Assembly: GCA_003168375.1 (NCBI GenBank)
Contig: PMSI01000001.1
Span: 1,054,001-1,118,000 of the forward strand
Direction: 5' to 3'
Source: Vulcanimicrobiota bacterium
GTDB lineage: Bacteria; Vulcanimicrobiota; Vulcanimicrobiia; Vulcanimicrobiales; Vulcanimicrobiaceae
Length of the DNA stretch: 64,000 nt
The position numbers and the translations under genes are program-made. This document shows, one piece after another, positions 1-64,000 of this stretch (positions are counted from its first letter, which is position 1; each line of letters starts with the position of its first letter). Under the pieces are notes generated by a model. That model was not told where the DNA came from, made no database searches, and saw only the letters and a list, made by a program, of their open reading frames with translations.

Positions 1-1
1 G

Positions 2-442
2 TTGCTCCTTGAAGGGGAGTGGCGCAATCACGTGCGGCCACCCAATGTCCGCTCGCCGCTGCTCTTGCCGAACCGAATCTTTGATGCGGTGGCTCCTTTC
101 AACGAGATATGGAGCCGCGCAAATGATGCAAGATCGCTTGCCGAGATTCAAGATACGGGGGGCCGCATTCGTCGATTTCACGACGAATACTACGATAACG
201 GCCGGTACACTTCTGCAGCATCGCTTGAGTTTATGCCTCCCAAGCCGACTAAGTGGCACGGCTTCCATGTCCTGTGGCATCAGAACCACAAATATACGTT
301 TCGTATTCCAAATGGCTTCCATTATGACGTCAAGCGGAGCGATGACGCGCGATTTTCGCTAACGTCTGTTAACGAGGGTTTACGATCGTACGCCGCGTAC
401 GCGAACGTTGACCCCTATGGCCATACTCGCGGCGGAAAGTAA
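2..442 (+). CDS. Hypothetical protein, 5'-truncated by window edge
   Basis: The frame is open from the window edge to a TAA at 440-442, so this is probably the C-terminal part (up to 146 residues) of a longer protein. I do not recognise the family. The visible part has no transmembrane segment or signal peptide and is rich in Phe, His, Tyr and Asn, with the stretch WHGFHVLWHQNHKY in the middle. Base composition is clearly less GC-rich than the rest of the window, and codon use is less biased to G/C at third positions, which suggests recent acquisition or relaxed selection. It lies tail-to-tail with the ABC transporter operon. Confidence 0.5.
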   Translation: MLLEGEWRNHVRPPNVRSPLLLPNRIFDAVAPFNEIWSRANDARSLAEIQDTGGRIRRFHDEYYDNGRYTSAASLEFMPPKPTKWHGFHVLWHQNHKYTFRIPNGFHYDVKRSDDARFSLTSVNEGLRSYAAYANVDPYGHTRGGK

Positions 443-508
443 CACGAGAGCCGTGTTGCTACTACCGCTGGGTCGCTTAGCTCCGCGGCCTGGACGGGTG
501 TTCTGCGG

Positions 509-1600
509 TCAGTCGGGGACGATACGGCAAGCCTCTACCGGAACATCCAGGTGGATCGTGCTGCCGACGGTGCGGTCGACGGAGGGAGGGGCGGCGACGC
601 GGATTTGGGTGCCGCCGAGGTCGATGAGGTAGTCGCGCGCGTCGCCGAGGTACGTTTGCCGCAGGACCGTGCCCGCGATGCGGTTGGTGCCGTTTTCGCG
701 GTAGCCGACGGCGGTGTCGCCGTTCACCTCAGCGATCGCGATCGCGTGCGGGCGGATGCAGAGCGTCACCGGACCGCGTGCCGTTGCCGCGAAGTCGTCG
801 CGCACGCGCAGGCGGGCGCCGCCGAATTCGACGATGTGCGGCTCGACGAGCGTCACCGGGAGCGTGTTCGTGCCGCCGACGAAGGTGGCGACGAACGCGC
901 TGGCCGGCTTCTCGTAGATGTCGTGGGCGGTGCCGACCTGCGCGATCTTCCCGGCGCGCATCAGCGCGATGCGGTCCGCGGCGACCATCGCTTCGGTCTG
1001 GTCGTGGGTCACGTAGACCATGGTGATCCCGGTCGCCTCGTGGATGCGGCGGATCTCGAACCGCATCTCCTCGCGCAGGTTGGCATCGAGGTTCGAGAGC
1101 GGCTCGTCGAGCAGCAGCGTCTCGGGCTTCACCACGACGGCGCGAGCGAGCGCGACGCGCTGCTGCTGGCCGCCTGAGAGCTCCGAAGGATAGCGTTGCG
1201 CGAGATCGGTCATGCGGACGCTGCGCAGCACCTCGCGCGTGCGGTCCTCGACCTCGGAACGCGAGAGCTTCATCACGCGCAGTCCGTAGGCGACGTTGTC
1301 GAACACCGTCATGTGCGGCCAGACGGCGTAGCTCTGGAAGATCAGCGACATCCGGCGCCGTTCCGGCGGCACGACGTGCTTCGCCGAGGAGACTTCGCGA
1401 TCGCCGACGGTGATCGTCCCCGCGTCGGGCTTCAGGAAACCGGCCAGCAGTTGCAGCGTCGTCGTCTTGCCGCAGCCCGACGGCCCGACCAGCGCCATCA
1501 CCTCGCCGTCGGCGATCGCGAGGTCGATGGCGTCGACGGCGCGTGCCGCGTTCTTGCCGGCGTACGATTTGGTGAGTCCGGCGATGTCGATGCGAGCCAT
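509..1600 (-). CDS. ABC transporter ATPase (Fbp/Pot type)
   Basis: A 363-residue ATP-hydrolysing subunit of an import ABC transporter. Walker A GPSGCGKTTT lies near residue 40, the signature LSGGQQQR near 140, and Walker B LLLDEPLSNLD follows directly. The C-terminal part after about residue 240 is a TOBE-like regulatory domain, as in FbpC, PotA and MalK relatives. The ATG start overlaps the TAA of the permease gene by one base (TAATG), so the two are translationally coupled. It is the last gene of the operon starting at 8524. The family fits iron(III), polyamine, 2-aminoethylphosphonate or other small organic substrates; the sequence alone does not decide the cargo. Confidence 0.95.
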   Translation of the reverse strand: MARIDIAGLTKSYAGKNAARAVDAIDLAIADGEVMALVGPSGCGKTTTLQLLAGFLKPDAGTITVGDREVSSAKHVVPPERRRMSLIFQSYAVWPHMTVFDNVAYGLRVMKLSRSEVEDRTREVLRSVRMTDLAQRYPSELSGGQQQRVALARAVVVKPETLLLDEPLSNLDANLREEMRFEIRRIHEATGITMVYVTHDQTEAMVAADRIALMRAGKIAQVGTAHDIYEKPASAFVATFVGGTNTLPVTLVEPHIVEFGGARLRVRDDFAATARGPVTLCIRPHAIAIAEVNGDTAVGYRENGTNRIAGTVLRQTYLGDARDYLIDLGGTQIRVAAPPSVDRTVGSTIHLDVPVEACRIVPD

Positions 1601-3315
1601 TAGGTGCTGGTCTTCTCCATGAAGTCGCGGCCGAGGAGGCGATATGCCGCCGACACGATCACCAGGGTGATCGCCAGGATGATGATCGCGAGGGTCGCGA
1701 CCGCCTCGTAGTTGCCGGCGTCGGTGAAATCGAAGATTTGCGTCGTCATCGTCGCGGTGCGCGGCGTGAACAGGAAGATCGCCGAGCTGAGCTCGCGGAT
1801 CGCCGGGATGAACACCAGCAGCCAGCTCGCCAACAGACCCCGGCGCAGCAGCGGCGCCGTGATCGTGCGCAGCGCGCGCAGCCGGGTTGCGCCGAGCGTG
1901 CGCGCGGCGTTCTCGAGGTCGGTGTTGATCGCGGCGACCATCGTGTTGAGGTTCGAGTACGCGATCGGAAGAAAGCGCGTGGTGAACGCGATGATGAGGA
2001 TCGCGGCCGTGCCGTAGAGCAGGAGCGGCGGGTGCGAGTAGGCCGCGTAGATCCCGATCGCGAGCACGATCCCGGGAACGACGAACGGCGCCATGCAGAC
2101 GATCCCGAGCGCCTGCGCACCGGGAAAGAGCTTGCGGTTCGCCGTGTAGGCGATGAGGAACGCGATGGTCGTCGCGATCGTCGCCGCCGCCGCGCCGTAC
2201 CAGAGGCTGTGGAAGATCGCCAGTCGCGTCGGCGCGTTCTCGAACAGCGCCCAGTGATACCAGTAGAACGTAATGTTCCCTGGCACAGGGCCTTGGCTCC
2301 AGATGCGCGAGAGCGAGGTCGCGAGCAGCGCGAGATACGGCAGGATCACCGAACAGAGCGGGACCGCGAGTGCGGCGGCGAGCAGCGGCCAGCGCCACGG
2401 GCCGAGCGCGACCAAACGCCGCTTCCCGCCCTTCCCGCCGACGACGGTGAACTTGCGGCGGCCGAGGATCCGCCGCTGCAGCAGCAGCAGCCCCAGCGTC
2501 ACGCCGATCAGCGGCATCGCGTACGCGGCGGCGAGCTCGGTGCGCACCGGGAACTGGAAGAACAGGTAGAGCTGCGTCGTGACGACCTGCGTGCGCGCCG
2601 GGATCAACAGGAACGCCGGCGTGCCGAACTCGGCCAGCGCCTCCAGGAACGACATGATGAAGCCGGCGACGATCGCGGGCATCACCAGCGGCAGCGTGAT
2701 CGAGCGCATCGTCCGCCAGGCCGAGGCGCCCAGCGTCGACGAGGCGTCTTCGAGCTCGACCGAGATCAGCTCGAGTCCGCCGGCGACGAACGTGAACGTG
2801 TACGGAACATTGTAGAGGGCCATCACGAAGATCGCGCCGCCGAGCGAGAAGATGTTGAGCGGACCGTGATCGGCGTGCGTGAACGACGCGATCGTGCGGT
2901 TGATCCAGCCGCTGTTCGGCGCGGCCAGCAAGATCCACGCCTCGGCGCCGATGAACGACGGCGTGACGAACGCCGCGGTGATCAGCGCGCGCAGTCCGGT
3001 GCGCCCGGGCATGTCGGTTCGCGCGATCAGCCACGCCAGCGGCGTCCCGATCAGCGCGGCGAGCGTCGCAACCGAGGTCGCCAGCATGAACGAGTTGACG
3101 ATCGGGCGCAGGTAGATCGACTTGGTGAACGCTTCGACGTAATTGCCGAACGTGAACCCACCGGTGTCCACGTGCTGGAGGCTGATCAGCAGCAGCCACC
3201 CGATCGGGACGATGACCAGAATCGCCAGCACGACGACCGCGCCGATGAAGAAGATCGGACCGGGGTCGAACGACCCCGACCGATCGACCCGGCGCGGCGC
3301 CGTTACCGATGCCAT
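1600..3315 (-). CDS. ABC transporter permease, two fused membrane domains
   Basis: A 571-residue inner-membrane permease containing two BPD_transp_1 domains in one chain, the FbpB/AfuB arrangement. The first domain has an EAA-loop-like segment (EDASSTLGASAWRTM, about residue 190) and the second a matching one (ENAARTLGATRLRAL, about residue 470); these loops dock onto the ATPase. Around 12 hydrophobic segments are visible. A basic linker near the middle (RRILGRRKFTVVGGKGGKRR) joins the halves. It starts two bases after the stop of the binding-protein gene and overlaps the ATPase gene by one base. Confidence 0.95.
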   Translation of the reverse strand: MASVTAPRRVDRSGSFDPGPIFFIGAVVVLAILVIVPIGWLLLISLQHVDTGGFTFGNYVEAFTKSIYLRPIVNSFMLATSVATLAALIGTPLAWLIARTDMPGRTGLRALITAAFVTPSFIGAEAWILLAAPNSGWINRTIASFTHADHGPLNIFSLGGAIFVMALYNVPYTFTFVAGGLELISVELEDASSTLGASAWRTMRSITLPLVMPAIVAGFIMSFLEALAEFGTPAFLLIPARTQVVTTQLYLFFQFPVRTELAAAYAMPLIGVTLGLLLLQRRILGRRKFTVVGGKGGKRRLVALGPWRWPLLAAALAVPLCSVILPYLALLATSLSRIWSQGPVPGNITFYWYHWALFENAPTRLAIFHSLWYGAAAATIATTIAFLIAYTANRKLFPGAQALGIVCMAPFVVPGIVLAIGIYAAYSHPPLLLYGTAAILIIAFTTRFLPIAYSNLNTMVAAINTDLENAARTLGATRLRALRTITAPLLRRGLLASWLLVFIPAIRELSSAIFLFTPRTATMTTQIFDFTDAGNYEAVATLAIIILAITLVIVSAAYRLLGRDFMEKTST

Positions 3316-3316
3316 T

Positions 3317-4375
3317 CTAGACGTTGAAGGTCTCGCGCCACTTGGCCGTCACTTCCGGGATCCCGCCCAGCAGCCGCTCGATCTTCACGTGGTACGTGCG
3401 CATGCGGTCGATGCGAACGCCCGTCGGCGACGGAACGTCGAGCCGCAGCGGCAGGTTGAACGTCGACGCCGCCGTCTGCGAGTACTCCTTCGTGTAGTAG
3501 AAGTTCATCAGCAGCCGCGCGGCGTTGGGGTGCGGCGCCTCTTTGAGCACCGTGACCGGAGCGGTGACCAGGATCGTGTCGTCCTCCGGGAACGCGATCG
3601 CGATCGAGTTGCCGGCGGCCTTGCGCTCGAGCGCGAGGCTGTCGGCGCCGGGTCCGACGACGCGCTCGCCTGAGACGATGTCGGTGGTGCAGTCGAAGAC
3701 CGAGCGTCCGATCTTCGGGTTGTTCTGCGCGAGCTTCTTGAAGTAGTTGTCCCAGCCGTACTTGTCGTTCATCGCGACGACCCAGTTCCCGACGTAGCCG
3801 CTGAAGCCAGGGTGCCCCATCGAGATGAGATCCTTCATGTGCGGGTCGAGCAGATCGTTCCATTTGCGCGGCGCGGGGAGCTTCTTCGGGTTGTAATTGA
3901 TCAGCATCAGCGCGATGTCACCGAGCTGGTAGGTGTCCTCGGGGTCGAGGTGCTGGTACTCCTTGGGGATCTTGTCGATGTCGCCCGGGACGAACTGCGC
4001 CAGCGTGTTCTGCTTCTTGAGGATCGTCATGTGCGCTTCGTCGGTCGAGGCGAAGACGTCGACTTGGTGGACGTTCGACTTGAGGTCTTGGGTGAGGCGC
4101 TGGAAGAGCACCTGGCCCGTTTGCCGCAGCAGTTCGACCTCGATACCGGGGTACTTGGCCTTGAACGCGCCGGCGATCTTCTCCGCGGCGGCCTGCGTGT
4201 AGTGGCCCGTCCACCACACGACCTTGCCTTCTTTCTTCGCCGCGGCGTACAGCGCCGAGACGTCGGCGTCGGTCACTTGGTTCTTGCGTGTGGCGAGCGA
4301 TGCGATCGGCGATCCCGCGGCGACCCCCGCCCCGAGAGCGGCGGCGCTGCGAACGAACGTCCCCCTGGTTGTCAT
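3317..4375 (-). CDS. Periplasmic substrate-binding protein of the ABC importer
   Basis: A 352-residue extracellular solute-binding protein of the Fbp/AfuA-like class. I chose the ATG at 4375 because GGAAAGGGAG lies just upstream and a short export signal follows (MTTRGTFVRSAAALGAGVAAG). The mature part begins VSALYAAAKKEGKVVWWTG, a pattern typical of iron- or phosphonate-type binding proteins, and continues with the WNDLLDP element of the same family. ATG overlaps the TGA of the upstream oxidoreductase by four bases. I see no clear double-Tyr iron motif that would fix the ligand, so an organic anion or amino-phosphonate remains possible. Confidence 0.92.
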   Translation of the reverse strand: MTTRGTFVRSAAALGAGVAAGSPIASLATRKNQVTDADVSALYAAAKKEGKVVWWTGHYTQAAAEKIAGAFKAKYPGIEVELLRQTGQVLFQRLTQDLKSNVHQVDVFASTDEAHMTILKKQNTLAQFVPGDIDKIPKEYQHLDPEDTYQLGDIALMLINYNPKKLPAPRKWNDLLDPHMKDLISMGHPGFSGYVGNWVVAMNDKYGWDNYFKKLAQNNPKIGRSVFDCTTDIVSGERVVGPGADSLALERKAAGNSIAIAFPEDDTILVTAPVTVLKEAPHPNAARLLMNFYYTKEYSQTAASTFNLPLRLDVPSPTGVRIDRMRTYHVKIERLLGGIPEVTAKWRETFNV

Positions 4376-7329
4376 GACGACTCCCTTTCCGGTGTGCTGA
4401 GTGCTGCGGCGTAGACTTCCGCGACATGGAGCGCTTGGCGCTGTGCGCCGTGCGCGATCTGATGTTTGCAGCTCATCCCGTCGGCGACGACGAGCGTATC
4501 TGCATCGGCTTTGCGCACGGCGGGGAGCAGGTCCCGCTCCGCCATGCGCATCGAGATCTCGTAGTGCTCGGCTTCGTACCCGAACATCCCGGCCATCCCG
4601 CAGCACGACGAGTCGATCACCGAGGCGTCGAGGCCGGGGATCGCACGCAGCGCGCGCTCAACGGCGGGCATCGCGCCGAACGCTTTCTGGTGGCAGTGTC
4701 CGTGCACGACGGCGCGTGCGGCGAGCGACCGCAGCGGGGGTGCCCAGCGCCCCGCGTCGAGCTCGCGCGCGACGAATTCCTCGAACAGCAGTGCGTGTGC
4801 CGCGACCGTTCGCGCCGCATCGGTCGGGACGAGCGCCAGGAACTCGTCGCGCAGCGTCAGCAGGCACGACGGCTCGAGCCCGACGATCGGCACGCCGCGT
4901 TCGGCATACGGCGCGAGCGCCTCGATCGTGCGCTTGGCCTCGGTGCGCGCTTGGTCCAGCAGGCCCGCGCCGAGATACGTGCGGCCGCAGCACAGCGGGC
5001 GCGCGCCGCCGGAACGCGGGCGCGCGAACGTGACGGCGTAGCCGGCCGCGGTCAGGACGCGCTGCGCGGCGCGCGCGACATCGGCTTCGAACCAGCGGTT
5101 GAACGTATCGACGAACAGCACGACCTCGCCGTTCACCGCAGTCGCTGAGCCGGGCGAGCGCGCATCGCGGAACGGACGCGCGTGCCAGCGCGGCAGCGGG
5201 CGCTTCGCCGTGAAGCCCGCCGCACGTTCGAGCAGCCTCGCGAGCAGCGGCACGCGGTGCGGAAGGTTCCCGAGCCGCCGCAACGGACCGGCAAAGTGCG
5301 CTGCCCGCGGCAGGTCGGCGACGATGCGGTCGCCGAGCGGCGTTCCGTGCTTGGCGCGATAGTGCGCGAGAAACTCGATCTTCATCCGTGCCATGTCGAC
5401 GCCGGTCGGACACTCGCGCTTGCACGCCTTGCACGACACGCACAGGTCGAGTGCGTCGTACATCTCCTGCGAGGTCAGCCCGTCGGGCCCGAGCTGGCCG
5501 GTCAGCGCGAGCCGCAGCCCGTTGGCGCGACCGCGGGTCACGTGATGCTCGTCGTCGGTGACGCGGTACGACGGGCACATCGCGCCGCCGGTCTCCTTCC
5601 GGCACGCACCGTTGTTGTTGCACATCTCGACCGCGCCGGTGAAGCCGCCCCACTCCGACCAGTCGAGCTCGGTCTTCAGCGGCAGCGGCGCGTAGCCGGG
5701 ACCGTACCGGAACAGGCTGCGGTCGTCCATCTTCGGCGGGTCGACGATCTTGCCGGGATTCAGCACGCCGTCCGGATCGAACGCGCGCTTCACGTCGTGA
5801 AACGCCTCGACGATCCGCGGTCCGAACATCTCGGCGTGGAACTCGGAGCGCACGATCCCGTCGCCGTGTTCGCCGGAATGCGCGCCCCCGTACTCGCGCA
5901 CGATGGCAAAAGCTTCTTCCGCGATCGCGCGCAGCTTGGCGACGTCTTCGTCGTGCTTCACGTTCAGCACCGGGCGCACGTGCAGACACCCGACCGAGGC
6001 GTGCGCGTAGAACGTGCCGGTCGTCCCGTGCTTCGCGAAGATGCGGTTCAGCCGTTCGGTGTAGTCGGCCAGGTGCTGCAACGGGACCGCGCAGTCTTCG
6101 ATGATCGAGATCGGCTTCGCGTCGCCGCGCATCGAGGTCATGATGTTGAGGCCCGCGGCGCGCACCTCCCACATCTCGGCCTGCTGCGCGGGATCGGTCA
6201 GCTTCACCACGGCGCCGGGGAAACCGAGCCCGGCCATCGTCTCGTCGAGGTCGTCCAGCTTCTGCGCGAGCGGTTCCGGCTCGTCACCGGCGAATTCGAC
6301 CAGCAGCAGCGAGCCCGGCTCGCCGCGGACGTACTTCGCCATGATCGGCGCGAACGTTGCGATCTCGCGCGAGAGCTCGATCATCGTGCGATCGACCAGC
6401 TCGACCGCGACCGGGTCGAGCGCGACCAGCGCTTGCGTCGCGCGCATCGCGTCGCTGAAGGCCGGGAAGTGGCAGACGCCGAGCGCCTTCGCGCGCGGCA
6501 GCGGCTGCAGCTCGAGGTCGATCGCGGTGAAGAACGCCAGCGTCCCTTCGGATCCGACCAGCAGCTTCGCCATGTTGAAGGGCTCGTGCGGGCGGACGGT
6601 GTGGATCGCGTAGCCAGCGACGTTGCGCTGCACCTTGGGGATCCGCGCCTCGATCTCGGTCGCCTCGCGTTCCGCGATCGCGCGCACGCGCTCGATCAGC
6701 TCGCGGTAGCGTGCCGGCTGGGCGCCGTCGTCGGGCCCCGGTACCTCGCCGAAGTACGCGCGCGTCCCGTCGGCGAGCACCGCGTCGATCCCCGCGACGT
6801 TATCGGCCATGATCCCGTAGCGAATCGAGCGCGCGCCCGAGCTGTTGTTGGCGGTCATCCCGCCGATCGTCGCGCGGCTCGCCGTCGACGGGTCGACGGG
6901 AAAGAACAGGCCGTGCCGCTTCAATTCGCGGTTGAGCGCGTCGAGCACGACCCCGGGCTGCACGCGCACGCGCTTGCGAGCCGTATCGAGCGCGACGATC
7001 TCGCGCAGATAGCGGCTGACGTCGACGATCAGTCCGCTGTTGACGGTCTGCCCGCACTGCGACGTGCCGCCGCCGCGTGCGGTAACCGGCACGCCGTGCT
7101 CGCGCGCGATCGCGATCGTGGCCTCCACGTCCTCAGCCGTGCGCGGCACGACGACGCCGAGCGGCACGATCTGGTAGATCGACGCGTCGGTCGCATACAT
7201 CCCGCGCGTCGTACGATCGAAGAAGACGTCGCCGGCGACCTCAGCGCGCAGGCGCGACTCGATGCGCCGTGCGAGCACCGGCTCGCGCGGCGAAGTGACC
7301 TCGGCGTGCGGCGCCGCGGTCGCGCTCAA
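4372..7329 (-). CDS. FAD-linked oxidase / 4Fe-4S fusion dehydrogenase (YdiJ/Dld-like)
   Basis: About 985 residues. The N-terminal half is a FAD-binding-4 flavoprotein (VTARGGGTSQCGQTVNSG near residue 90) with an oxidase C-domain containing GEHGDG. The C-terminal half has two 4Fe-4S motifs (CNNNGACRK...MCPSY and CVSCKACKRECPTGVDM) followed by two CCG domains (CCGRTYLGAG, SCCGMAGMFG). This is the single-chain layout of D-2-hydroxyglutarate/D-lactate/glycolate-type dehydrogenases that pass electrons to the respiratory chain. The frame is open further upstream, but TTG at 7329 directly follows the aminotransferase stop and fits coupled translation. Substrate not determined; a 2-hydroxy acid is likely. 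Confidence 0.9.
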   Translation of the reverse strand: MSATAAPHAEVTSPREPVLARRIESRLRAEVAGDVFFDRTTRGMYATDASIYQIVPLGVVVPRTAEDVEATIAIAREHGVPVTARGGGTSQCGQTVNSGLIVDVSRYLREIVALDTARKRVRVQPGVVLDALNRELKRHGLFFPVDPSTASRATIGGMTANNSSGARSIRYGIMADNVAGIDAVLADGTRAYFGEVPGPDDGAQPARYRELIERVRAIAEREATEIEARIPKVQRNVAGYAIHTVRPHEPFNMAKLLVGSEGTLAFFTAIDLELQPLPRAKALGVCHFPAFSDAMRATQALVALDPVAVELVDRTMIELSREIATFAPIMAKYVRGEPGSLLLVEFAGDEPEPLAQKLDDLDETMAGLGFPGAVVKLTDPAQQAEMWEVRAAGLNIMTSMRGDAKPISIIEDCAVPLQHLADYTERLNRIFAKHGTTGTFYAHASVGCLHVRPVLNVKHDEDVAKLRAIAEEAFAIVREYGGAHSGEHGDGIVRSEFHAEMFGPRIVEAFHDVKRAFDPDGVLNPGKIVDPPKMDDRSLFRYGPGYAPLPLKTELDWSEWGGFTGAVEMCNNNGACRKETGGAMCPSYRVTDDEHHVTRGRANGLRLALTGQLGPDGLTSQEMYDALDLCVSCKACKRECPTGVDMARMKIEFLAHYRAKHGTPLGDRIVADLPRAAHFAGPLRRLGNLPHRVPLLARLLERAAGFTAKRPLPRWHARPFRDARSPGSATAVNGEVVLFVDTFNRWFEADVARAAQRVLTAAGYAVTFARPRSGGARPLCCGRTYLGAGLLDQARTEAKRTIEALAPYAERGVPIVGLEPSCLLTLRDEFLALVPTDAARTVAAHALLFEEFVARELDAGRWAPPLRSLAARAVVHGHCHQKAFGAMPAVERALRAIPGLDASVIDSSCCGMAGMFGYEAEHYEISMRMAERDLLPAVRKADADTLVVADGMSCKHQIAHGAQRQALHVAEVYAAALSTPERESS

Positions 7330-7330
7330 T

Positions 7331-8524
7331 TCAGACGCCGGCCAGTGCGGGTGCGACCGAAGGTTCGGCGAGGGAGGCGAGGGCCGGCGAGACGCCGTCG
7401 CCGTGCGCGATGCCGGCGAGCTCGAGCCCCATCTGCACACCGCACAGCGTCCCGGCCAGCATCAGATCGTTGAACGAGCCGAGGTGACCGATGCGGAACA
7501 CGCGCCCTTTCAACTTGCCGAGCCCGGTGCCGAGCGACATGTCGAAGCGCTCGAGGATCGTCGCGCGCAGCGCGTCGGCGTCGACGCCGTCGGGGACGAT
7601 CACCGCGGTCAGCGTGTTCGAGTACTCGCGCGGATCGAGCGCGAGAATCTCGAGGCCCCAGCCGCGCACCGCGCGCCGCGTCGCCTCACCGTGGCGCGCG
7701 TGCCGCGCGAAGACCGCGGGCAGCGTCTCCTCGTGCAGCATCAGCAGCGCTTCGTGCAGTCCGTACAGCAAGTTCGTCGCGGGCGTGTACGGAAAGTACC
7801 CGGTGCGATTGCTCTCCAGCATCTCGTCCCACGCCCAGTACGAGCGCGGCAGCTTCGCGCCGTCCGAGGCGGCGAGCGCCTTCGGCGAGATCGCGTTGAA
7901 CGCGAGCCCCGGCGGCAGCATGAGGCCCTTCTGCGAGCCGCCGACGGTGACGTCGACGCCCCACTCGTCGTGCCGGTAGTCGATCGAGGCCAGCGAACTG
8001 ATCGTATCGACCAGAAATAACGCGGGATGCCCCGCGCGGTCGATCGCCGCCCGCACCTCGGGGACGCGGCTGGTGACCCCGGTCGAGGTCTCGTTGTGTA
8101 CGATCGCGACCGCCTTGATCGCGTGCCCGCGATCGGCCGCAAGGTGTGCGCCGACCGCGTCCGGGTCGACGCCGTGCCGCCAGTCGCCGGGGATCGTCTC
8201 GACCTCGAGCCCGAGCCGGCGCGCGAGCTTGCTCCAGAGCGCCGCGAACTGGCCGGTCTCCACCATCAGCACGCGGTCGCCGGGCGAGAGCGTGTTCACC
8301 AGCGCGGCTTCCCATGCACCGGTCCCAGACGAGGGATAGATCACGACCGGCTGCGTGGTGGCGAAGACCGGCCGGAGCAGATCTTGGATCTCGAGGGTCA
8401 GCGGACCGAATGCCGGACCCCGGTGATCCATCGTCGCGCGGTCGATCGCCCGAAGCACCCGCTCCGGGACGTTCGTCGGGCCGGGGATCTGAAGAAAGTG
8501 GACGCCGCTCTGGAATTTCGACAC
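7331..8524 (-). CDS. Class V PLP aminotransferase (serine/alanine-glyoxylate type)
   Basis: A 397-residue fold-type I PLP enzyme. N-terminal IPGPTNVP and MDHRGPAF are typical of serine- or alanine-glyoxylate aminotransferases, and the Schiff-base lysine is in VGGSQKGLMLPPG. GTG at 8524 is preferred because GGAGGG precedes it by about nine bases; the frame stays open upstream without homology. As first gene of the operon it could interconvert glyoxylate and glycine, matching an oxidase that yields a 2-oxo acid. 2-Aminoethylphosphonate transaminase is a related alternative, but no phosphonatase gene is present. Confidence 0.9.
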   Translation of the reverse strand: MSKFQSGVHFLQIPGPTNVPERVLRAIDRATMDHRGPAFGPLTLEIQDLLRPVFATTQPVVIYPSSGTGAWEAALVNTLSPGDRVLMVETGQFAALWSKLARRLGLEVETIPGDWRHGVDPDAVGAHLAADRGHAIKAVAIVHNETSTGVTSRVPEVRAAIDRAGHPALFLVDTISSLASIDYRHDEWGVDVTVGGSQKGLMLPPGLAFNAISPKALAASDGAKLPRSYWAWDEMLESNRTGYFPYTPATNLLYGLHEALLMLHEETLPAVFARHARHGEATRRAVRGWGLEILALDPREYSNTLTAVIVPDGVDADALRATILERFDMSLGTGLGKLKGRVFRIGHLGSFNDLMLAGTLCGVQMGLELAGIAHGDGVSPALASLAEPSVAPALAGV

Positions 8525-8565
8525 TGGGGCTGCCCTCCGAGGTATGCCGGTCGTCGACCCGGAAC

Positions 8566-8582
8566 TTGCATATTGAATGCAA
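8566..8582. promoter_or_regulatory. Palindrome between GntR gene and aminotransferase operon
   Basis: TTGCAT-ATTGA-ATGCAA is a perfect 6-bp inverted repeat with a 5-bp spacer. It is AT-rich in a GC-rich region and lies in the 52-70 bp control region between the divergent GntR/FCD gene and the aminotransferase operon. Operators of FadR/FCD regulators are often palindromes of this size. If the regulator starts at the second ATG (8595), the site is entirely upstream of it. This suggests autorepression and control of the divergent operon. Confidence 0.6.
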
Positions 8583-9245
8583 TCCTCGAAAGTCATGCCG
8601 ATCGCCCGACTTTCGTTGCACGACGAGACGGTCGCCCGGCTCCGCACCATGATCACCGAAGGCGACCTGCTTCCGGGCAGCCGCATCGCGGAGCGCGAGC
8701 TCTGCGACCGCTTCGGGATCTCCCGGACCCCCCTCCGTGAGGCGCTCAAGGTGCTGGCCTCAGAAGGCCTGGTCGAGCTGCTACCCCATCGGGGCGCCCG
8801 GGTCACCCGGCTCTCCGAGGTCGAACTCCGCGACGCGTTCGAGATCGTCGCGACTCTCGAGGCTCTGGCGGGCGAACTGGCCTGCCGCAGGATCGACGAG
8901 GCGGCGCTCGCCCACATCGAGGCGGTCCATCTGCGGATGGCGGAACACTACCGCCGCGCCGAGCTCGCGGAATACTTCGCCTGCAACCAGATCATCCACG
9001 AAGCGATCAATCGCGCGGCCGGCAACGCGCAGCTGACCGAGATGTACGCGCTCGTTTCGAACCGCGTGCGGCGCGCGCGCTACATGGCGAACCACTCGCC
9101 GGAGCGCTGGGCGGCCGCGATGCGGGAGCATGAGGAGATTCTCGATGCGCTACGGCGCCGCGACGGAAAGGCGTGCGGCCCGTTGCTGCGTGCGCACCTC
9201 GAGCACAAACTCTACACGCTGACCGACGGGAACGTCGCCCCCTAA
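8577..9245 (+). CDS. GntR-family (FadR/FCD) transcriptional regulator
   Basis: 222 residues, or 216 if the ATG at 8595 is used (start MPIARLSLHDETV, which aligns better with GntR proteins). The N-terminal winged helix is recognisable from EGDLLPGSRIAERELCDRFG and ISRTPLREALKVLASEGLVE. The C-terminal FCD ligand-binding domain follows, with the helical metal/acid-binding pattern around RMAEHYRRAELAEYFACN and HEAINRAAGN. It is divergent from the aminotransferase/ABC operon and likely represses it until a carboxylate effector binds. Its 3' end overlaps that of the EamA gene by four bases on opposite strands. Confidence 0.95.
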   Translation: MQSSKVMPIARLSLHDETVARLRTMITEGDLLPGSRIAERELCDRFGISRTPLREALKVLASEGLVELLPHRGARVTRLSEVELRDAFEIVATLEALAGELACRRIDEAALAHIEAVHLRMAEHYRRAELAEYFACNQIIHEAINRAAGNAQLTEMYALVSNRVRRARYMANHSPERWAAAMREHEEILDALRRRDGKACGPLLRAHLEHKLYTLTDGNVAP

Positions 9246-10129
9246 CGCGCGGTCTCCGCGTCCGGCGCGGCGGGGCGCGCGTTCACGACCAGCGCGATCA
9301 CGATCAGCGTCATCCCCGCCAGCTGCGCGGGCGAGGGAATCTCGTGCAGCTGAATCGCCGCGGCGAGCACGCCGACGACCGGGGTCGCCAGCGACGCGAT
9401 CCCGGCGACGCCGGCGGGGAGCCGCGAGAGGATGAACATCCAGAGAAACCACCCGAGCGCGCCGCCGCCGACGGACATGAACGCCATCGCCGCGATGAAC
9501 GAGCCCGTCCACCGGATCGGGCTTGGGAACGCGAACATCAGCACGATCAGCGGCAGCGTCCCCCACATCAACTGCCATGCGGTCAGCGAGAGCAGCTCGA
9601 CGTCGTGGCGCTGCCGCAGCCGCTTGGCGTACACCGCGCTCGCGCCCCACGAGATCCCGGCGACGATCGCGAAGCCGTCGGCGAGCAGCGAATGCGCGTC
9701 GAGCGGCGCGACGACGAACGCGAGCCCGGCCGCGGCGAGCCCCAGCGCGAGCCAGCGGATCCTGGTGATGCGCTCGCCCAAGAACGGCCACGCAAGCAGC
9801 GCGGTCCAGAACGGCATCGTGTAGCCGAGGACGGCCGATTTTCCGGCGCCGCCCATCGAGACCGCGAACGTCTGCAGCAACGTCCAGCCCGTCGTCTGCA
9901 GCAGGCCGAGGATGATCGTCGGGACGAGCGGCGGCGGACGCAGGGAGCGCCCCGTCAGCGGCAGCAGCGCGAACAAGATCAGCGTCGCGATCCCGAGACG
10001 CATCCCGGCGACGACGAACGGCGAGGCGTCGTACGTCGCGATCTTGATCGCGACCCAGGTGTAGCCCCAGACGAGCGAGAGCGTGACCAGCGCCGCGTAG
10101 ACCGTGCCCTGCCCTCGGCGCTCCGTCAT
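9242..10129 (-). CDS. EamA (DMT superfamily) transporter
   Basis: A 295-residue membrane protein with about ten hydrophobic helices in two EamA repeats; WGYTWVAIKIATYDASPFVV and the second-half WGASAVYAKRL are typical. Members export amino acids or other metabolites. The ATG at 10129 has GAAGG eight bases upstream and is preferred to the TTG at 10147. It is divergent from the hydrolase at 10180. Substrate not predictable. Confidence 0.92.
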   Translation of the reverse strand: MTERRGQGTVYAALVTLSLVWGYTWVAIKIATYDASPFVVAGMRLGIATLILFALLPLTGRSLRPPPLVPTIILGLLQTTGWTLLQTFAVSMGGAGKSAVLGYTMPFWTALLAWPFLGERITRIRWLALGLAAAGLAFVVAPLDAHSLLADGFAIVAGISWGASAVYAKRLRQRHDVELLSLTAWQLMWGTLPLIVLMFAFPSPIRWTGSFIAAMAFMSVGGGALGWFLWMFILSRLPAGVAGIASLATPVVGVLAAAIQLHEIPSPAQLAGMTLIVIALVVNARPAAPDAETAR

Positions 10130-10179
10130 CTGTCGCGCCTTCGGCAAGCACGCGCGGCGTGCCCCGCGAAGGCAGGATC

Positions 10180-11172
10180 ATGAAGCGACGTGAGTTCGGC
10201 ACAGCGCTCGGCGCCGGCACCGTGCTCGCCGCTGCGGGAACCGCCCGCACGGCTGCAGCCGAGCCGGCCGTACAGAGCGCCGAATATTGGGCCCGCAAGA
10301 GTTCGGTGAAGCTGTACGTGTTCCGCAAGCGCGCGGCGCCCGTCGCAGGCGCCGCAGCTGCCCCCGTCCTGTTCCTGGTGCACGGATCCTCGATGAGCGG
10401 CAGCTCAACCTACGACCTCCGTGTCCCGGGCCAGTCCAATTACTCGATGATGGACGCGTTCGCGCGGTTCGGTTTCGACGTGTGGACGATGGACCACGAA
10501 GGCTACGGCCGCTCCGACCGCACCAGCGGCAACTCCGACATCGCCAGCGGCGTCGCCGATCTGCGCGCGGCGATGGAGGTCGTGCGGCGCGAGACGGGTT
10601 CCGCGAAGGCGCACTTCTTCGGTGAGTCGTCGGGCGGGATCCGCGCGGCTGCGTTCGCAGTCGCATCGCCGGAGATGGTCGACCGGCTCGCGCTCTCGGC
10701 GTTCACCTGGACGGGAAAAGGGTCGCCGACGCTCGCGAACCGCGCCAAGGACGTCGAGTTCTACCGCACGCACAACATGCGTCCGGCGACGCGCGAGCTG
10801 TACCGCAGCATCTTCACGCGCGACAAGGCCGGAACGGCCGATCCCGCCGTCGGCGACGCGCTCGCCGATGCGGAGGCGAAGTTCGGCGACGCCGTTCCGA
10901 CCGGGACCTACCTCGACATGGTCACCAAGCTCCCGCTGATCGATCCCGAGAAGGTGCGCGTGCCCGTGCTGATGGCGCGCGGTGAGTACGACGGGATCTC
11001 GACCGAGGAAGACCTGATCGGCTTCTTCGAGCGGCTGGCGAACCGCGACAAGCAGTACGTCGTCATCCCGGGCTCGGCGCACTCGCTGGTCCTCGGCTAC
11101 GACCGCGCGCGATTGTGGTACGCGCTCAACGCGTTCTTGACGCCGCCTGCACGGGTGGACCGGCTCGGCTGA
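10180..11172 (+). CDS. Tat-exported alpha/beta hydrolase
   Basis: A 330-residue alpha/beta hydrolase. The ATG at 10180 (GAAGG seven bases upstream) gives a twin-arginine leader, MKRREFGTALGAG, ending with an Ala-rich cleavage region, so the enzyme probably folds before export. LFLVHGSSMSG carries the oxyanion region, GESSGG near residue 150 the nucleophilic serine, GEYDG near 270 the acid residue and PGSAHSLV near 300 the histidine. Substrate unknown. It is tail-to-tail with the FGGY kinase gene. Confidence 0.88.
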   Translation: MKRREFGTALGAGTVLAAAGTARTAAAEPAVQSAEYWARKSSVKLYVFRKRAAPVAGAAAAPVLFLVHGSSMSGSSTYDLRVPGQSNYSMMDAFARFGFDVWTMDHEGYGRSDRTSGNSDIASGVADLRAAMEVVRRETGSAKAHFFGESSGGIRAAAFAVASPEMVDRLALSAFTWTGKGSPTLANRAKDVEFYRTHNMRPATRELYRSIFTRDKAGTADPAVGDALADAEAKFGDAVPTGTYLDMVTKLPLIDPEKVRVPVLMARGEYDGISTEEDLIGFFERLANRDKQYVVIPGSAHSLVLGYDRARLWYALNAFLTPPARVDRLG

Positions 11173-11178
11173 GCGCCG

Positions 11179-12678
11179 CTACCGCATCAATGGGAGATGC
11201 GCGTCGATGTGGCGCCGGTACTTCTCGAACGCGACCCGGTAGGTCAGCGCGAGCTCGGGATTCGGCTGCGTCGGCGCGTCGTATCCGACGGCGCGCGCCG
11301 CGGCGCTCGCATCGTCGATGAGACCGACGGCTTGGGCCGCGAGCAGCGCGGCGCCGAACGCCGAGGCTTCCTGCTCGTGCGGCTGCACCGCCGGCAGGCC
11401 GAAGACGTCGGCGAGCAGCCGGCGCACGAGCGGCGCCTTCGTCAGCCCGCCGCTGAGCAGCAAACGTTCCGCGTCGCGCGCGAGCTCGCGCACGACGTCG
11501 TAGACCGCGTACACGCCGAAGACGACGCTCTCGAACGCCGCCCGCAGGATCGTGCGGCGGTCGTGCGCGAGGTCGAGACCGTCGAAGGCGCCGCGCAGCG
11601 CGCTGTTCCAGTACGGTGCGCGCTCGCCGGCGAAGAACGGCAGGACGACGAGCCCCTCCGCGCCCGGTGCGACCTCAGCCGCGAGTTCGGCCGCGCGCGC
11701 GAAGCGCGCCTCTTTCGGCAGCTCGTCGAGGAGCAGCGCGAAGATCCAGTCGAGCGACGCGCCGGCGGCGCTGGTCGGGCCGCCGACGATGTAGCGCGTG
11801 TCGTCGGCGCAGTAGCAGAACGTGCGCGCGCGCGAGTCGAGCACCGGCTCGGGCGTGAGGACGCGCACCGCACCGGAGGTGCCGAGCGTGAGCGCGACGT
11901 CGCCGCGGGCGCTGGCGCCGACGCCGATGTTCGCCAGCGCGCCGTCCGAGGACGCCAGCACCACCGCCGTCTCTTCGGTAAGCCCGAGCTCGCGCGCGAT
12001 CGCCGGCCTGAAGCGGCGCAGCGCGGTCGACGGCGGAGCCGGTCGCGACAGCCGGTCGGCGCCGACTCCGGCGAGCTCGAGCGCGCGCGGATTCCAGTCG
12101 CGCGTGCGCAGGTCGAGCATCCCGGTCGCGGAGCCGATCCCGTGGTCGACGAGCCACTCGCCGGTCCAGCGGAAGATCACCAGCTCTTTGAGACCGACGA
12201 AACGGCGCGCCTGCGCGAACAGCTGCGCGTCGTGCTCGGCGAGCCAGCGCAGCTTCGCTACGGGCAGCATCGGATGCATCGGCGCGCCGGTCGATTCGTA
12301 CAAAGCGAGCGCGGTGCCGTCGCTGCGCCACTTGTCGGCGATCGCGTGCGCGCGCCGGTCCATCCAGGTGATCACGTGCGAGAGCGGCTCGCCGTCGTCG
12401 TCGACGCAGAGCACGCCGTGCATCGCGCTCGAGAAGCCGATCGCCGCGACTTCGCTGCCGCGCATTCGCACGTCGGCCAGCACGCGCGCGAGGACGTGCA
12501 TCGTCGCCCGGTAGACGACGTCCGCATCCTGCTCGACGTAGTCGGCGTGCGGTGTTTCGAGCCCGTAGAACTCGGAGCCGGTCGCGATCTCACGGCCGCC
12601 CGTCGTCACGGCGAGCACCTTCACCGCCGACGTCCCGAGATCGACCCCGACGACGACGGCGGGAGCAGCGGCGGTCAC
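11179..12678 (-). CDS. FGGY-family carbohydrate kinase (gluconokinase/xylulokinase-like)
   Basis: 499 residues from a GTG start. The N-terminal ATPase fold begins VVGVDLGTSAVKVLAV (phosphate loop), and MHGVLCVDDDGEP with ITWMDRRAH marks the substrate side. The C-terminal half has the FGGY signature-like LLLSGGLTKAPLVRRLLADVFG. The closest general match by eye is gluconokinase of the FGGY type. The gene lies 10 bp after the MFS sugar-acid transporter on the same strand, so uptake and phosphorylation of one aldonate or related sugar acid is the probable joint role. Confidence 0.9.
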   Translation of the reverse strand: MTAAAPAVVVGVDLGTSAVKVLAVTTGGREIATGSEFYGLETPHADYVEQDADVVYRATMHVLARVLADVRMRGSEVAAIGFSSAMHGVLCVDDDGEPLSHVITWMDRRAHAIADKWRSDGTALALYESTGAPMHPMLPVAKLRWLAEHDAQLFAQARRFVGLKELVIFRWTGEWLVDHGIGSATGMLDLRTRDWNPRALELAGVGADRLSRPAPPSTALRRFRPAIARELGLTEETAVVLASSDGALANIGVGASARGDVALTLGTSGAVRVLTPEPVLDSRARTFCYCADDTRYIVGGPTSAAGASLDWIFALLLDELPKEARFARAAELAAEVAPGAEGLVVLPFFAGERAPYWNSALRGAFDGLDLAHDRRTILRAAFESVVFGVYAVYDVVRELARDAERLLLSGGLTKAPLVRRLLADVFGLPAVQPHEQEASAFGAALLAAQAVGLIDDASAAARAVGYDAPTQPNPELALTYRVAFEKYRRHIDAHLPLMR

Positions 12679-12688
12679 GCCGTCCCTG

Positions 12689-14008
12689 TCACGCTGCGCT
12701 TGTCGAAGCGGCGGGCTCCGGGATCTTCTCGATGCGGCCCAGCACGAAGACGTACGAGATGATCCCTACGATCAGGATGATCGCGGCCGTGATCAATGCG
12801 ATGTTGAACGAGCCGGTCGTGGCGACGATGATCCCCGTAACCGTCGGCGCGAAGAAGCCCGCGACGTTGTTCAGGAAGTTCATGATGCCGCCGACCTGGC
12901 CCGTACTGTTCGTGGGTGCGATCAGCGCCGGGATCGACCAACCCACCGGTGCGTGGAACGAGATTCCGGCGACGGCGATCGTGATCCAGGCGACCGCGAC
13001 GTTGATGTCCTTCGTGTACGCTGCGCCGATGACGGCGAAGCCCATGACGAGCCCGAGGATCAGTACGGTCTTGCGCACACGGTTGGCGTCGGCGCCGCGC
13101 TTGATCAGATAGTCCACGAGCCAGCCGCCGACGATCAAGTCGGTGAGCGTCCCGACGCCCCAGATCAAGAACACGTAGCCGCCCGCTTTGAGGATGTTGA
13201 TCCCGAACGTCGTCTGCAAGTACGTCGGGAGCCACGTCAGGAGGAATGCGAAGAGATAGCCGTAGGCGGCGAACCCGATCGTCAGGCCCCAGACTTTCCG
13301 CTGCGAGGCGAGGTACAGCAGGCTCGCGCCGCGCGGCCGCTGACCTTCCGGCGTCTCCGGTTCGCCGCCGCCCTCGCGAATGTACTGCGCCTCCGCGTGC
13401 GTGAGCCGCTTATCTGCGCTCGGGTTGCGATAGAAGACGTAGAAGAGGATGAAGAACACGAAGCTGAGCCCGGCGGTCCACCAGAACATCCCGCGCCACC
13501 CGAACATCACCAGCAGGTATGCGGTGAACGCGACGCCGACGGCGTTCGAGAGTTTCGCGGCGGCGTCGAAGAGGGAGGTCGCGAGGCCGCGCTCGCTGCG
13601 GGGGAACCAGTAGCCGACGGCCTTCGCGTTCGCCGGGAACGTCGGTGCCTCGGCCAGACCGAGGAAGAGCCGGGTGGCGTAAATCGTTGCGAAGTTCGGT
13701 GCGATCGCGGTGCACGCGGCGGCGATGCTCCACAGGAACGCGCCGATCCGCGAGACCACCGTCACGCCGTAGCGGTCGAGGATGTAACCGATCGGAATCT
13801 GCGAGAACGCGTAGACGGCGAAGAACGCGCTGCTCAAGATCCCGAATTGTTCCGGACCGAGCCCCAGCTCGTCGTGAAGCGGCTTGGAGGCGACCGAAAG
13901 CGCGCCGCGGTCGATGTAGTTGATGAGGACGCCGAAGCCGAGGATCAGCGCGATCCCCCAACGCAGGTTGGTCACGCGCTCGGCCGGTGCGATGATGCTA
14001 CGCTGCAC
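12689..14008 (-). CDS. MFS transporter, anion:cation symporter (sugar-acid) type
   Basis: 439 residues with about 12 transmembrane helices. NYIDRGALSVASKPLHDELG and DRYGVTVVSRIGAFLWS are characteristic of the ACS family (hexuronate, galactonate and glucarate transporters). The GTG start has GGGGAG about ten bases upstream. It forms a two-gene operon with the FGGY kinase downstream. It probably imports a sugar acid by proton symport, with the exact substrate open. Confidence 0.92.
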   Translation of the reverse strand: MQRSIIAPAERVTNLRWGIALILGFGVLINYIDRGALSVASKPLHDELGLGPEQFGILSSAFFAVYAFSQIPIGYILDRYGVTVVSRIGAFLWSIAAACTAIAPNFATIYATRLFLGLAEAPTFPANAKAVGYWFPRSERGLATSLFDAAAKLSNAVGVAFTAYLLVMFGWRGMFWWTAGLSFVFFILFYVFYRNPSADKRLTHAEAQYIREGGGEPETPEGQRPRGASLLYLASQRKVWGLTIGFAAYGYLFAFLLTWLPTYLQTTFGINILKAGGYVFLIWGVGTLTDLIVGGWLVDYLIKRGADANRVRKTVLILGLVMGFAVIGAAYTKDINVAVAWITIAVAGISFHAPVGWSIPALIAPTNSTGQVGGIMNFLNNVAGFFAPTVTGIIVATTGSFNIALITAAIILIVGIISYVFVLGRIEKIPEPAASTSAA

Positions 14009-14061
14009 GGTGTCGTTCTCCCCAAGAAACGCCGACGTTCGCGACGAAGCGGAAGGGTGGA

Positions 14062-15000
14062 ATGAAACGCACGCCGCCCTGGGTCTTCGTGGCCGCAGTC
14101 GGGGTTCAGCTCGCGGCGCTTGGGCTTTGCCTGTGGGCGATGACGCGAAATCGTCCCCACGAGGCCGAGGCTCCTGCGCCGACCGAGCCCGAACCTAAGC
14201 CGTCGGGCACCCCCGCGCCCGCGCTCCCGCTCGCGGCCCAGGACGTCGCGTTCGTCCGCGACCTGCCCGTCTCGCCGCCGCAGCGCGAGCCCGAACCCGC
14301 CTTCGTCCGGCGGCCCGAGCCGATCCCCGAGCCGGCCGCCGCCGTTCCCGAGCCGGAGCCGGAGCCCGAACCGGAGCCGGAGCCCGAACCCGAACCCGAA
14401 CCGCAGCCGGCCCCCGCGCTGCCGCCGCCGCGGGAGCCCGAACCCGTCGTCGCGGCCGCGCCCGAACCCGAGCCCGTGTGGGAGCCTGTTGCGCGGCCGC
14501 GTTTTACAGCGCCCCCGCCGGCTGCGACCCGGCCCGCCGCCACGGTCCCCCCGCCGCTACCGCGTGCGGAGCCCGAACCCGAGCCGCCGCGCCGGGTGAC
14601 GATCAGGGCGGTTGAGCCCGGGTCGTTGGGGGCACCGCGCTTCGGACCGCCGCCCGAGCGTCCGCCGGAGCCGCCCCCGGACCCCAACGCCGTCCCGCGT
14701 TTCATCACCGACCTCGCCGACGCGACCTCGCAGGTCGTCGGCGGGCGGGTCGGCGAGGGCCGATTCGCATTCGGATTCTATCCCGACGGCAACATCCGGT
14801 TCGTGGACGTCGACGGCGGCCGGTACGCCGGGAAGGCGGAAAGCGCACGCGCCCGGATGCGCGAGGTCGACGGGATGCGGGCGTTCACGGTGCAGATCGG
14901 CGTCGGCGAGGACCGCCGGCTGCAAGCGACGTTCACGGGCGGTACGCACGACGGTGAAACCATCGCGCTGGAACCGCTCGTCGGATGGACTGTCGCATGA
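14062..15000 (+). CDS. Membrane-anchored Pro/Glu-rich protein of unknown function
   Basis: 312 residues: a short basic N-terminus, one transmembrane helix (about residues 8-26), then roughly 190 residues dominated by Pro, Glu and Ala with runs of PE dipeptides (about residues 97-115). A compact C-terminal part of about 90 residues starts near PRFITDLADATSQVV. The layout (anchor, rigid PE spacer, globular end) resembles TonB-like proteins, but the end domain has no TonB motif I can see. Its TGA overlaps the murA ATG (ATGA), so it is probably co-translated with a cell-wall gene. A periplasmic spacer protein is plausible; function unknown. Confidence 0.8.
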   Translation: MKRTPPWVFVAAVGVQLAALGLCLWAMTRNRPHEAEAPAPTEPEPKPSGTPAPALPLAAQDVAFVRDLPVSPPQREPEPAFVRRPEPIPEPAAAVPEPEPEPEPEPEPEPEPEPQPAPALPPPREPEPVVAAAPEPEPVWEPVARPRFTAPPPAATRPAATVPPPLPRAEPEPEPPRRVTIRAVEPGSLGAPRFGPPPERPPEPPPDPNAVPRFITDLADATSQVVGGRVGEGRFAFGFYPDGNIRFVDVDGGRYAGKAESARARMREVDGMRAFTVQIGVGEDRRLQATFTGGTHDGETIALEPLVGWTVA

Positions 15001-16343
15001 ACGTCCTCGATCGTCTCGATACCACCCTGCGCGTCGTCGGCGGCGCGCGCCTGGAAGGCAGCGTCGAGGTGCAAGGCGCCAAGAACGCTGCTCTGCCCAT
15101 CATGGCCGCGGCGCTGCTGGCGCGCGGCAAGGTGACGCTGCACCGCGTTCCGCGCATCACCGACGTCTCGGTGATGTGGTCGCTGCTGGAAGCGCTCGGT
15201 GCGCGGCTCTCGCTGCAAGACCGCAATACGATCACCATTGACGCCGCCAACGTCAACAAGGCGCGCGCGCCGTATACGCTGGTGCGCAAGCTGGCGGCTT
15301 CGTTCGATCTGTGCGGCCCGCTGCTGGGACGGTTCGGCCGCGCCGAGGTTCCGCTCCCGGGCGGCTGTGTGCTCGGAACCCGCGCGACCGATCTGCACGA
15401 GGCGGCGTTCCGGGCGCTGGACGCCGAGGTCTCGGTCGCCCACGGGTACCTGATCGCGAGCGCGCGCGGCGGACGCCTGCACGGCGGCGAGATCGAGTTT
15501 CGCATGCCGTCGGTCGGCGCGACGAAGAACGCGATGCTGGCCGCGGTTACCGCCGACGGCGACACGGTCATCCACAACGCGGCGATGGAACCCGAGGTCG
15601 TCGACCTCGCGAACTTCCTGGTCGCGATGGGCGCCAAGATCGAGGGACAGGGCGGTGACACGCTCCGCGTCACCGGCGTCGCGGAACTGCGCGGCGTCGA
15701 GTACGAGATCATCCCCGACCGCATCGCGACCGGGACGCTGCTGATCGCCGGCGCGATCACGCGCGGCGACGTGACGGTGAAGAAGACGCGCCCCGACGAC
15801 GTGCTGGCGCTGCAGCTTGCGCTCGGCGAGTGCGGCGTGCAAGTGACGACCGGCGACGATTGGGTGCGCGTGCAGGCCGACACGGTGAAGGGCGGGACGG
15901 ACGTCGTCACCGCGCCGCATCCCGGTTTCGCGACCGACTTGCAGCCGCAGCTGCTCTCGTTCCTGTGCACCGCGCCCGGCGTCAGCGTCGTCGAGGAGTC
16001 GATCTTCAACGCGCGCTTCTCGTACGTCAACGAGCTCGTCCGCATGGGCGCCGACGTGCGCGTCGCGATGGACAACAACACCGCGCTGGTCAAAGGGGTC
16101 GCGCAGCTCTCCGGCGCGCCGGTCGAAGCGCCCGACATTCGTGCCGGCGCCGCGCTCGTGCTGGCCGGACTCGGTGCCTCGGGCGAGACCGAGATCATCG
16201 GCCTGGAATACATCGATCGCGGCTACGAGCGCCTCGAAGAAACGCTCTCCTCGCTCGGCGCGCAGGTGCAGCGCGCCAGCGGCATCGTCCCGTTCAACGA
16301 ACCGACCGGCACGTTCGACACGATCGTCTACCCCAGCGTCTGA
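14997..16343 (+). CDS. murA: UDP-N-acetylglucosamine 1-carboxyvinyltransferase
   Basis: A 448-residue MurA, the first committed enzyme of peptidoglycan synthesis (enolpyruvyl transfer from PEP to UDP-GlcNAc). The substrate lysine-asparagine pair is in VQGAKNAALPIMAAALL, and the catalytic cysteine (fosfomycin target) is present in PLPGGCVLGTRATDLH. RFSYVNELVRMGADV and the closing YIDRGYERL are conserved. The length is slightly longer than the usual 420. The ATG at 14997 overlaps the upstream stop; further in-frame codons upstream do not align. Confidence 0.97.
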   Translation: MNVLDRLDTTLRVVGGARLEGSVEVQGAKNAALPIMAAALLARGKVTLHRVPRITDVSVMWSLLEALGARLSLQDRNTITIDAANVNKARAPYTLVRKLAASFDLCGPLLGRFGRAEVPLPGGCVLGTRATDLHEAAFRALDAEVSVAHGYLIASARGGRLHGGEIEFRMPSVGATKNAMLAAVTADGDTVIHNAAMEPEVVDLANFLVAMGAKIEGQGGDTLRVTGVAELRGVEYEIIPDRIATGTLLIAGAITRGDVTVKKTRPDDVLALQLALGECGVQVTTGDDWVRVQADTVKGGTDVVTAPHPGFATDLQPQLLSFLCTAPGVSVVEESIFNARFSYVNELVRMGADVRVAMDNNTALVKGVAQLSGAPVEAPDIRAGAALVLAGLGASGETEIIGLEYIDRGYERLEETLSSLGAQVQRASGIVPFNEPTGTFDTIVYPSV

Positions 16344-16354
16344 TTCGCGCGCGC

Positions 16355-17023
16355 ATGGGCGACGTTGAAGAGCCGCGGCAGCCGGAACCCATGACACTTC
16401 GAACACTGCAATGGGACGACGGTGAGCAACAGCACGACGTGGTGGTTCGTCTCTGGCCTCCCGTACCGTGCGACGACCACGCTGACTGCGAATTCGCGAT
16501 CGACGGACTCCCGGAGCCGGTGCGCAATACGGCGCACGGCATCGACTCGCTCCAAGCGATCGTCTCAGCGCTGACCGCCATTCGGTACCACCTGGCGACC
16601 CACCGCGAGATATCGTTCCTCGGCGAGCGCGGATGGCATGGAATACCGCTCATCGTCCCGCTGATCGATCCCGACGAGGACCGTTATGTCGAACGAATGG
16701 TCGAGACTGAGCTGGAGCACTTCTTCGACATCGTGAGCCGGCCTCAGAAGCGGCGCGCCGCCGCGCTCGCCGAAGAGTACGGCCTGCGACCCTTCGAGCA
16801 GCCGCATGCGCTCTCGTCCGATGTGCTCGCCGAGATGCTGTTGGAAGCGGCGAGCGGTGCTCGCGCCTCACGCGATGAGGAAGACGAGATTCGCGCGTAC
16901 GTCTTCGAAGAGCGTCATGGCGCGGTGGCGGCCGAACTCCGGAAGCGCCCGGGTCACGAGCAGATCTTCGCGCGACTCGGTGAAGCGAGCAGGCTCCCGG
17001 ACGCGGAGGATCGGCGCTCCTGA
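16355..17023 (+). CDS. Conserved hypothetical protein
   Basis: 222 residues from the ATG at 16355; the ATG at 16391 (MTLRTLQWDDG) is an alternative. The middle part, with DGLPEPVRNTAHGIDSLQAIVS followed by ALTAIRYHL, resembles small DUF6968-type domains of unknown function (recognition by eye, low certainty). The C-terminal half is acidic and helical with no membrane segment. It sits 11 bp after murA on the same strand and meets the dehydratase gene tail-to-tail one base later. A cytosolic accessory protein is likely. Confidence 0.72.
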   Translation: MGDVEEPRQPEPMTLRTLQWDDGEQQHDVVVRLWPPVPCDDHADCEFAIDGLPEPVRNTAHGIDSLQAIVSALTAIRYHLATHREISFLGERGWHGIPLIVPLIDPDEDRYVERMVETELEHFFDIVSRPQKRRAAALAEEYGLRPFEQPHALSSDVLAEMLLEAASGARASRDEEDEIRAYVFEERHGAVAAELRKRPGHEQIFARLGEASRLPDAEDRRS

Positions 17024-17024
17024 G

Positions 17025-17969
17025 TCAGCGACCGAAATCGACGGCGGCGCTGTTGCCGCCGCTGACCAGGACGCAGACGCGTTCGCCGGGCGCGGGGACG
17101 TACGCACCCGAGAGCAGCGCGGCGAACGCCGCCGCGCCGCCGGGTTCGGCGACGATCGTGAGCGCGCGCAGCAGCGCGCGCTGGGATTCGCGGATCGCGT
17201 CGTCGGTAACGAGCACGACGCGCTCGACGTAGCGCTGTGCGTAGGGGAGCATCAGTGCGCCGACGCGACGCGGTGCGAGCGAGTCCGCGGCGATGCTGTC
17301 GGTCGGAGCGTCGACCGGCTGTCCCGCTGCGAGCGCGTGCGCGAGCGTCGGTGCGCCTTCGGGCTCGACGCCGATGATGCGAACGCGCCCGGCGTACCAG
17401 GCGGCGATCCCGCCGATCAAACCGCCGCCCCCGACCGCGACCAGGAGCGTGTCGAGTTCGGGCAGCTGCTCCTCGAGCTCCGCGGCGAGCGTCGCTTGGC
17501 CGAGCAGGGTCTCGCGCTGGTCGAACGCGTGCACCGGCAGCGCGCCGGTCGCGGTGACGTGCGCGAGCGACGCTTCGAGCGCGTCGGAGTAGCGCTCGCC
17601 CGTGACCACCAGCTCTGCGCCATACGCGCGGATACGATCCAGCTTCGCCGGCGGCGAGATGCTCGGCACGAAGATCGTGGCATGGATCCCGCATTTCATC
17701 GCCGCGTACGCGACGGCGGCGCCGTGGTTACCGCCGGACGCTGCGACCACGCCCGCGGCCGGGATCTCGCGCGCGAGCAGGTTCGCGAACGCGCCGCGCG
17801 TCTTGAACGAGCCCGCGTGCTGAAGCAGCTCCAGCTTCGCGTGCAGCGTGAACAAGCCGAGTCCGAGTTCGTGCGCGTCGAGCTCGATCACAGGAGTGCG
17901 CCGCACGTATGGGGCCATGCGGTCGCGCGTCGCGATGATCTCGGGCGCTTCGATCGGGCGAGCGGTCAC
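17025..17969 (-). CDS. Threonine/serine dehydratase-like PLP enzyme
   Basis: 314 residues, fold-type II PLP family (IlvA/TdcB/serine racemase). The cofactor lysine lies in HAGSFKTRGA (about residue 54), SGGNHGAAVAYAA binds the substrate carboxylate, and the phosphate-binding glycine loop VGGGGLIGG is near residue 175. There is no ACT domain, so it is the catabolic or racemase-like form and not feedback-inhibited biosynthetic IlvA. It starts at a GTG. Likely reaction: threonine or serine to 2-oxo acid plus ammonia; related hydroxyamino acids are possible. Confidence 0.93.
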   Translation of the reverse strand: MTARPIEAPEIIATRDRMAPYVRRTPVIELDAHELGLGLFTLHAKLELLQHAGSFKTRGAFANLLAREIPAAGVVAASGGNHGAAVAYAAMKCGIHATIFVPSISPPAKLDRIRAYGAELVVTGERYSDALEASLAHVTATGALPVHAFDQRETLLGQATLAAELEEQLPELDTLLVAVGGGGLIGGIAAWYAGRVRIIGVEPEGAPTLAHALAAGQPVDAPTDSIAADSLAPRRVGALMLPYAQRYVERVVLVTDDAIRESQRALLRALTIVAEPGGAAAFAALLSGAYVPAPGERVCVLVSGGNSAAVDFGR

Positions 17970-17971
17970 GG

Positions 17972-17986
17972 CCCTTCGACAAGCTC
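17972..17986. repeat. Dispersed CCCTTCGACAAGCTC repeat, copy 1
   Basis: CCCTTCGACAAGCTC, continuing AGGATGACA, lies just upstream of the dehydratase start. The identical 15-mer occurs inside the coding region at 46386-46400. A shorter relative (TGCGCTTGTCGAAG on the plus strand, about 12693-12706) is at the end of the MFS gene. This core is known as a dispersed intergenic element in many GC-rich bacteria. Confidence 0.6.
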
Positions 17987-18125
17987 AGGATGACAAAGGT
18001 TGGCGCTCAGGATGTCAAGGGTCGACTGGCGCGTCGACAAGGGAGCGATCGGCCGTTGCTACACTCGCCTTGCTGTGCTAACCTAGGTTTCTCTTTTCGG
18101 GGTTCGTACGGGGTGAAAAAACGAC

Positions 18126-19178
18126 ATGGGTTTAGCAATCACTGCGCCACGCGTTGCGTCCGTGGCTTGCAATTCCGATGGCCGGCTCGAGGTCTTCTGC
18201 ATCGGAACGAACCACGCACTCTACAACAATTGGCAAACGGCGCCGCACGCCGGCCCGTGGTCGGGATGGAACTCACTCGGGGGCGTGCTCACCAGCGTTC
18301 CCGCGGTCGCGGATAACTCCGACGGCCGGCTGGAAGTCTTCGCGCGCGGCACCAACAACGCGCTCTACCACATTTGGCAAACGGCGCCGCACGCAGGGCC
18401 GTGGTCCGCATGGAGCTCATTGGGCGGCGTTATCACGAGCGATTCCGACGTCGCGCTCAACTCCGACGGGCGGCTCGAGGTGTTCGCGCGCGGTACCAAC
18501 AACGCGCTCTACCACATCTGGCAGACTGCTCCCCACGCGGGACCGTGGTCGTCGTGGAGCTCGCTGGGCGGTGTGATCACGGGCGATCCCGCCGTGGCGC
18601 TCAACTCCGACGGGCGGCTTGAGGTTTTCGCCCGCGGTACCAACGACGCGCTCTACCACATATGGCAAACTGTGCCGCATGCAGGTCCATGGTCCGGATG
18701 GAGCTCGCTGGGCGGCGTCATCACCAGCGATCCCGCCGTCGCCGTCAACTCCGACGGGCGGCTCGAGGTGTTCGCGCGCGGTACCAACAACGCGCTCTAC
18801 CACATCTGGCAGACTGCGCCGCATGCGGGACCGTGGTCGTCGTGGAGCTCGCTGGGCGGCGTGATCACAAGCGACCCCGCCGTGGCGCGCAACTCCGACG
18901 GGCGGCTTGAGGTGTTCGCTCGCGGTACGAGCAGCGCGCTGTATCACATCTGGCAAACGGCGCCGCATGCCGGGCCGTGGTCGAACTGGGATTCGCTGGG
19001 CGGCGACATCACCAGCGATCCGATCGCCATCGACAACTCCGACGGCCGGCTCGAGGCGTTCGCGCGCGGCACCGACAAGGCGCTGCATCACATCTGGCAA
19101 ACGGCGCCGCATGCCGGGCCGTGGTCGAACTGGAGCTCACTCGGAGGCGTCCTGATCGACGATCCGCTGGTCATCTAG
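18126..19178 (+). CDS. Seven-bladed propeller lectin (PLL/tectonin-like)
   Basis: 350 residues built almost wholly from seven copies of a 48-residue unit; each contains NSDGRLEVFARGTN, ALYHIWQTAPHAGPWS and W-SLGGVI elements. Seven such units form a closed beta-propeller in the PLL family of Photorhabdus lectins, where aromatic pockets between blades bind fucose or O-methylated sugars. No signal peptide or membrane segment is visible, so the protein is cytosolic or exported by another route. Repeats 2-6 are nearly identical also in DNA (144-bp period), indicating recent expansion or ongoing gene conversion. An HNH or toxin partner is not present. Confidence 0.88.
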   Translation: MGLAITAPRVASVACNSDGRLEVFCIGTNHALYNNWQTAPHAGPWSGWNSLGGVLTSVPAVADNSDGRLEVFARGTNNALYHIWQTAPHAGPWSAWSSLGGVITSDSDVALNSDGRLEVFARGTNNALYHIWQTAPHAGPWSSWSSLGGVITGDPAVALNSDGRLEVFARGTNDALYHIWQTVPHAGPWSGWSSLGGVITSDPAVAVNSDGRLEVFARGTNNALYHIWQTAPHAGPWSSWSSLGGVITSDPAVARNSDGRLEVFARGTSSALYHIWQTAPHAGPWSNWDSLGGDITSDPIAIDNSDGRLEAFARGTDKALHHIWQTAPHAGPWSNWSSLGGVLIDDPLVI

Positions 19179-19179
19179 C

Positions 19180-19194
19180 GCGGTTTGGAACCGC
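19180..19194 (+). terminator. Short hairpin after the lectin gene
   Basis: GCGGTT-TGG-AACCGC is a perfect 6-bp stem with a 3-base loop one base after the lectin stop codon. No T-run follows, so it may be a weak terminator or a 3'-end stabiliser. Confidence 0.4.
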
Positions 19195-19253
19195 AATCGT
19201 ACCCGGCGTCCCCGCCAAGGACGGTACCGTGAGCACCGTGACGCTTACGTTGC

Positions 19254-20371
<1,118 letters not shown>

Positions 20372-20408
20372 CCGCGACCTTCCTCTTGCGAGATCGTTTC
20401 ATAGCGTG

Positions 20409-21089
20409 ATGACCCCTCGCCGTCCCGTCCTTCACCTGGCGCTCTTGCTCGGCGTCGCGCTGAGCTGCGGCGCAGCCGCGCCCGCCGCCGCCCCGGGGCA
20501 GAACGGGCTCTCGACGCCGGACTACCGGATCGAGACGAGCGAGACGCATTGGAACTTCAACACCGGCGACTTCACGATGCCGCACCGCGTGCGCTTCTTC
20601 CGTCCCGGTACCGACGCGGTCGGCGACAAGGCGAACGGAAACTCGAAGCAAGGGACCGCAACGCTGATCGGCAGCGTCGTCGTGCACGACAGCGGGAACG
20701 CGACCGAAGCGGGCGATGCAGCGTACAAGGGGAGCGGCCCGGCCACGCTCATCTGCGACAAGCTCGAGATCGATTCGAAGCAGAAGCTCTACACCGCGAC
20801 GGGCAACGTCCACTTCTCGCAAGGCGCGCGCACCGGCACCGCCGATCACGCCGTGCTGAACCGGGCCAACGGGCTGCTGCATCTCGACGGCAACGTCCAC
20901 CTCAGCGAAAACGGCTCGACGCTTTCGGCCGACTCGGTCGACTACAATCTCAACACCAAAGATGCCGACGTCCACGGTAACCCTGCGGCGATGACGCAGC
21001 CCGCGAACCGGCCGGCTCCGCCGCCCAGTGCGCCGCCTTCGCAAAAGCCGAAGCCGAAGCCGAAGCCGTCGCCGACACGGAAACCGTAA
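20409..21089 (+). CDS. LptA/OstA-like periplasmic protein, copy 1
   Basis: 226 residues with a signal peptide (about 1-25), then an OstA-type beta-jellyroll: DYRIETSETHWNFNTGDF, LICDKLEIDSKQKLYTATGN and TADHAVLNRANGLLHLDGNV are the repeating half-turns of LptA/LptD N-domain proteins, which carry LPS across the periplasm. The tail is Pro/Lys-rich. A GTG three bases upstream is an alternative start. It is followed after five bases by a paralogue, and lies after mreB on the same strand, so cell-envelope biogenesis is the likely common theme. Confidence 0.82.
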   Translation: MTPRRPVLHLALLLGVALSCGAAAPAAAPGQNGLSTPDYRIETSETHWNFNTGDFTMPHRVRFFRPGTDAVGDKANGNSKQGTATLIGSVVVHDSGNATEAGDAAYKGSGPATLICDKLEIDSKQKLYTATGNVHFSQGARTGTADHAVLNRANGLLHLDGNVHLSENGSTLSADSVDYNLNTKDADVHGNPAAMTQPANRPAPPPSAPPSQKPKPKPKPSPTRKP

Positions 21090-21094
21090 CGCCG

Positions 21095-21811
21095 ATGCAG
21101 GCGACGGCGCGCGCGTTGTTGGTGGGCCTCGCGGTCGTCGCGCTCTGCGCCGGCGCCGCACCCTCGCCCCGACCGTCGCCGGCTGCGCCGCCCTCGCCGG
21201 CCGCCGCGCAGTCGTCCGCGCCGAACAAGTCGCTGCCCTCGCTTGAGACGCCGTTCTACAAGATCGAGACCGACGAGATCAGCCGCAAAGCGAACGGCGA
21301 TTTCACGATGCCGCACAAAGTCACGTTCTCGCGCCCGGGGAGCGACGGTACGGCGAATCAGGCCGAAGGGAACGACAAGCGCAGCACGATCACGCTGATC
21401 GGCAACGTCGTGATCCACGACAACGGGAACGCGCCGGAGGCTGATTCCAACGACGAGTACGCCAAAGGCGGACCCTCGACGCTGACCTGCGACCGGCTCG
21501 ACGTCGACGCGAAGGCGAAGGTCTACATCGCTATCGGTCACGTCCACTTCGAGCAGGGCATACGAAAGGCCGACGCCGATCGCGGCGTGCTGAACCGGGG
21601 CACCGGGATGCTGCACCTGCAAGGTCACGTGAAGACATCGGAGGGCGACTCTTCGCTGCGTGCTGACGAGATGGACTACAATCTCAACAGCAAGCACGTG
21701 CTCTCCGACGGCAAACCGATCATCATCAAGCAGCCGGTGCCGACGTCCGCGCCCGGCTCAGCCTCGCCGACTCCGGCGCCCAAGAGACGCCGGCTGCCGA
21801 TACCGATTTGA
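21095..21811 (+). CDS. LptA/OstA-like periplasmic protein, copy 2
   Basis: 238 residues with a signal peptide and Pro/Ala-rich linker (to about residue 45). It then matches copy 1 closely in organisation: FYKIETDEISRKANGDFTMP, LTCDRLDVDAKAKVYIAIGHV and LNRGTGMLHLQGHV. The C-terminus is again Pro-rich and basic. The two copies clearly arose by tandem duplication and have since diverged. They may form hetero-oligomers in a lipid-transport bridge or serve different lipids. Its stop overlaps the TTG start of rarA. Confidence 0.82.
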   Translation: MQATARALLVGLAVVALCAGAAPSPRPSPAAPPSPAAAQSSAPNKSLPSLETPFYKIETDEISRKANGDFTMPHKVTFSRPGSDGTANQAEGNDKRSTITLIGNVVIHDNGNAPEADSNDEYAKGGPSTLTCDRLDVDAKAKVYIAIGHVHFEQGIRKADADRGVLNRGTGMLHLQGHVKTSEGDSSLRADEMDYNLNSKHVLSDGKPIIIKQPVPTSAPGSASPTPAPKRRRLPIPI

Positions 21812-23199
21812 TCGGGCTGTTCGACAGCGGCGAAGAAGGCGGCGGCAAGAGCGTGCGCGAGCCGCTCGCCGCGCGAATGCGCCCGCGCACGCTCGACGAG
21901 TTCGTCGGACAGGAGCAGATCGTCGGGCCGGGGCGCGCGCTGCGGCGCGCGATCGAATCCGACCAAGTTCCCTCGATGATCCTCTGGGGTCCGCCGGGAA
22001 CCGGCAAGACGACGCTGGCGCGCATCATCGCCAACCAGACCGGCGCGCATTTCGCCGCGCTCTCGGCGGTCAGCGCCGGCGTCGCCGACCTGCGCCGGGT
22101 CGTCGCCGACGCGCGCAAGCTGCGCGCCGCAGGGCGGCGCACGGTCATGTTCATCGACGAGATCCACCGCTTCAACAAGGCGCAGCAGGACGCGGTGCTG
22201 CCGTACGTCGAGGACGGCACCGTCACGCTGATCGGCGCGACGACCGAGAACCCGTCGTTCGAAGTCAACTCAGCGCTGCTCTCGCGCTCGCGCGTGTTCG
22301 TTCTGAAAGCACTCGGCGACGACGACGTGCGCGTGCTGGTCGAGCGCGCGCTGAGCGATTCCGAGCGCGGGCTCGGCAAGCAGCAGATCGACCTGGTGCC
22401 GGACGCGCTCGAAGCGCTGGTCAACCTCGCCAACGGCGACGCGCGCTCGGCGCTCAGCACGCTCGAGTTCGCGGCGTCGTCCGCGCCGAAGCGCGAGGAC
22501 GGCAAGCGCGTCGTCGACGTGCAGACGATCGCCGACGCGCTGCAGCGCCGCGCGACCGGCTACGACAAGTCCGGAGACTCGCACTACGACACGATCAGCG
22601 CGTTCATCAAGACGATCCGCGGCAGCGATCCGGATGCCGCGGTGTACTGGCTGGCGCGCATGATCGATGCCGGCGAGGATCCGCTGTTCATCGCGCGCCG
22701 GCTCGTGATCCTCGCCAGCGAAGACGTCGGCCTCGCCGACAAACACGCGCTGCCGCTCGCCCTCGCGGCGCAGCAAGCGGTGCACTTCGTGGGAATGCCC
22801 GAAGGCCACTTCGCGCTGGCGCACGCGGTGCTGTACCTCGCCACGGCACCCAAGTCGAACACCGTCGGGCGCGCGTACGGCGCCGCCCTCGACGACGTCG
22901 AATCGACGCGCAACGATCCGATCCCGCTCCACCTGCGCAACGCGCCGACGAAGCTGATGCGCAACCTCGGCTACGGCGAGGGCTACCGCTACGCGCACAC
23001 CGACTACGCCGAGATGGACGCCGAGGGCGACCTGCCCCCGGCGGTCGCGCTGCAGTCGAACCTCCCCGAGGCGCTCGGCGACCGCACCTACTTCCAGCCG
23101 ACGAAACAGGGCGATGAAGCGCGGCTCCGCGCCTGGATCGACGCACGCCGCGGCAGCGCGCAAGCGGCCGATAGCGATCCGTTCGGCGACGATGAGTAG
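21808..23199 (+). CDS. rarA: Replication-associated recombination ATPase RarA
   Basis: 463 residues of the AAA+ clamp-loader-like family (MgsA/RarA, WRNIP1 homologues) acting at stalled forks. Features: RPRTLDEFVGQEQIVGPG, Walker A GPPGTGKTT (about residue 62), Walker B FIDEIHRFNKAQQD, sensor-1 IGATTENPSFEVN, then the tetramerisation C-domain with the conserved YDKSGDSHYDTISAFIKTI and DPDAAVYWLARM. The TTG start overlaps the preceding TGA (TTGA). It is likely co-transcribed with the LptA-like genes. Confidence 0.96.
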   Translation: MIGLFDSGEEGGGKSVREPLAARMRPRTLDEFVGQEQIVGPGRALRRAIESDQVPSMILWGPPGTGKTTLARIIANQTGAHFAALSAVSAGVADLRRVVADARKLRAAGRRTVMFIDEIHRFNKAQQDAVLPYVEDGTVTLIGATTENPSFEVNSALLSRSRVFVLKALGDDDVRVLVERALSDSERGLGKQQIDLVPDALEALVNLANGDARSALSTLEFAASSAPKREDGKRVVDVQTIADALQRRATGYDKSGDSHYDTISAFIKTIRGSDPDAAVYWLARMIDAGEDPLFIARRLVILASEDVGLADKHALPLALAAQQAVHFVGMPEGHFALAHAVLYLATAPKSNTVGRAYGAALDDVESTRNDPIPLHLRNAPTKLMRNLGYGEGYRYAHTDYAEMDAEGDLPPAVALQSNLPEALGDRTYFQPTKQGDEARLRAWIDARRGSAQAADSDPFGDDE

Positions 23200-23202
23200 G
23201 TG

Positions 23203-23232
23203 TTGACAATATACATCACTATGATGTATATT
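23203..23232 (+). promoter_or_regulatory. Promoter of the toxin-antitoxin pair
   Basis: TTGACA at 23203-23208 and TATATT at 23227-23232, 18 bp apart, form a near-consensus housekeeping promoter, rare in this GC-rich window. It starts three bases after the rarA stop and drives the RHH/PIN genes. The operator palindrome covers the spacer and the -10 box. Confidence 0.8.
23208..23232. promoter_or_regulatory. Perfect palindromic operator of the antitoxin
   Basis: AATATACATCA and TGATGTATATT are perfect 11-bp inverted arms separated by CTA. The site overlaps the promoter, as expected for autorepression by a ribbon-helix-helix antitoxin (alone or with bound toxin) placed directly downstream. Confidence 0.85.
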
Positions 23233-23289
23233 CGGGAGAGGACTCTGGCCGCGACTTAGAAGCGCGGGGCCCGACTACGGAGACCGATC

Positions 23290-23550
23290 GTGAAACGCAC
23301 CAACTTTTACGTCGACGACGAGCGTCTCGCGGCGCTCAAGCTCGTCTCCACGACCGAGCGCGTCTCGGTCTCCGATCTCGTCCGCGAAGGCATCGACCGG
23401 GTCATCCGCGAGCGGATGCATGGAAAGCCCGATCGCGCTACGCTCCGTGCGGACCTTCAGGAGTTTCTCCGCCGCTACGCCGGCAAGGGACCAAAGCGGG
23501 CACCTGAAGAGATCGAGGACCTCGTCACGGCCGTCATGGACGAACGCTAG
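23290..23550 (+). CDS. Ribbon-helix-helix (CopG-like) antitoxin
   Basis: 86 residues. The N-terminus KRTNFYVDDERLAALKLVS, followed by VSVSDLVREGIDRVI, is the beta strand plus two helices of RHH DNA-binding dimers. The C-terminal 40 residues are charged and helical and would wrap the toxin. A GTG-A-AACGC start follows GGAG. The PIN toxin gene follows after 37 bp. It probably binds the 25-bp palindrome upstream and neutralises the nuclease. Confidence 0.88.
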   Translation: MKRTNFYVDDERLAALKLVSTTERVSVSDLVREGIDRVIRERMHGKPDRATLRADLQEFLRRYAGKGPKRAPEEIEDLVTAVMDER

Positions 23551-23587
23551 ACCGCCCAGGCGCTCGCGTCGGCCTCGGAGACTATTG

Positions 23588-23980
23588 ATGAAGGCCGTCA
23601 TCGACACCGGGGTGCTCATATCCGCCGCCCTCGCCATCAGCGCGGGGAGTGCATCGCGGTCCCGACAGCTCGTCGAAAACGGGCTCACCGGCGAGCGATA
23701 TGAGATCGTGACATTGGAGCCCATGTTGCGCGAACTCGCGGATGTTCTCTCGCGCCCGCGAATCGGTCTCGACGCCCAGTACGCTGCGGCGTTCGTCGAA
23801 CGCGTCGTTTCCGTCGCAACGATCATCGCGATTCGCGGTCTCGCGATGGGATGCCGGGACCCTCGCGACGACAAGGTGCTCGAAACCGCACTGAACGCGA
23901 ATGTACGCGCGTTCGTCGAGGCGATGAACGGGCCCGACTTTAGCGCGTTGGTGGCAGCCGCACTGGTCGCAATGCCGTGA
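23588..23980 (+). CDS. PIN-domain toxin (COG1569-like RNase)
   Basis: 130 residues. Acidic metal ligands fit the PIN fold: VIDTGVLISA (Asp6), LEPMLRELADVLSRP (Glu) and GCRDPRDDKVLETAL (Asp pair). ATG at 23588 has GGAG eight bases upstream; upstream frame extension lacks homology. As the partner of the RHH protein it is expected to cleave RNA when released. Family members of this 'putative toxin-antitoxin PIN' type are typically 130-145 residues, so it looks intact. Confidence 0.88.
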   Translation: MKAVIDTGVLISAALAISAGSASRSRQLVENGLTGERYEIVTLEPMLRELADVLSRPRIGLDAQYAAAFVERVVSVATIIAIRGLAMGCRDPRDDKVLETALNANVRAFVEAMNGPDFSALVAAALVAMP

Positions 23981-24029
23981 CGGCCCTTCGCCGCACCCAG
24001 CCCGCAGCGATCGGGGTTCACCGTAGCAC

Positions 24030-25178
24030 ATGACGCGGATCTATCTCGATCATGCGGCGACGACGCCGGCTCGGCCGGAGGTCGTTGCGGCGATGCTGCC
24101 GTTGCTCGGAGGGGGCTACAATCCGAGCTCGCTGCATGCCGAGGGGCGCGCGGCGCGCGCGGCGCTCGACGCGGCGCGCGAGGCGGTCGCGCGCGTGCTC
24201 GGCGCGTCGCCGCGCGAGATCGTCTTTACCGGCGGCGGTTCTGAGGCCGACGTCCTGGCGGTCGTCGGTGCGGCGCGCGCGCTCGCGGGACGCGGGCGGC
24301 ACGTCGTCACGACGGCGATCGAGCATCACGCGGTCCTTCACGCAGTCGATCTGCTCGAGCGCGACGGCTGGCGCGTGACGCGGCTGCCGGTCGATGCGCG
24401 CGGACTCGTCGATCCGGCCGCATTTGCCGCCGCTCTGACGCCGGAGACGACGCTCGCCAGCGTGATCTGGGCGAACAACGAGATCGGTGTCGTCCAGCCG
24501 GTCGCCGAGCTCGCGCGGCTCGCACGTGCGCGCGGCGTGCTGTTTCACACCGACGCGGTGCAGGCGGCGGGTTGGCTGCCGCTCTCGGTGGACGCACTCG
24601 GGGTCGACCTGCTCTCGCTCTCGGGGCACAAGTTCCACGGTCCGAAGGGCGTCGGGATGTTGTACGTCCGGCAAGGCACGCCGCTCGAGCCGCTGATCGT
24701 CGGCGGCGGTCAGGAGCAGGGCTTGCGCGCCGGGACCGAAGACGTCGCGGGTATCGCCGGGTTCGCGACCGCCCTGACGCTCGCCGAGGCCGAGCGGCCG
24801 GAGACCGCGGCGCGCGTCGCCGCCCTGCGCGACCGCCTCGAAGCCGGGATTCTCGCGAGCGTTCCGGACGCCGTCGTCAACGGGGCCGGTGCGCCGCGGC
24901 TGCCGGGCTGTCTCTCGGTCGCCTTCGCCGACGTGCCGTCGGATGCGCTCCTGATCCGCCTCGATCTCGAAGGGATCGCCGCCGCAGCCGGGAGTGCGTG
25001 CGCGGCCGGCTCGCTCGAGCCGAGCCACGTCGCCGCCGCGATCGGGCTCGACGAGCCGCACCGGCGCGGCGTCATCCGGTTCTCGCTCGGGCGGGCCACC
25101 GGCGCCGCCGAGATCGACGATGTCGTGTTGCGGTTCCCTGCTCTGTTAGCGAGCGTGCGCGGCCCAGTCACGGTGTAG
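24030..25178 (+). CDS. Cysteine desulfurase (NifS/IscS family)
   Basis: 382 residues, PLP-dependent class V enzyme that releases sulfur from cysteine for Fe-S clusters or tRNA thiolation. YLDHAATTPARPEV is at the N-terminus, TAIEHHAVLHAV in the cofactor region, the Schiff-base lysine in LSGHKFHGPKG (about residue 203), and the persulfide cysteine in AAGSACAAGSLEPSHV (about 322). No iscU, sufE or mnmA lies beside it, so the sulfur acceptor is not given by context. Confidence 0.95.
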   Translation: MTRIYLDHAATTPARPEVVAAMLPLLGGGYNPSSLHAEGRAARAALDAAREAVARVLGASPREIVFTGGGSEADVLAVVGAARALAGRGRHVVTTAIEHHAVLHAVDLLERDGWRVTRLPVDARGLVDPAAFAAALTPETTLASVIWANNEIGVVQPVAELARLARARGVLFHTDAVQAAGWLPLSVDALGVDLLSLSGHKFHGPKGVGMLYVRQGTPLEPLIVGGGQEQGLRAGTEDVAGIAGFATALTLAEAERPETAARVAALRDRLEAGILASVPDAVVNGAGAPRLPGCLSVAFADVPSDALLIRLDLEGIAAAAGSACAAGSLEPSHVAAAIGLDEPHRRGVIRFSLGRATGAAEIDDVVLRFPALLASVRGPVTV

Positions 25179-25238
25179 GGGCGCCTAATTGTGGGAAAGG
25201 GCGGACCGTGGCTCTAGCGAGCGCGCGGAGGATCGGTT

Positions 25239-25694
25239 TTGAGTTCGGGCGTTAACTGGTGGGCGATCGTCTTAGATGTCGGGGTCGGCCTTGGCGTGCT
25301 CCTTGTGGGCCTCGGGGTGTTCATCGCTTGCTCGGCCATGGCGAAGACGTTCGCGAGACTCAACGGCACGCTCGATGAAGTGGACCGTCAAATCTCCGCG
25401 CTCTCGGCGCCGGTTGTCGAGACGCTGGCCCATGTCGGCGGCATCGCCGACTCCGCCGACGCCGCCGTTGCGCGTCTGGGCGCGGTGGTAGGGACACTCG
25501 AAACGGTCGCCGGCAGCGTCGGCAACACCGCCAAGCTCGCTTCAGACGCGGTCGCCCCCGCGCTGGTCAACGTCGGCTCTGCGCTCACGGGGATCACCGC
25601 CGGACTGAAGCGGCTCGTCGCCGGACGCCGCGGCAGAACGCCGGACGGCGTACCGGCCACGCCGACCGACGGAGGCGTTCACACCGGTGTCTGA
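25239..25694 (+). CDS. DUF948 (YtxG-like) membrane protein
   Basis: 151 residues: one N-terminal transmembrane helix (about 9-33) and a long Ala/Val-rich amphipathic region (LNGTLDEVDRQISALSAPVV and following) typical of DUF948 proteins, which form coiled coils. The TTG start has GGAGG a few bases upstream. It overlaps the YtxH gene by eight bases and heads the DUF948-YtxH-RsbV-RsbW-sigma cluster. In Bacillus the equivalent ytxG/ytxH pair belongs to the general stress response. Confidence 0.8.
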   Translation: MSSGVNWWAIVLDVGVGLGVLLVGLGVFIACSAMAKTFARLNGTLDEVDRQISALSAPVVETLAHVGGIADSADAAVARLGAVVGTLETVAGSVGNTAKLASDAVAPALVNVGSALTGITAGLKRLVAGRRGRTPDGVPATPTDGGVHTGV

Positions 25695-26007
25695 GGAGCG
25701 CGGCGACGGCGGGGGAGGTCTCGGCGGTTTCGTCACCGGCCTTGCGATCGGCACGCTCGCGGGGGCCGTGCTCGCGATGATCCTCGCCCCGCAATCGGGC
25801 GAAGACACGCGAGATCTTCTCGTCGCCAAAGCGCGCGAAGCGGGAGAACGCGCGCGGGACACCGCCGGTGACGCCGGCGATCTGCTGGCGCGCGGGCGCC
25901 AGATCGTCGCCGATGCGAAGGCCCGCATCGACGGAGCGATCGTCGAAGGCAAAGACGCAGCAGCGCAGCAGCGCACCACTCTCGAGAACGAAAGCAGCGA
26001 AAGCTAG
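25687..26007 (+). CDS. YtxH-domain stress protein
   Basis: 106 residues. A Gly-rich start and one transmembrane segment (GFVTGLAIGTLAGAVLAMI) end in the hallmark LAPQSGEDTRDLL, followed by a charged helix with Ala/Lys/Glu repeats. This is the YtxH/GvpP-like pattern. The GTG start lies inside the DUF948 gene. Eight bases separate it from the RsbV gene. Probably a membrane-associated general-stress protein. Confidence 0.85.
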   Translation: MSEERGDGGGGLGGFVTGLAIGTLAGAVLAMILAPQSGEDTRDLLVAKAREAGERARDTAGDAGDLLARGRQIVADAKARIDGAIVEGKDAAAQQRTTLENESSES

Positions 26008-26015
26008 GAGATACG

Positions 26016-26360
26016 GTGGATATCAAAGTCAACGTTCGTGAGTCAGAAGGCGACGCGTACGTCGTCGACCTCACCGGCGAGATCGACGTCTACACTTCGC
26101 CCAAGGTCAAGGACGCGATCACGGAGCTGATCGATCAGGAACACTACAACCTTGTCATCAACCTCGAGAAGGTGCGCTACATCGATTCGACCGGCCTCGG
26201 CGTCCTCATCGGCGGCCTCAAGCGCGTGCGCGAGCACGGAGGTTCGGTGAATCTCGTGTGCACCAACCCGCAGATCAAGAAGATCTTCGACATCACCGGG
26301 CTCGTGAAGATCTTCGGGATCTTCGACGACGAGCAAAGCGCGATGAAGGCGCTGGTGTGA
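26016..26360 (+). CDS. Anti-anti-sigma factor (STAS domain, RsbV/SpoIIAA-like)
   Basis: 114 residues, one STAS domain. YVVDLTGEIDVYTSPKVKD is the N-terminal strand-helix, and the phosphorylatable serine is in YIDSTGLGVLIGG (about residue 58). In the dephosphorylated state it would bind the RsbW-type kinase and free the sigma factor. ATG is preceded by AGGAGATA. The stop overlaps the next start (GTGA). Confidence 0.95.
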   Translation: MDIKVNVRESEGDAYVVDLTGEIDVYTSPKVKDAITELIDQEHYNLVINLEKVRYIDSTGLGVLIGGLKRVREHGGSVNLVCTNPQIKKIFDITGLVKIFGIFDDEQSAMKALV

Positions 26361-26791
26361 ACCCGGCTCTCCTCGAAGTGTCTTCTCACGGCACGGTCGA
26401 ACTGAAGATCCCCGGCCGCGCGGAGTGGGTGGCTGTCGCGCGCCTCGCGGTCGCGGCGGTGGCCAGTCGCCTGCGCTTCTCGGTCGACGAGATCGAGGAT
26501 ATCAAGCTCGCCATCGCCGAGGCCTGTACCAACTCGATCCAGAGCGCCGGCGGCGAGGATGCCGGAACGATCGAGATCGTCTGCGACGCGCTCGAGGACG
26601 AGCTCCGCGTCACAGTCCGCGACCACTCTCCAGCGGCTCACCTCGAACCCCTGAAAAAAGGCGGGCTCGCCGAGGGCCGCACCGAAGAACTGGGCGTGTT
26701 CCTGATTCGCGCCCTGATGGACAGCGTCGACTACACGAGCGATCCGCACACCGGTACGGAACTCGTCATGGCGAAGCGCGTTACCGTCTAG
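26357..26791 (+). CDS. Anti-sigma serine kinase (RsbW/SpoIIAB-like)
   Basis: 144 residues from GTG at 26357. The GHKL ATPase N-box is IKLAIAEACTNSIQSA (about residues 50-65), and the ATP lid region is TVRDHSPAAHLEPL then EELGVFLIRALMD. It holds the sigma factor inactive and phosphorylates the STAS protein encoded just upstream. The G1 box is degenerate compared with Bacillus RsbW (DHSP instead of DxGxG), which is common in distant relatives. It overlaps rsbV by four bases and lies two bases before the sigma gene. Confidence 0.92.
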   Translation: MNPALLEVSSHGTVELKIPGRAEWVAVARLAVAAVASRLRFSVDEIEDIKLAIAEACTNSIQSAGGEDAGTIEIVCDALEDELRVTVRDHSPAAHLEPLKKGGLAEGRTEELGVFLIRALMDSVDYTSDPHTGTELVMAKRVTV

Positions 26792-26793
26792 CC

Positions 26794-27621
26794 ATGTCTT
26801 CGTCGGTTCCTCACGTGGACGAGGAACGGTGGGACCGCAACCGCGCACGCCAGGCGTTTGCGCGGTTCGCTGAGCTCCGCGCGAACAAGGAGCTCGATAG
26901 CGGCACCGACCACTCGGGGCTCAACGAGTTCGACCGTTTGCGCAACGAGCTCGTCGTCGCGCACCTGAACCTCGTCCGCTATCTGGCCGTTAAGTTCGCC
27001 AACCGAGGCGAGGCGCTCGACGACCTGATTCAGGTCGGCACGGTCGGCCTGCTCAAGGCGATCGACCGCTTCGATCTGGAGCGCGGCGTGGAGTTCACCA
27101 CCTACGCGACCCCCACGATCGTCGGCGAGATCAAGCGCTATTTCCGTGACAAGGGCTGGGCCGTCAAAGTCCCGCGCCGGCTGCAGGAGCTGAACCTGTC
27201 CGTCAACCGCGCGATCGAGAAACTGACCGTCAAGCTCGGTCACTCGCCGACCGTCGCCGAGCTCGCCGCCCACCTCGGCGCTTCCGAAGAAGACATCCTC
27301 GAAGCGCAGGAGCTCGGACAGGCCTACAACCTGCTCTCGCTCGACACCGAGCTCAACGGCGAAGGCGACAAGAAGTCGCAGACGCTCGCCGACTACGTCG
27401 GCCAGAACGACGCCGGTTTGGAACTCCTCGAAGACCGCGCCAACCTCGAACGCGCGTTCCAGGTGCTGACCGGCCGCGAGCGCGTGATCTTATACTTGCG
27501 CTTCTACGAGAGCGTCTCGCAGACCGAGATCGCGAAGCGCTTGAACGTCTCGCAGATGCACGTCTCGCGCCTCCAGCAGAAAGCGCTCGAAAAGCTCAAG
27601 AACTTCCTGCAAGAGAAGTAG
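26794..27621 (+). CDS. SigB/SigF-type RNA polymerase sigma factor
   Basis: 275 residues. Region 2 is clear (NLVRYLAVKFANRGEALDDLIQ, VGLLKAIDRFDLERG, FTTYATPTIVGEIKRYFRDKG), with region 3 around LGHSPTVAELAAHLG and region 4 LTGRERVILYLRFYESVSQTE then SQMHVSRLQQKALEKL. This is the sigma-B/F subgroup controlled by partner switching, encoded here together with both partners. It probably directs the general stress regulon. The 3' end overlaps the opposite-strand membrane gene by 26 bases. Confidence 0.96.
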   Translation: MSSSVPHVDEERWDRNRARQAFARFAELRANKELDSGTDHSGLNEFDRLRNELVVAHLNLVRYLAVKFANRGEALDDLIQVGTVGLLKAIDRFDLERGVEFTTYATPTIVGEIKRYFRDKGWAVKVPRRLQELNLSVNRAIEKLTVKLGHSPTVAELAAHLGASEEDILEAQELGQAYNLLSLDTELNGEGDKKSQTLADYVGQNDAGLELLEDRANLERAFQVLTGRERVILYLRFYESVSQTEIAKRLNVSQMHVSRLQQKALEKLKNFLQEK

Positions 27622-28390
27622 CGCGCCGGCCGAACGGCCAGCGCCGGCGCAGGCTCGCGAGGAAGGCGACGATCAGCAGTACCGAGCCGTCGATCACGGC
27701 GTAGCCTCCGGCGATCGCCGAGGGCGGATTGCCGGAGGTCACGTGCGCCCACGGCGTGTTGGCCAGCCACGTCCAGGCGCCGAACCACGTCCCGGCGATC
27801 TCGAGGTCGGTGACGGCGATGAAGATGCCGGCGAAGAGGGCCTTGCGCGGGCCGAACAGGATCGCCAGCGTGAACAGCGGCAGCCAGTACCACCCGTGCC
27901 AGTCGACACGCTGGGTCAGCCCGGGAAGCACAGTGACGCCGGCGATCGCCCAAGCCCAGGCCAGCGCGAGGATCACGTACGCGAAGCGGCGTTCATAGCG
28001 CTGGACCCACGGCATCGCCGCGAGGCTGAAAGCGAACACGTAGACGAGGCCGTGGCCGAACGGCACGAACGCCGGGATCGCGCCGAAGCGGTAGCGGTAG
28101 CCGCCCCAGATCTGCGAGCCGAGGTATTCCCAGCCGGTCGCGACCACGACACAGATCCAAACCTGTGCGCGGTCCGACGGCGAGAGCCGGGTCGTCCAGA
28201 GCGCGAGCAGCACGAGGGTGAGCGCGCCGAGGACGTACTCCCACGGCCACGCGCTCGCCAGCCTGCCGTCGATGAACAAGATCGCCGGCGCGTAGATCAG
28301 GACGGCGACCAGAAACCACGGCGAGCTGCGGGACTGCCCCGCCTGCACGGCGCTCACGGCGCTGATCTTCCGATCCTCGGAGTCGCTCAC
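27596..28390 (-). CDS. Polytopic membrane protein of unknown function
   Basis: 264 residues from GTG, with about seven hydrophobic helices (for example FLVAVLIYAPAILFI, YVLGALTLVLLALWT, GLVYVFAFSLAAMPWV). Polar motifs between helices include GWEYLGSQIWGGYRYRFG and DLEIAGTWFGAWTW, which look conserved but belong to no family I can name with confidence. It is divergent from alaS and convergent with the sigma gene. Confidence 0.75.
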   Translation of the reverse strand: MSDSEDRKISAVSAVQAGQSRSSPWFLVAVLIYAPAILFIDGRLASAWPWEYVLGALTLVLLALWTTRLSPSDRAQVWICVVVATGWEYLGSQIWGGYRYRFGAIPAFVPFGHGLVYVFAFSLAAMPWVQRYERRFAYVILALAWAWAIAGVTVLPGLTQRVDWHGWYWLPLFTLAILFGPRKALFAGIFIAVTDLEIAGTWFGAWTWLANTPWAHVTSGNPPSAIAGGYAVIDGSVLLIVAFLASLRRRWPFGRRATSLAGSS

Positions 28391-28449
28391 CTCGCCGCCC
28401 GAAGGATCGGGGTGAGGAGGCCGGGGGGCGCGAACCTGACGCGTCGGCC

Positions 28450-31068
28450 ATGACTTCCCAAGAGCTCCGTCAAGCGTTCGTCGACTATTTCGTGCGGCAG
28501 AAGCACGTGCATCTGCCCGCCGCCTCGCTCATCCCCGACGAGATGAGCACCACGCTGTTCACGATCGCGGGGATGGAGCAGTTCGTCCCGGTCTTCCTCG
28601 GTGACTCGCCTGCGCCGGCGGCGCGGGCGGTCACCGTGCAGCGGTGCCTGCGCGTCGCGGGCGCCAAGTCGGATATTGAGAACGTCGGGCGGACCGGGCG
28701 GCACGGCACGTTTCTCGAGATGCTCGGGAACTTCTCGTTCGGCGACTACTACAAGTCCGAAGCGATCGGCTTCGCGTGGGATTTCCTGACCACTGTGATG
28801 CGCGTCGACCCGGCGAAGCTCTCCGTCACGGTCCACACCTCCGACGACGACGCGCAGCGCATCTGGGAGACCGAGATCGGGCTCGAGCCGGCCCGCATCA
28901 CCCGCTGGGACGAAGACAACTTCTGGACGATGGGCGCGACCGGTCCGTGCGGCCCGTGCAGCGAGATCTTCTACGATACCGGTGCGGAGAACGCGTCAGG
29001 ACCCGACGACGACGGTCCGAACAAGGGCGACCGCTACGTCGAGATATGGAACGTCGTCTTTCAGCAGTACAACCGCGGCGCCGACGGCACGCTGACGGAG
29101 CTTCCGCGGAAGGCGATCGATACCGGCGCCGGCTTCGAGCGGATGCTCGCGGTCGCGAACGGCAAGGTCTCGATGTACGAGACCGATCTGTTCACCGATC
29201 TGATCGCCGCGCAGCCGCCGGTCGGCAAGACGTCGCTCGCGCCCGACGAGCAGCTGGTGCGCCGGCGGATCATCGCCGATCACGCGCGCGCTGCTACGTT
29301 CCTGATCGCCGACGGCGTCTACCCGTCGAACACCGAGCGCGGCTTCGTGCTGCGCTTCTTGATCCGGCGCGCGATCCGCAACGGCCGTCTGCTCGGGTTC
29401 CCGCGCGAGTTCATGGCCGATCTCGCGGGCGCGGTGGTGACCTCGCTCGAGAGCGGCTATCCCGAGCTGCGCGCGCGTCTCGGCGACGTGCAGAACGCGC
29501 TGCGCGCCGAGGAAGCCGGCTTCTTGCGCACGCTCGACCGCGGCATCGAGCTGCTCGAAGCCGAGATGGACGAGGCGATCCGCGACTGCACGATGCTGAT
29601 CTCGGGCGAAGACGCGTTCGTGCTGCACGACACCTACGGCTTCCCGTTCGAGCTCACGCGTGAGATCGCGAGCGAGCGCGGCGTCGCCGTCGACTCGATC
29701 GGCTTCGAACGGAAGATGACCGAGCAACGCGAACGCGCGCGCGCCGACGCCGCGTCGAAGCGCGCGGTGGTGAGCGTCAGCGACGTGGCGATCGGCTCCT
29801 CGGCGTTCGAAGGCTACGGCGGCCTGGAGGCCGACGGCACGGTGCAGACGATCCTGGTCGGCGGCGGGCCGGTCGACGCGATCGAGGCCGAGACCGAGGC
29901 GCAGATCATCCTCGATCGCACCTCGTTCTACGCCGAGAAGGGTGGCCAGGTCGGCGACCACGGACGCATCACCACATCGACCGGCGTCTTCGAGGTGACC
30001 GACACCCAGTACGTCGGTGAGGCGATCGCGCACCACGGCCGCCTCGTGCGCGGTGCGTTCGCGGTCGGGATGCTCGCGCACACGCAGGTGTATCCGGAGT
30101 GGCGCGCAGAGATTCGCCGCCACCACACCTCGGCGCACTTGCTGCAGCGCGCCCTCAAAGACGTCCTCGGCGAAGACGTGATCCAAGCTGGGTCGTGGGT
30201 CGGCGTCGACCGCATGCGGTTCGACTTTCGTAGTCCGAGCGGCGCGCTCACGCCGCTGCAGCGCCGCGCGGTGACGCAGCGGGTGAACGACCTCATCCGC
30301 GCCGACTATCATCAGGAGATGAACGAGCTCGCGATCGAGGACGCGAAGGCGACCGGCGCGATCACGATGGCCGGCGAGAAGTACGGTGACCGCGTGCGCG
30401 TGGTCGGCTTCGGGCCGTCGGTCGAGTTCTGCGGCGGCACGCACGCACACACCACCGGCGAGCTCGGCCTGTTCGTGATGCTGAGCGAGAGCTCGATCGG
30501 AAGCGGCGTGCGGCGCATCGAGGCGATCGTCGGAAAAGCCGCCGAGTCGTACGTCGAGCGGCAGCAGGACACCCTCGCGATGCTCGGCGAGAAACTCTCG
30601 GCGAAGCCCGACGAGCTGGTCGAGCGCGTCGACCGTTTGCAGTCCGAGGTGCGCGAGTTGCAAAAGGCGATGGGCGAGATCAAGGCGCGGCTCGCGGCCG
30701 GTGATGCGGCGACCTACGCCGACCGTGCCGAGATGATCGGCGGTGTCCCCGTCGTCGCTGAGGTCGTCCCCGAGGCGAACGCCGAGGCGCTGCGCGCGCT
30801 CGGCAACGCGATCCGCGCGCGGTTGAAGTCCGGTGTCGTCGCGCTGGTCGGCACCGACGGCGCGTCGGCATCGCTGTTCGCGAGCGCGAGCGACGAAGCG
30901 GTGAAGGCGGGCGTCCACGCCGGGAACCTCGTCAAGGCCGCGGCGCCGCTGGTCGGCGGCAAGGGCGGCGGCGCGCCCGCGCAGGCGCAGGGCGGGGGCA
31001 AAGACCCCTCCGGGGCGGACGCCGCGCTTACCGCGATGCGCGAGCTCATCGGCAAGCAAACGGCGTGA
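28450..31068 (+). CDS. alaS: Alanyl-tRNA synthetase
   Basis: 872 residues, full length. Class II catalytic core with LRQAFVDYF, FLEMLGNFSFGDYYKSEAI and FTTIAGMEQF-like motif 1 near the start; editing domain with RHHTSAHLLQRAL (HxxxH zinc motif) and FCGGTHAHTTGELG. The C-terminal oligomerisation/C-Ala domain ends with a Gly-rich segment (GGKGGGAPAQAQGGGK). It charges tRNA-Ala and clears misacylated Ser/Gly. The GTG start of the next gene overlaps the stop. Confidence 0.98.
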   Translation: MTSQELRQAFVDYFVRQKHVHLPAASLIPDEMSTTLFTIAGMEQFVPVFLGDSPAPAARAVTVQRCLRVAGAKSDIENVGRTGRHGTFLEMLGNFSFGDYYKSEAIGFAWDFLTTVMRVDPAKLSVTVHTSDDDAQRIWETEIGLEPARITRWDEDNFWTMGATGPCGPCSEIFYDTGAENASGPDDDGPNKGDRYVEIWNVVFQQYNRGADGTLTELPRKAIDTGAGFERMLAVANGKVSMYETDLFTDLIAAQPPVGKTSLAPDEQLVRRRIIADHARAATFLIADGVYPSNTERGFVLRFLIRRAIRNGRLLGFPREFMADLAGAVVTSLESGYPELRARLGDVQNALRAEEAGFLRTLDRGIELLEAEMDEAIRDCTMLISGEDAFVLHDTYGFPFELTREIASERGVAVDSIGFERKMTEQRERARADAASKRAVVSVSDVAIGSSAFEGYGGLEADGTVQTILVGGGPVDAIEAETEAQIILDRTSFYAEKGGQVGDHGRITTSTGVFEVTDTQYVGEAIAHHGRLVRGAFAVGMLAHTQVYPEWRAEIRRHHTSAHLLQRALKDVLGEDVIQAGSWVGVDRMRFDFRSPSGALTPLQRRAVTQRVNDLIRADYHQEMNELAIEDAKATGAITMAGEKYGDRVRVVGFGPSVEFCGGTHAHTTGELGLFVMLSESSIGSGVRRIEAIVGKAAESYVERQQDTLAMLGEKLSAKPDELVERVDRLQSEVRELQKAMGEIKARLAAGDAATYADRAEMIGGVPVVAEVVPEANAEALRALGNAIRARLKSGVVALVGTDGASASLFASASDEAVKAGVHAGNLVKAAAPLVGGKGGGAPAQAQGGGKDPSGADAALTAMRELIGKQTA

Positions 31069-31760
31069 TCGTACTGCTTGCGGCGGGGCTTGCGCTCGGC
31101 ACGGTGACCGCGACGGCGACCCCCGCGCCGCTGCTCGCGCCGGCCGCGGTGATCGCGAAGTACAAGACCGCGCTCGCCGCGCTGAAAGAACCGCACGACT
31201 TCGTGTTCGTGTACACGATGCAGCAGACGGGGACGCGCACGCTCGAGCAGACCCACCGCGTCTTTCGTAGCGGGAAGGACGAACGCGATGAGACGATGGC
31301 GGTGAACGGGACGCGCTCGATCGCGCCGGTCGTGCGCATCTTCCGCAACCGCCCCTACCGCTACAGCGTGACGGCGCTCGCGCCGCAGCCGGCGGCGTAC
31401 GCCTTTACGTATGAGGGCGTGCACCGCGACGGCAAGCACGTCGACTACGTCTTCTCCCTCTCCCCGAAGAAGCGCAAGCGGGGGATCACGTTCACGCAGG
31501 TGGCGATCGACGGGGTGACGTTCCTGCCGCAGTCGGTCGCGTTCGCGGCCGATCAGCATGCCGCGCGCGGCAGCGTGACGTTCGGGAAGGCCGATCGCTA
31601 CTGGGTCGCGCGCGGCGCGAACGCGCAGGCCAACGCGCCGGGCGGCGTCGCGCACGAGCGGCTCGCGTTCGCCAACTGGCGCTTCCCCAAGGGCCTGCCG
31701 CGGTCGACGTTCGCCATGCCGCGCCCGCTCCCGACGCTGCGGCCGACCACGCTGCCCTAG
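31065..31760 (+). CDS. Secreted hypothetical protein (lipoprotein-sorting-like fold)
   Basis: 231 residues from GTG overlapping the alaS stop (GTGA). A signal peptide (about 1-20) is followed by IAKYKTALAALKEPHDFVFVY, strand-rich sequence and a Pro-rich tail. The pattern (one helix, then many antiparallel strands) recalls LolA/DUF1571-like envelope proteins, but no defining motif is seen. Probably periplasmic. Coupling to alaS may be incidental. Confidence 0.72.
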   Translation: MIVLLAAGLALGTVTATATPAPLLAPAAVIAKYKTALAALKEPHDFVFVYTMQQTGTRTLEQTHRVFRSGKDERDETMAVNGTRSIAPVVRIFRNRPYRYSVTALAPQPAAYAFTYEGVHRDGKHVDYVFSLSPKKRKRGITFTQVAIDGVTFLPQSVAFAADQHAARGSVTFGKADRYWVARGANAQANAPGGVAHERLAFANWRFPKGLPRSTFAMPRPLPTLRPTTLP

Positions 31761-31793
31761 AACCACGGGGGCCCGCGGCGGCGTACCGTCGGT

Positions 31794-32117
31794 ATGAGAA
31801 CAGCCCTCCTCGGCGCCGCAGCGCTCGTCGCGCTGCTGGCAGCCGCTCCGTCGGCTCGTCCGGCAACGGTCGTGCACATCCGGGACGACGCCTTCGTCCC
31901 GCCCTCGGTCACTGTCCGGGCGGGCGACCAGGTGACCTTCATCAACGACGACGACGACGCGCACACTGCGACGGCCGACGATGCCTCGTGGGACTCCGAA
32001 GGGCTGAACCAGGGCCAGAAATGGACGCACGCGTTCGCGAAGGCCGGGAAAATCGCGTACCACTGCACCGTCCACCCCATGATGCACGGCACGGTCGTCG
32101 TGCGGAGCGGGTCATGA
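31794..32117 (+). CDS. Secreted cupredoxin (plastocyanin-like)
   Basis: 107 residues with a signal peptide (about 1-23). The copper site is complete: a His in DDDDAHTATADD, then Cys, His and Met in IAYHCTVHPMMHGTVVV. RAGDQVTFINDDDD is the typical strand before the first ligand. It is a small periplasmic electron carrier or copper-binding protein. The ATGA overlap with the next gene makes a unit of cupredoxin, metallophosphoesterase, ECF sigma and anti-sigma. Confidence 0.92.
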   Translation: MRTALLGAAALVALLAAAPSARPATVVHIRDDAFVPPSVTVRAGDQVTFINDDDDAHTATADDASWDSEGLNQGQKWTHAFAKAGKIAYHCTVHPMMHGTVVVRSGS

Positions 32118-33004
32118 GGCGTCGCGACTTCGTCCACCACGTCGCGTGGACCGGCGCCGGGATCGTCTACATGCTCGGCGCCGAGGGCGTCGTGCGAGCG
32201 ACCGCCGACGCGGCGCCGGGAACGTTCTCGTTCGTCCAGATCAGCGACAGCCACATCGGCTATTCCGGTCCGGCCAACGACGACGTCCGCGCCACCCTGC
32301 AGAAGGCCGTCACCGGCATCAACGCGATGCCGAACCAGCCGGCGTTCGTGATCCACACCGGCGACGTCACCCATCTCAGCAAGGCCGTGGAGTTCGACGA
32401 TGCCCGCGCGATCCTGAGCACGCTGCGGGCGCCGTTGATCACCCTGCCCGGCGAGCACGACGTGATCGGCGTGGAGGGACCGAAGAGGTTCGCAGCCTCC
32501 TTCGGCCGCAAGGACGCGGCGGGACGCGGTTGGTCCTCGTGGGACCAGGGCGGGATCCATTTTGTCGCGCTGATCAACGTCGGCGAAGGCGAGACGATGG
32601 GGATGCTCGGCGAAGAGCAGCTGGCCTGGCTCCAGCACGATCTCGCGGCCCGCAAGCCGGAGACCCCGCTGGTCGTCTTCGGGCACGTCCCGCTCTTCGC
32701 GGTCTACCCGGAGTGGGGCTGGACGACGAGCGACGGGACGAAGGCGATCGCGATGCTGCGCCGCTTCGCCGCCGTCACCGTGCTGAACGGCCACATCCAT
32801 CAGGTGGTCGAGCAGACCGACGGCGCTATCCGGTTCGCAACCGCGCGCTCGACGGCGTTCCCCCAGGCTGCGCCTGGGGCACCCGGTGCGAAGCCCGGGC
32901 CGCTGAAGGTGGCGCCGGACTCCCTGCTCGGCGTGCTCGGATACCGCACCGTCCAGGTCGAGGGGGCCGGTTCGTGGCGCGAGCGTACGCTGGCACAAAG
33001 CTGA
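32114..33004 (+). CDS. Tat-exported metallophosphoesterase
   Basis: 296 residues. MRRRDFVHHVAWTGAG is a twin-arginine leader. Metal-binding motifs are in order: QISDSHIG, HTGDVTHLSK, LPGEHD, VFGHVPLF and LNGHIHQV. The third motif has Glu where GNHD/E is usual, which changes a metal-contacting residue. It is probably a periplasmic phosphoesterase; export in folded form fits metal loading in the cytoplasm. It overlaps the cupredoxin gene by four bases. Confidence 0.9.
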   Translation: MRRRDFVHHVAWTGAGIVYMLGAEGVVRATADAAPGTFSFVQISDSHIGYSGPANDDVRATLQKAVTGINAMPNQPAFVIHTGDVTHLSKAVEFDDARAILSTLRAPLITLPGEHDVIGVEGPKRFAASFGRKDAAGRGWSSWDQGGIHFVALINVGEGETMGMLGEEQLAWLQHDLAARKPETPLVVFGHVPLFAVYPEWGWTTSDGTKAIAMLRRFAAVTVLNGHIHQVVEQTDGAIRFATARSTAFPQAAPGAPGAKPGPLKVAPDSLLGVLGYRTVQVEGAGSWRERTLAQS

Positions 33005-33024
33005 TCGCCGTCGAAGGGCGTCCG

Positions 33025-33528
33025 ATGGCGCTCGATGAGGCGGCGTTCGAGAACGCGTACCGCGCGCACGCGGCGCGGCTGCGCGCGGTCGCATTCGACA
33101 TACTGCGCGATCGCGACGGCGCCGAGGACGTGGTGCACGGCGCGCTGATCCGGGTGTGGAGCACCGGTGCCTACCGGCCCGAGCGCGGGCCGCTGCTGCC
33201 GTACTTGATCGCGTGCGTGCGCCGCGAGGCGCTCGACGGGCTCCGCGGATCGAAGCGGCGGCATCTGCGCGAAGTCCGTGCCGGGATGGACGCGCCGCGG
33301 ACGGTCGACGAGACCGCCGCGCTCGATCCGATCGAAGCGCGGCGTGTCGCGCGCGCGCTCGATTGCATCCCCGATGTCCAGCGCGACGTCATCGTCCGCG
33401 CCTACTACGGGTATCGCACGCTGGCCGAGGTGGCGCAGGACACGAACCTCCCGCTCGGCACCGTGAAGAGCCGGCTCTCCGCGGGCCTGCGCCGTCTCCA
33501 CACCGAACTCACCGAAGGACTCCGATGA
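33025..33528 (+). CDS. ECF-type RNA polymerase sigma factor
   Basis: 167 residues. Region 2: FENAYRAHAARLRAVAFDIL then AEDVVHGALIRVW; region 4: LDCIPDVQRDVIVRAYYGYRT then LPLGTVKSRLSAGLRRLH. ATG at 33025 has GAAGG about seven bases upstream. Its TGA overlaps the anti-sigma ATG. The neighbouring cupredoxin, Tat phosphoesterase and anti-sigma suggest an envelope signal, possibly oxidative or copper-related. Confidence 0.95.
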   Translation: MALDEAAFENAYRAHAARLRAVAFDILRDRDGAEDVVHGALIRVWSTGAYRPERGPLLPYLIACVRREALDGLRGSKRRHLREVRAGMDAPRTVDETAALDPIEARRVARALDCIPDVQRDVIVRAYYGYRTLAEVAQDTNLPLGTVKSRLSAGLRRLHTELTEGLR

Positions 33529-34112
33529 ACCACCTCGATGACGACGCCGAGCTCTACGCGCTCGGCCTGACCGACCGCGACCGGAACGCAGAGATCGAGG
33601 CGCACATCACGGACTGCGCGGACTGCCGTGCGCGCGTCATCGCCGCCGAAGCGGCCGCCGCCGCGCTCGCTGCGACGCTGCCGCCGGTCCCGACCGCCGC
33701 GCGGCGCCAAACGTGGTGGCCTGCACTGGCAACTGCGGCGGCGGTCGTGTTCGCGGCTACCGCGGCCGTGCAAGGGTCTGCCTCGTACACGGCCCGCGCG
33801 GAGCTGGAGCGGACCGACGTCGCGCTGACCGCTATCGCATCCTCGCACTTCGGTCACACGACGCTGACCAGCGAGCCCGGCGTCGTCGCGAAGGCGCTGT
33901 ACGCGCGCGACGGCGCGTGGTGCTACGTCGTCGTGACCGGCGCGCCGCGCGGCGCGCACGTCGTGCTCCGCCGCGGAGCGGCGACGCGCGACGCCGGCAC
34001 GCTCGATGCCGGCGGAGCGGCGACCCTGTTCGTTCGCGCGCCCGGACATCCCGACGAGATCTCGATCATCGCCGACAACCACGTCGTCGCGCACGGGGCC
34101 CCCGTCTACTAG
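33525..34112 (+). CDS. Zinc-binding membrane anti-sigma factor (RskA-like)
   Basis: 195 residues. The anti-sigma zinc motif HITDCADC gives His27, Cys31 and Cys34; a transmembrane helix lies at about residues 65-83; the periplasmic RskA-like beta domain follows, with AKALYARDGAWCYVVV and HVVLRRG. It should tether and inhibit the ECF factor encoded just upstream (ATGA overlap) and release it on an extracytoplasmic signal. Confidence 0.93.
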   Translation: MNHLDDDAELYALGLTDRDRNAEIEAHITDCADCRARVIAAEAAAAALAATLPPVPTAARRQTWWPALATAAAVVFAATAAVQGSASYTARAELERTDVALTAIASSHFGHTTLTSEPGVVAKALYARDGAWCYVVVTGAPRGAHVVLRRGAATRDAGTLDAGGAATLFVRAPGHPDEISIIADNHVVAHGAPVY

Positions 34113-34117
34113 AGCTA

Positions 34118-34744
34118 CTAGAGCGCCTGTCCTTCGGTCGACGCGCGCAGGGCGCCGAGGTGGGCGGCGACGTTCTCCTCGACGAGCGTCCAGCCGCTCT
34201 CGTCGACGTCGAACACCGCGTAGGCGCCGTTCTCGACGCGCCCGTTCCAGAATGCGTCCAGCTCGCGCCCGGTCGCGGCGACCAGCGCGACGCGCACGAC
34301 GGCGTCGTGCGTCACGACCAGCGACGGCACCGCGGGTCGAAACGCCGCGGCGAATTCGCGCCAGCGCTCGAGCACCTGCACGATCGTCTCGCCGTTCTCG
34401 AAGCGCACGTGGGCCGGGTCTTCGCGCCAAGCGCGGTAGCGCAGCGGGTCGTTCGCCGCGATCTCGTCACGCAGGCGGCCTTCCCACGTGCCGTGCGCGA
34501 TCTCGAGCAGGCGATCGTCGATCTCGACCGGCGCGTGCACGCGCTCCGCGGCCGGCGCCGCGGTCGCCGTGCAGCGCAGCAGCGGCGAGCTGACCACTCG
34601 TCGCACGCCGGCGGAGTCCATCGCGCCGGCGAGTGCGAGCGCCTGCGCCGCGCCGAACGGCGTCAGCGCCGACTCGAGGCGCCCTTGATAGCGGCCGGCG
34701 AGGTTCCATGTCGTCTCCCCGTGCCGCGCGAGGTACACGCGCAC
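34118..34744 (-). CDS. Histidine phosphatase (phosphoglycerate-mutase family)
   Basis: 208 residues from GTG 34744 (ATG 34807 would add 21 residues and overlap the exbD region). VYLARHGETTWNLAGRYQG has the catalytic RHG, EIAHGTWEGR is the second conserved block and VVTHDAVVRVAL the second histidine. Resembles PhoE/GpmB/CobC enzymes with broad phosphatase activity. It is divergent from exbD. Confidence 0.9.
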   Translation of the reverse strand: MRVYLARHGETTWNLAGRYQGRLESALTPFGAAQALALAGAMDSAGVRRVVSSPLLRCTATAAPAAERVHAPVEIDDRLLEIAHGTWEGRLRDEIAANDPLRYRAWREDPAHVRFENGETIVQVLERWREFAAAFRPAVPSLVVTHDAVVRVALVAATGRELDAFWNGRVENGAYAVFDVDESGWTLVEENVAAHLGALRASTEGQAL

Positions 34745-34805
34745 GCCGCGCGCTTTGTGCGCCAGCTCCGATGAACCTTCCGGCCGGACGACGCGACCGA
34801 CCAGC

Positions 34806-35210
34806 ATGACGAGGACGATGCGCGCCGACGACGCGGTCATGGCGGAGATCAACATCACGCCGTTCACCGACGTGCTCCTCGTCCTGCTGATCATCTTCAT
34901 GATCCTGGCCGCGCTGGTCGCGCCGCCCGGTTTCGAAAAGCAGCTCCCCAACCCGGGGTCCGGGCCGACGAATCCGGTGCGCGCGCACACGATCGACGTG
35001 GTCGTGAACGAGCGGAACACGGTCTTCGTCGACGGCCGTCGCTCGGACGTTGCGCGCGTCTACGCCGACTTGCAAGCGACGGCGCGACGCCGCGGGCGGC
35101 TGCACGTCACCTTGAGTGCGGACATCAAAGCGTCGTACGGCACCATCATGCGAATCCTCGACGCGGCGAAGATCGCGGGGCTCGACGACGTCGGGTTCGT
35201 CACGTCATGA
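34806..35210 (+). CDS. exbD: ExbD/TolR-type proton-channel subunit
   Basis: 134 residues from ATG 34806; ATG 34818 and 34839 are alternatives. INITPFTDVLLVLLIIFMI contains the single transmembrane helix with the proton-carrying Asp, and a periplasmic domain follows with VVVNERNTVFVDGRR. It works with ExbB to energise TonB. It overlaps the tonB start by four bases. No exbB is adjacent, which is unusual. Confidence 0.92.
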   Translation: MTRTMRADDAVMAEINITPFTDVLLVLLIIFMILAALVAPPGFEKQLPNPGSGPTNPVRAHTIDVVVNERNTVFVDGRRSDVARVYADLQATARRRGRLHVTLSADIKASYGTIMRILDAAKIAGLDDVGFVTS

Positions 35211-35920
35211 CGCGTGCGCGCACGTTCCTGGCATACGGCTTCGTGATCTCGCTCGCCGTGCACGCGATCGCGCTGCCGTTCATCCACACGCAGAGCGCGC
35301 AGGCGCACGAGGATGTCCCCGACGTCCTCAACATCGACCCGATGCCGACGCCGCCGCCGGTGCCGCCGGCAACACCGACGCCCGCGCCGACCGAACGCCC
35401 GACGCAGCCGCCGCGCGAGAAGCCGCGCGCGCCGGCGAGCCCACGCGCGATCAGAATCGTCACGGCGCACACCGACGCGCGCCGCGGAGGCCCGGCCGAA
35501 CCCCCGAACGCGCACGCCGTAGGCGATCCGAACGGCATTCCGGATGCCACGGCGACGGTGGCGCCGGCCGGGAACGACGCGGTCGTGAAACCGGCGGCGT
35601 CGCCCGAGCCGACGCCGCGTCCGACGCCGACGCCGCTCTCGTGCGCGCGTCCCGACGTCGCCGCGACGACGATCCGCGCGGTCGAACCCGAGACGCCGGC
35701 GCTCGCGCAGCAGCAGGGTATCTCCGGGACCGTCGCCGTGATCGTCTCGCTCGACGCGCAAAGCCGCGTCGTTGCGACGCGCGTCCAGAGCTCGCCGAGC
35801 GCGGTGCTGAACGGCGCGGCGCTCGCCGCGGCGCGCGGCTCGCACTTCAAGACCGAGGTCAAGAATTGCGAGCCGATCGCGGCCGACTACATCTTCAGCG
35901 TCGACTTCACGTCGCAGTGA
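35207..35920 (+). CDS. tonB: TonB-family energy transducer
   Basis: 237 residues: N-terminal transmembrane anchor (FLAYGFVISLAVHAIALPF), a long Pro/Thr/Ala-rich periplasmic spacer (about residues 45-150) and a C-terminal TonB domain (GISGTVAVIVSLDAQSRVVA, LNGAALAAARGSHFKTEVKN). The start overlaps exbD. It is convergent with the large TonB-dependent receptor gene, its likely client. Confidence 0.92.
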   Translation: MTRARTFLAYGFVISLAVHAIALPFIHTQSAQAHEDVPDVLNIDPMPTPPPVPPATPTPAPTERPTQPPREKPRAPASPRAIRIVTAHTDARRGGPAEPPNAHAVGDPNGIPDATATVAPAGNDAVVKPAASPEPTPRPTPTPLSCARPDVAATTIRAVEPETPALAQQQGISGTVAVIVSLDAQSRVVATRVQSSPSAVLNGAALAAARGSHFKTEVKNCEPIAADYIFSVDFTSQ

Positions 35921-35942
35921 ATCCGCGCCGGCTGCTGCGCGC

Positions 35943-38900
35943 TCAGAACCGGATGTTCACCGTCGCGTACACCTGGAACGGGTTCGCCTGACCGGCGGTC
36001 GTCGACTGGAAGATGCTCCCGGCGTTCGGCGCGTAGGGGAACGCGACGTACGGCTGGATGACGTCGCCGGGGTTGTAGAAGTTCGAGACGTACGGGCCGT
36101 CGGCATAGTCGCAGCCGAACTTGCCGCCGATTCGCCACGGGACGTTGCTGCCGCCCCAGCAGTTCGCGATCACGTTGACGAGATCGATGCGGAACGTGAT
36201 CTGCTTCGAGACGTCGTACGAGACCGAGATGTTCCCGGCGAGTTTGTTCGGTTCCGTGTACTCCCCGTAGCGGTCGAAGTGCCCCGCGAACGGGTTCGGC
36301 ACCGGTATCCCGGCCGCGCAGGTCGACGCGTCGTACGGCGAGCCGGCCTGCATCCCCGGATAGCGCGGATCGCTGCCGGTCGTCGTTGCGGGAGCGGCCG
36401 GGTTGAGCGCGCTGCAGCCGCGCGCCGGATCGATGCCGACGACCTGGAGCGGGCGGCCGTACTGCGCGCCGCCCTGGAACTGCACGGTCGGCGTCAGGTT
36501 GAGCCGCCCTCGCTTGTAGTTAGCGATCAGCGTGAGGACGTGCGGCGCGACGTAGCTCTGGTTCGAGCCGGTCCCGCGCGCACCGCCGGAGTACGCGTTG
36601 TAGGCGGGGTAGAGCGCATTCGGATCGTAGAGGTCCTGAACCGGCAGGTTCCAGTACGGGTTCGCGATGCTGCCTGCCGCGCAGGCCGGATCGGGCGCGC
36701 CGGCCGGTGTGAAGCACGCCGCGGCGCCGGTGGTGGTGTACGAGGTGATCGGCGCCGAAGGACGCGACGTCACGCCCGCCAGATACGTCGCGGTACCGGT
36801 GTCGATCCGGCAGCGCGGATCGCCGGGGTTGGTCAGCGTGCAGTACTTCGTGTACGCGTTGTACTGTGCGACCGCGTTGTTCAAGGCGGTGGTGTTGTTC
36901 GTCCCGTTGGCGAACTGATCGAACTTCACGCGCGCGAAGGTGTACGTATAGCTCAGCGCGCCGTAGAGACCGTCGCGGTTGAGGTCACCTTTTTGGAGCG
37001 CGAGCTCGAGGCCTTTGACGTTCTTGCGGCCGACGTTGATCGCCGAAACGACGTTCGACGACCTCGCGTCCTGCGGCATCGACCTCAGCTCGTTCTTCGT
37101 CTGGCGCAAAAACGGCGTGAGCTTGAACGAGGCGTCGCCACCGTTGAACTGATGTTCCCACGAGGCGTCGACGTTGTACGACTCCTCGGGGTAGATGCGG
37201 TGGCTCGGGTTGCGGAACCCGGTCGCATAGAACGGCTGGTTCAGCGCGATGAAGTTCGGCTGGACGGTGTCGAACTGCTGGTACGCCGTGCTCGCGGGCT
37301 GGGCGTATTTCCCGGCGGAAAACCGCACGACGTTGTTGCGGTTCACCGTGTAGCTCGCGCCGAACCGCGGTTGGAGCTCCGGATAGTCTTCCTGCGGATC
37401 GCTCCGCGAGCTGAAGGTGACCGGCTGCAGCCCGTATGATGCGCAGCTCTTGTTCGCGAGGTCGAGCGCCGTGCCGGACGCAGGGTTCGTCGTGACCAGC
37501 TGCTGCCCGACGGGGTCGTAGCAGTTGAACCGGTTGAAGAAGTTCACCCAGAAGGCGCGGGCCGGGCCGCCGTCGGTCGTCGCGAGCTGGTACTTGAAAT
37601 CGTCGTAGCGCAGGCCGAGGTCGAGCGAGAGCTTCGAGCTGACCTGGAACCTGTCGCTCAGCGCGAGCGCGGTGAACTTCGGCGCGACGGTATTGTAGAT
37701 CGCTGCCAGACCGTTCGCGACCGAGTAGTACGCGCACGGCCCACCGCCGCACGTAAAGCTCCCCGCGCTCGCGACGCTGAATCCCGCCGGGAGATTCGAG
37801 CCGCTCGAGATGAGCGCGGACGGGCCGCCCGCCGGCGGCGGCGCGCCGGGGAGGGTGTACCGGGCCACCGTGCCCGAGCCGCAGCTCGTTGCGATCGGCT
37901 GCGGCTTGGGGTTTGCCGGCGTCGCGGCGGGAAAGGCGTAGCAGACCCCGGCCGTCGGATTCGTGGAGTCGACCAGGAACGCGACCGCATTCGAATTAGC
38001 CGCGGTGGTCGCGTTCGACAGCGTGAGCGCCGCGTTGTTGTTGCGGAACGTCGTCGAGGTGGTGTACGAGGCCGTGAAGTTGAGGAGGTGCTTGTCGCTG
38101 AGCTGTTTGGCGTAGTTGAATCCGATGCCGCGCGTGTGCGAACCGACCTTGTTGTCGCCCGGGATCGCGCTGCTGTAGAAGGCCGGATTGAGCCCGCCGT
38201 CTCCATATTGCAGCCAGTCGGAGTACTGCGTGTACCCGTAGATGCGTGCGTATGACGTCGGGCTGATGTTGCGCTGGTACTGCAGCTTCACGATCGCGGC
38301 ATTCTGCTGGAAGTTGTCGCGCTCGAACGGATCCTGCGGCGCGCCGAACGCGCGGTTCGCCGGCGAGCCCGGGAAAAACGAGATGCGCGTGTCGGTCAGG
38401 TTGCCGGCGCCGAAGAACGTCCCGACCGGACCGGTGTAGACGATCTTGTCGTTGTAGACGCCGGGCTGCGCTCCGGTCTTGTTGCAGTTCGTCGCCGTGC
38501 TGTTTGCGCACGGCGCGTTGCCGGAGAACGTGCCGCTGACGATCGCATCCTGGAACCCCGGACCCCAGTCGCTCGGCGCCGTTGCGAAGTATGTTTGCGC
38601 CAGCGTCGTGTCGTAGAGCAGCTGGACGTCGTCGCGCCCGCCGTCGCCGCTCTTGCGGTGCGGGATTCCGAAGTGGAGGTTAACGACGTTGTCGCGATCC
38701 GTCTGATAGGTCGACGCACCCCAGAACGCCGGCCCGAGCTCGTAGCCGTTCGGACCGAGCGGGATCCCGCTGTACGCCGTGTTCTTGTAGCAGCCGGAAG
38801 TCGGGTGGTTCCCGGGCGCTGTCGCGGTCGAGCAGTTCGCCCTGTACAGGTCGAGCAGCCCGCCGTGGATCTGATCGTACGCGTTGCCGCGCTCGTACGC

Positions 38901-39788
38901 GATGCCCTGGTTATAGCCGCCGAGCCCGATGTAATAGGAGAAGGTGCGGTCGGGGCTGGCGCCGCCGCCTTCGAGCCGGGCGGTACCGTACTGCGTCGGC
39001 GAGCCCAGCCCGATCGCGGCGCTCGCGAAGCCCGGAAACGTGCCCGTGCGAATGACCTGATTGACGAAACCGGCGAGCGCGGTCGAACCGCTCCCGGTCG
39101 GCGCGCTGCCGACGTAGACCTGCAGCTCTTGCTGGCCGAGACTGGAAAGATTGTTGCCCGGATACTGGTCGAAGGCGCGCTGAATCGGCACGCCGTCGTA
39201 CTCGTAGCCGACCTGCGTGTAGTTGGCGCCGCGCACGAAGATCGATTGGTACTCGCCGGCCTGACCCTGCGGGACGAAGACGCCGGGAACCGACGCGATC
39301 GCGGAGTAGGCGTTGTTCAAGCCGCCCCCGCCGCCGAGCGCCGCCGCCGCGCGCTGCTGCGCGGCCGAGACGTTGTAGACGTCGGCGGTGACTCCGGGCT
39401 GGATGAGCGAGGCGTTCGTGCGCGACTGCACGCGGCCGATCTGCTCGAGCGTTCTCGCCAGCGACACGGTATACGTGACCGTTTGATCGGCTTGAACCGT
39501 GATACCGCTGAGCGTCGCCGTGTCGAAGCTCGCCAGCGAGACGCCGAGCGTGTACGTATCCGGCCCCAGCGAGAGAAACTGGAACGAGCCGTTCTTGTCG
39601 CTGACCCCGTTCGCCGATCCCGACGGGCTGACGGCCGTGATGTGGGCGCCGGCGAGCGGCGCACGCGACGCCGCATCGAGCACTCGGCCGCTCAGCGCGC
39701 CGGTGGTCCCGGCGCGCACGGCGCCGGCCGCACCGCACCACAGCACGACGATCAGCGACAGCGTCACAGCCATCCAGGCGCGAGACAT
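35943..39788 (-). CDS. TonB-dependent outer-membrane receptor with N-terminal carboxypeptidase-regulatory domain
   Basis: 1281 residues. ATG 39788 (GGAAAGG upstream) gives a signal peptide ending near residue 27. A CarboxypepD_reg-like domain (GALSGRVLDAASRAPLAGAH) spans about 30-105, the plug about 140-250 (SIFVRGANYTQVGYEYDGVP), and a long beta-barrel ends in a C-terminal Phe (VYATVNIRF). Several Cys pairs occur in barrel loops. Import substrate unknown. It follows the cupredoxin and multicopper oxidase genes on the same strand, so a metal or metallophore-related cargo is plausible. Confidence 0.92.
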   Translation of the reverse strand: MSRAWMAVTLSLIVVLWCGAAGAVRAGTTGALSGRVLDAASRAPLAGAHITAVSPSGSANGVSDKNGSFQFLSLGPDTYTLGVSLASFDTATLSGITVQADQTVTYTVSLARTLEQIGRVQSRTNASLIQPGVTADVYNVSAAQQRAAAALGGGGGLNNAYSAIASVPGVFVPQGQAGEYQSIFVRGANYTQVGYEYDGVPIQRAFDQYPGNNLSSLGQQELQVYVGSAPTGSGSTALAGFVNQVIRTGTFPGFASAAIGLGSPTQYGTARLEGGGASPDRTFSYYIGLGGYNQGIAYERGNAYDQIHGGLLDLYRANCSTATAPGNHPTSGCYKNTAYSGIPLGPNGYELGPAFWGASTYQTDRDNVVNLHFGIPHRKSGDGGRDDVQLLYDTTLAQTYFATAPSDWGPGFQDAIVSGTFSGNAPCANSTATNCNKTGAQPGVYNDKIVYTGPVGTFFGAGNLTDTRISFFPGSPANRAFGAPQDPFERDNFQQNAAIVKLQYQRNISPTSYARIYGYTQYSDWLQYGDGGLNPAFYSSAIPGDNKVGSHTRGIGFNYAKQLSDKHLLNFTASYTTSTTFRNNNAALTLSNATTAANSNAVAFLVDSTNPTAGVCYAFPAATPANPKPQPIATSCGSGTVARYTLPGAPPPAGGPSALISSGSNLPAGFSVASAGSFTCGGGPCAYYSVANGLAAIYNTVAPKFTALALSDRFQVSSKLSLDLGLRYDDFKYQLATTDGGPARAFWVNFFNRFNCYDPVGQQLVTTNPASGTALDLANKSCASYGLQPVTFSSRSDPQEDYPELQPRFGASYTVNRNNVVRFSAGKYAQPASTAYQQFDTVQPNFIALNQPFYATGFRNPSHRIYPEESYNVDASWEHQFNGGDASFKLTPFLRQTKNELRSMPQDARSSNVVSAINVGRKNVKGLELALQKGDLNRDGLYGALSYTYTFARVKFDQFANGTNNTTALNNAVAQYNAYTKYCTLTNPGDPRCRIDTGTATYLAGVTSRPSAPITSYTTTGAAACFTPAGAPDPACAAGSIANPYWNLPVQDLYDPNALYPAYNAYSGGARGTGSNQSYVAPHVLTLIANYKRGRLNLTPTVQFQGGAQYGRPLQVVGIDPARGCSALNPAAPATTTGSDPRYPGMQAGSPYDASTCAAGIPVPNPFAGHFDRYGEYTEPNKLAGNISVSYDVSKQITFRIDLVNVIANCWGGSNVPWRIGGKFGCDYADGPYVSNFYNPGDVIQPYVAFPYAPNAGSIFQSTTAGQANPFQVYATVNIRF

Positions 39789-39828
39789 GCGGGGCCTTTC
39801 CCGAGATCGTGGTTCTGCAATGAGCACA

Positions 39829-39869
39829 CCGAGACGTCCGCGCAGCGCAGCCGCCGCGCGGACTCTCGG
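39829..39869 (-). promoter_or_regulatory. Strong hairpin between oxidase and receptor genes
   Basis: CCGAGA-C-GTCCGCGC pairs with GCGCGGAC-TCTCGG around a 12-base loop: 14 base pairs with one bulged C. It lies in the 91-bp gap between the multicopper oxidase stop and the receptor start. No T-run follows, so it could set differential expression by mRNA processing or partial termination. Confidence 0.6.
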
Positions 39870-39879
39870 AGCGCGCCGA

Positions 39880-42219
39880 TCAATGGTGCGTGTACAAGGA
39901 CCTGTCGGACGTCGGTGTCGTCGCCGTGACCTCGATCAGCTGCATCATCCCCCGATCCTCGTGGATCAGGATGTGACAGTGCAGGACGTACTGACCGGTG
40001 AAGTCGACAAAGCGGCTGCGCATCCGGAAGAAGCCGGCGACCGTCTCGGTGCACTTTCCTCCGGAGCATTGCGTGTATTTCTGGAGGTTCGCAGGACAGT
40101 TGGCGACGGTGACCGGATTCGATCCGTTCGCCGGGCATTTCGCGGTGATGTCCGTCTGCTGTCCGGAGGGGATCGGGAACGTGTCCCACCACACCCACGG
40201 TGCGGGCAGCGCCCGCTGCGGACACGGCTTGTAGCCCTTGACGTCCGGATCGAACGTGGTCGGATCGGCGGGGTTGACAGGACACGGTTGATTCGCTGCG
40301 TTCGGCTCGAAGAGTTCAATGATTTGGAACGGGTTGATGTGGATGTGGAACGGATGCTGCTTGTCGTTGGCCTCGTTCTTCACCACCCATTCCTCGGCGG
40401 TGTTCAGCTTCATGATCTGGCTGATGTGCCCATCAATGAACGGCTGGCCGTCGATCCACTTGTGATTCGCCGCGAAGTCGATCGTGCGGGGCCGGACGAT
40501 CTCGGATCGCTGAATGTCGTGTAAGAATGTCGGGAGTGTCGGGAACTTCGCCTGCGGGATGAAGTCCATCGAGACCGGCGTGGCCTTCGTGACCGTGACG
40601 GTCAGCAACGGACTCGGCGCGTCGGGGCCGCCGTTGCCTGGCTGGAGCAGCACACCGATGTTGCGCTGAACGCAAAGCTGATAGGTCCCCGGGTTCACCG
40701 GCGCCTTGACGAGCAGGTCGGCGCGATTCGCGGCGGCCAGGTTGACCTTTCTGTTCAGGCTGCCGAAGGCTCCGGCGTAGTTTTTGGGATCGAGCTGCAC
40801 GCCGTCCTGCGCGATCTGGCGCCACTGCACGTTCGGCACGACCGGTCCGGCCGGCGAGGGGCTCGGCGTCGCGCACGGATCCGGCGCCGGGGTGGCCGGG
40901 GCGACGCCGGACGACGTCTTCGCGAAGTACGCGAACTCGATCGCGTCACGGAAGTCTCCGTTCACGATCCGCCACATCTGCACTTCGCCCGGCACCATCG
41001 TGACGACCGGGTTGAGCCGGCCGTTGATCGAGATGCGCGGCCGCGGAGCGCCGGGACCGCCAACGTTGTAGCGCGGGTCGGTCAGGGGGAACGGCGCCGT
41101 CGAGAGCTGCTGGATCATCAGCACCTGTTCGCGCAGCCCATTCTTGTAGTACGCGTGAAGCTGCTGGTCGTACGGGCCCTCGATGATGAAGACGCCGGTG
41201 ATCCCGTTGGCGACGTTCAGCGCGGTCGATCCGTGCTTGTGCGCGTGGTACCAATGCGTACCGGGCGCCTGTCCCATCCGCATCGTTCCGTCGTACTTCG
41301 GTATCGGGAAGCAGTACGGGTTCGCGCCGAGCTGATACTGCGGCCACAACCCCTGCGCAATCTCGTGCTGGTCGACGGTGCCGAGCTGCATCCCCGCGGG
41401 GACCGGCGTACCGTTCGGCAGCGGCTGTTGGTCGTATTGGTGGACGAGCTGCGCCTGGTACTTCACCCACGCCGGCGGCATGTCGGACCACTTGTTCGGC
41501 CAGGGCGCTTTGGCCGTGGGATTGTGCTTCTCGCAGTCGCTGAAGAACGTCGAAAGGATGCTGTTGGTCTGCGACTCGGTGGGCAGCACTTGGCCGTTGA
41601 CGCGCAGCGACGGGCGGATGAACAGCAGCACGTTGTCGCCGGTCGTGCTCGGCGTGGTGTGGGTGCCGTGAAAGTGCACGTTCGTCGTGCTCGACCCGTG
41701 CAGACAGTCGGGCATCGTGTCGCCGCCCGCGCTGCCCGTGCTCGATCCTTTGCCGAGATGTCCCATGGTGAACGGATCGCACGCTTCCATCGTGCCGATC
41801 GTTCCGCGGTCGAGCGACGCGGAAAAATTCTTCGGATCGACCTGATTGAAGAACGTGATCTCGACGAGGTCGCCGAGCTGCGCGCGAAACGTCGGTCCCG
41901 GAATCGGATCGGGGCCGGCCGGCCACGGCAGCGCGTAGCCCGGGCCGTAGCCGACGAAGTACCGCACGTTCTGCGAGGCGCAGCGGTTATCGCCGTCCGA
42001 GCCCCAGAGCGTGCGCTTTCCGTCGACGTTCTTGAGCGTCGCCTTCAGCTTGCCGGCGTAGCTCCTGATCACGGGCGGGTTCAGAAGGGCTTTCCCCGTT
42101 TGCAGACACGGGGGCAGCGGAGGCTGGGGAGTCTGCGCTTGCGCCGGCACGCGCGCGCCGGCGAGCACGAGCGCGGCGCAGAACGCCGCGGCGAAACCGA
42201 GACGAGATTCGTGTGCCAT
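39880..42219 (-). CDS. Secreted multicopper oxidase
   Basis: 779 residues from ATG 42219 (TTG 42228 is an alternative overlapping the upstream stop). Signal peptide about 1-29. The trinuclear and type-1 copper ligands are all visible: NVHFHGTH (about 181), THWYHAHKHG (about 321), HPFHIHINPF (about 615) and YVLHCHILIHEDRGMM near the C-terminus. The enzyme is longer than typical three-domain laccases (about 500), with extra Cys- and Pro-containing loops. It oxidises a phenol, metal ion or similar donor while reducing oxygen. The neighbouring receptor suggests a role in metal or siderophore handling. Confidence 0.94.
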   Translation of the reverse strand: MAHESRLGFAAAFCAALVLAGARVPAQAQTPQPPLPPCLQTGKALLNPPVIRSYAGKLKATLKNVDGKRTLWGSDGDNRCASQNVRYFVGYGPGYALPWPAGPDPIPGPTFRAQLGDLVEITFFNQVDPKNFSASLDRGTIGTMEACDPFTMGHLGKGSSTGSAGGDTMPDCLHGSSTTNVHFHGTHTTPSTTGDNVLLFIRPSLRVNGQVLPTESQTNSILSTFFSDCEKHNPTAKAPWPNKWSDMPPAWVKYQAQLVHQYDQQPLPNGTPVPAGMQLGTVDQHEIAQGLWPQYQLGANPYCFPIPKYDGTMRMGQAPGTHWYHAHKHGSTALNVANGITGVFIIEGPYDQQLHAYYKNGLREQVLMIQQLSTAPFPLTDPRYNVGGPGAPRPRISINGRLNPVVTMVPGEVQMWRIVNGDFRDAIEFAYFAKTSSGVAPATPAPDPCATPSPSPAGPVVPNVQWRQIAQDGVQLDPKNYAGAFGSLNRKVNLAAANRADLLVKAPVNPGTYQLCVQRNIGVLLQPGNGGPDAPSPLLTVTVTKATPVSMDFIPQAKFPTLPTFLHDIQRSEIVRPRTIDFAANHKWIDGQPFIDGHISQIMKLNTAEEWVVKNEANDKQHPFHIHINPFQIIELFEPNAANQPCPVNPADPTTFDPDVKGYKPCPQRALPAPWVWWDTFPIPSGQQTDITAKCPANGSNPVTVANCPANLQKYTQCSGGKCTETVAGFFRMRSRFVDFTGQYVLHCHILIHEDRGMMQLIEVTATTPTSDRSLYTHH

Positions 42220-42224
42220 CTGAA

Positions 42225-42548
42225 TCAATTCGTAGAGATGACGATCGTCGCGGTAACCGGGGGCGCCCCCGGGAGCGTGTCACCGTACGTCACGGTCTGA
42301 CCGCTGAAGCTGGAATCTGGCACGAAGGCGGGCGATGTCGCTCCGGGCGCGATTTGCTGCGGCATGAACACGGTCGGATAGTTCGTCACGCCGGGATGGT
42401 GCGGGACGGTGTCGTTGTTCGTCCAGAAGATCTGGTCGCCGACGCTGATGGTGTTCCCCGAGCTCGGGTCCGGCAGCGGATTGGGATCGAACGTGAACGT
42501 GCCCGGGCTTTTGCCCGGGTTGATGTTGATCTGCCAAGTAAACGGCAT
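42225..42548 (-). CDS. Cupredoxin-like protein lacking copper ligands
   Basis: 107 residues without signal peptide. ISVGDQIFWTNNDTVPHHPG matches the strand and first-ligand loop of plastocyanin-like proteins, but the C-terminal ligand loop reads VTYGDTLPGAPPVTATIVI, where family members have a Cys-x-x-His motif. Cys and its nearby His are missing, so type-1 copper binding is unlikely. It lies five bases upstream of the multicopper oxidase on the same strand. It may be a structural partner. Confidence 0.75.
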   Translation of the reverse strand: MPFTWQININPGKSPGTFTFDPNPLPDPSSGNTISVGDQIFWTNNDTVPHHPGVTNYPTVFMPQQIAPGATSPAFVPDSSFSGQTVTYGDTLPGAPPVTATIVISTN

Positions 42549-42692
42549 CAGTCACCCCTCGTACGCACGGCGTAATGAGCGTACTCTCGGTCCTCCTGAC
42601 CCCCGAGTCCGCCGAGGCGTTTTATCGTGCCGCGGGAGCGGACTCCTGGGCGCCGCCGAACAGATTGTCCGGCCGGCCTCGGGCCTCTCCCC

Positions 42693-44291
42693 TCAGACCG
42701 CGAGCGACCGGACCGATCCGATCCCGCTCACGGCTCGGAGGGCGGCCAGCGTGTTTTCGTCGGCCGGGCGGTCCGTCGAGAGCACCATGATCGCGTCGCC
42801 GCCGACGGTGTTCCGCGAGACCTGCATGGTCGAGATGTTCACGCGCGCGTCGCCCAGGATCGTGCCGACGCGGCCGATCATCCCGGGGACGTCGGCGTGC
42901 TGGGTGATCAGCATCGCTCCGATCGGGGTCGCGTCGATCTCGTAGCCGTCCAGCTCGACGATGCGCGGCGCGCCCGCGATCGACGTCGCCGTGATCGACG
43001 TCCCGCCCGCCAGCAGGCGAAGCGACGAGGCGTACGACGAGGATGCGCCGACACGGGCGGTGACCGCGATCCCGAGCTCGCGTGCGATCGCGTCTGCGTT
43101 GACCACCGAGACGCGGCGATCGGTCGTGGCCTGCAGCAGCCCGCTCAGAAACGCGCTGGTCAGCGGTTCGGGCGGCACGCCTGCGAGCGCGCCGCCGAGG
43201 ACGAGCGCAAACTCCGGCATCCGCTCCGGGCGCGCATACTGCGGATAGAATCGGCCCAGCCGGTACGCGACGTCGAGGAACGGGCGCACGCGCTCGGCTT
43301 CCGGCCCGCTCGGAACCGGTGCGTTCACCGCGCCGCTCGCCGGCGCGCCGAGCAGCACGTGCGCGACGTCCTCGGCGAGCTCGGTCGCGATCCGCGCCAG
43401 CGCTTCGTGCGTGGAGCCGCCGAGGTGCGGCGTCGGAACGACCTTGGGGTGGCGGTGCAGCGCGGCGCCGACGCCGTCACGCGGTGGCGGCTCCTCGGCG
43501 ACGACGTCGAGCCCGGCACCGGCCAGCACGCCCGCGTCGAGCGCTCGCAGCAGGTCGTCCTCGACGATCACGCTGCCGCGCGCGCAGTTGATCAGGTACG
43601 CGTGCGCGCGCAGCAGCCGAAGCTTGGACGCATCGATCATCCCGATCGTCTGCGGCGTGAGCGGTACGTGCAGCGTCACGATGTCGCTCTCGCGCAGCAG
43701 CGTGTCGAGATCCACCAGGCGCGCGTCGAAGGCATCGGCGCGCGCGGCGGTGACGTACGGATCGTGGGCGACGATCGTCATCCCGAACGCCTTCGCGCGC
43801 GTAGCGACGTTGCCGCCGATGCGGCCCAGACCGACGATCCCCAGCGTCTTCCCGTAGAGCTCGGTGCCGATCAAGTTCTTGCGGTCCCAGATCCCCTCGC
43901 GCAGCTGCTGCACCGCGGCCGGCGTGCGCCGCGCGAGAGAGAGCATCAGCGCGAACGTCTGCTCCGTCGCGGCGAGCGTGTTCGCACCCGGCGTGTTCAG
44001 CACGAGGATCCCGGCCTCGGTGGCGGCGGTGACGTCGATCGCGTCGACGCCGACGCCGGCCCGCGCCACGACCGCCAGGCGGGGCCCGGCGGCGAGCAGC
44101 GCACGGTCGACGCGCGTCTCCGAACGGACGATCAGGCCGTCGGCCTCGGCGAGCGCCGCGACGAGCTCGGCGCGCGAGCGGCCGACGAGCGATTCCACCT
44201 CGATACCGGCCGCGCGCAACACCGCCAGGCCGTGCTCGGCGAAGGGTTCGGCGACGACGACGCGTTTGCGAAACAGGCCGCTTCGATCCAT
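42693..44291 (-). CDS. serA: D-3-phosphoglycerate dehydrogenase
   Basis: 532 residues, long (type I) SerA with a catalytic/NAD domain (GLGRIGGNVATRAKAFGM, NCARGSVIVEDDLLRALD, HLGGSTHEALARI), an intervening domain and a C-terminal ACT domain (DVPGMIGRVGTILGDARVNIS). First step of serine synthesis, probably feedback-inhibited by serine. GTG 44306 would add five residues. Divergent from the membrane protein genes with about 20 bp between. Confidence 0.96.
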   Translation of the reverse strand: MDRSGLFRKRVVVAEPFAEHGLAVLRAAGIEVESLVGRSRAELVAALAEADGLIVRSETRVDRALLAAGPRLAVVARAGVGVDAIDVTAATEAGILVLNTPGANTLAATEQTFALMLSLARRTPAAVQQLREGIWDRKNLIGTELYGKTLGIVGLGRIGGNVATRAKAFGMTIVAHDPYVTAARADAFDARLVDLDTLLRESDIVTLHVPLTPQTIGMIDASKLRLLRAHAYLINCARGSVIVEDDLLRALDAGVLAGAGLDVVAEEPPPRDGVGAALHRHPKVVPTPHLGGSTHEALARIATELAEDVAHVLLGAPASGAVNAPVPSGPEAERVRPFLDVAYRLGRFYPQYARPERMPEFALVLGGALAGVPPEPLTSAFLSGLLQATTDRRVSVVNADAIARELGIAVTARVGASSSYASSLRLLAGGTSITATSIAGAPRIVELDGYEIDATPIGAMLITQHADVPGMIGRVGTILGDARVNISTMQVSRNTVGGDAIMVLSTDRPADENTLAALRAVSGIGSVRSLAV

Positions 44292-44310
44292 CGGGCGTAG
44301 TTGCACGCAC

Positions 44311-45789
44311 TTGTCTCCCCGCCTTCAGGGCGCGCTCACCGTGGCGGTCGCCTTTGTCGTCCCGCTCGTCGTGCTGGTCAGCTCGGTGCGGACGTCGGTC
44401 GGCTTTTGGGACACGGCCGACTTGCAGACCGTCGCTTGGATCGCCGGGATTCCGTATCCGACCGGCTTCCCCGGCTACGTCGCGATCGCTTGGCTGTGGA
44501 CGCACGCGGTGCCCTTCGCGTCGGTCGCGGCGCGGGTGAACGCACTCTCGGCGATCGCGATCTCGGGCGGCGCCGCGACGATCGCGGCGCTGGCGCTGCT
44601 GTTCGACGTGCTCCCCGTGGTGGCGATCCTCTCCGCGTGGACGTTCGCGTTCGCCCACGTCGTCTGGGTGCGCGCGACGTATGCGGACGTGCACCCGCTG
44701 GGGTTTGCGCTCGCGTTCGTCGCAATCGTGCTCGCCGTCCGCTGGACGCGGCGCGACGACGCGCGCGCGCTCGCGACCGGGATCGTGCTGGCCGGCGTCG
44801 CCGTCGCGGTCGACAACACGACGGTGCTGATGCTGGCCGGAGGCGTGGTCGTGACGCTCGGGCGGCGCTGGCCGGCCGGCCTCGTCGCGCGATCGGTCGC
44901 GATCGCGGCGCTCGTCGTCGTGCTCGCCTATGCGTACTTGCCGCTGCGCAGCGCGTACGTCACGACGCATCGGCTCGACCCCACGCTCGCGCTGGGAATA
45001 CCGCCGGGCCGCCCGTTCTGGGACGATCATCATCCCGCGACAGGCGAGGGCTTCCGCGCGCTGATCTCGGGGACCGAGTGGACCCCGGGCGCGACGCTCG
45101 CGCGCTTGTTCACGCCCGCGGCGGCGCGGAACGCGCTCGGGCGCTTCGGCCCCGAGCTGGCGGCGGACGAGCCGCAGGGGCTCGAGATCGTCGCGCTGAT
45201 CGGGCTCGCGTTCGTCGCCGCCGAGGCGCCGTTGACGGCGCTGGGACTCGTGCTGGCCGCGCTCGTTCCGGCGCTCTTCGGCGCGTCGTACCAGGCCGAG
45301 GCCGATCCCGAGCGCTATGTCTTCATGCTCTACGCGGTGACGGCGCTCGGCATCGCGATCGCCGCCGATCGCACCGTGCGCGCGTTCGGCGGCCGGCAGC
45401 CGGCGCTCGCGCTCGGCGTCGTGTGCACGCTGCTCGCGCTTGCGCTCGTGAACGACGCCGCGCGCGGTGCGCACTTGTTCTCCGTGCGCGACAACGGCGA
45501 CGCGCGGGCCCTCGGGGAGCGCGTCGTCGCAGGCACGCGCGACGGCGCCGTGGTCGTCGCGCCTTGGGACTGGGCGACCACGCTCGCGTACCACGCCTAC
45601 GTCGATGGCGCGCTCGGCGGCCGCATCGTCGTCTGCGCGCTTCCGGAGGACAATCTCGCTGCGTACGCCCGCTGGATGCGCGAACGCCAGGTGACGATCG
45701 TCTCCGACGGCGAGCCGGAGCTCCAGGGTTTCCGCACTCGCCGCCTCACCGGCGGAACCCCGCAAGTCTACGAGATCCTCAAACCGTGA
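44311..45789 (+). CDS. DUF2723-type GT-C membrane protein
   Basis: 492 residues from TTG 44311 (no better start in the short divergent gap; GTG 44340 is internal to the first helix). About ten hydrophobic helices. The N-terminal motif GFWDTADLQTVAWIAGIPYP, then GFPGYV, matches DUF2723 proteins, where an acidic residue in the first loop is thought to be catalytic for lipid-linked glycosyl transfer. The C-terminal soluble part begins near ALGERVVAGTRDGAVVV. It is probably a protein or lipid glycosyltransferase. It overlaps the next gene by four bases. Confidence 0.8.
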   Translation: MSPRLQGALTVAVAFVVPLVVLVSSVRTSVGFWDTADLQTVAWIAGIPYPTGFPGYVAIAWLWTHAVPFASVAARVNALSAIAISGGAATIAALALLFDVLPVVAILSAWTFAFAHVVWVRATYADVHPLGFALAFVAIVLAVRWTRRDDARALATGIVLAGVAVAVDNTTVLMLAGGVVVTLGRRWPAGLVARSVAIAALVVVLAYAYLPLRSAYVTTHRLDPTLALGIPPGRPFWDDHHPATGEGFRALISGTEWTPGATLARLFTPAAARNALGRFGPELAADEPQGLEIVALIGLAFVAAEAPLTALGLVLAALVPALFGASYQAEADPERYVFMLYAVTALGIAIAADRTVRAFGGRQPALALGVVCTLLALALVNDAARGAHLFSVRDNGDARALGERVVAGTRDGAVVVAPWDWATTLAYHAYVDGALGGRIVVCALPEDNLAAYARWMRERQVTIVSDGEPELQGFRTRRLTGGTPQVYEILKP

Positions 45790-46967
45790 ATTCCGTTCTG
45801 GTCGGGTTGCTCGGGGCGATCGTGGCGCTGGCGTTCGCGCACGGTCGCGTCACGCCGTACGACAACTACGTGCTGCTGGCGAGCCAAATGCTGCACGGAC
45901 ACCTGTGGATCGATCCGGTCTGGCCCGGTCCGGAGATCGACGCGGTCCTGTTCGACGGACACCGCTACGTCGTCAACGATCCGGTACCGGCGATCCTGAT
46001 ACTGCCGCTCGTCGCGTTCGTCGGAACGAACGCCAACGAGACGCTGCTCGCGTGTCTGCTCTGCGGCGTCGCGTGCGGTGCCGCGTGGGCGCTCCTCGAG
46101 CGGCTCGGCGTCACCAGCCGCGTCGCCGTCTGGCTGGTCGTCTTCTTCCTGGCCGGTACCGATCTGCTCTGGTGCTCGATGCTGGGCGACGTGTGGTTCA
46201 TCGCGCAGACCTCGGCGGTCGCGTTCATGCTGCTCGCGCTGTGCGAGCTGGCCGGGAAACGGCGCGGCTGGCTGGTCGCGCTGTGGACCGCGCTCGCGCT
46301 CGGCTCGCGCTTCACGCTAGTGATGGCGCTCCCCGTGCTGCTCTGGTGGGTGTGGGACGGCTTCGGCGAGCGTGACCGCCGCCCGCCCTTCGACAAGCTC
46401 CGGTCTGCGCTCGCGTTCGTCGCGACGCTCGTACCGTTCTTCGTGCTGTGGGTCAGCTACAACATGGCGCGCTGGCACGTGCCCTGGGACGCCGGGCACA
46501 CGATCTTCTACCACCAGGACCCGTTCATGGGCGGACCCGGCTCGCCGTTCGGGCTTGCGAACGTCCCGACCGAGCTGTACTCGTTCTTCGTCGTGCCGCC
46601 GCAGTTCCACGCGACGTTTCCGTTCGTCGAGCCGCTCGCATTCGGAACCGCGCTCTGGTTCACGAGCCCGGCGCTGCTGCTGGCGTTTCTCGCGCGGGAG
46701 CCGCGCCGGCTCGCCGTTTCGCTGTGGCTTGCGACCGTGCTGGTAGCCGGTCCGTCGCTTCTCTACTATGCGAACGGCGGTTCACAGTTCGGGATGCGCC
46801 ACGCGCTCGACTTCGAACCGTTCCTGCTCGCCTTGATGGGACTTGCGACTCGCTCAAATTTGGGGGTCGCGTGGCGCTTCGCGCAGGGGCTCATCGCGTG
46901 GAGCGCAGCGGTCGGTGTCTACGGGTGCTGGTACTGGAACACGTTCCTCCGACACGGCATCTTGTGA
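45786..46967 (+). CDS. Polytopic membrane protein, GT-C glycosyltransferase-like
   Basis: 393 residues from GTG 45786 (GTGA overlap). About nine transmembrane helices; HGRVTPYDNYVLLASQMLHG and LWIDPVWPGPEIDAV form the large first loop typical of PMT/ArnT-like enzymes, though no exact family motif is recognised. The segment PPFDKLRSALAF (about residue 200) is encoded by the dispersed CCCTTCGACAAGCTC element, which appears inserted in frame. It is probably a functional partner of the DUF2723 protein. Confidence 0.75.
   Translation: MNSVLVGLLGAIVALAFAHGRVTPYDNYVLLASQMLHGHLWIDPVWPGPEIDAVLFDGHRYVVNDPVPAILILPLVAFVGTNANETLLACLLCGVACGAAWALLERLGVTSRVAVWLVVFFLAGTDLLWCSMLGDVWFIAQTSAVAFMLLALCELAGKRRGWLVALWTALALGSRFTLVMALPVLLWWVWDGFGERDRRPPFDKLRSALAFVATLVPFFVLWVSYNMARWHVPWDAGHTIFYHQDPFMGGPGSPFGLANVPTELYSFFVVPPQFHATFPFVEPLAFGTALWFTSPALLLAFLAREPRRLAVSLWLATVLVAGPSLLYYANGGSQFGMRHALDFEPFLLALMGLATRSNLGVAWRFAQGLIAWSAAVGVYGCWYWNTFLRHGIL
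46386..46400. repeat. Dispersed CCCTTCGACAAGCTC repeat, copy 2 (intragenic)
   Basis: The same 15 bases as at 17972-17986, here in frame inside the GT-C-like gene, giving PFDKLRS in a loop between helices. This peptide is a common signature of such in-frame element insertions. Confidence 0.6.
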
Positions 46968-47051
46968 AGCACGTCCGTACCGCGGCGCGGGATACATCCT
47001 TTCCTTCCTGGGTACACGTTGAGCGGCACTCACTAGGGGGAAAGACGACGA

Positions 47052-47300
47052 ATGGATGAACGCAACATCACGGTCGCCCGCGACAACGGCGGATCGCTCG
47101 CAGCCTTCAGCTTGGTCGCAGTCATCGTGGTCGTCGCCTTGATCGCGCTCTTCGTGTGGCAGCCGTGGAACGCGACCAGCACGTCGCGCAGCATCACAAA
47201 CACGACGACCCAGCAGTCGAGCGGCGCGAACGGTACGAACGGTACGAACGGCGGCGCATCGACGACTACTACTACTACGACCGGCGGAGGGACCCACTGA
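47052..47300 (+). CDS. Small single-span membrane protein with Thr/Gly/Asn tail
   Basis: 82 residues. GGGGGAAAG precedes the ATG. One transmembrane helix (about residues 16-40), then a low-complexity tail of Ser/Thr, NGTNGTNG and a run of Thr residues. No family recognised. Its TGA overlaps the next ATG (TGATG), so the two small genes are co-translated. Possibly a stress-related envelope protein. Confidence 0.7.
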   Translation: MDERNITVARDNGGSLAAFSLVAVIVVVALIALFVWQPWNATSTSRSITNTTTQQSSGANGTNGTNGGASTTTTTTTGGGTH

Positions 47301-47539
47301 TGGAACGTGACAACGACGCGAAACGCGATTCGATCGAGACGCTCAAGAGCGATACGCACGACGCGCTGGACGAAGCGAAGCATCGCGTGCTGGCCGGCGG
47401 CGAGAAGGTGAAGCGCGCGGTGGAGGGCGATCAGATGCCGCTCGGCGACCGCATCGCCTCGCACGTCAAGGAGACCGGCCACGAGTTCAAGGCCGAGGTC
47501 GACAAGACGAAGCGCGACCTGCGCGATAAGCCGGTCTGA
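47300..47539 (+). CDS. Small charged helical protein (CsbD/YtxH-tail-like)
   Basis: 79 residues, highly charged, with regular SIETLKSDTHDALDEAKHRV helix and a second helix HVKETGHEFKAEVDKTKRDL. No membrane segment. The pattern resembles CsbD or late-embryogenesis-like stress proteins but no definite family is assigned. It lies 17 bp before the NHEJ ligase gene, suggesting stress co-expression with DNA repair. Confidence 0.7.
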   Translation: MERDNDAKRDSIETLKSDTHDALDEAKHRVLAGGEKVKRAVEGDQMPLGDRIASHVKETGHEFKAEVDKTKRDLRDKPV

Positions 47540-47556
47540 TCCGCGATCGGAGAGCT

Positions 47557-49206
47557 CTGAAGAAAACGACCGACCGGCTCGCCGAGTACGTTCGCAAACG
47601 CGACTTCTCGGCGACGCCGGAACCAAAAGGCGAAAAACGCAAGCGGGCTTCTTCCAAGAAGCTCCGCTTCGTCGTGCAAGAGCATCGCGCGACGCGGCTG
47701 CACTGGGATTTCCGGCTCGAAGTGAACGGTGTGATGCCGTCGTGGGCGATCACCAAGGGGCCGACGATGATCGCCGGCGAGAAGCGGCTCGCGATGAACA
47801 CCGAGGATCACCCGCTCGACTACCGCACCTTCGAAGGCGTGATCCCCGACGGCAACTACGGTGCGGGCGAAGTGATCGTGTGGGACGAGGGCTTCTACTC
47901 GCTGTACGAAGGCGACGACCCCGCCGAGCAGATCGCGAAGGGCAAGCTCAAGATCGTCATCGCCGGCCACAAGCTCAAAGGGCTGTTCACGCTGGTGAAG
48001 ATGAAGCCGCGCGAGGGCGAGCGTGGCGAGCCGTGGCTGTTCTTCAAGGACCACGACGAGTACGAAGACCCGAACTGGACGATCGAAGCGAACGCCAAGA
48101 GCGTGAAGAGCGGGATGACGCTCGCGCAGCTGCAGCAGAAACGCAAGGACGCGCCGATCTGGAAAAGCAACCGCGCCTCGTCTGCCGACGGCACCGCGGT
48201 CAAGCGCGGGGTGCGTGCGAAGGCGGCGCACGCGGATCCGATCCCGCGCGACCCCAAGCCGATGCTGACGACCTTGGTCGAGGCTCCGTTCGACGACGAG
48301 CGCTGGCTGTTCGAGCTCAAGTGGGACGGCTACCGGGCGATCGCGGTCGTCGAGAAGGACAAGGTCACGCTGACCTCGCGCAACGCCAAGGACTTGCTGC
48401 ACCAGTTTCCCGAGATGAACGACCTCGCGCGCGCGTTCCTCTCGATCCCCGTCGTCGTCGATGGCGAGCTGTGCGTGCTCGATGCGCAGGGGAAGCCGGA
48501 CTTTCAGGCGCTGCAATCGCGCGACAAACCCGCCGTGCGCGGGGCGGCGCGCCGCAAACCATCGCCGGTGACGTTCGTCGTTTTCGACCTGCTCTACGCC
48601 GACGGGCGCGATCTTCGCGAGCGGCCGCTCGAAGAGCGCAAGCGGCTGCTGGAGTCGATCGTCGTCCCCGATCGCGGCGTGCTGTACTCCAAGCACGTGA
48701 TCGGGACCGGCAAGCAGCTCTTCGCGCTGGCCGAGGAGCGCGGGCTCGAAGGGATCGTCGGAAAGGTTCGCACCTCGCCGTATCGATCGATCCGCTCGCG
48801 CGAGTGGGTGAAGATCAAGGCGAAGCAGCGGCAGGAGCTCGTCATCGGCGGCTTGACCGAACCGCGCGGCAGCCGCGCCGAGTTCGGCGCGCTACTGGTG
48901 GGCTATTACGAGGGCGGCGACTTGCACTACGCGGGCCACGTCGGGACCGGATTCGACGCCAAGCTGCTGCGCAGCCTGAGCGCGAAGCTCAAGCCGCTCG
49001 AGCGCAAGACCTCGCCGTTCGTCGAGACCCCCAAGACGAACACGCCGGCGCACTGGGTGAAGCCGCAGCTCGTCGCCGAGATCGCGTTCGCCGAGTGGAC
49101 CCGCGAGGGGATCCTGCGCCAGCCGGTCTTCATCGGGCTGCGGATCGACAAAGAGGCGAAGACCGTCGTGCGCGAGCGCGCGCAGCACCCAGACCCGGAT
49201 GCATAG
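47557..49206 (+). CDS. ligD: LigD phosphoesterase-ligase (ATP-dependent DNA ligase), CTG start
   Basis: About 549 residues. An N-terminal 3'-phosphoesterase domain (LAEYVRKRDFSATPEP; HRATRLHWDFRLEV; TEDHPLDYRTFEGVIPDGNY) is followed by an ATP-dependent ligase domain with active-site lysine in FELKWDGYRAIA (about residue 255) and an OB-fold end. The frame opens after TAA at 47527 and contains no ATG, GTG or TTG before 47674, which lies inside the phosphoesterase domain. CTG at 47557, after CGGAGAG, is the best start. It is followed directly by the separate polymerase gene and Ku. Confidence 0.93.
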   Translation: MKKTTDRLAEYVRKRDFSATPEPKGEKRKRASSKKLRFVVQEHRATRLHWDFRLEVNGVMPSWAITKGPTMIAGEKRLAMNTEDHPLDYRTFEGVIPDGNYGAGEVIVWDEGFYSLYEGDDPAEQIAKGKLKIVIAGHKLKGLFTLVKMKPREGERGEPWLFFKDHDEYEDPNWTIEANAKSVKSGMTLAQLQQKRKDAPIWKSNRASSADGTAVKRGVRAKAAHADPIPRDPKPMLTTLVEAPFDDERWLFELKWDGYRAIAVVEKDKVTLTSRNAKDLLHQFPEMNDLARAFLSIPVVVDGELCVLDAQGKPDFQALQSRDKPAVRGAARRKPSPVTFVVFDLLYADGRDLRERPLEERKRLLESIVVPDRGVLYSKHVIGTGKQLFALAEERGLEGIVGKVRTSPYRSIRSREWVKIKAKQRQELVIGGLTEPRGSRAEFGALLVGYYEGGDLHYAGHVGTGFDAKLLRSLSAKLKPLERKTSPFVETPKTNTPAHWVKPQLVAEIAFAEWTREGILRQPVFIGLRIDKEAKTVVRERAQHPDPDA

Positions 49207-50172
49207 ATGCCGCCGAAAAAAACCGAGATCGTCGCCACGATCGGCGGCCGCGAACTCAAGCTGACGAACCAGGACAAGATCCTGTTCCCCGGCGACGGCT
49301 ACACCAAGGGCGATCTCGTGCGCTACTACCAAGCCGTCGCGCCGATGATCCTGCCGTACCTGCGCGGGAACCCGCTGACGATGGAGCGCTTTCCGGACGG
49401 GATCGGCGTCCCGCGCGGGATCTGGGAGAAGCAGATGCCGCGCTATACGCCGGAGTGGGTAACGCGGGTGACGATCCAGCCCTCGACCGGCGAACCGCGG
49501 AACGTCACCTACGTGGTCGTCGACGACGCCGCGTCGCTGGCGTGGGTGGCGAACCTGGCCGCGATCACGCTGCACATCTGGTATTCGCACGTGCCGACGA
49601 TCGACGTCCCCGACGTGATCCTGTTCGATCTCGACCCCGGCGAGCGGTGTCCGCTGGCGCGGCTTGCGAAGGTCGCGCTGGGCTTCCGCGACGAGCTCGC
49701 CGGCATCGGGATCCGCGCCTACGTGAAGACGACCGGCGGGATGGGACTGCACGTGATCCTGCCGCTGGAACCGCACTACGACTACGAGATCGCCAAGGGC
49801 GTCTCGGAGCTGGTCGCCCGCCGGGTCCACGCGGTGCTGCCGAAGGACACGACGCTGGAGCGGACGATCTCACGGCGGCCCAAGGACCTGGTGTACCTGG
49901 ATTGGGTGCAAGTAGGCAAGGGGAAAACCTACGTCGCGCCGTTCACCGTGCGGGCTCGGGACGGGGCGCCGGTGTCGATGCCGCTGGCATGGCGGGAGGT
50001 CGAGGCGATGCGCCGCAAGCGCGCCCCCGAGACCACCGCCGAGATGCGGCGATGGACGATCGCGAACGTGCCGAAGCTCGTGGCGAAGACCGGTGACCCG
50101 TGGCGGCGCGAGGGTTGGAAGCCCCAATCGCTCGAAAGCGCCCTATCAAAGGCTCGCTCGCTCTGGGAGTAG
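49207..50172 (+). CDS. LigD polymerase domain protein (primase-polymerase)
   Basis: 321 residues, the NHEJ polymerase as a separate protein. KLTNQDKILFPGDGYTKGDL and NPLTMERFPDGI are typical of the domain, the catalytic metal pair is in VILFDLDPG, and KTTGGMGLHVILPL follows. It fills or extends ends with preference for ribonucleotides. It starts at the base after the ligase gene stop and ends 10 bp before ku, so the three act as one double-strand-break repair operon. Confidence 0.95.
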   Translation: MPPKKTEIVATIGGRELKLTNQDKILFPGDGYTKGDLVRYYQAVAPMILPYLRGNPLTMERFPDGIGVPRGIWEKQMPRYTPEWVTRVTIQPSTGEPRNVTYVVVDDAASLAWVANLAAITLHIWYSHVPTIDVPDVILFDLDPGERCPLARLAKVALGFRDELAGIGIRAYVKTTGGMGLHVILPLEPHYDYEIAKGVSELVARRVHAVLPKDTTLERTISRRPKDLVYLDWVQVGKGKTYVAPFTVRARDGAPVSMPLAWREVEAMRRKRAPETTAEMRRWTIANVPKLVAKTGDPWRREGWKPQSLESALSKARSLWE

Positions 50173-50182
50173 ACCGAAAATC

Positions 50183-51091
50183 ATGGCACACGCGATTTGG
50201 TCCGGCGCGATCAACTTCGGACTCGTCACGATCCCGGTGAAGCTCTACACGGCCGTTCGGACGAACGACCTGCGCTTCAACTTCCTGCACAAGTCGGACG
50301 AAGGTCGCATCTACAACGAGCGGCACTGCAGCGTCTGCGGCGAGAAGGTCGAGTACGCCGACCTGGTGCGCGGCTACGAGTACGAGAAGGGCCATTACGT
50401 CACGATCACCGACGACGACCTCAAGGGCGTGCGTCCGGAAGCGACGCAGTCGGTGCAAATCGTCGAGTTCGTCGAGCTCGACCAGATCAACCCGATGTAC
50501 TTCGACACGCCGTACTATCTGGAGCCCGAGAAGAAGGGCCGCCACGCCTACGCGCTGCTGCGCGATGCGCTGATGGACTCCGGCCGCGTCGCGATCGCGC
50601 GCGTCGTGATCCGCTCGCGCGAGCACATCGCCGCCGTGAAGCCGAACGGCGAGGCGCTGGTCCTCGAGCTGATGCACTTCGCCGACGAGCTGGTCGAACA
50701 GAAAGCCTTCGACTTTCCGGCGCTCAACGAAAAGGTCGCCGACGCCGAGAAGAAGATCGCGAAGCTGCTCATCGACACGATGAGCGTCGATGAGTTCAAG
50801 CCCGACGAGTTCCACGACAAGTACAAGGAAGACGTCCTGGCGATGATCGAGGCGCGCGCGGCCGGTGAGGAAATCGAGAAACCGGAAGTCCACCGTCCGG
50901 CGGCGACCAACGTCGTCAACCTGATGGACGTCCTGCAGCGTTCGCTCGAACAGTCGAAGGCGCGCCGCAAGAAGGGCGGCGAGGCGATCGAAGAGGACGA
51001 CGCCGAGGCCGCGAAGCCCGCCAAGCGCAAGACGGCGGCGAAGAAAACGGCCGCCGCTGCAAAGCCGAAGCGCAAGAAGAGCGCGGCATGA
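50183..51091 (+). CDS. ku: DNA end-binding protein Ku
   Basis: 302 residues. MAHAIWSGAINFGLVTIPVK is the standard Ku start, and the core continues with HCSVCGEKVEYADLVRGYEY and the ring region. The last 50 residues are rich in Lys and Ala (KKTAAAAKPKRKK), an extended basic tail used in other bacteria for non-end DNA binding and ligase recruitment. ATG 50183 lies 10 bases after the polymerase stop. The stop overlaps the next start by four bases. Confidence 0.96.
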   Translation: MAHAIWSGAINFGLVTIPVKLYTAVRTNDLRFNFLHKSDEGRIYNERHCSVCGEKVEYADLVRGYEYEKGHYVTITDDDLKGVRPEATQSVQIVEFVELDQINPMYFDTPYYLEPEKKGRHAYALLRDALMDSGRVAIARVVIRSREHIAAVKPNGEALVLELMHFADELVEQKAFDFPALNEKVADAEKKIAKLLIDTMSVDEFKPDEFHDKYKEDVLAMIEARAAGEEIEKPEVHRPAATNVVNLMDVLQRSLEQSKARRKKGGEAIEEDDAEAAKPAKRKTAAKKTAAAAKPKRKKSAA

Positions 51092-51987
51092 CGGGGGCGC
51101 GACTCGCCGGGATGGTTGCCGCAGCCTTCGCCATCCTCCCGCTCGCGGCGGCCGCGTCCGATCAGGACGACGCGCTGCGGCTCGCGGCGCGGGCCGCAAA
51201 TCCGAGCGGCCTCGGAACGGCTACCGTGACGCTGCATGCGACGCCGGCCGGCTTCCCGTCCTCGATTCCGCTCCCGAAGGGAACGCTGGTCGGCAGCATC
51301 CGCCACGACGTCGGTCCGGTGGGAAGCACCGCAAACGGCACGCTGTGGTCGAACACGCTGTACTACGACGTTCAGAATCGCGACGCGGCCGTGAAAGACT
51401 ACGAGGACGCGTTGCGCGCCGCGGGCTGGAAGCACGTCGACCTCGACGCGCTGCTGCAGCGACGGGCGGGCGTGACGCTACAGATCCCGGAACTCAACGC
51501 GTGGTGCTCTCCGGGCGAGCCTCGTGCCGGGGTTACGATCGTCAAGCCACGAACCGACGACGCGGCGCTCGACGTGACGGTCGGGCTCGGCGGGTTCAAT
51601 TTCTTCGCTTGCAGCGACGAGGGTGCGACGCTCCGGCAGCAGGTGACGGCAGCCACGACGACCGTCGCGCAGTCGAAATCGCCGCTGCCGGCCTTCACTT
51701 CGACGCCCGGTGTGACGATCGACATGACGGGCCCGGCGACCGACGGTTCGACGACCGGCGCCCGCATCACGTCGACGCTGGGTGCCGCGCCCGTGTTCGA
51801 CAGTCTCGCGAGACAACTACTCGCCGCCGGCTGGGCCGGCAAACGCGTCGCCGCCGCGGAGGGGCTCTCCTCGCAAACGTTCACGAAGTCGATCGACGGC
51901 ACGCAGTACACCGCGCTGCTCACCGTCTACGCGCTCGACGCGACGCACTTCATCGCACTCGCCGACGTCAGCGCGCTCCTGAGGTAG
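51088..51987 (+). CDS. Secreted hypothetical protein after ku
   Basis: 299 residues, signal peptide about 1-23. Two similar halves may exist: IPLPKGTLVGSIRHDVGP with LRAAGWKHV in the first, and ARQLLAAGWAGKRV with FTKSIDGTQYTALLTVYALD in the second, suggesting an internal duplication. No enzyme motif recognised. ATG overlaps the ku stop (ATGA). Probably periplasmic; its link to DNA repair is only positional. Confidence 0.75.
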   Translation: MTGARLAGMVAAAFAILPLAAAASDQDDALRLAARAANPSGLGTATVTLHATPAGFPSSIPLPKGTLVGSIRHDVGPVGSTANGTLWSNTLYYDVQNRDAAVKDYEDALRAAGWKHVDLDALLQRRAGVTLQIPELNAWCSPGEPRAGVTIVKPRTDDAALDVTVGLGGFNFFACSDEGATLRQQVTAATTTVAQSKSPLPAFTSTPGVTIDMTGPATDGSTTGARITSTLGAAPVFDSLARQLLAAGWAGKRVAAAEGLSSQTFTKSIDGTQYTALLTVYALDATHFIALADVSALLR

Positions 51988-52016
51988 CCTCAGGGCGTCC
52001 GCGCCACAAGCTGCTG

Positions 52017-52682
52017 CTACCGCGCGCCGCGGAAGAGCGTGCTCAAGATGCGATTCGGGCAGGCGAGTCCGACCTGTGCGATCGTGCGTTTGCTGCCGAC
52101 GTCGAAGTGGGTTCCGACCTTGGCGAGCATCGCGCGCGCCGCTTCGGCGCGGAGCGGATCGTCGAAGCGCGTGCTCGGAGCGATCGGCGTGATCGCAAAG
52201 CGGCCGGCCCCCTGCGAGGAGAGGTCGAGCTCGGTTGCGAGCGCGCCCGCTTCGCGATCGCTCAGCCCGTCGAGACCGCGCAGACGTCGGCCCGCCAGAA
52301 ACGCGATCGTCGTGCTGCGGTTGCGAAAGCGCGGTTCGATCTCGCCGCGATCGGCAAACGTCTTCGTCGCGAGCGCCCAGCCGACGGTCGCCGCGGCGAG
52401 CGGCTGAAAGTTCCCGTAGAGCCCGTCGTAGTAGAGACCCTCGCCGACGAAGCCGCGCACGCTCGGCACCGTGATACCGCGCATCTTGTCCGACATCGTC
52501 GGTTCCTTGATCGACAGGATCAAGCCGCGCGATTTGCCTTCCCAGGCGGCGTTGTTGCACGCGACGTACGCCTCGACGAACTGCGTGTGCGTGATCGCCG
52601 CACCGGCGGCCGGCGCGGGGGGTGGCGCGATCGAGAGGGCGAGCACCGTGACGAGCGCGAGGCGCGGCAGCATCGAGCTCAT
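52017..52682 (-). CDS. Secreted hypothetical protein
   Basis: 221 residues with a signal peptide (MSSMLPRLALVTVLALS). The mature part contains FVEAYVACNNAAWEGKSRG and CPNRILSTLF at the end; the two cysteines could form a disulfide. No known domain recognised. ATG 52682 overlaps the stop of the hydrolase gene upstream, so the two are co-translated and both exported. Confidence 0.72.
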   Translation of the reverse strand: MSSMLPRLALVTVLALSIAPPPAPAAGAAITHTQFVEAYVACNNAAWEGKSRGLILSIKEPTMSDKMRGITVPSVRGFVGEGLYYDGLYGNFQPLAAATVGWALATKTFADRGEIEPRFRNRSTTIAFLAGRRLRGLDGLSDREAGALATELDLSSQGAGRFAITPIAPSTRFDDPLRAEAARAMLAKVGTHFDVGSKRTIAQVGLACPNRILSTLFRGAR

Positions 52683-53554
52683 ACGCCCAGGTGCGCGATC
52701 AGCCATGCGCGGCGGTCGTCGTGCGCGGTCGGGTCGTCGAGCGCGTGGTCGAGCTTGTACGCCTTGAGCGTCCGGTCGCGGTCCGGGACGGCATTGCGAA
52801 GCGCGATCCCGGTCGCTTGCGCCACGTACTCGTCGTTCTGGCCGAACTGCAGCAGCGTCGCCTTCTGCTTGCCTCGTGCGAGCCAGCCCGGCAGGTCGAA
52901 CGCGCTCATCTGCGCGACGTAGGCGGCCGGGTCCGCCGGCTGCTTCCCGAGCAGGTACCACTCCCAGAACGAGAGCGTCGGGGTCATCAGCACGGCGTAC
53001 TGCGCGCGGTCGTCGACGGCCAACAGCAGCGCACCCTCCATCGCGCCGAAGTCGTGGCCGACGAACGCGATCCGTTCGTGGTCGACGCCGTAGACCTGCG
53101 TGAGGCAGTCGAGCGCGCGGCGCAACGTGATCACCTGCGCGACGGTGTCGGCGTAGTCGGTATCGGTGGTGCGCACGCCGGTGAACCAGCTTTTCTGCGA
53201 CCACGGCATGTCGACCAGCAGCGAGACGACGCCGCGCTTGGCCAATTCCTGCGCGTCGCTCATGAACTCGGTGTGGTTCGTCGTCGCAGGCTCGCCGAGC
53301 CAGTGGACCCACAACACGGCCGGTGACTTTCTCGGCAAACCGGGCGGCACGACGAGGACCGAGCTCGTCTCCTTCTCGCCTGGGCCGTTGAAGTCGAGCG
53401 TCTTGTAGTCGTGACCGTTGTACCGCGGTGCGAGGCATTTCGTGTTCCTCGACGCGTACTCGAACGACGGTGCGCTCGTGGAAGAGGAGGGCGGCGAGGC
53501 GGGCCCGGCGGCGATCAGCGCCAGCGCGGCGAACGGAGCGGCCAGAGAACGCAT
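52679..53554 (-). CDS. Secreted alpha/beta hydrolase with Asp nucleophile motif
   Basis: 291 residues with an N-terminal signal (about 1-18). VLWVHWLGEPATTNH carries the oxyanion loop. The nucleophile elbow reads FVGHDFGAMEG, with Asp where esterases have Ser; Asp is found in epoxide hydrolases and haloalkane dehalogenases. Acid and His positions appear as GQNDEY and LDHALDDP. It could be such an enzyme or an inactive relative. It overlaps the following secreted gene by four bases. Confidence 0.85.
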   Translation of the reverse strand: MRSLAAPFAALALIAAGPASPPSSSTSAPSFEYASRNTKCLAPRYNGHDYKTLDFNGPGEKETSSVLVVPPGLPRKSPAVLWVHWLGEPATTNHTEFMSDAQELAKRGVVSLLVDMPWSQKSWFTGVRTTDTDYADTVAQVITLRRALDCLTQVYGVDHERIAFVGHDFGAMEGALLLAVDDRAQYAVLMTPTLSFWEWYLLGKQPADPAAYVAQMSAFDLPGWLARGKQKATLLQFGQNDEYVAQATGIALRNAVPDRDRTLKAYKLDHALDDPTAHDDRRAWLIAHLGV

Positions 53555-53592
53555 CCCATAACCTCGGCACCTGGCCGCCGCGTCTCCTGCAC

Positions 53593-53871
53593 TCAGACGG
53601 CGACCGCGAGCCGCTCCTGGCCGCGCCGCACCGATCGGTCGAGCATCTTGGTCAGGCCGTACACGTGCCGGGTCGTTGACACGTCGACCCCGAGCAGGTC
53701 GCCGAGCTCGACCACGGCGCCGATGATGCAGTCGACCTCGAGCGGACGGCCCGCTTCGATGTCCTGGAGCGTCGAGGTCTTGTGATCGCCGACGCGCCGG
53801 GCGCCGTCGATGCGGCGCTCGAGCGTGCCCGTCCAGCGGGCGCAGCGACTTTTGTCGACCCCTTGCGACAA
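53593..53871 (-). pseudogene. Remnant of 2-dehydropantoate 2-reductase (C-terminal fragment)
   Basis: Only about 80 recognisable residues remain: GTLERRIDGARRVGDHKTS followed by LQDIEAGRPLEVDCIIGAV, the C-terminal helical domain of PanE/ApbA-type ketopantoate reductases. The NADP-binding N-terminal 200 residues are missing. The homology ends near the TTTTGTCG palindrome (53850-53873), beyond which lies the EmrB gene tail. A dead fragment is the simplest reading. Confidence 0.75.
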
Positions 53872-53873
53872 AA
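53850..53873. repeat. AT-rich inverted repeat at the panE-remnant break
   Basis: TTTTGTCG and CGACAAAA, perfect 8-bp arms with an 8-base spacer, lie at the truncated end of the panE fragment. There is no T-run in the right place for a standard terminator on either strand. Possibly a footprint of the rearrangement or a terminator-like structure. Confidence 0.5.
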
Positions 53874-53929
53874 AAATTCGGCCGGCCGTTGGCTAGTCGG
53901 CGTGCTGCCCGCTCGTTGGGCGGACCGAG

Positions 53930-55498
53930 CTACTCGGCGGTAGGCAGCCGCAGCGCCTCGACCGGCGCGGCCTTTCTCCAGTTCAGCAGCAGCACGAGCG
54001 GGGTCGAGACGACGAAGATGATCCCGCACAGCCGCAGCACCATGTCGTACGAGATCACGGTCGCGTTGAGCATCACCATCGAGTAGAGTTGCGCGGCGCT
54101 GCCGTGCAGGTCGTGCAGGAAGGTCGCGATGCTCGGGTTCGCAGGGGTGACGCCGGCAGCGAGCGTCGCGTACGCGTTGTCCTGGTAGCGCGTCTGCAGC
54201 AGCTGCAAGATCGCGATCCCCAGCGATCCGCCGAGCTGGCGCACGAGCGTGTAGATCCCGGTCGCGTTCGCCATCTTCTCGCGCACGATCTCGCCGAGCG
54301 TCGCGGTCGAGAGCGGAACGAAGAGAAACCCGAGCGCGAAGCCCTGCACCGCTCGCGGCCAGAAGACGTCCCAATAGCCCGACTGCTGGTAGAGCGAGCC
54401 CATCCACCACGCGCTCACGGCGAATACCAGCATGCCGAACGCGATCATGGCCCGGCCATCGACCTTCGCCGTGAGGCGCGAGGCGATCGGCATGCTCACC
54501 GCGGTCGCGATCGCGCCCGGCAGCAGCGCGAGCCCGGTCTCGGTCGCGCTGAACCCGAGCACGTTCTGCAGGAACAGCGGGATGACCAGCGCCGTTCCGA
54601 ACAGCCCGAAACCGGTGACGATCCCGATCGTGCTGCCGGCGCTGAATGCACGCGACTTGAACACTTTGAGGTCGACGAGCGGGCGCGGATCGTACCATTC
54701 CTTGAAGCAGAAGACGATCAGCGAAACGACCGCCACGCCGGTGAGGATGACGATCGTCGTCGAAGAGAACCAGTCGTCGTGCTGCCCGCGCTCGAGCACG
54801 TACTGCAGCGAGGCGATCCCTGCCGTCAGCAGTGCGAGGCCGGTGTAGTCGATCGGCGAGCGGTCGCGCTTGAGGTAGACGGGGTCGCGGATGTAGGCGA
54901 GCGTCATCAGGAACGCGGCGATCCCGATCGGGATGTTGATGTAGAAGATCAACGGCCAGGCGTAGTTGTCGACGATCACGCCGCCGAGCGTCGGAGCGAT
55001 CGCGGGGCCGACCATCGCGCCGAGCCCGAAGATCGCCATCGCGTTGGCGCGCTTGTCGGGCGGATACGACTCGAACAGGATCGCCTGCGCGGTCGGCTGC
55101 AGCGCTCCGCCGCCGAGTCCCTGGATCACGCGGTAGAACACGAGCTGCCAGACGGTGGTCGCCGTGCCGCACAGGATCGAGGCGATCGTGAAGATCGCGA
55201 CGCAGGCCGCGTAGAAGTTGCGCCGCCCGAAGCGCGCCGTCAGCCAGCCGTTCAGCGGCATGATGATCACGTTGGCCAGGATGTAGCCGGTCGCGACCCA
55301 GCCGATCTCGTCGATCGACGAGCCGAGGTTCCCGGCCATGTCGTTCAGCGCGACGTTCACGATCGACGCGTCGATGATCGCCATGACCAGCCCGAGCATG
55401 ACCGTCAGCGTGATCATGGCGAGCGGCGGGTTCGCCTTGCGCTCGGCGCGGCGCTCCGCCGCCGTCAGCGGACCGGTCGCCGTCAGGGGGCTGGTCAA
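53930..55498 (-). CDS. EmrB/QacA-type (DHA2) MFS drug exporter
   Basis: 522 residues from TTG 55498, with 14 predicted helices. Motifs: IDASIVNVALNDMAGNLG with WVATGYILANVIIMPLNGWL (motif A region), FYRVIQGLGGGALQPTAQAI (motif B/C) and IFYINIPIGIAAFLM. Proton-driven export of drugs or other hydrophobic compounds. There is no emrA (membrane-fusion) or regulator gene next to it. ATG 55417 would remove the first part of helix 1. Confidence 0.92.
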   Translation of the reverse strand: MTSPLTATGPLTAAERRAERKANPPLAMITLTVMLGLVMAIIDASIVNVALNDMAGNLGSSIDEIGWVATGYILANVIIMPLNGWLTARFGRRNFYAACVAIFTIASILCGTATTVWQLVFYRVIQGLGGGALQPTAQAILFESYPPDKRANAMAIFGLGAMVGPAIAPTLGGVIVDNYAWPLIFYINIPIGIAAFLMTLAYIRDPVYLKRDRSPIDYTGLALLTAGIASLQYVLERGQHDDWFSSTTIVILTGVAVVSLIVFCFKEWYDPRPLVDLKVFKSRAFSAGSTIGIVTGFGLFGTALVIPLFLQNVLGFSATETGLALLPGAIATAVSMPIASRLTAKVDGRAMIAFGMLVFAVSAWWMGSLYQQSGYWDVFWPRAVQGFALGFLFVPLSTATLGEIVREKMANATGIYTLVRQLGGSLGIAILQLLQTRYQDNAYATLAAGVTPANPSIATFLHDLHGSAAQLYSMVMLNATVISYDMVLRLCGIIFVVSTPLVLLLNWRKAAPVEALRLPTAE

Positions 55499-55602
55499 AC
55501 GAGGCGGTCCGAAACGCGCGGCGGCACCTTCGATGTTACCCGCTGCTCGGCGCGATGGTTTTCCCGGCAGGACGTGCGCTGCCGCGGTCGGCAGGAACGG
55601 GG

Positions 55603-56211
55603 ATGCTGCGAACCGCCACGATCCTGCTTGCGCTCCTCGCCGGGCTGGCCGCAAGCGTCGGCGCCCAGACGCCGGACTCGCTCGCCGACGGGAAGCTGAG
55701 CTACCGCGATTTCAGCGTCGACGTCTCGGCCGTGCAGAACGACGCCGGTTTCGGCGCGATAAAGGGGGCGGTTGAGCATCAGCTCGACATCGTCGCCGAC
55801 TGCGGGGCGAAGCCCACGATCCTGACCTTCTTCCGGAGCCAGCGGATCACGCTCTCGCCGACCGCGCGGCACCACTTCAGCCGGGGAGCGGGCGTCGAGG
55901 TCAACCCGAGCCAGCTCCCGCCGCAGCAGCCGGTCATCCTGCACGAGCTGCTGCACGCCTATCAGGCCTACGTCCTCCCGGACGGCCCGCGCAACGCCGA
56001 CATCCTGAAGTTCTACGGCGAGGCGAAGCACGGCCGGCTGTACCCGCCCGGCACGTACGTGCTCTCAAACCAGCTCGAGTTCTTCGCGGTCACCGGGAGC
56101 CTCTATCTCTGGGGCCACGTCGACCGGCCGCCGGCGACGCGCGAGAATCTGCGAGCGCGGCAGCCTGCTTACTACACGTGGCTCGGCGAGCTCTTCGGGG
56201 TCCAGAAGTGA
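55603..56211 (+). CDS. Secreted HExxH protein, putative zinc metallopeptidase
   Basis: 202 residues; ATG 55603 has AGGA six bases upstream and starts a signal peptide ([20 protein letters not shown]). [15 protein letters not shown] is an HExxH zinc-binding motif (about residue 125), and [16 protein letters not shown] further on has the kind of Glu that can serve as third ligand (gluzincin-like). It is small for a peptidase. No neighbour indicates the substrate. Confidence 0.8.
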
Positions 56212-56254
56212 GGCCGGGGCCGGTGATCCGCGAGCTTCCTCGAAGCCTGGTCGA

Positions 56255-57460
56255 ATGACGACGATCGCTGCACCCGCCTCGGCTCTGGGCGAACGCCTGC
56301 AGGCGTTCATGGAGTCCGACGTCTACCCGAACGAGCACGTCTACCACGCGCAGCTGCGCAGCGGGCCGAGCCCGTGGGTGCAGCCGCCGATCATGGACGA
56401 GCTGCAGGCCAAAGCACGCGCGCAGGGGCTGTGGAACCTGTTCCTCCCCGAGCCCGAGTGGGGCGCCGGGCTCACCAACCGCGAGTACGCCCCGCTGTGC
56501 GAGATCATGGGTCGGTCGGAGATCGCGCCGGAAGTGTTCAACTGCAGCGCACCGGACACCGGCAACATGGAAGTGTTCGCGCGCTATGGGAGCGATGCGC
56601 ACAAGGAGCGCTGGCTCAAGCCGCTGCTCGCCGCCGAGATCCGCTCCGGCTTCTCGATGACCGAGCCCGCGGTCGCGTCGTCCGACGCGACGAACATCAG
56701 CGCCGAGATCGTGCGCGACGGCGACGAGTACGTGCTCAACGGGCTCAAGTGGTGGACGTCGGGCGCGAATCATCCGCGCTGCAAGGTGCTGATCTTCATG
56801 GGGCGCTCCGACCCGAGCGCGCCGAAGCACCGCCAGCAGACGATGGCGGTCGTCCCGATCGACACGCCCGGCGTGAAGGTGCTGCGAGCCCTGCCGGTGT
56901 TCGGGTACGACCACGCGCCGCACGGGCATTCCGAGATCGCGTTCGAGAACGTTCGCATCCCGGCCGAGGACGTGCTGGTCGGCGAAGGCCGCGGCTTCGA
57001 GATCGCGCAAGGGCGGCTCGGACCGGGCCGCATCCACCACTGCATGCGCGCGATCGGGCTCGCCGAGCGCGCGCTCGAGTCGATGGTGAGACGCGTGAAG
57101 TCGCGCATCGCGTTCGGGAAGCCGCTCTCCGAGCAGGGCGTCATCATGCAGTGGATCGCGGAGTCGCGGATCGAGATCGACCAGAACCGGCTGCTGGTGT
57201 ACGACGCCGCTGAGAAGCTGGACGCATTCGGCAACAAGATCGCGCGCAACGAGCTGGCGATGGTGAAGGTCGCGGCGGCGAACATGGCCTGTCGGGTCGT
57301 CGACCGCGCCATCCAGGCGTTCGGCGCGCGCGGCGTGAGCGACGACGAGAACCTCGCGGCAGCGTACGCGCACGCGCGCACGCTGCGGATCGTCGACGGC
57401 CCCGACGAAGTGCACCTGCGCGCGATCGCCAAGTTCGAGCTGCAGAAAGGGGAGCGGTGA
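56255..57460 (+). CDS. Acyl-CoA dehydrogenase (ACAD10/11-like)
   Basis: 401 residues. FAD-type ACAD with [16 protein letters not shown] in the flavin/substrate domain, [19 protein letters not shown] in the helical domain and [20 protein letters not shown] at the C-terminus. The N-terminal [16 protein letters not shown], then HAQL, and the overall sequence resemble the dehydrogenase part of ACAD10/ACAD11 and bacterial LvaC relatives. It overlaps the phosphatase gene by four bases (GTGA). In that pathway it works on 4-phosphoryl acyl-CoAs. Confidence 0.92.
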
Positions 57461-58134
57461 GCCGACCCGATCCGCTCGACGAGCTCGAGCTGAGCCTGCG
57501 GCGCGGAGCGGCCGAGCTGTACGTCGTGCGCCACGCCGACGCCGTCCCTGAATCCGACGAATCGTTCACCATCTACGACGATTACGAAGCGCACCCGCTG
57601 AGCGCGCGCGGCCGCGCGCAGGCAGAGGCCGCCGGCGAGCGGTTCGCCGAGCTCGAGCTCGCGGCGGTCTACGCCAGCCACATCCGGCGCGCGCGCGAGA
57701 CCGCCGAGGCGATCGCCGCCGTCGCGCGGCTCGAGGTGCATGAGGAACGCGATCTGCGCGAGATCGAGATCGGCGCGACCGACGGCACGATGGCGCTGCG
57801 CGACCGGCTGGCGTGGCTCGCGATGGTCGCGATGCGGGACGGCTCGTGGACCGGGATCCCGGGGACCGAACCGTCGGCGCATGTCCGCGCGCGCATGCTG
57901 CGCGTGCTCGACGCGATCGCTGAGCGGCACGCCGGCACGCGCGTCGCCGTCGTCTCGCACGCCGGCGCGATCAACGCCGCGCTCGGCGCGATCGTCGCGA
58001 GCGATCACGACTTCCTGTTCCCGCTCGCGAACGCCGGCGTGAGCGTGCTGCGCATCCACGCCGGGCGACGGCTGCTGATGAGCGCGAACGAGACCGGGCA
58101 TCTCGCCACGATCCCATCGCGGTCGCGCCGATGA
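57457..58134 (+). CDS. Histidine phosphatase family protein
   Basis: 225 residues. [19 protein letters not shown] carries the catalytic RH(A), [15 protein letters not shown] and [14 protein letters not shown] follow, and [15 protein letters not shown] holds the second catalytic His. RHA replaces the usual RHG. It sits between the acyl-CoA dehydrogenase and APH-kinase genes with overlaps on both sides, suggesting a role in removing or proofreading a phosphate group handled by these two enzymes. Confidence 0.9.
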
Positions 58135-59204
58135 CCGCGCACCGCGCGGTCGATCCGGAGACGATCGAGGTCCGCGCCGAGGAGCGTCTCGACACGGCGC
58201 GCCTCGAACCGTACTTGCGCGAGCATCTCGAGGGCGCCGGTGGGCCGCTGGCGATCCGGCAATTCGGCGGCGGCCACGCGAACCTGACGTACCTGGTTCG
58301 CTTCGGCGAGCGCGAGTGGGTGCTGCGGCGGCCGCCGCTCGGCCCGGTCGTGCGCGGCGCGCACGACATGCGGCGCGAGCACCGCGTGCTCTCGACACTC
58401 TACCAAGGCTACCCGCTGGCGCCGCGCAGCTATCTCCTCTGCACGGATCCGGAGATCATCGGCGCCGACTTCTTCGTGATGGAGCGGCGGTACGGGATCG
58501 GCTTGCGGCAGACGATCCCGGAACCGTGGGTCGACCAACCGGACGTGCTGCGCGGGATCGGCGAGGCGCTGATCGACGATCTGGCCGCGCTGCACGCGGT
58601 GCCGCCCCAGAGCGTCGGGCTCGGCGATCTCGGCCGGCCCGAGGGCTACGTCGAGCGCCAGCTGCTGGGCTGGATCGAACGCTGGAACAACGCGCTGACG
58701 GACGACGTCGGGCCGGCAGAGCCGTTCGTCGGCTGGCTCCTCCAGACGATGCCGCAGCAGCGGCGCACGACGCTGGTCCACAACGACTACAAGCTCGACA
58801 ACACGCTGCGCGACGCCGCCGACCCGCGCCGCACCGTTGCCGTGCTCGACTGGGACATGTGCACGCGCGGCGAGCCGATGATGGACCTGGGCTACCTGCT
58901 CGGGCTATGGGCGCAATTCAATGACGTGCCCGGTCTGATTCACGGCCGGATGCCGACCTGGTACACCGGTTTTCCCACCCGCCGCGAGGCCGCCGAACGC
59001 TACGCGCGCCTGAGCGGTGCCGATATCGGCGATCTGCACTGGTACGTCGTGTTCAGCGTCTTCCGCTACGCGGTGATCCTGCAGCAGATCTACATCCGCT
59101 ACGTGCGCGGACAGACGCACGACGAGCGCTTCCGCGACTTCGGCACCGCCGTCAACCAGCTCACCGAGCGCGGCCTCGAACTGATCGACAGCGGCGATTT
59201 CTAA
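58131..59204 (+). CDS. APH-family phosphotransferase (ACAD10/11, LvaA-like kinase)
   Basis: 357 residues with an aminoglycoside-phosphotransferase/choline-kinase fold. RQFGGGHANLTYLVRFGERE is the nucleotide loop, LVHNDYKLDNTLRD the catalytic HxDxxxxN, and VLDWDMCTRGEPMMDLGYLL the metal-binding Asp. DWDMCTRG and LGYLLGLW are typical of the kinase domain fused to ACAD10/11 and of LvaA, which phosphorylates 4-hydroxyacyl-CoA. Overlaps the phosphatase gene (ATGA). Antibiotic resistance is unlikely in this context. Confidence 0.92.
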   Translation: MTAHRAVDPETIEVRAEERLDTARLEPYLREHLEGAGGPLAIRQFGGGHANLTYLVRFGEREWVLRRPPLGPVVRGAHDMRREHRVLSTLYQGYPLAPRSYLLCTDPEIIGADFFVMERRYGIGLRQTIPEPWVDQPDVLRGIGEALIDDLAALHAVPPQSVGLGDLGRPEGYVERQLLGWIERWNNALTDDVGPAEPFVGWLLQTMPQQRRTTLVHNDYKLDNTLRDAADPRRTVAVLDWDMCTRGEPMMDLGYLLGLWAQFNDVPGLIHGRMPTWYTGFPTRREAAERYARLSGADIGDLHWYVVFSVFRYAVILQQIYIRYVRGQTHDERFRDFGTAVNQLTERGLELIDSGDF

Positions 59205-59209
59205 CGGGG

Positions 59210-59440
59210 TCACGGGACGGCGGCGACACTTCCGATCTGGCCTGACTGCAGCGTCATCGCGCTGGTGGCGCCGGCAGCAAAGTACAACAGCGTCCGGGGG
59301 AGTGACAGGTCGCTCGACGACGGACGCGTGACGACATACGCGTTTCCGGCCCGGTCGGCGGCGATGTCGAGGACCGCGTTCCCCGCTACGATCGGCAGCG
59401 TTCGGTCCGGTGCGCCTTCCGACTCGTCGGTGTATAGCAA
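59210..59440 (-). pseudogene. C-terminal remnant of an NHL/beta-propeller-like protein
   Basis: About 76 codons: ILDIAADRAGNAYVV-like repeat (VLDIAADRAGNAYVVTRPSS) and TLLYFAAGATSAMTLQSGQI resemble blades of NHL/SMP-30-like secreted propellers. An in-frame TAG lies close upstream with no start or further homology, so it looks like a broken leftover. Confidence 0.55.
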
Positions 59441-59587
59441 GATATGCGCTCTCTAGGTCAGGGAAAGAATCGTTGTCGGTGGGCTTGCGCCCAGCGTCGG
59501 CGAGACGACGCGCGTCACGCCGTGTGAGCCCTTCGATCAGGAGGACGCAAAATGATCCTCACTGGACCGGAGTAGCAGCGTGTCGTA

Positions 59588-59728
59588 ATGGACGCCGCGA
59601 CGACAGTCCTCTGGGTAGACGGCGAAGAGCCCGGGAGATCTCAGGTCGGGCGCAGTGTCTTGATGGCCGGCGGCTACGCCTCCGTCGATCCGGAGCCGAC
59701 GACGGAGACCGCACTGCGCTATCGCTGA
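59588..59728 (+). pseudogene. Possible response-regulator receiver fragment
   Basis: 46 codons, start ATG: TTVLWVDGEEPGRSQVGRSV followed by LMAGGYASVDPE resemble the first strand and helix of receiver domains (VLWVDDEP, AGY). It stops at TGA after one third of a receiver domain. The rest of 59205-59839 contains no recognisable gene. Probably a remnant. Confidence 0.35.
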
Positions 59729-59839
59729 GGCTCAGCGCTGAAGAACGCAACGAGGACACCGCGCGTCCGCGGTGCCCTCGAAGCAGCTATCGGGTGGAAC
59801 CCTACAAATTCCCGATAGCCGCGTTTGTCGCGATGAAGA

Positions 59840-61714
59840 CTACCGGCCGATCGCTGCGTTCAGCGCGTCGACGTCGACGCTTCCGATCCCGCTCGTGTAG
59901 TCGTAGTTCGGCAGCGCGGAGTAGGCGCCGTTCGCACCGTTGATCACGTCGTGGAACGGTCCTACGTTGATCGTCGGCGGCGGGCCGAGCAGTTTCGTGC
60001 CCGGATTGCTCGTCGCGAAGGTGTGGTAGAGCGCCGGCGGAGCGAAGCCGAGCGCGGGATGCGCGTTCAGCATCCGGGCGTACGCGCCCGCCATCAGCGG
60101 CGACGAGAGGCTCGTGCCCCCGATCACCGTCCACCCGGTTGACGCGGTGTAGAGGATCATGCCGGTCTGCAGGTCGCCGTCCATCGCGACGTCCGGCAGT
60201 CCGCGGAAGGTGAAGCCGACCGGGGTCGAGCTCGCCGGCTGCACGCCGTTCTGCCAGTACGGCGAGTATTCGAACTGGCTGATCCCGCCGCCGCCGGCGT
60301 TCCAGGCCGACTCGCCCTGATACGTCCCGTCGACCTGCGACCACAAGGTCGTTCCGCCGACCGCGTTGACGTACGGCGAGGCCGCCGGGTACTCGACGAG
60401 CGGGAGACCGCCGTCGACGCCGTTCGGGTTGCCGACGGAGCAGAACGATCCGGTGTCGCCGGTTGAGGCGAACATCGTCTGCCCCTGCGCGGCGCCTTCG
60501 AGCAAGATCTCGTCGTCGATCAGCATCGAGCCGTCGACGTACGGCCCGTACTCGCAGCCGCCGAACGACGAGTTGGCGATCGGCGCGAGGTCGTCGGTGA
60601 CCCAATGGTTGTACTCGAGCGCGATGTCGGAGTCGGTGAGCGACGTGGTCGCGTAGACGTAGAGCGTGCTCACGTTCCCGGCGAGCCCGGTCGACGCCGT
60701 CATGTCGAGCGTCCACTCGTCCGCGCCGGCCGTATCAGGGCTGGCGAGGCCGACCTGTTTCACGACCACGGGGACCTGCGGCAGACCGTCGCCCTGTTCG
60801 TTCACGCGGAAGTCCGCGATCGACGGCTGGACGTTGCCCTCGGCCATGATCGCGACGCTGACGTTCGCCGCGGCGGGCGTCGTGTTCACGTCGTATGCGC
60901 GCCAGTAGTCCGACGGCGTGTAGTTGCGCGGGCAGCCGGTCGTGTACGCCTGCGGCGTCGGGATCGCTTGCGGCGAGGGCAACCCGATGATGAAGACGCT
61001 CGAGAACGCGCACGGTGATTCTGGTTGCGGAGCGGCCGCGGAGGCGACCGCCGGCGCGTGGTTCACGGTGGTGGTTCCGCGATGGTGTCCGGTCGCGAAC
61101 GTCGTCACGTTGCTCAAGCCGAGAACCGCGACGACGATCCCGTCGAGCGCGGACGGCACGTATGCCGGCGCGGTGTTCGCGAACACCGTGGCGCCGCTGA
61201 GCGAGAAGCTGTGGAGGGACGTGTTGAACGCTTTGGCGACGTTCGCCGCGCTGCCGGTGGCGCTGACGATTACATTGTTCGGCTCGACCGTGACGCTGCT
61301 CAGCCCCTGACCCTGCAAGTAGCTCACCACCTGCGCCGCCTGGGCGGCCGTCGGCCCGTATGAGCGCACCTGGCTTGGCGAGAGCTTCTGCCTCGACACC
61401 ACCGCCTGCTTGAGCGCGTCGACGTTTTGGAGTTGCAATCCGAGGCGCACCGTCAGCGTCTGCGCGGGATTGAGCGCGCCGAGGTCCGACGCGTTCTTCA
61501 GGCTGAATGCCTGGGTCGCGGTATTCGCCCAACCGGCCGGCGCTGCGGCGCGAGCGAGGTCTCGTGTGGTGCGCGCGCCGCGGGCGGATGCCGTCGCGGT
61601 CGATGCGGACTGCGTCTGCACGCCCGACGGGAGCATCGAGCTTGCGCCGTGCCCTCCCGAGCAAGATGCCGTCGTGACGCCGAGCGCCACGGCGAGGGCT
61701 GCGAGTCGTTTCAT
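59840..61714 (-). CDS. S53 sedolisin-family peptidase lipoprotein, with prodomain
   Basis: 624 residues. A very strong ribosome site (GGAGGAGG) precedes ATG 61714. The signal ends in a lipobox-like TTASC (Cys18). A pro-kumamolisin-like activation domain spans about 60-220, and the catalytic domain has Glu333 and Asp337 in DEWTLDMTAS, oxyanion Asp420 in ASTGDTGSF and Ser535 in GGTSLSSP. Sedolisins act at acidic pH. It probably acts at the cell surface. It shares the CGGAAACCGGG element upstream with the neighbouring S53 gene. Confidence 0.93.
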   Translation of the reverse strand: MKRLAALAVALGVTTASCSGGHGASSMLPSGVQTQSASTATASARGARTTRDLARAAAPAGWANTATQAFSLKNASDLGALNPAQTLTVRLGLQLQNVDALKQAVVSRQKLSPSQVRSYGPTAAQAAQVVSYLQGQGLSSVTVEPNNVIVSATGSAANVAKAFNTSLHSFSLSGATVFANTAPAYVPSALDGIVVAVLGLSNVTTFATGHHRGTTTVNHAPAVASAAAPQPESPCAFSSVFIIGLPSPQAIPTPQAYTTGCPRNYTPSDYWRAYDVNTTPAAANVSVAIMAEGNVQPSIADFRVNEQGDGLPQVPVVVKQVGLASPDTAGADEWTLDMTASTGLAGNVSTLYVYATTSLTDSDIALEYNHWVTDDLAPIANSSFGGCEYGPYVDGSMLIDDEILLEGAAQGQTMFASTGDTGSFCSVGNPNGVDGGLPLVEYPAASPYVNAVGGTTLWSQVDGTYQGESAWNAGGGGISQFEYSPYWQNGVQPASSTPVGFTFRGLPDVAMDGDLQTGMILYTASTGWTVIGGTSLSSPLMAGAYARMLNAHPALGFAPPALYHTFATSNPGTKLLGPPPTINVGPFHDVINGANGAYSALPNYDYTSGIGSVDVDALNAAIGR

Positions 61715-61771
61715 GTGGGTTCCTCCTCCTCTGCACCGAGCGTACGGGCTGGGGCGGAGGCCCCGACATAC

Positions 61772-61782
61772 CGGAAACCGGG
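61772..61782 (-). promoter_or_regulatory. Shared upstream motif CGGAAACCGGG, first S53 gene
   Basis: On the coding strand this reads CCCGGTTTCCG, 57 bases before the start codon; the same 11-mer lies 74 bases before the second S53 gene (63162-63172). The surrounding TACCGG-AAA-CCGGGTA is partly palindromic. A candidate binding site for the neighbouring MalT-type activator. Confidence 0.55.
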
Positions 61783-61788
61783 TAGGTG

Positions 61789-63087
61789 CTAGAGGCCGCC
61801 CAGACCGCTTGGGCTGCCGATCCCGGTGAGTTGGTGGTAGCCGCTCCCGTCGATCTGGTGGAAGCTCTGCCAGCGCTGGTACGAGTAGCCGGGCGCGGTA
61901 AGCCGTCCCGACAGCGCGTACGCCGCCGCGATCAGCGGGGCGCCGACGCTCGTTCCGCCGGCGACGTACCAGCCGCCGCCGGTCGTGCTGAACGTCGCGA
62001 CGCCGGTTTGCGGGTCGGCGACCGCCGAAACGTCGACCGCCTCGCGCGTGCTGCAGCGCAGGTGCGCTTGGAACCAGGGCCGGCTGACGTACTTGCTGCA
62101 GCCGTGGCCAGCGTACTTCCAGCCGGTCTCGCTCCAACCGCTTCCGCTGCGCGAGAGCGCGGTGCCGCCGACCGCGGTGACCGTCGCTGCAGCCGCCGGA
62201 TACGAGGGGTAGCCCCGGTCGCCGGAGCTCGCGGTGATCGCGACGCCGTCATGGCGGTAGTGCGCGTCTTCCGCGCTCTGGTTCGCCCACTCGACCGCGT
62301 AGTAGCTGTTGCTCACGGCCTGCGCACCGAGGCCGACGGCGACGTCGACCGCCGCGCCCAGATTGTCCAGCAGCGCGGAGTCGGCCTCGACCAGGACGAT
62401 CGAGCAGCGCGGACAGGCGGCGGAGACCATGTCGAGGTCCAAGGCGATCTCGGCCGACCATCCCGTGTCGAGCGACGGATACGAGCCGCTTTGGCCGCGC
62501 TGGTTCACTTTGCGAAAACAGCCGTTCGCTGAGGTGCACTCGGGGAGGCCGAAGGCGGCGCGGTAGACCGCGAGGTCGGCTTCCGCGGTCGGGTCGTCGT
62601 AGGCGTCGACGATCGCGACCGTCCCGCCCGGGAGCTGCGAGGCCAGCCCGTAAGCACTCTGCAGATCCGCCGGGTGGAGGCCGGGGATCGCGGCGGCGGG
62701 GAGGCCGGGATTCGCGCTCGGCGGCACGTTGAGGTTGATCGCCGCGGTGCAGGCGGCGGTGCCGGCCGCCGGGACGCCGGGGCACGCGAAGCTGGCGCCC
62801 GGGAGTCCGGCTGAGGATTCACCGGGCAGGCCGGCCGACGATTCGCCGGGGAGGCCCGCCGAGGACTCGCCCGGCAATCCGGCCGAGCTTTCGCCCGGGA
62901 GCCCGGCCGAGCTCTCACCGGGCAGGCCCGCCGAACTTTCGCCGGGCTGCCCCGATGCTGCGTCCGTCGCGGCGCGAGTCCGTGAGCCTTGCAAGTCAGG
63001 GCGCGCGGCCGGAGTCGCCGGCGCGAGGGCGCCGCCGGAACAGCCCGCGAGGGCGATGAGGGCGAGAATTGCGAGCGTGCGATGCAT
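61789..63087 (-). CDS. S53-type peptidase lipoprotein with PGESSAGL repeats, no prodomain
   Basis: 432 residues. Signal with lipobox LAGC (Cys16), then six PGESSAGL octapeptides (residues 48-95) instead of a kumamolisin prodomain, then a sedolisin catalytic domain: Glu213 and Asp217 in SAEIALDLDM, oxyanion Asp290 in SSGDRGYPS and Ser380 in GGTSVGAP. The catalytic set is complete, so the enzyme should be active without a propeptide, or folding is aided otherwise. The 74-bp gap to the first S53 gene downstream contains that gene's motif. Confidence 0.92.
   Translation of the reverse strand: MHRTLAILALIALAGCSGGALAPATPAARPDLQGSRTRAATDAASGQPGESSAGLPGESSAGLPGESSAGLPGESSAGLPGESSAGLPGESSAGLPGASFACPGVPAAGTAACTAAINLNVPPSANPGLPAAAIPGLHPADLQSAYGLASQLPGGTVAIVDAYDDPTAEADLAVYRAAFGLPECTSANGCFRKVNQRGQSGSYPSLDTGWSAEIALDLDMVSAACPRCSIVLVEADSALLDNLGAAVDVAVGLGAQAVSNSYYAVEWANQSAEDAHYRHDGVAITASSGDRGYPSYPAAAATVTAVGGTALSRSGSGWSETGWKYAGHGCSKYVSRPWFQAHLRCSTREAVDVSAVADPQTGVATFSTTGGGWYVAGGTSVGAPLIAAAYALSGRLTAPGYSYQRWQSFHQIDGSGYHQLTGIGSPSGLGGL
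62803..62946 (-). repeat. Six 24-bp coding repeats (PGESSAGL)
   Basis: Six consecutive 24-bp units encode identical octapeptides, but the DNA copies differ at many synonymous positions. The peptide is thus conserved by selection rather than by recent duplication. It forms a flexible Ser/Pro/Gly-rich stalk between lipid anchor and catalytic domain. Confidence 0.85.
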
Positions 63088-63161
63088 GTCCGTCCGGTTC
63101 CAAAAACGAGCATGGTGGCAGGTCGCTTCCCCGGGCCGCGCTGCCGAAAGGGGCTTACCCA

Positions 63162-63172
63162 CGGAAACCGGG
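63162..63172 (-). promoter_or_regulatory. Shared upstream motif CGGAAACCGGG, second S53 gene
   Basis: The 11 bases are identical to those at 61772-61782. The copy lies in the 115-bp divergent gap between the second S53 gene and the MalT-type regulator, where it could serve both. Confidence 0.55.
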
Positions 63173-63188
63173 ATTCCGAAGCCGAACT

Positions 63189-63202
63189 GGGACCAAGGTC
63201 CC
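63189..63202. promoter_or_regulatory. GGGACC-AA-GGTCCC palindrome at the regulator start
   Basis: A perfect 6-bp inverted repeat with a 2-base centre ends directly before the GTG of the MalT-type gene. It would mask the AAGG ribosome site if folded in RNA, or act as an operator. Confidence 0.45.
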
Positions 63203-64000
63203 GTGATACCGGTCACTCGTTTGCTTCGCGCGCGCGTCAACGACCGTCTGACCCGTGCCGCCCGCTTCCCGGTCACCCTCATCGTCGCGCCCGCCGGGTT
63301 CGGCAAGAGCGTCGCGTTGCGCGATTTCGTCGAGACGTCGCGGCTCGAAGCGGTACGGTACGACGTCGCGCGCGAGCACCGCACGCTGATGGCGTTCGTA
63401 CACGGGCTGAGCGCTGCGCTCGAGCCGGTCGCGCCGAGCGCGATCGCCGCCTTTCCGGCGATGCAGCAGCTGATCATGGGCGCGACCGATCCGGTCCGCG
63501 AGCTCGCGAGCTGGTTCGCGGAGCACCTCAAGCGCACGGTCTGCACGATCGTGGTCGACGACCTCCACTATGCGGCGGTCGATCCCGATGTCGTCGCGCT
63601 GCTCGTCGATCTGGTCGAGCGCGGCGGCGAGCGCATCCGGTGGATCATCGCGACCCGCTCGGATGCGGGACTCCCGACCGCTTCGTGGATCGGCTACGGC
63701 CGCATGGACTACCCGGTCGGCGAGGACGATCTGCGCTTCACCGTCGAGGAAGCGCTGGCGACCGCCGACGACGCGCAGGCCAGTACGGAGCCGAGCGAGG
63801 TCGAGGCGCTGCGCGAGCTCACCGGCGGATGGCCGATCGCGCTGTCGATCGCGCTGCGCACGCGCACGCACGCGGCCGACTTGCGCGCCGCAGCGACCGG
63901 CACGCGCGAGATGGTGTACCGCTACCTCGCGGAGCAGGTGTTCACCGGCCTCAAACGCGGGCAGCAGATGTTCCTCTTGCGGACCTGCGTCTTTCCGACG
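63203..64000 (+). CDS. MalT/LuxR-type STAND ATPase regulator, cut by window end
   Basis: 266 residues are visible from GTG 63203 and the frame is open at the window end. RVNDRLTRAARFPVTLIVAP leads into the P-loop APAGFGKSVALRDF (about residue 34); Walker B is CTIVVDDLHYAAVDP (about 115); ATRSDAGLP is the sensor region and ELTGGWPIALSIALR the conserved winged element of MalT-like proteins. The missing C-terminus would hold TPR-like repeats and usually a LuxR DNA-binding domain. It is divergent from the S53 lipoprotein genes and is their likely regulator. Confidence 0.88.
   Translation, partial: MIPVTRLLRARVNDRLTRAARFPVTLIVAPAGFGKSVALRDFVETSRLEAVRYDVAREHRTLMAFVHGLSAALEPVAPSAIAAFPAMQQLIMGATDPVRELASWFAEHLKRTVCTIVVDDLHYAAVDPDVVALLVDLVERGGERIRWIIATRSDAGLPTASWIGYGRMDYPVGEDDLRFTVEEALATADDAQASTEPSEVEALRELTGGWPIALSIALRTRTHAADLRAAATGTREMVYRYLAEQVFTGLKRGQQMFLLRTCVFPT

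Follow-up and report, generated by a model that had tools for sequence, protein, structure and literature searches.

A conserved CTG codon as the putative ligD start in a genus of the Vulcanimicrobiaceae, and further candidate near-cognate starts in the family

The ligD locus and its reading frame

The window, that is, the whole stretch of 64,000 nucleotides analysed, carries on its forward strand a ligD gene (47557..49206, +) for a combined 3'-phosphoesterase and ATP-dependent DNA ligase (PF13298, PF01068, PF04679, TIGR02777, TIGR02779), 549 residues long when read from CTG and closed by a TAG codon at 49204. Profile searches matched the product to TIGR02777, the 3'-phosphoesterase model (204.8 bits; cut-off 144), to PF13298 (133.1; cut-off 31.1) and to TIGR02779, the model of NHEJ-type ATP-dependent ligases (324 bits; cut-off 227.75), and an alignment with PDB 2lj6, a LigD phosphoesterase domain which we take to be that of Pseudomonas aeruginosa, paired residue 5 of the chain with residue 5 of the query as numbered from the codon after CTG. 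The frame is a genuine PE-ligase LigD. Directly downstream lie a LigD primase-polymerase gene (49207..50172, +; PF21686) and a Ku gene (50183..51091, +; PF02735), each with an ATG start. The resemblance to the known LigD 3'-phosphoesterase-ligases (TIGR02777, PDB 2lj6) extends over the domains, the LAEY-RKRDF-TPEP N-terminal block and the LigD-Pol and Ku neighbours, whereas the polymerase domain is here a separate gene and the start codon appears to be CTG. Ahead of ligD, the region 47052-47539 holds two short ORFs without any Pfam family over cut-off, and the nearer of these, of 79 aa (47300..47539, +), ends at a TGA that precedes the CTG by 17 nt.

The ligD frame is closed upstream by an in-frame TAA (47527..47529, +), and direct reading agreed with the preliminary description that no ATG, GTG or TTG occurs from there to a GTG (47674..47676, +) situated inside the motif FVVQEH. 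Ahead of any canonical start lies a conserved N-terminal block, LAEYVRKRDFSATPEP (47578..47625, +), recognised by its codon-position differences and by the 2lj6 alignment. The putative initiation codon, CTG (47557..47559, +), is located between the TAA and this block; other in-frame near-cognates ahead of the block are CTG 47536, ATC 47539, AAG 47560 and ACG 47566. The same description had placed CTG 47557 directly after CGGAGAG (47548-47554), and the codon is indeed present, but two bases (CT) separate it from that motif. The GGAG within the motif (47549..47552, +), possibly a weak Shine-Dalgarno sequence, thereby ends 4 nt upstream of CTG and 7 nt upstream of AAG 47560. At ligD's own codon frequency, the probability of encountering no canonical codon in 48 codons was approximately 0.06; the absence of such codons in one genome alone is weak evidence, and the case against chance would have to be a comparative one.

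The ligD start in related genomes

A ligD gene was present in all 11 genomes of the genus that were searched, and in 10 of them a CTG stands 6-8 codons ahead of LAEY with no ATG, GTG or TTG between the in-frame stop and the block. The exception is G001, in which the CTG is missing and a GTG occurs in frame, 29 codons ahead of RDF. In the CTG-bearing genomes the in-frame stops (TAA, TAG, TGA) are found 3-25 codons upstream of the CTG, and all 30 ungapped positions upstream of that codon vary among the 10. Pairwise differences within the 16-codon block across the 11 genomes numbered 10/26/209 by codon position and, since the block is thus conserved in the manner of coding sequence and corresponds to the N-terminus of the family, translation must traverse it and consequently begin ahead of it, downstream of the stop. 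The only near-cognate in that interval common to the 10 CTG-bearing genomes is the counterpart of CTG 47557, which in G006 is also the sole near-cognate codon between stop and LAEY. The original proposal that ligD starts at CTG is supported by this distribution at the level of sequence, and we infer that initiation occurs at the CTG itself.

Initiation at a different non-canonical codon nearby, for example AAG 47560 or ACG 47566, is unlikely. Although the 7 nt between GGAG and AAG 47560 are nearer to the spacing recorded for mreB (below), and AAG directly follows the CTG in eight of the 10 genomes, G006 has AAA and G008 has AGC at that position, whereas the CTG is invariant. GGAG itself precedes the CTG in only four of the 10 (spacing 4, 4, 4 and 8 nt), so that a Shine-Dalgarno sequence lends the CTG of ligD little support.

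More improbable still is a shorter LigD begun at GTG 47674, a codon identical in all 11 genomes and situated such that the Pfam LigD_N match, which starts at protein residue 41, lies just past it; against this, the block upstream varies almost exclusively at third positions, as translated sequence does, and belongs to the known N-terminus of the LigD family. It is possible that this GTG serves as an additional, internal start for a short form of LigD. That ribosomes enter the ligD frame from the gene ahead of it, through a frameshift or by reading through a stop, gains some plausibility from the proximity of the 79-aa ORF in the window but was rejected as highly improbable because neither the gene upstream of ligD nor the in-frame stop codon and its distance is constant among the genomes, and the upstream DNA is unconserved. 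Loss of a canonical start through a sequencing or assembly error in 47530-47674, a reservation attached to the original claim, can be dismissed: the genome of the window is in 7 contigs, but the identical CTG occurs in 10 genus genomes, each representing its own species, and also in seven named public metagenome-assembled records.

The start codons of ligD in relatives, whose survey had been recommended in the preliminary description, were then very differently distributed beyond the genus. Other genera of the family contributed 73 loci, 66 of which retain the ligD block and seven of which do not, and a usable ATG, GTG or TTG was present in 65 of the 66 block-bearing loci. In two of the 66 the frame runs open to the end of the sequence retrieved. 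The script's own tally of 66/66 counted an ATG internal to the block at one locus (L019, in G058); as this is its only ATG, the locus was taken as lacking a canonical start, and it seems to use CTG. Among 80 loci of named genomes, the seven without a canonical codon were all members of the genus, and each of the other 73 had one. Relatives with an ATG at the corresponding site, which had been named as a potential objection, do exist, but only outside the genus, where ATG or GTG is normal. The near-universality of canonical starts there indicates that the CTG is a derived and retained ligD start, and the objection does not cancel it; most simply, the CTG would have been fixed a single time, early in the history of the genus.

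Taken with the results for other genes, these comparisons make it probable that ligD is translated from CTG 47557 by means of an ordinary initiator tRNA, as one case of a family-wide near-cognate habit. The CTG would be read as formyl-methionine by that tRNA, having replaced, around the origin of the genus, the ATG or GTG seen in other members of the family, and been retained thereafter; the family would likewise start some of its conserved genes at the near-cognates AUC, AUU, AUA and CUG, with Shine-Dalgarno pairing, where present, presumably assisting initiation.

Putative near-cognate starts at other genes and the initiation machinery

The preliminary description had coupled ligD with mreB as a second conserved gene with a weak start, and comparison with relatives bore this out. 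The mreB gene of the window (19373..20371, +; TIGR00904 over cut-off) has no ATG, GTG or TTG between a TAG at 19265 and the conserved GIDLGTAN, and its start is placed at ATC 19373, 8 nt downstream of a GGAG Shine-Dalgarno sequence (19361..19364, +); residue 2 of the protein aligned to position 4 of the TIGR00904 profile. The start column is ATC in all 10 genus orthologues, each with GGAG 7-8 nt upstream; the eleventh genome (G010), which yielded only less similar mreB matches (best 70%), falls outside the 10. Six of these 10 genes are devoid of canonical codons from the stop to the start column, and in the remaining four the nearest lies further upstream in frame (11, 11, 15 and 67 codons) at places that are not shared. 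Elsewhere in the family usage is mixed, the site being TTG, CTG, ATG, GTG or ATC; a tally of this column across 30 family loci gave ATC 12 times, TTG 10, CTG four, ATG two and GTG two. In the mreB of G073 only GTC lies between the stop and the ATC.

Further genes with candidate near-cognate starts, each represented by two or three genomes, were found by comparing syntenic blocks and then inspecting codons and profiles. Within the genus, rpsA starts with ATT or ATC in three genomes, pth with ATC in two, and a D-aminoacylase-like amidohydrolase probably with CTG in three; in G001, ATC stands at the start of both mreB and rpsA. In genus g33 of the same family the corresponding starts, in two genomes each, are ATA for smc, ATT for recF, ATC or ATT for mreC and ATC for a HAD phosphatase. 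Profile matches begin at or close to the proposed N-terminus for smc (residue 2 to position 1), recF (1 to 1) and the HAD gene (5 to 5); that for rpsA begins at residue 22 or later, and its start codon is for this reason less certain. The infC start is ATA, preceded by GGAG, in all 10 genus genomes in which it was found (L116-L125). The sequence patterns of mreB, rpsA, pth, smc, recF and mreC support the earlier suggestion that the lineage may tolerate or use weak initiation codons. A secreted-looking protein, G000_230 (G000 C4:1222358-1224886, +), seems to start beside an upstream stop and then runs for some 60 codons with no canonical one among them; an ACG or AAG start is possible, and the gene was kept out of the list.

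The gene list rests on this codon and profile inspection rather than on a genome-scale count, and was curated by one reader from flagged pairs (17/115, 18/86 and 36/160), most of the remainder of which seem to reflect canonical starts or upstream genes that overlap. The automatic count itself, which recorded coding-like stretches before the first canonical codon, returned 6/115 and 4/86 pairs for two 400-kb blocks of the genus, 3/160 for g33 and 10/208 for an outside control, consisting mostly of sphingomonads (68 loci, L138-L205, 66 of which gave kept ORFs), and so did not separate the lineage from that control; it also missed ligD, mreB, recF, pth and the HAD gene. A post hoc restriction to proteins of at least 200 aa with stretches of at least 15 codons left 2 and 2 hits in the genus blocks, 2 in g33 and 0 in the control, the two in the second genus block being judged spurious frames.

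Two frames of another kind were also noticed. One of these (L214, G000 C4:1170932-1171180, +) starts GSCTSCC and is preceded by an in-frame TGA in both G000 and G002; it looks like a UGSC-motif selenoprotein, with TGA presumably read as selenocysteine. The other, a formate-dehydrogenase-like frame of genus g33 (L270, G080 C5:95536-98100, -), begins HSSTVPSLG immediately downstream of an in-frame TGA in each of the two genomes, a probable selenocysteine site.

The components that select start codons appeared ordinary. A search of the window's own genome for the initiator-type anticodon-arm pattern with any NAT anticodon returned 11 places, of which only GGGCTCATAACCC was tRNA-like; its locus was called as tRNA-Met(cat), and an altered initiator tRNA was rejected on that account, the sole initiator-type tRNA that the pattern found in this genome having the anticodon CAU and a GGG/CCC anticodon stem. 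The 16S rRNA retains both an intact anti-Shine-Dalgarno CCTCC and an intact GGAATCG, the latter taken to be the region around positions 1338-1339. IF3 was found in 10 of the 11 genus genomes, and that of the window's own genome aligned full length to PDB IF3; an altered IF3 was likewise rejected, the protein being ordinary at the level of the whole alignment. No altered initiation machinery was thus seen in the initiator tRNA, the anti-Shine-Dalgarno, the 16S 1338-1339 region or the IF3 alignment, and with the machinery ordinary the simplest mechanism would be the use of ordinary fMet-tRNA on near-cognate codons. A separate observation on the 16S rRNA concerns locus L349, where CTAGTAAACGC is found in place of what we take to be the usual sequence, CTAGTAATCGC, and the facing strand seems altered to match.

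Comparison with known systems and significance

In bacteria, near-cognate starts are familiar only as scattered exceptions (infC, pcnB), and most annotation tools permit only ATG, GTG and TTG. Automatic annotation in the phylum probably truncates the N-termini of MreB, S1, SMC, RecF and LigD.

CUG accounts for 0.024% of annotated bacterial starts (PMC11497404, PMC9845219) and yields 0.86% of the output of AUG (PMC11497404), while across 36 genome groups 61,358 ancestral AUG starts gave rise to 2 CUG and 1 AUU (PMC5622118). A CUG conserved across a genus lies well outside figures of that order. The annotated bacterial CUG-start genes resemble ligD in having a CUG start without a canonical alternative; the known cases are rare, however, whereas here one CUG has been kept through nearly a whole genus. 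The AUU, AUC and AUA starts of infC (IF3) are similar in being conserved near-cognates, accompanied by a Shine-Dalgarno sequence, on a housekeeping gene, and PMC9845219 has among its references the autocontrol of E. coli infC through AUU; infC is, however, a single self-regulated gene, whereas the genes concerned here (ligD, mreB, rpsA, pth, smc, recF and mreC) have no known reason for IF3 autocontrol. Chloroplast non-AUG starts, for which PMC9845219 describes retention across related genomes and a proposed regulatory layer, share that retention but belong to an organelle and to other genes. The literature searched, with partial coverage of subscription sources, yielded no report of non-canonical starts in Candidatus Eremiobacterota (WPS-2), the lineage of soil bacteria to which the genus belongs. 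Our guess would be that the CTG and ATC starts keep the expression of LigD or MreB low.

A broader reading, which we put forward tentatively and consider somewhat less probable than its converse, is that the family has an extended set of initiation codons, in which AUC, AUU, AUA and CUG are regular, selected starts for a small share of genes. If so, the set would include the usually essential rpsA, mreB and smc, with the mreB start moving freely among TTG, CTG and ATC, and would imply either that the ribosome checks start codons less strictly than it does in model bacteria or that these codons mark out a group of genes sensitive to how much IF3 is present. A genus-wide CUG together with AUC, AUU and AUA starts on several housekeeping genes would make the choice of start codon an evolvable, lineage-specific trait, and the strictness of ribosomal start-codon checking would become testable in a natural system.

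Follow-up and report, generated by a model that had tools for sequence, protein, structure and literature searches.

The promoter of a sedolisin-type peptidase gene, S53-1, very probably carries a conserved NarL/LuxR-type 7-2-7 site that is held at a fixed distance from the -10 box, where class II activators sit, as judged from comparison of related genomes. The gene lies in the window, i.e., the whole 64,000-nucleotide stretch of DNA analyzed here, together with S53-2, a divergent S53 lipoprotein peptidase, and the first part of a MalT-type STAND regulator gene. We infer, with good support, that this adjacent regulator probably binds the 19-bp site and switches on S53-1 and other targets; taken together, the promoter site and the regulator acting through it form a reading that is likely on balance. 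More tentatively, an octapeptide repeated within S53-2 may be the inducing signal, and this peptide array, absent from the finding of an earlier note on the same DNA, is the more interesting feature of the locus. All of the evidence for the circuit is comparative.

A conserved 19-bp element upstream of S53-1

The earlier note proposed a regulon of two S53 lipoprotein genes sharing an 11-mer, CGGAAACCGGG, beside a divergent MalT-type gene. The 11-mer does occur exactly at 61772-61782 (site 1) and 63162-63172 (site 2), with no further exact copy in the window, and the gene starts stand as given (S53-1 at 61714 and S53-2 at 63087, both on the minus strand; the regulator at about 63203 on the plus strand). 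As a special two-copy motif it fails, since the 4.43-Mb source genome (7 contigs) holds 6 copies where about 6.6 are expected at 68.5% GC; because the count matches the base-composition expectation, the 11-mer alone is no evidence. It was rejected as a functional unit, the 19-mer around site 1 being the real extent of the motif.

Specifically, site 1 forms the center of a longer, conserved element of 19 bp, CTACCCGGTTTYCGGTATG, with a TANNNT -10 box 21-22 nt downstream. In the window, the activator-type site (CTACCCGGTTTCCGGTATG, gene-sense; 61767..61785, minus strand) is a 7-2-7 inverted repeat, TACCCGG-TT-TCCGGTA, that includes the first 11-mer (61772-61782) and lies 22 nt from the -10 box of the S53-1 promoter, TACGCT (61739..61744, minus strand). 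Pattern searches, on which the site counts for the source genome rest, found four copies of the 19-mer when up to 3 mismatches were allowed (0, 0, 1 and 1 mismatches, none with 2-3), and the reversed control found 0; a looser pattern, CTAC-N10-GTATR-N20-23-TANNNT, returned the same four sites and no others. Among 33 aligned sites, TAC-N10-GTA is invariant (33/33) and TANNNT lies 21 or 22 nt downstream in all, the -10 pattern having formed part of the selection for most of them. The S53-1 promoter has the layout of NarL/LuxR class II promoters, with an inverted repeat adjoining the -35 region at a fixed spacing to the -10 box. LuxR-type class II activators sit near -43, and if transcription starts as usual, the site would be centered near -43, in the class II activator position. 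No credible Rfam match for an RNA element was found. The geometry and half-sites of the element are those of the NarL model (test) site TACCCCTAAAGGGGTA, which consists of inverted heptamers with a 2-bp gap and the half-site TACC (PMC4549865), whereas the regulator proposed here is a STAND protein and not a two-component response regulator.

Site 2 (63162..63172, plus strand) has in common with site 1 only the core, scores -9.2 bits against 27-35 for the matrix training sites, and falls outside the 19-bp site family. When the divergent MalT/S53-2 region was compared across eight genus members, its 11-mer was kept just in the source genome and was absent from the seven relatives, and upstream of MalT no 19-bp element was found in 23 genomes. 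With its low matrix score and lack of conservation, site 2 was rejected as a regulatory site, a chance match being the best reading. Conservation upholds the site upstream of S53-1, kept in the family, and not the one upstream of S53-2, so the motif is not common to both genes. The earlier note was, on present comparisons, largely right about the players, in that the two S53 lipoproteins and a STAND/LuxR regulator of MalT type are conserved together as a unit; it erred on the extent of the motif and on S53-2 as a target, the latter fitting better with the supply of the signal than with the role of a second target. The same MalT/S53-2 intergenic region holds a block, GGGGCATGGCTGCTT-N-TATACCC (63118-63160 in the window; equivalents in G088-G091 and G093), that is conserved in the genus and degenerate in the source genome.

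Genes preceded by the site and its distribution

The four sites of the source genome, all with the same promoter layout, precede S53-1, an unlinked pro-kumamolisin paralogue (C6:1085k) and two copies of a Cys-rich protein gene (C5:251666 and C6:773447), and in relatives the genes with the site also include an esterase and other lipoproteins. Two of the four (those of the small Cys-rich gene) lie in homologous flanks. That all four are mere duplicated DNA was rejected for S53-1 and its paralogue, which are 48% identical, are both preceded by the 19-mer and have otherwise largely diverged upstream DNA. The small protein, of 62 Cys/His-rich residues (MFCSCLHAEESHHENGCHAL...), has no Pfam match and occurs with the 19-bp promoter (L030, L031, L073, L070); in the source genome its gene adjoins RHS-repeat-like genes.

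Across 99 genomes of the family, the element occurs 20 times in 10 genomes when one position is left free and a single mismatch allowed, and the strict pattern including the -10 box gives 32 sites in 21, all within this single family (reversed control, 0); another 18 genomes from the class had none. The strict site is present in 20 of the 27 genomes with a MalT orthologue versus 1 of the 72 that lack one (p=4e-14), and first S53-1-type genes carry it in 31/33 cases where the orthologue is present and in 1/6 where it is absent (p=2e-4), counts that are not phylogenetically independent and partly reflect linkage and shared ancestry. The sole strict-site genome among the 72, G095, appears to have a deleted cluster, in which a MalT HTH remnant persists at 92% identity. 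There, the end of S53-1 abuts the last 93 residues of MalT (L208 5534-6310, C385; L172), and the other S53 gene is without its middle, reflecting either a real deletion or an assembly artefact.

Several individual genomes bear on the association. In G055, S53-1 lies on a different contig from MalT and the site is still upstream of it, and in four genomes without MalT the first S53-1 homologues (~51-53% identity) are without the site. G098, a 74% complete genome, has the site and no detected MalT orthologue, and in G046 (L169 5044-5760) the gene downstream of the site is not S53-1 but one for a NarL-type response regulator. Variants of the site also occur. In G089 (L221 3866-3884), one is flanked on either side by a -10 box and an S53 gene, the two genes being divergent, as if it served both; a second variant, [CA]TACCCGATTTTGTGTATG, precedes paralogous S53 genes in five genus members (L216, L218-L221), and a form related to it is found at L217.

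The regulator and its gene cluster

The MalT-type STAND regulator gene (63203..64000, plus strand) is indeed divergent beside S53-2 and extends beyond the window, which holds its first 266 codons; the full-length protein of 856 aa is encoded at C4:1117203-1119773. It comprises a STAND NTPase, a long helical TPR-like solenoid and a C-terminal GerE/NarL-type HTH (residues 793-848), which is the NTPase, TPR-like sensor and GerE HTH composition of the MalT-type STAND/LuxR class. E. coli MalT has the same domain order and provides the best curated model for the regulator, and the model of the G088 orthologue resembles STAND-TPR 6mfv, MalT 8bob and MalT domain III 1hz4, with RapH among the weak matches. 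The protein is no MalT equivalog, scoring 137.5 bits against the NCBIfam cut-off of 537, with TAC-N10-GTA rather than MalT boxes as the conserved site. MalT sites overlap the -35 region (PMC7567727), and the activator site here is similarly next to or over it; the 7-2-7 TAC-N10-GTA inverted repeat nonetheless differs from both the GGGGA(T/G)GAGG box of E. coli MalT and the Actinoplanes TCATCC-N5-GGATGA site (PMC7567727), and the targets here are proteases.

MalT orthologues (49-85% identity) are present in 27/99 family genomes and adjoin S53-2 in nearly all of the loci fetched, mostly with S53-1 as well, such that the cluster of MalT, S53-2 and S53-1 is kept across genera of the family and the MalT and S53 genes are linked in most genomes. 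MalT is divergent in this genus and mostly codirectional elsewhere. Relatives of the regulator are found in Candidatus Eremiobacterota genomes, which places the window in that phylum. Conservation among the orthologues is near its highest in the HTH and its recognition helix (0.82-0.85), against 0.55-0.71 in the sensor.

In a second recurring cassette (L158, L160, L164, L166, L168), a MalT-like STAND protein, often without an HTH, is followed by an HD_5 (HD-GYP-like) protein of ~310 residues and by an S53-2-like lipoprotein, and some of these lipoproteins carry other repeats (PISSRAI, PIGAEAI, NVMALPG). A MalT paralogue in the source genome (L162 5235-7760; G000:C4:407735-410263) is interrupted, with 2 TGA and 1 TAG in the match, and adjoins an S53-2-like gene.

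The S53 peptidases and the tandem peptide array

S53-1 (59840..61714, minus strand) is a standard sedolisin (MEROPS S53) with a pro-kumamolisin domain (Pfam PF09286, 1.7e-21), a match to PDB sedolisin 1nlu (3.6e-40 over residues 260-622) and Ser-Glu-Asp catalytic residues: E333 and D337 (EWTLD), the D in STGDTG (from 417) and the S in GGTSLSSP (from 532). Its N-terminal signal leads to Cys-18, with a marginal lipobox (TTASC). S53-2 (61789..63087, minus strand) has the lipobox LAGC (Cys-16) and the catalytic residues E213, D217, D290 and S380, invariant in the orthologue alignment. Single-sequence searches and Pfam models miss its S53 assignment, which comes from a profile match to TPP1 (7e-4) and from Foldseek, where the top ten matches are all S53, with kumamolisin/sedolisin best (3e-7); with a mean pLDDT of 44, the model was used for fold class only. 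S53-2 is accordingly assigned, at low model confidence, to the predicted sedolisin fold with the Ser-Glu-Asp catalytic set; it differs from other sedolisins and kumamolisins in having no PF09286 and no N-terminal inhibitory pro-domain.

Between the lipobox and the peptidase domain, S53-2 contains six ESSAGLPG octapeptides in tandem (62797..62940, minus strand; residues 50-97), identical in amino acids and different in codons. An array of two or more units, each ending in [GAT][LM]PG or a close variant, is found in 21 of the 24 MalT-linked orthologues read, the others having a degenerate run (G061) or a single unit (G046 and G026), and the units per orthologue number 1-8. The unit differs by species: ESAQGLPG x5, EAAAGLPG, ESAMGMPG, DSASAMPG x3, NGANALPG x4, ENATGLPG x5, GNGATGLPG x4 and DNPSALPG x3 are all seen. 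Within a gene, copies differ at 2-6 of their 24-27 nt and are identical in amino acids in 16/18 species examined, the exceptions being an L/M change in G090 and an odd-length unit that breaks register in G055. Silent divergence between copies is high (pS 0.58) and replacement divergence low (pN 0.06, much of it at the first, or edge, copy), and one pair of DNA-identical copies was seen in the whole survey. Recent slippage was rejected as the origin of the array, its copies being almost never alike in DNA; the pattern looks like that of selection on an exact repeated peptide, and unlike either recent slippage or a free linker. No array was found among 26 S53-2-like peptidases without a detected MalT neighbour, against 21/24 MalT-linked ones (p=3e-11, for counts that are not phylogenetically independent). 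Divergence of the unit tracks that of the MalT sensor weakly (partial rho 0.20, p=0.06), which is no more than suggestive of coevolution of the two. Taken as a whole, the locus resembles a peptide-pheromone precursor in its multiple copies, protein-level constraint, divergence between species and receptor-like neighbouring gene.

A proposed circuit and its alternatives

In the proposed circuit, which would be self-contained, the MalT-type regulator would bind the 19-bp site as a dimer through its NarL-type HTH and switch on S53-1, the unlinked S53-1 paralogue and, in relatives, other secreted proteins. The species-specific octapeptide would be cut from the S53-2 lipoprotein by S53 activity, imported through an oligopeptide permease and bound within the regulator's TPR-like solenoid, so that peptide released by a cell or its kin would induce surface proteolysis in that cell. 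S53-2 would thereby act as precursor, MalT as receptor-activator, and S53-1 and other secreted proteins as output. The source genome has 19 matches to SBP_bac_5 (oligopeptide-binding type), and such permease proteins are common in bacteria (11/14 control genomes). MalT and S53-2 are without the site, which leaves no visible feedback on the signal gene.

A serious contender, if somewhat short of probable, holds that the site and regulon are real and that the array is no more than a flexible tether joining the peptidase to its lipid anchor, with MalT sensing a nutrient, a polymer fragment or degradation products. The Gly/Pro/Ala/Ser-rich units do resemble linkers, residues 1-137 of S53-2 are modelled as disordered (in a model that is poor as a whole), S53-2 lacks a feedback site, and silent-only differences would also arise in a linker of repeats if it were unusually constrained. 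Yet silent sites are near saturation while almost no amino acid changes between copies, the 26 similar lipoprotein peptidases without MalT have no arrays, and paralogous MalT cassettes carry other repeats, e.g., PISSRAI x3 and PIGAEAI x3.

It is unlikely that the 19-bp site is bound by a different LuxR/NarL-type regulator instead of the MalT protein encoded beside it. Bacteria have many GerE-domain regulators, and the site before a NarL-type gene in G046 and that of G098 could point to one of them; against this stand the co-occurrence of site and MalT orthologue across family genomes, the unlinked S53-1 of MalT-bearing G055, which keeps its site, and the S53-1 homologues of the four MalT-less genomes, which have none. 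Less probable again is that the array serves as an autoinhibitory or sacrificial pro-sequence in place of the missing pro-domain of S53-2: it lies where PF09286 would be, but the unit sequence changes from species to species, unlike the conserved catalytic domain, and the 26 S53-2 relatives without a MalT neighbour lack it. Finally, that the common 11-mer is a chance match at both places is very improbable, for its expected genome count accounts for site 2, while the 19-mer, its controls and its conservation rule chance out for site 1.

Relation to known peptide systems and significance

Each step of the proposed peptide circuit has a separate precedent, in Phr pheromones (PMC11343458), PipR (PMC4981722) and the -35 sites of MalT (PMC7567727). 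The tandem Phr pheromones Phr3T and Phr105 are cut by extracellular proteases (PMC11343458), and their RRNPPA systems likewise place a secreted precursor with identical or near-identical repeats of 5-10 residues beside a TPR receptor (PMC11343458). Theirs are 1-4 repeats in a propeptide of 50-120 aa in Bacillota (PMC11343458), whereas here 1-8 units lie in a lipid-anchored peptidase of Eremiobacterota, with a STAND LuxR protein as the candidate receptor in a putative signalling system; with a STAND/GerE regulator, and a peptide inside a peptidase rather than in a separate small propeptide gene, the locus falls outside RRNPPA quorum sensing. PipR of Pseudomonas GM79 is a regulator of LuxR type that responds to imported peptides by activating the peptidase gene next to it (PMC4981722), and differs in being an OryR-type LuxR solo with no known self-encoded repeat peptide. 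The yeast alpha-factor precursor MFalpha1 also contains several peptide copies, in numbers that vary between close relatives (PMC5850478); it is eukaryotic and has no peptidase domain in the same chain. A literature search retrieved no paper joining Eremiobacterota and sedolisin, and the papers it retrieved for Eremiobacterota and quorum sensing look unrelated from their titles and abstracts.

The locus supplies an operator and a set of targets open to direct testing, for a so far unstudied STAND regulator whose phylum is represented here by metagenome-assembled genomes alone. Arrays alike in protein but different in DNA are, moreover, a strong signature by which other cases could be sought. 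To our knowledge, MalT-type receptors form a large family, for few of whose members an inducer is known; if the peptide step is true, the octapeptide would be a natural peptide ligand for such a receptor and would extend self-encoded peptide signalling to Eremiobacterota. It is possible, though doubtful as yet, that the locus represents a new class of bacterial peptide signalling, in which a pheromone array inside a lipid-anchored S53 peptidase is paired with a MalT-type STAND/LuxR receptor, a 7-2-7 operator and surface-protease targets. If so, the MalT-like/HD-domain/S53 cassettes that are paralogous to it, and whose repeats differ, would run in parallel as channels of like design.
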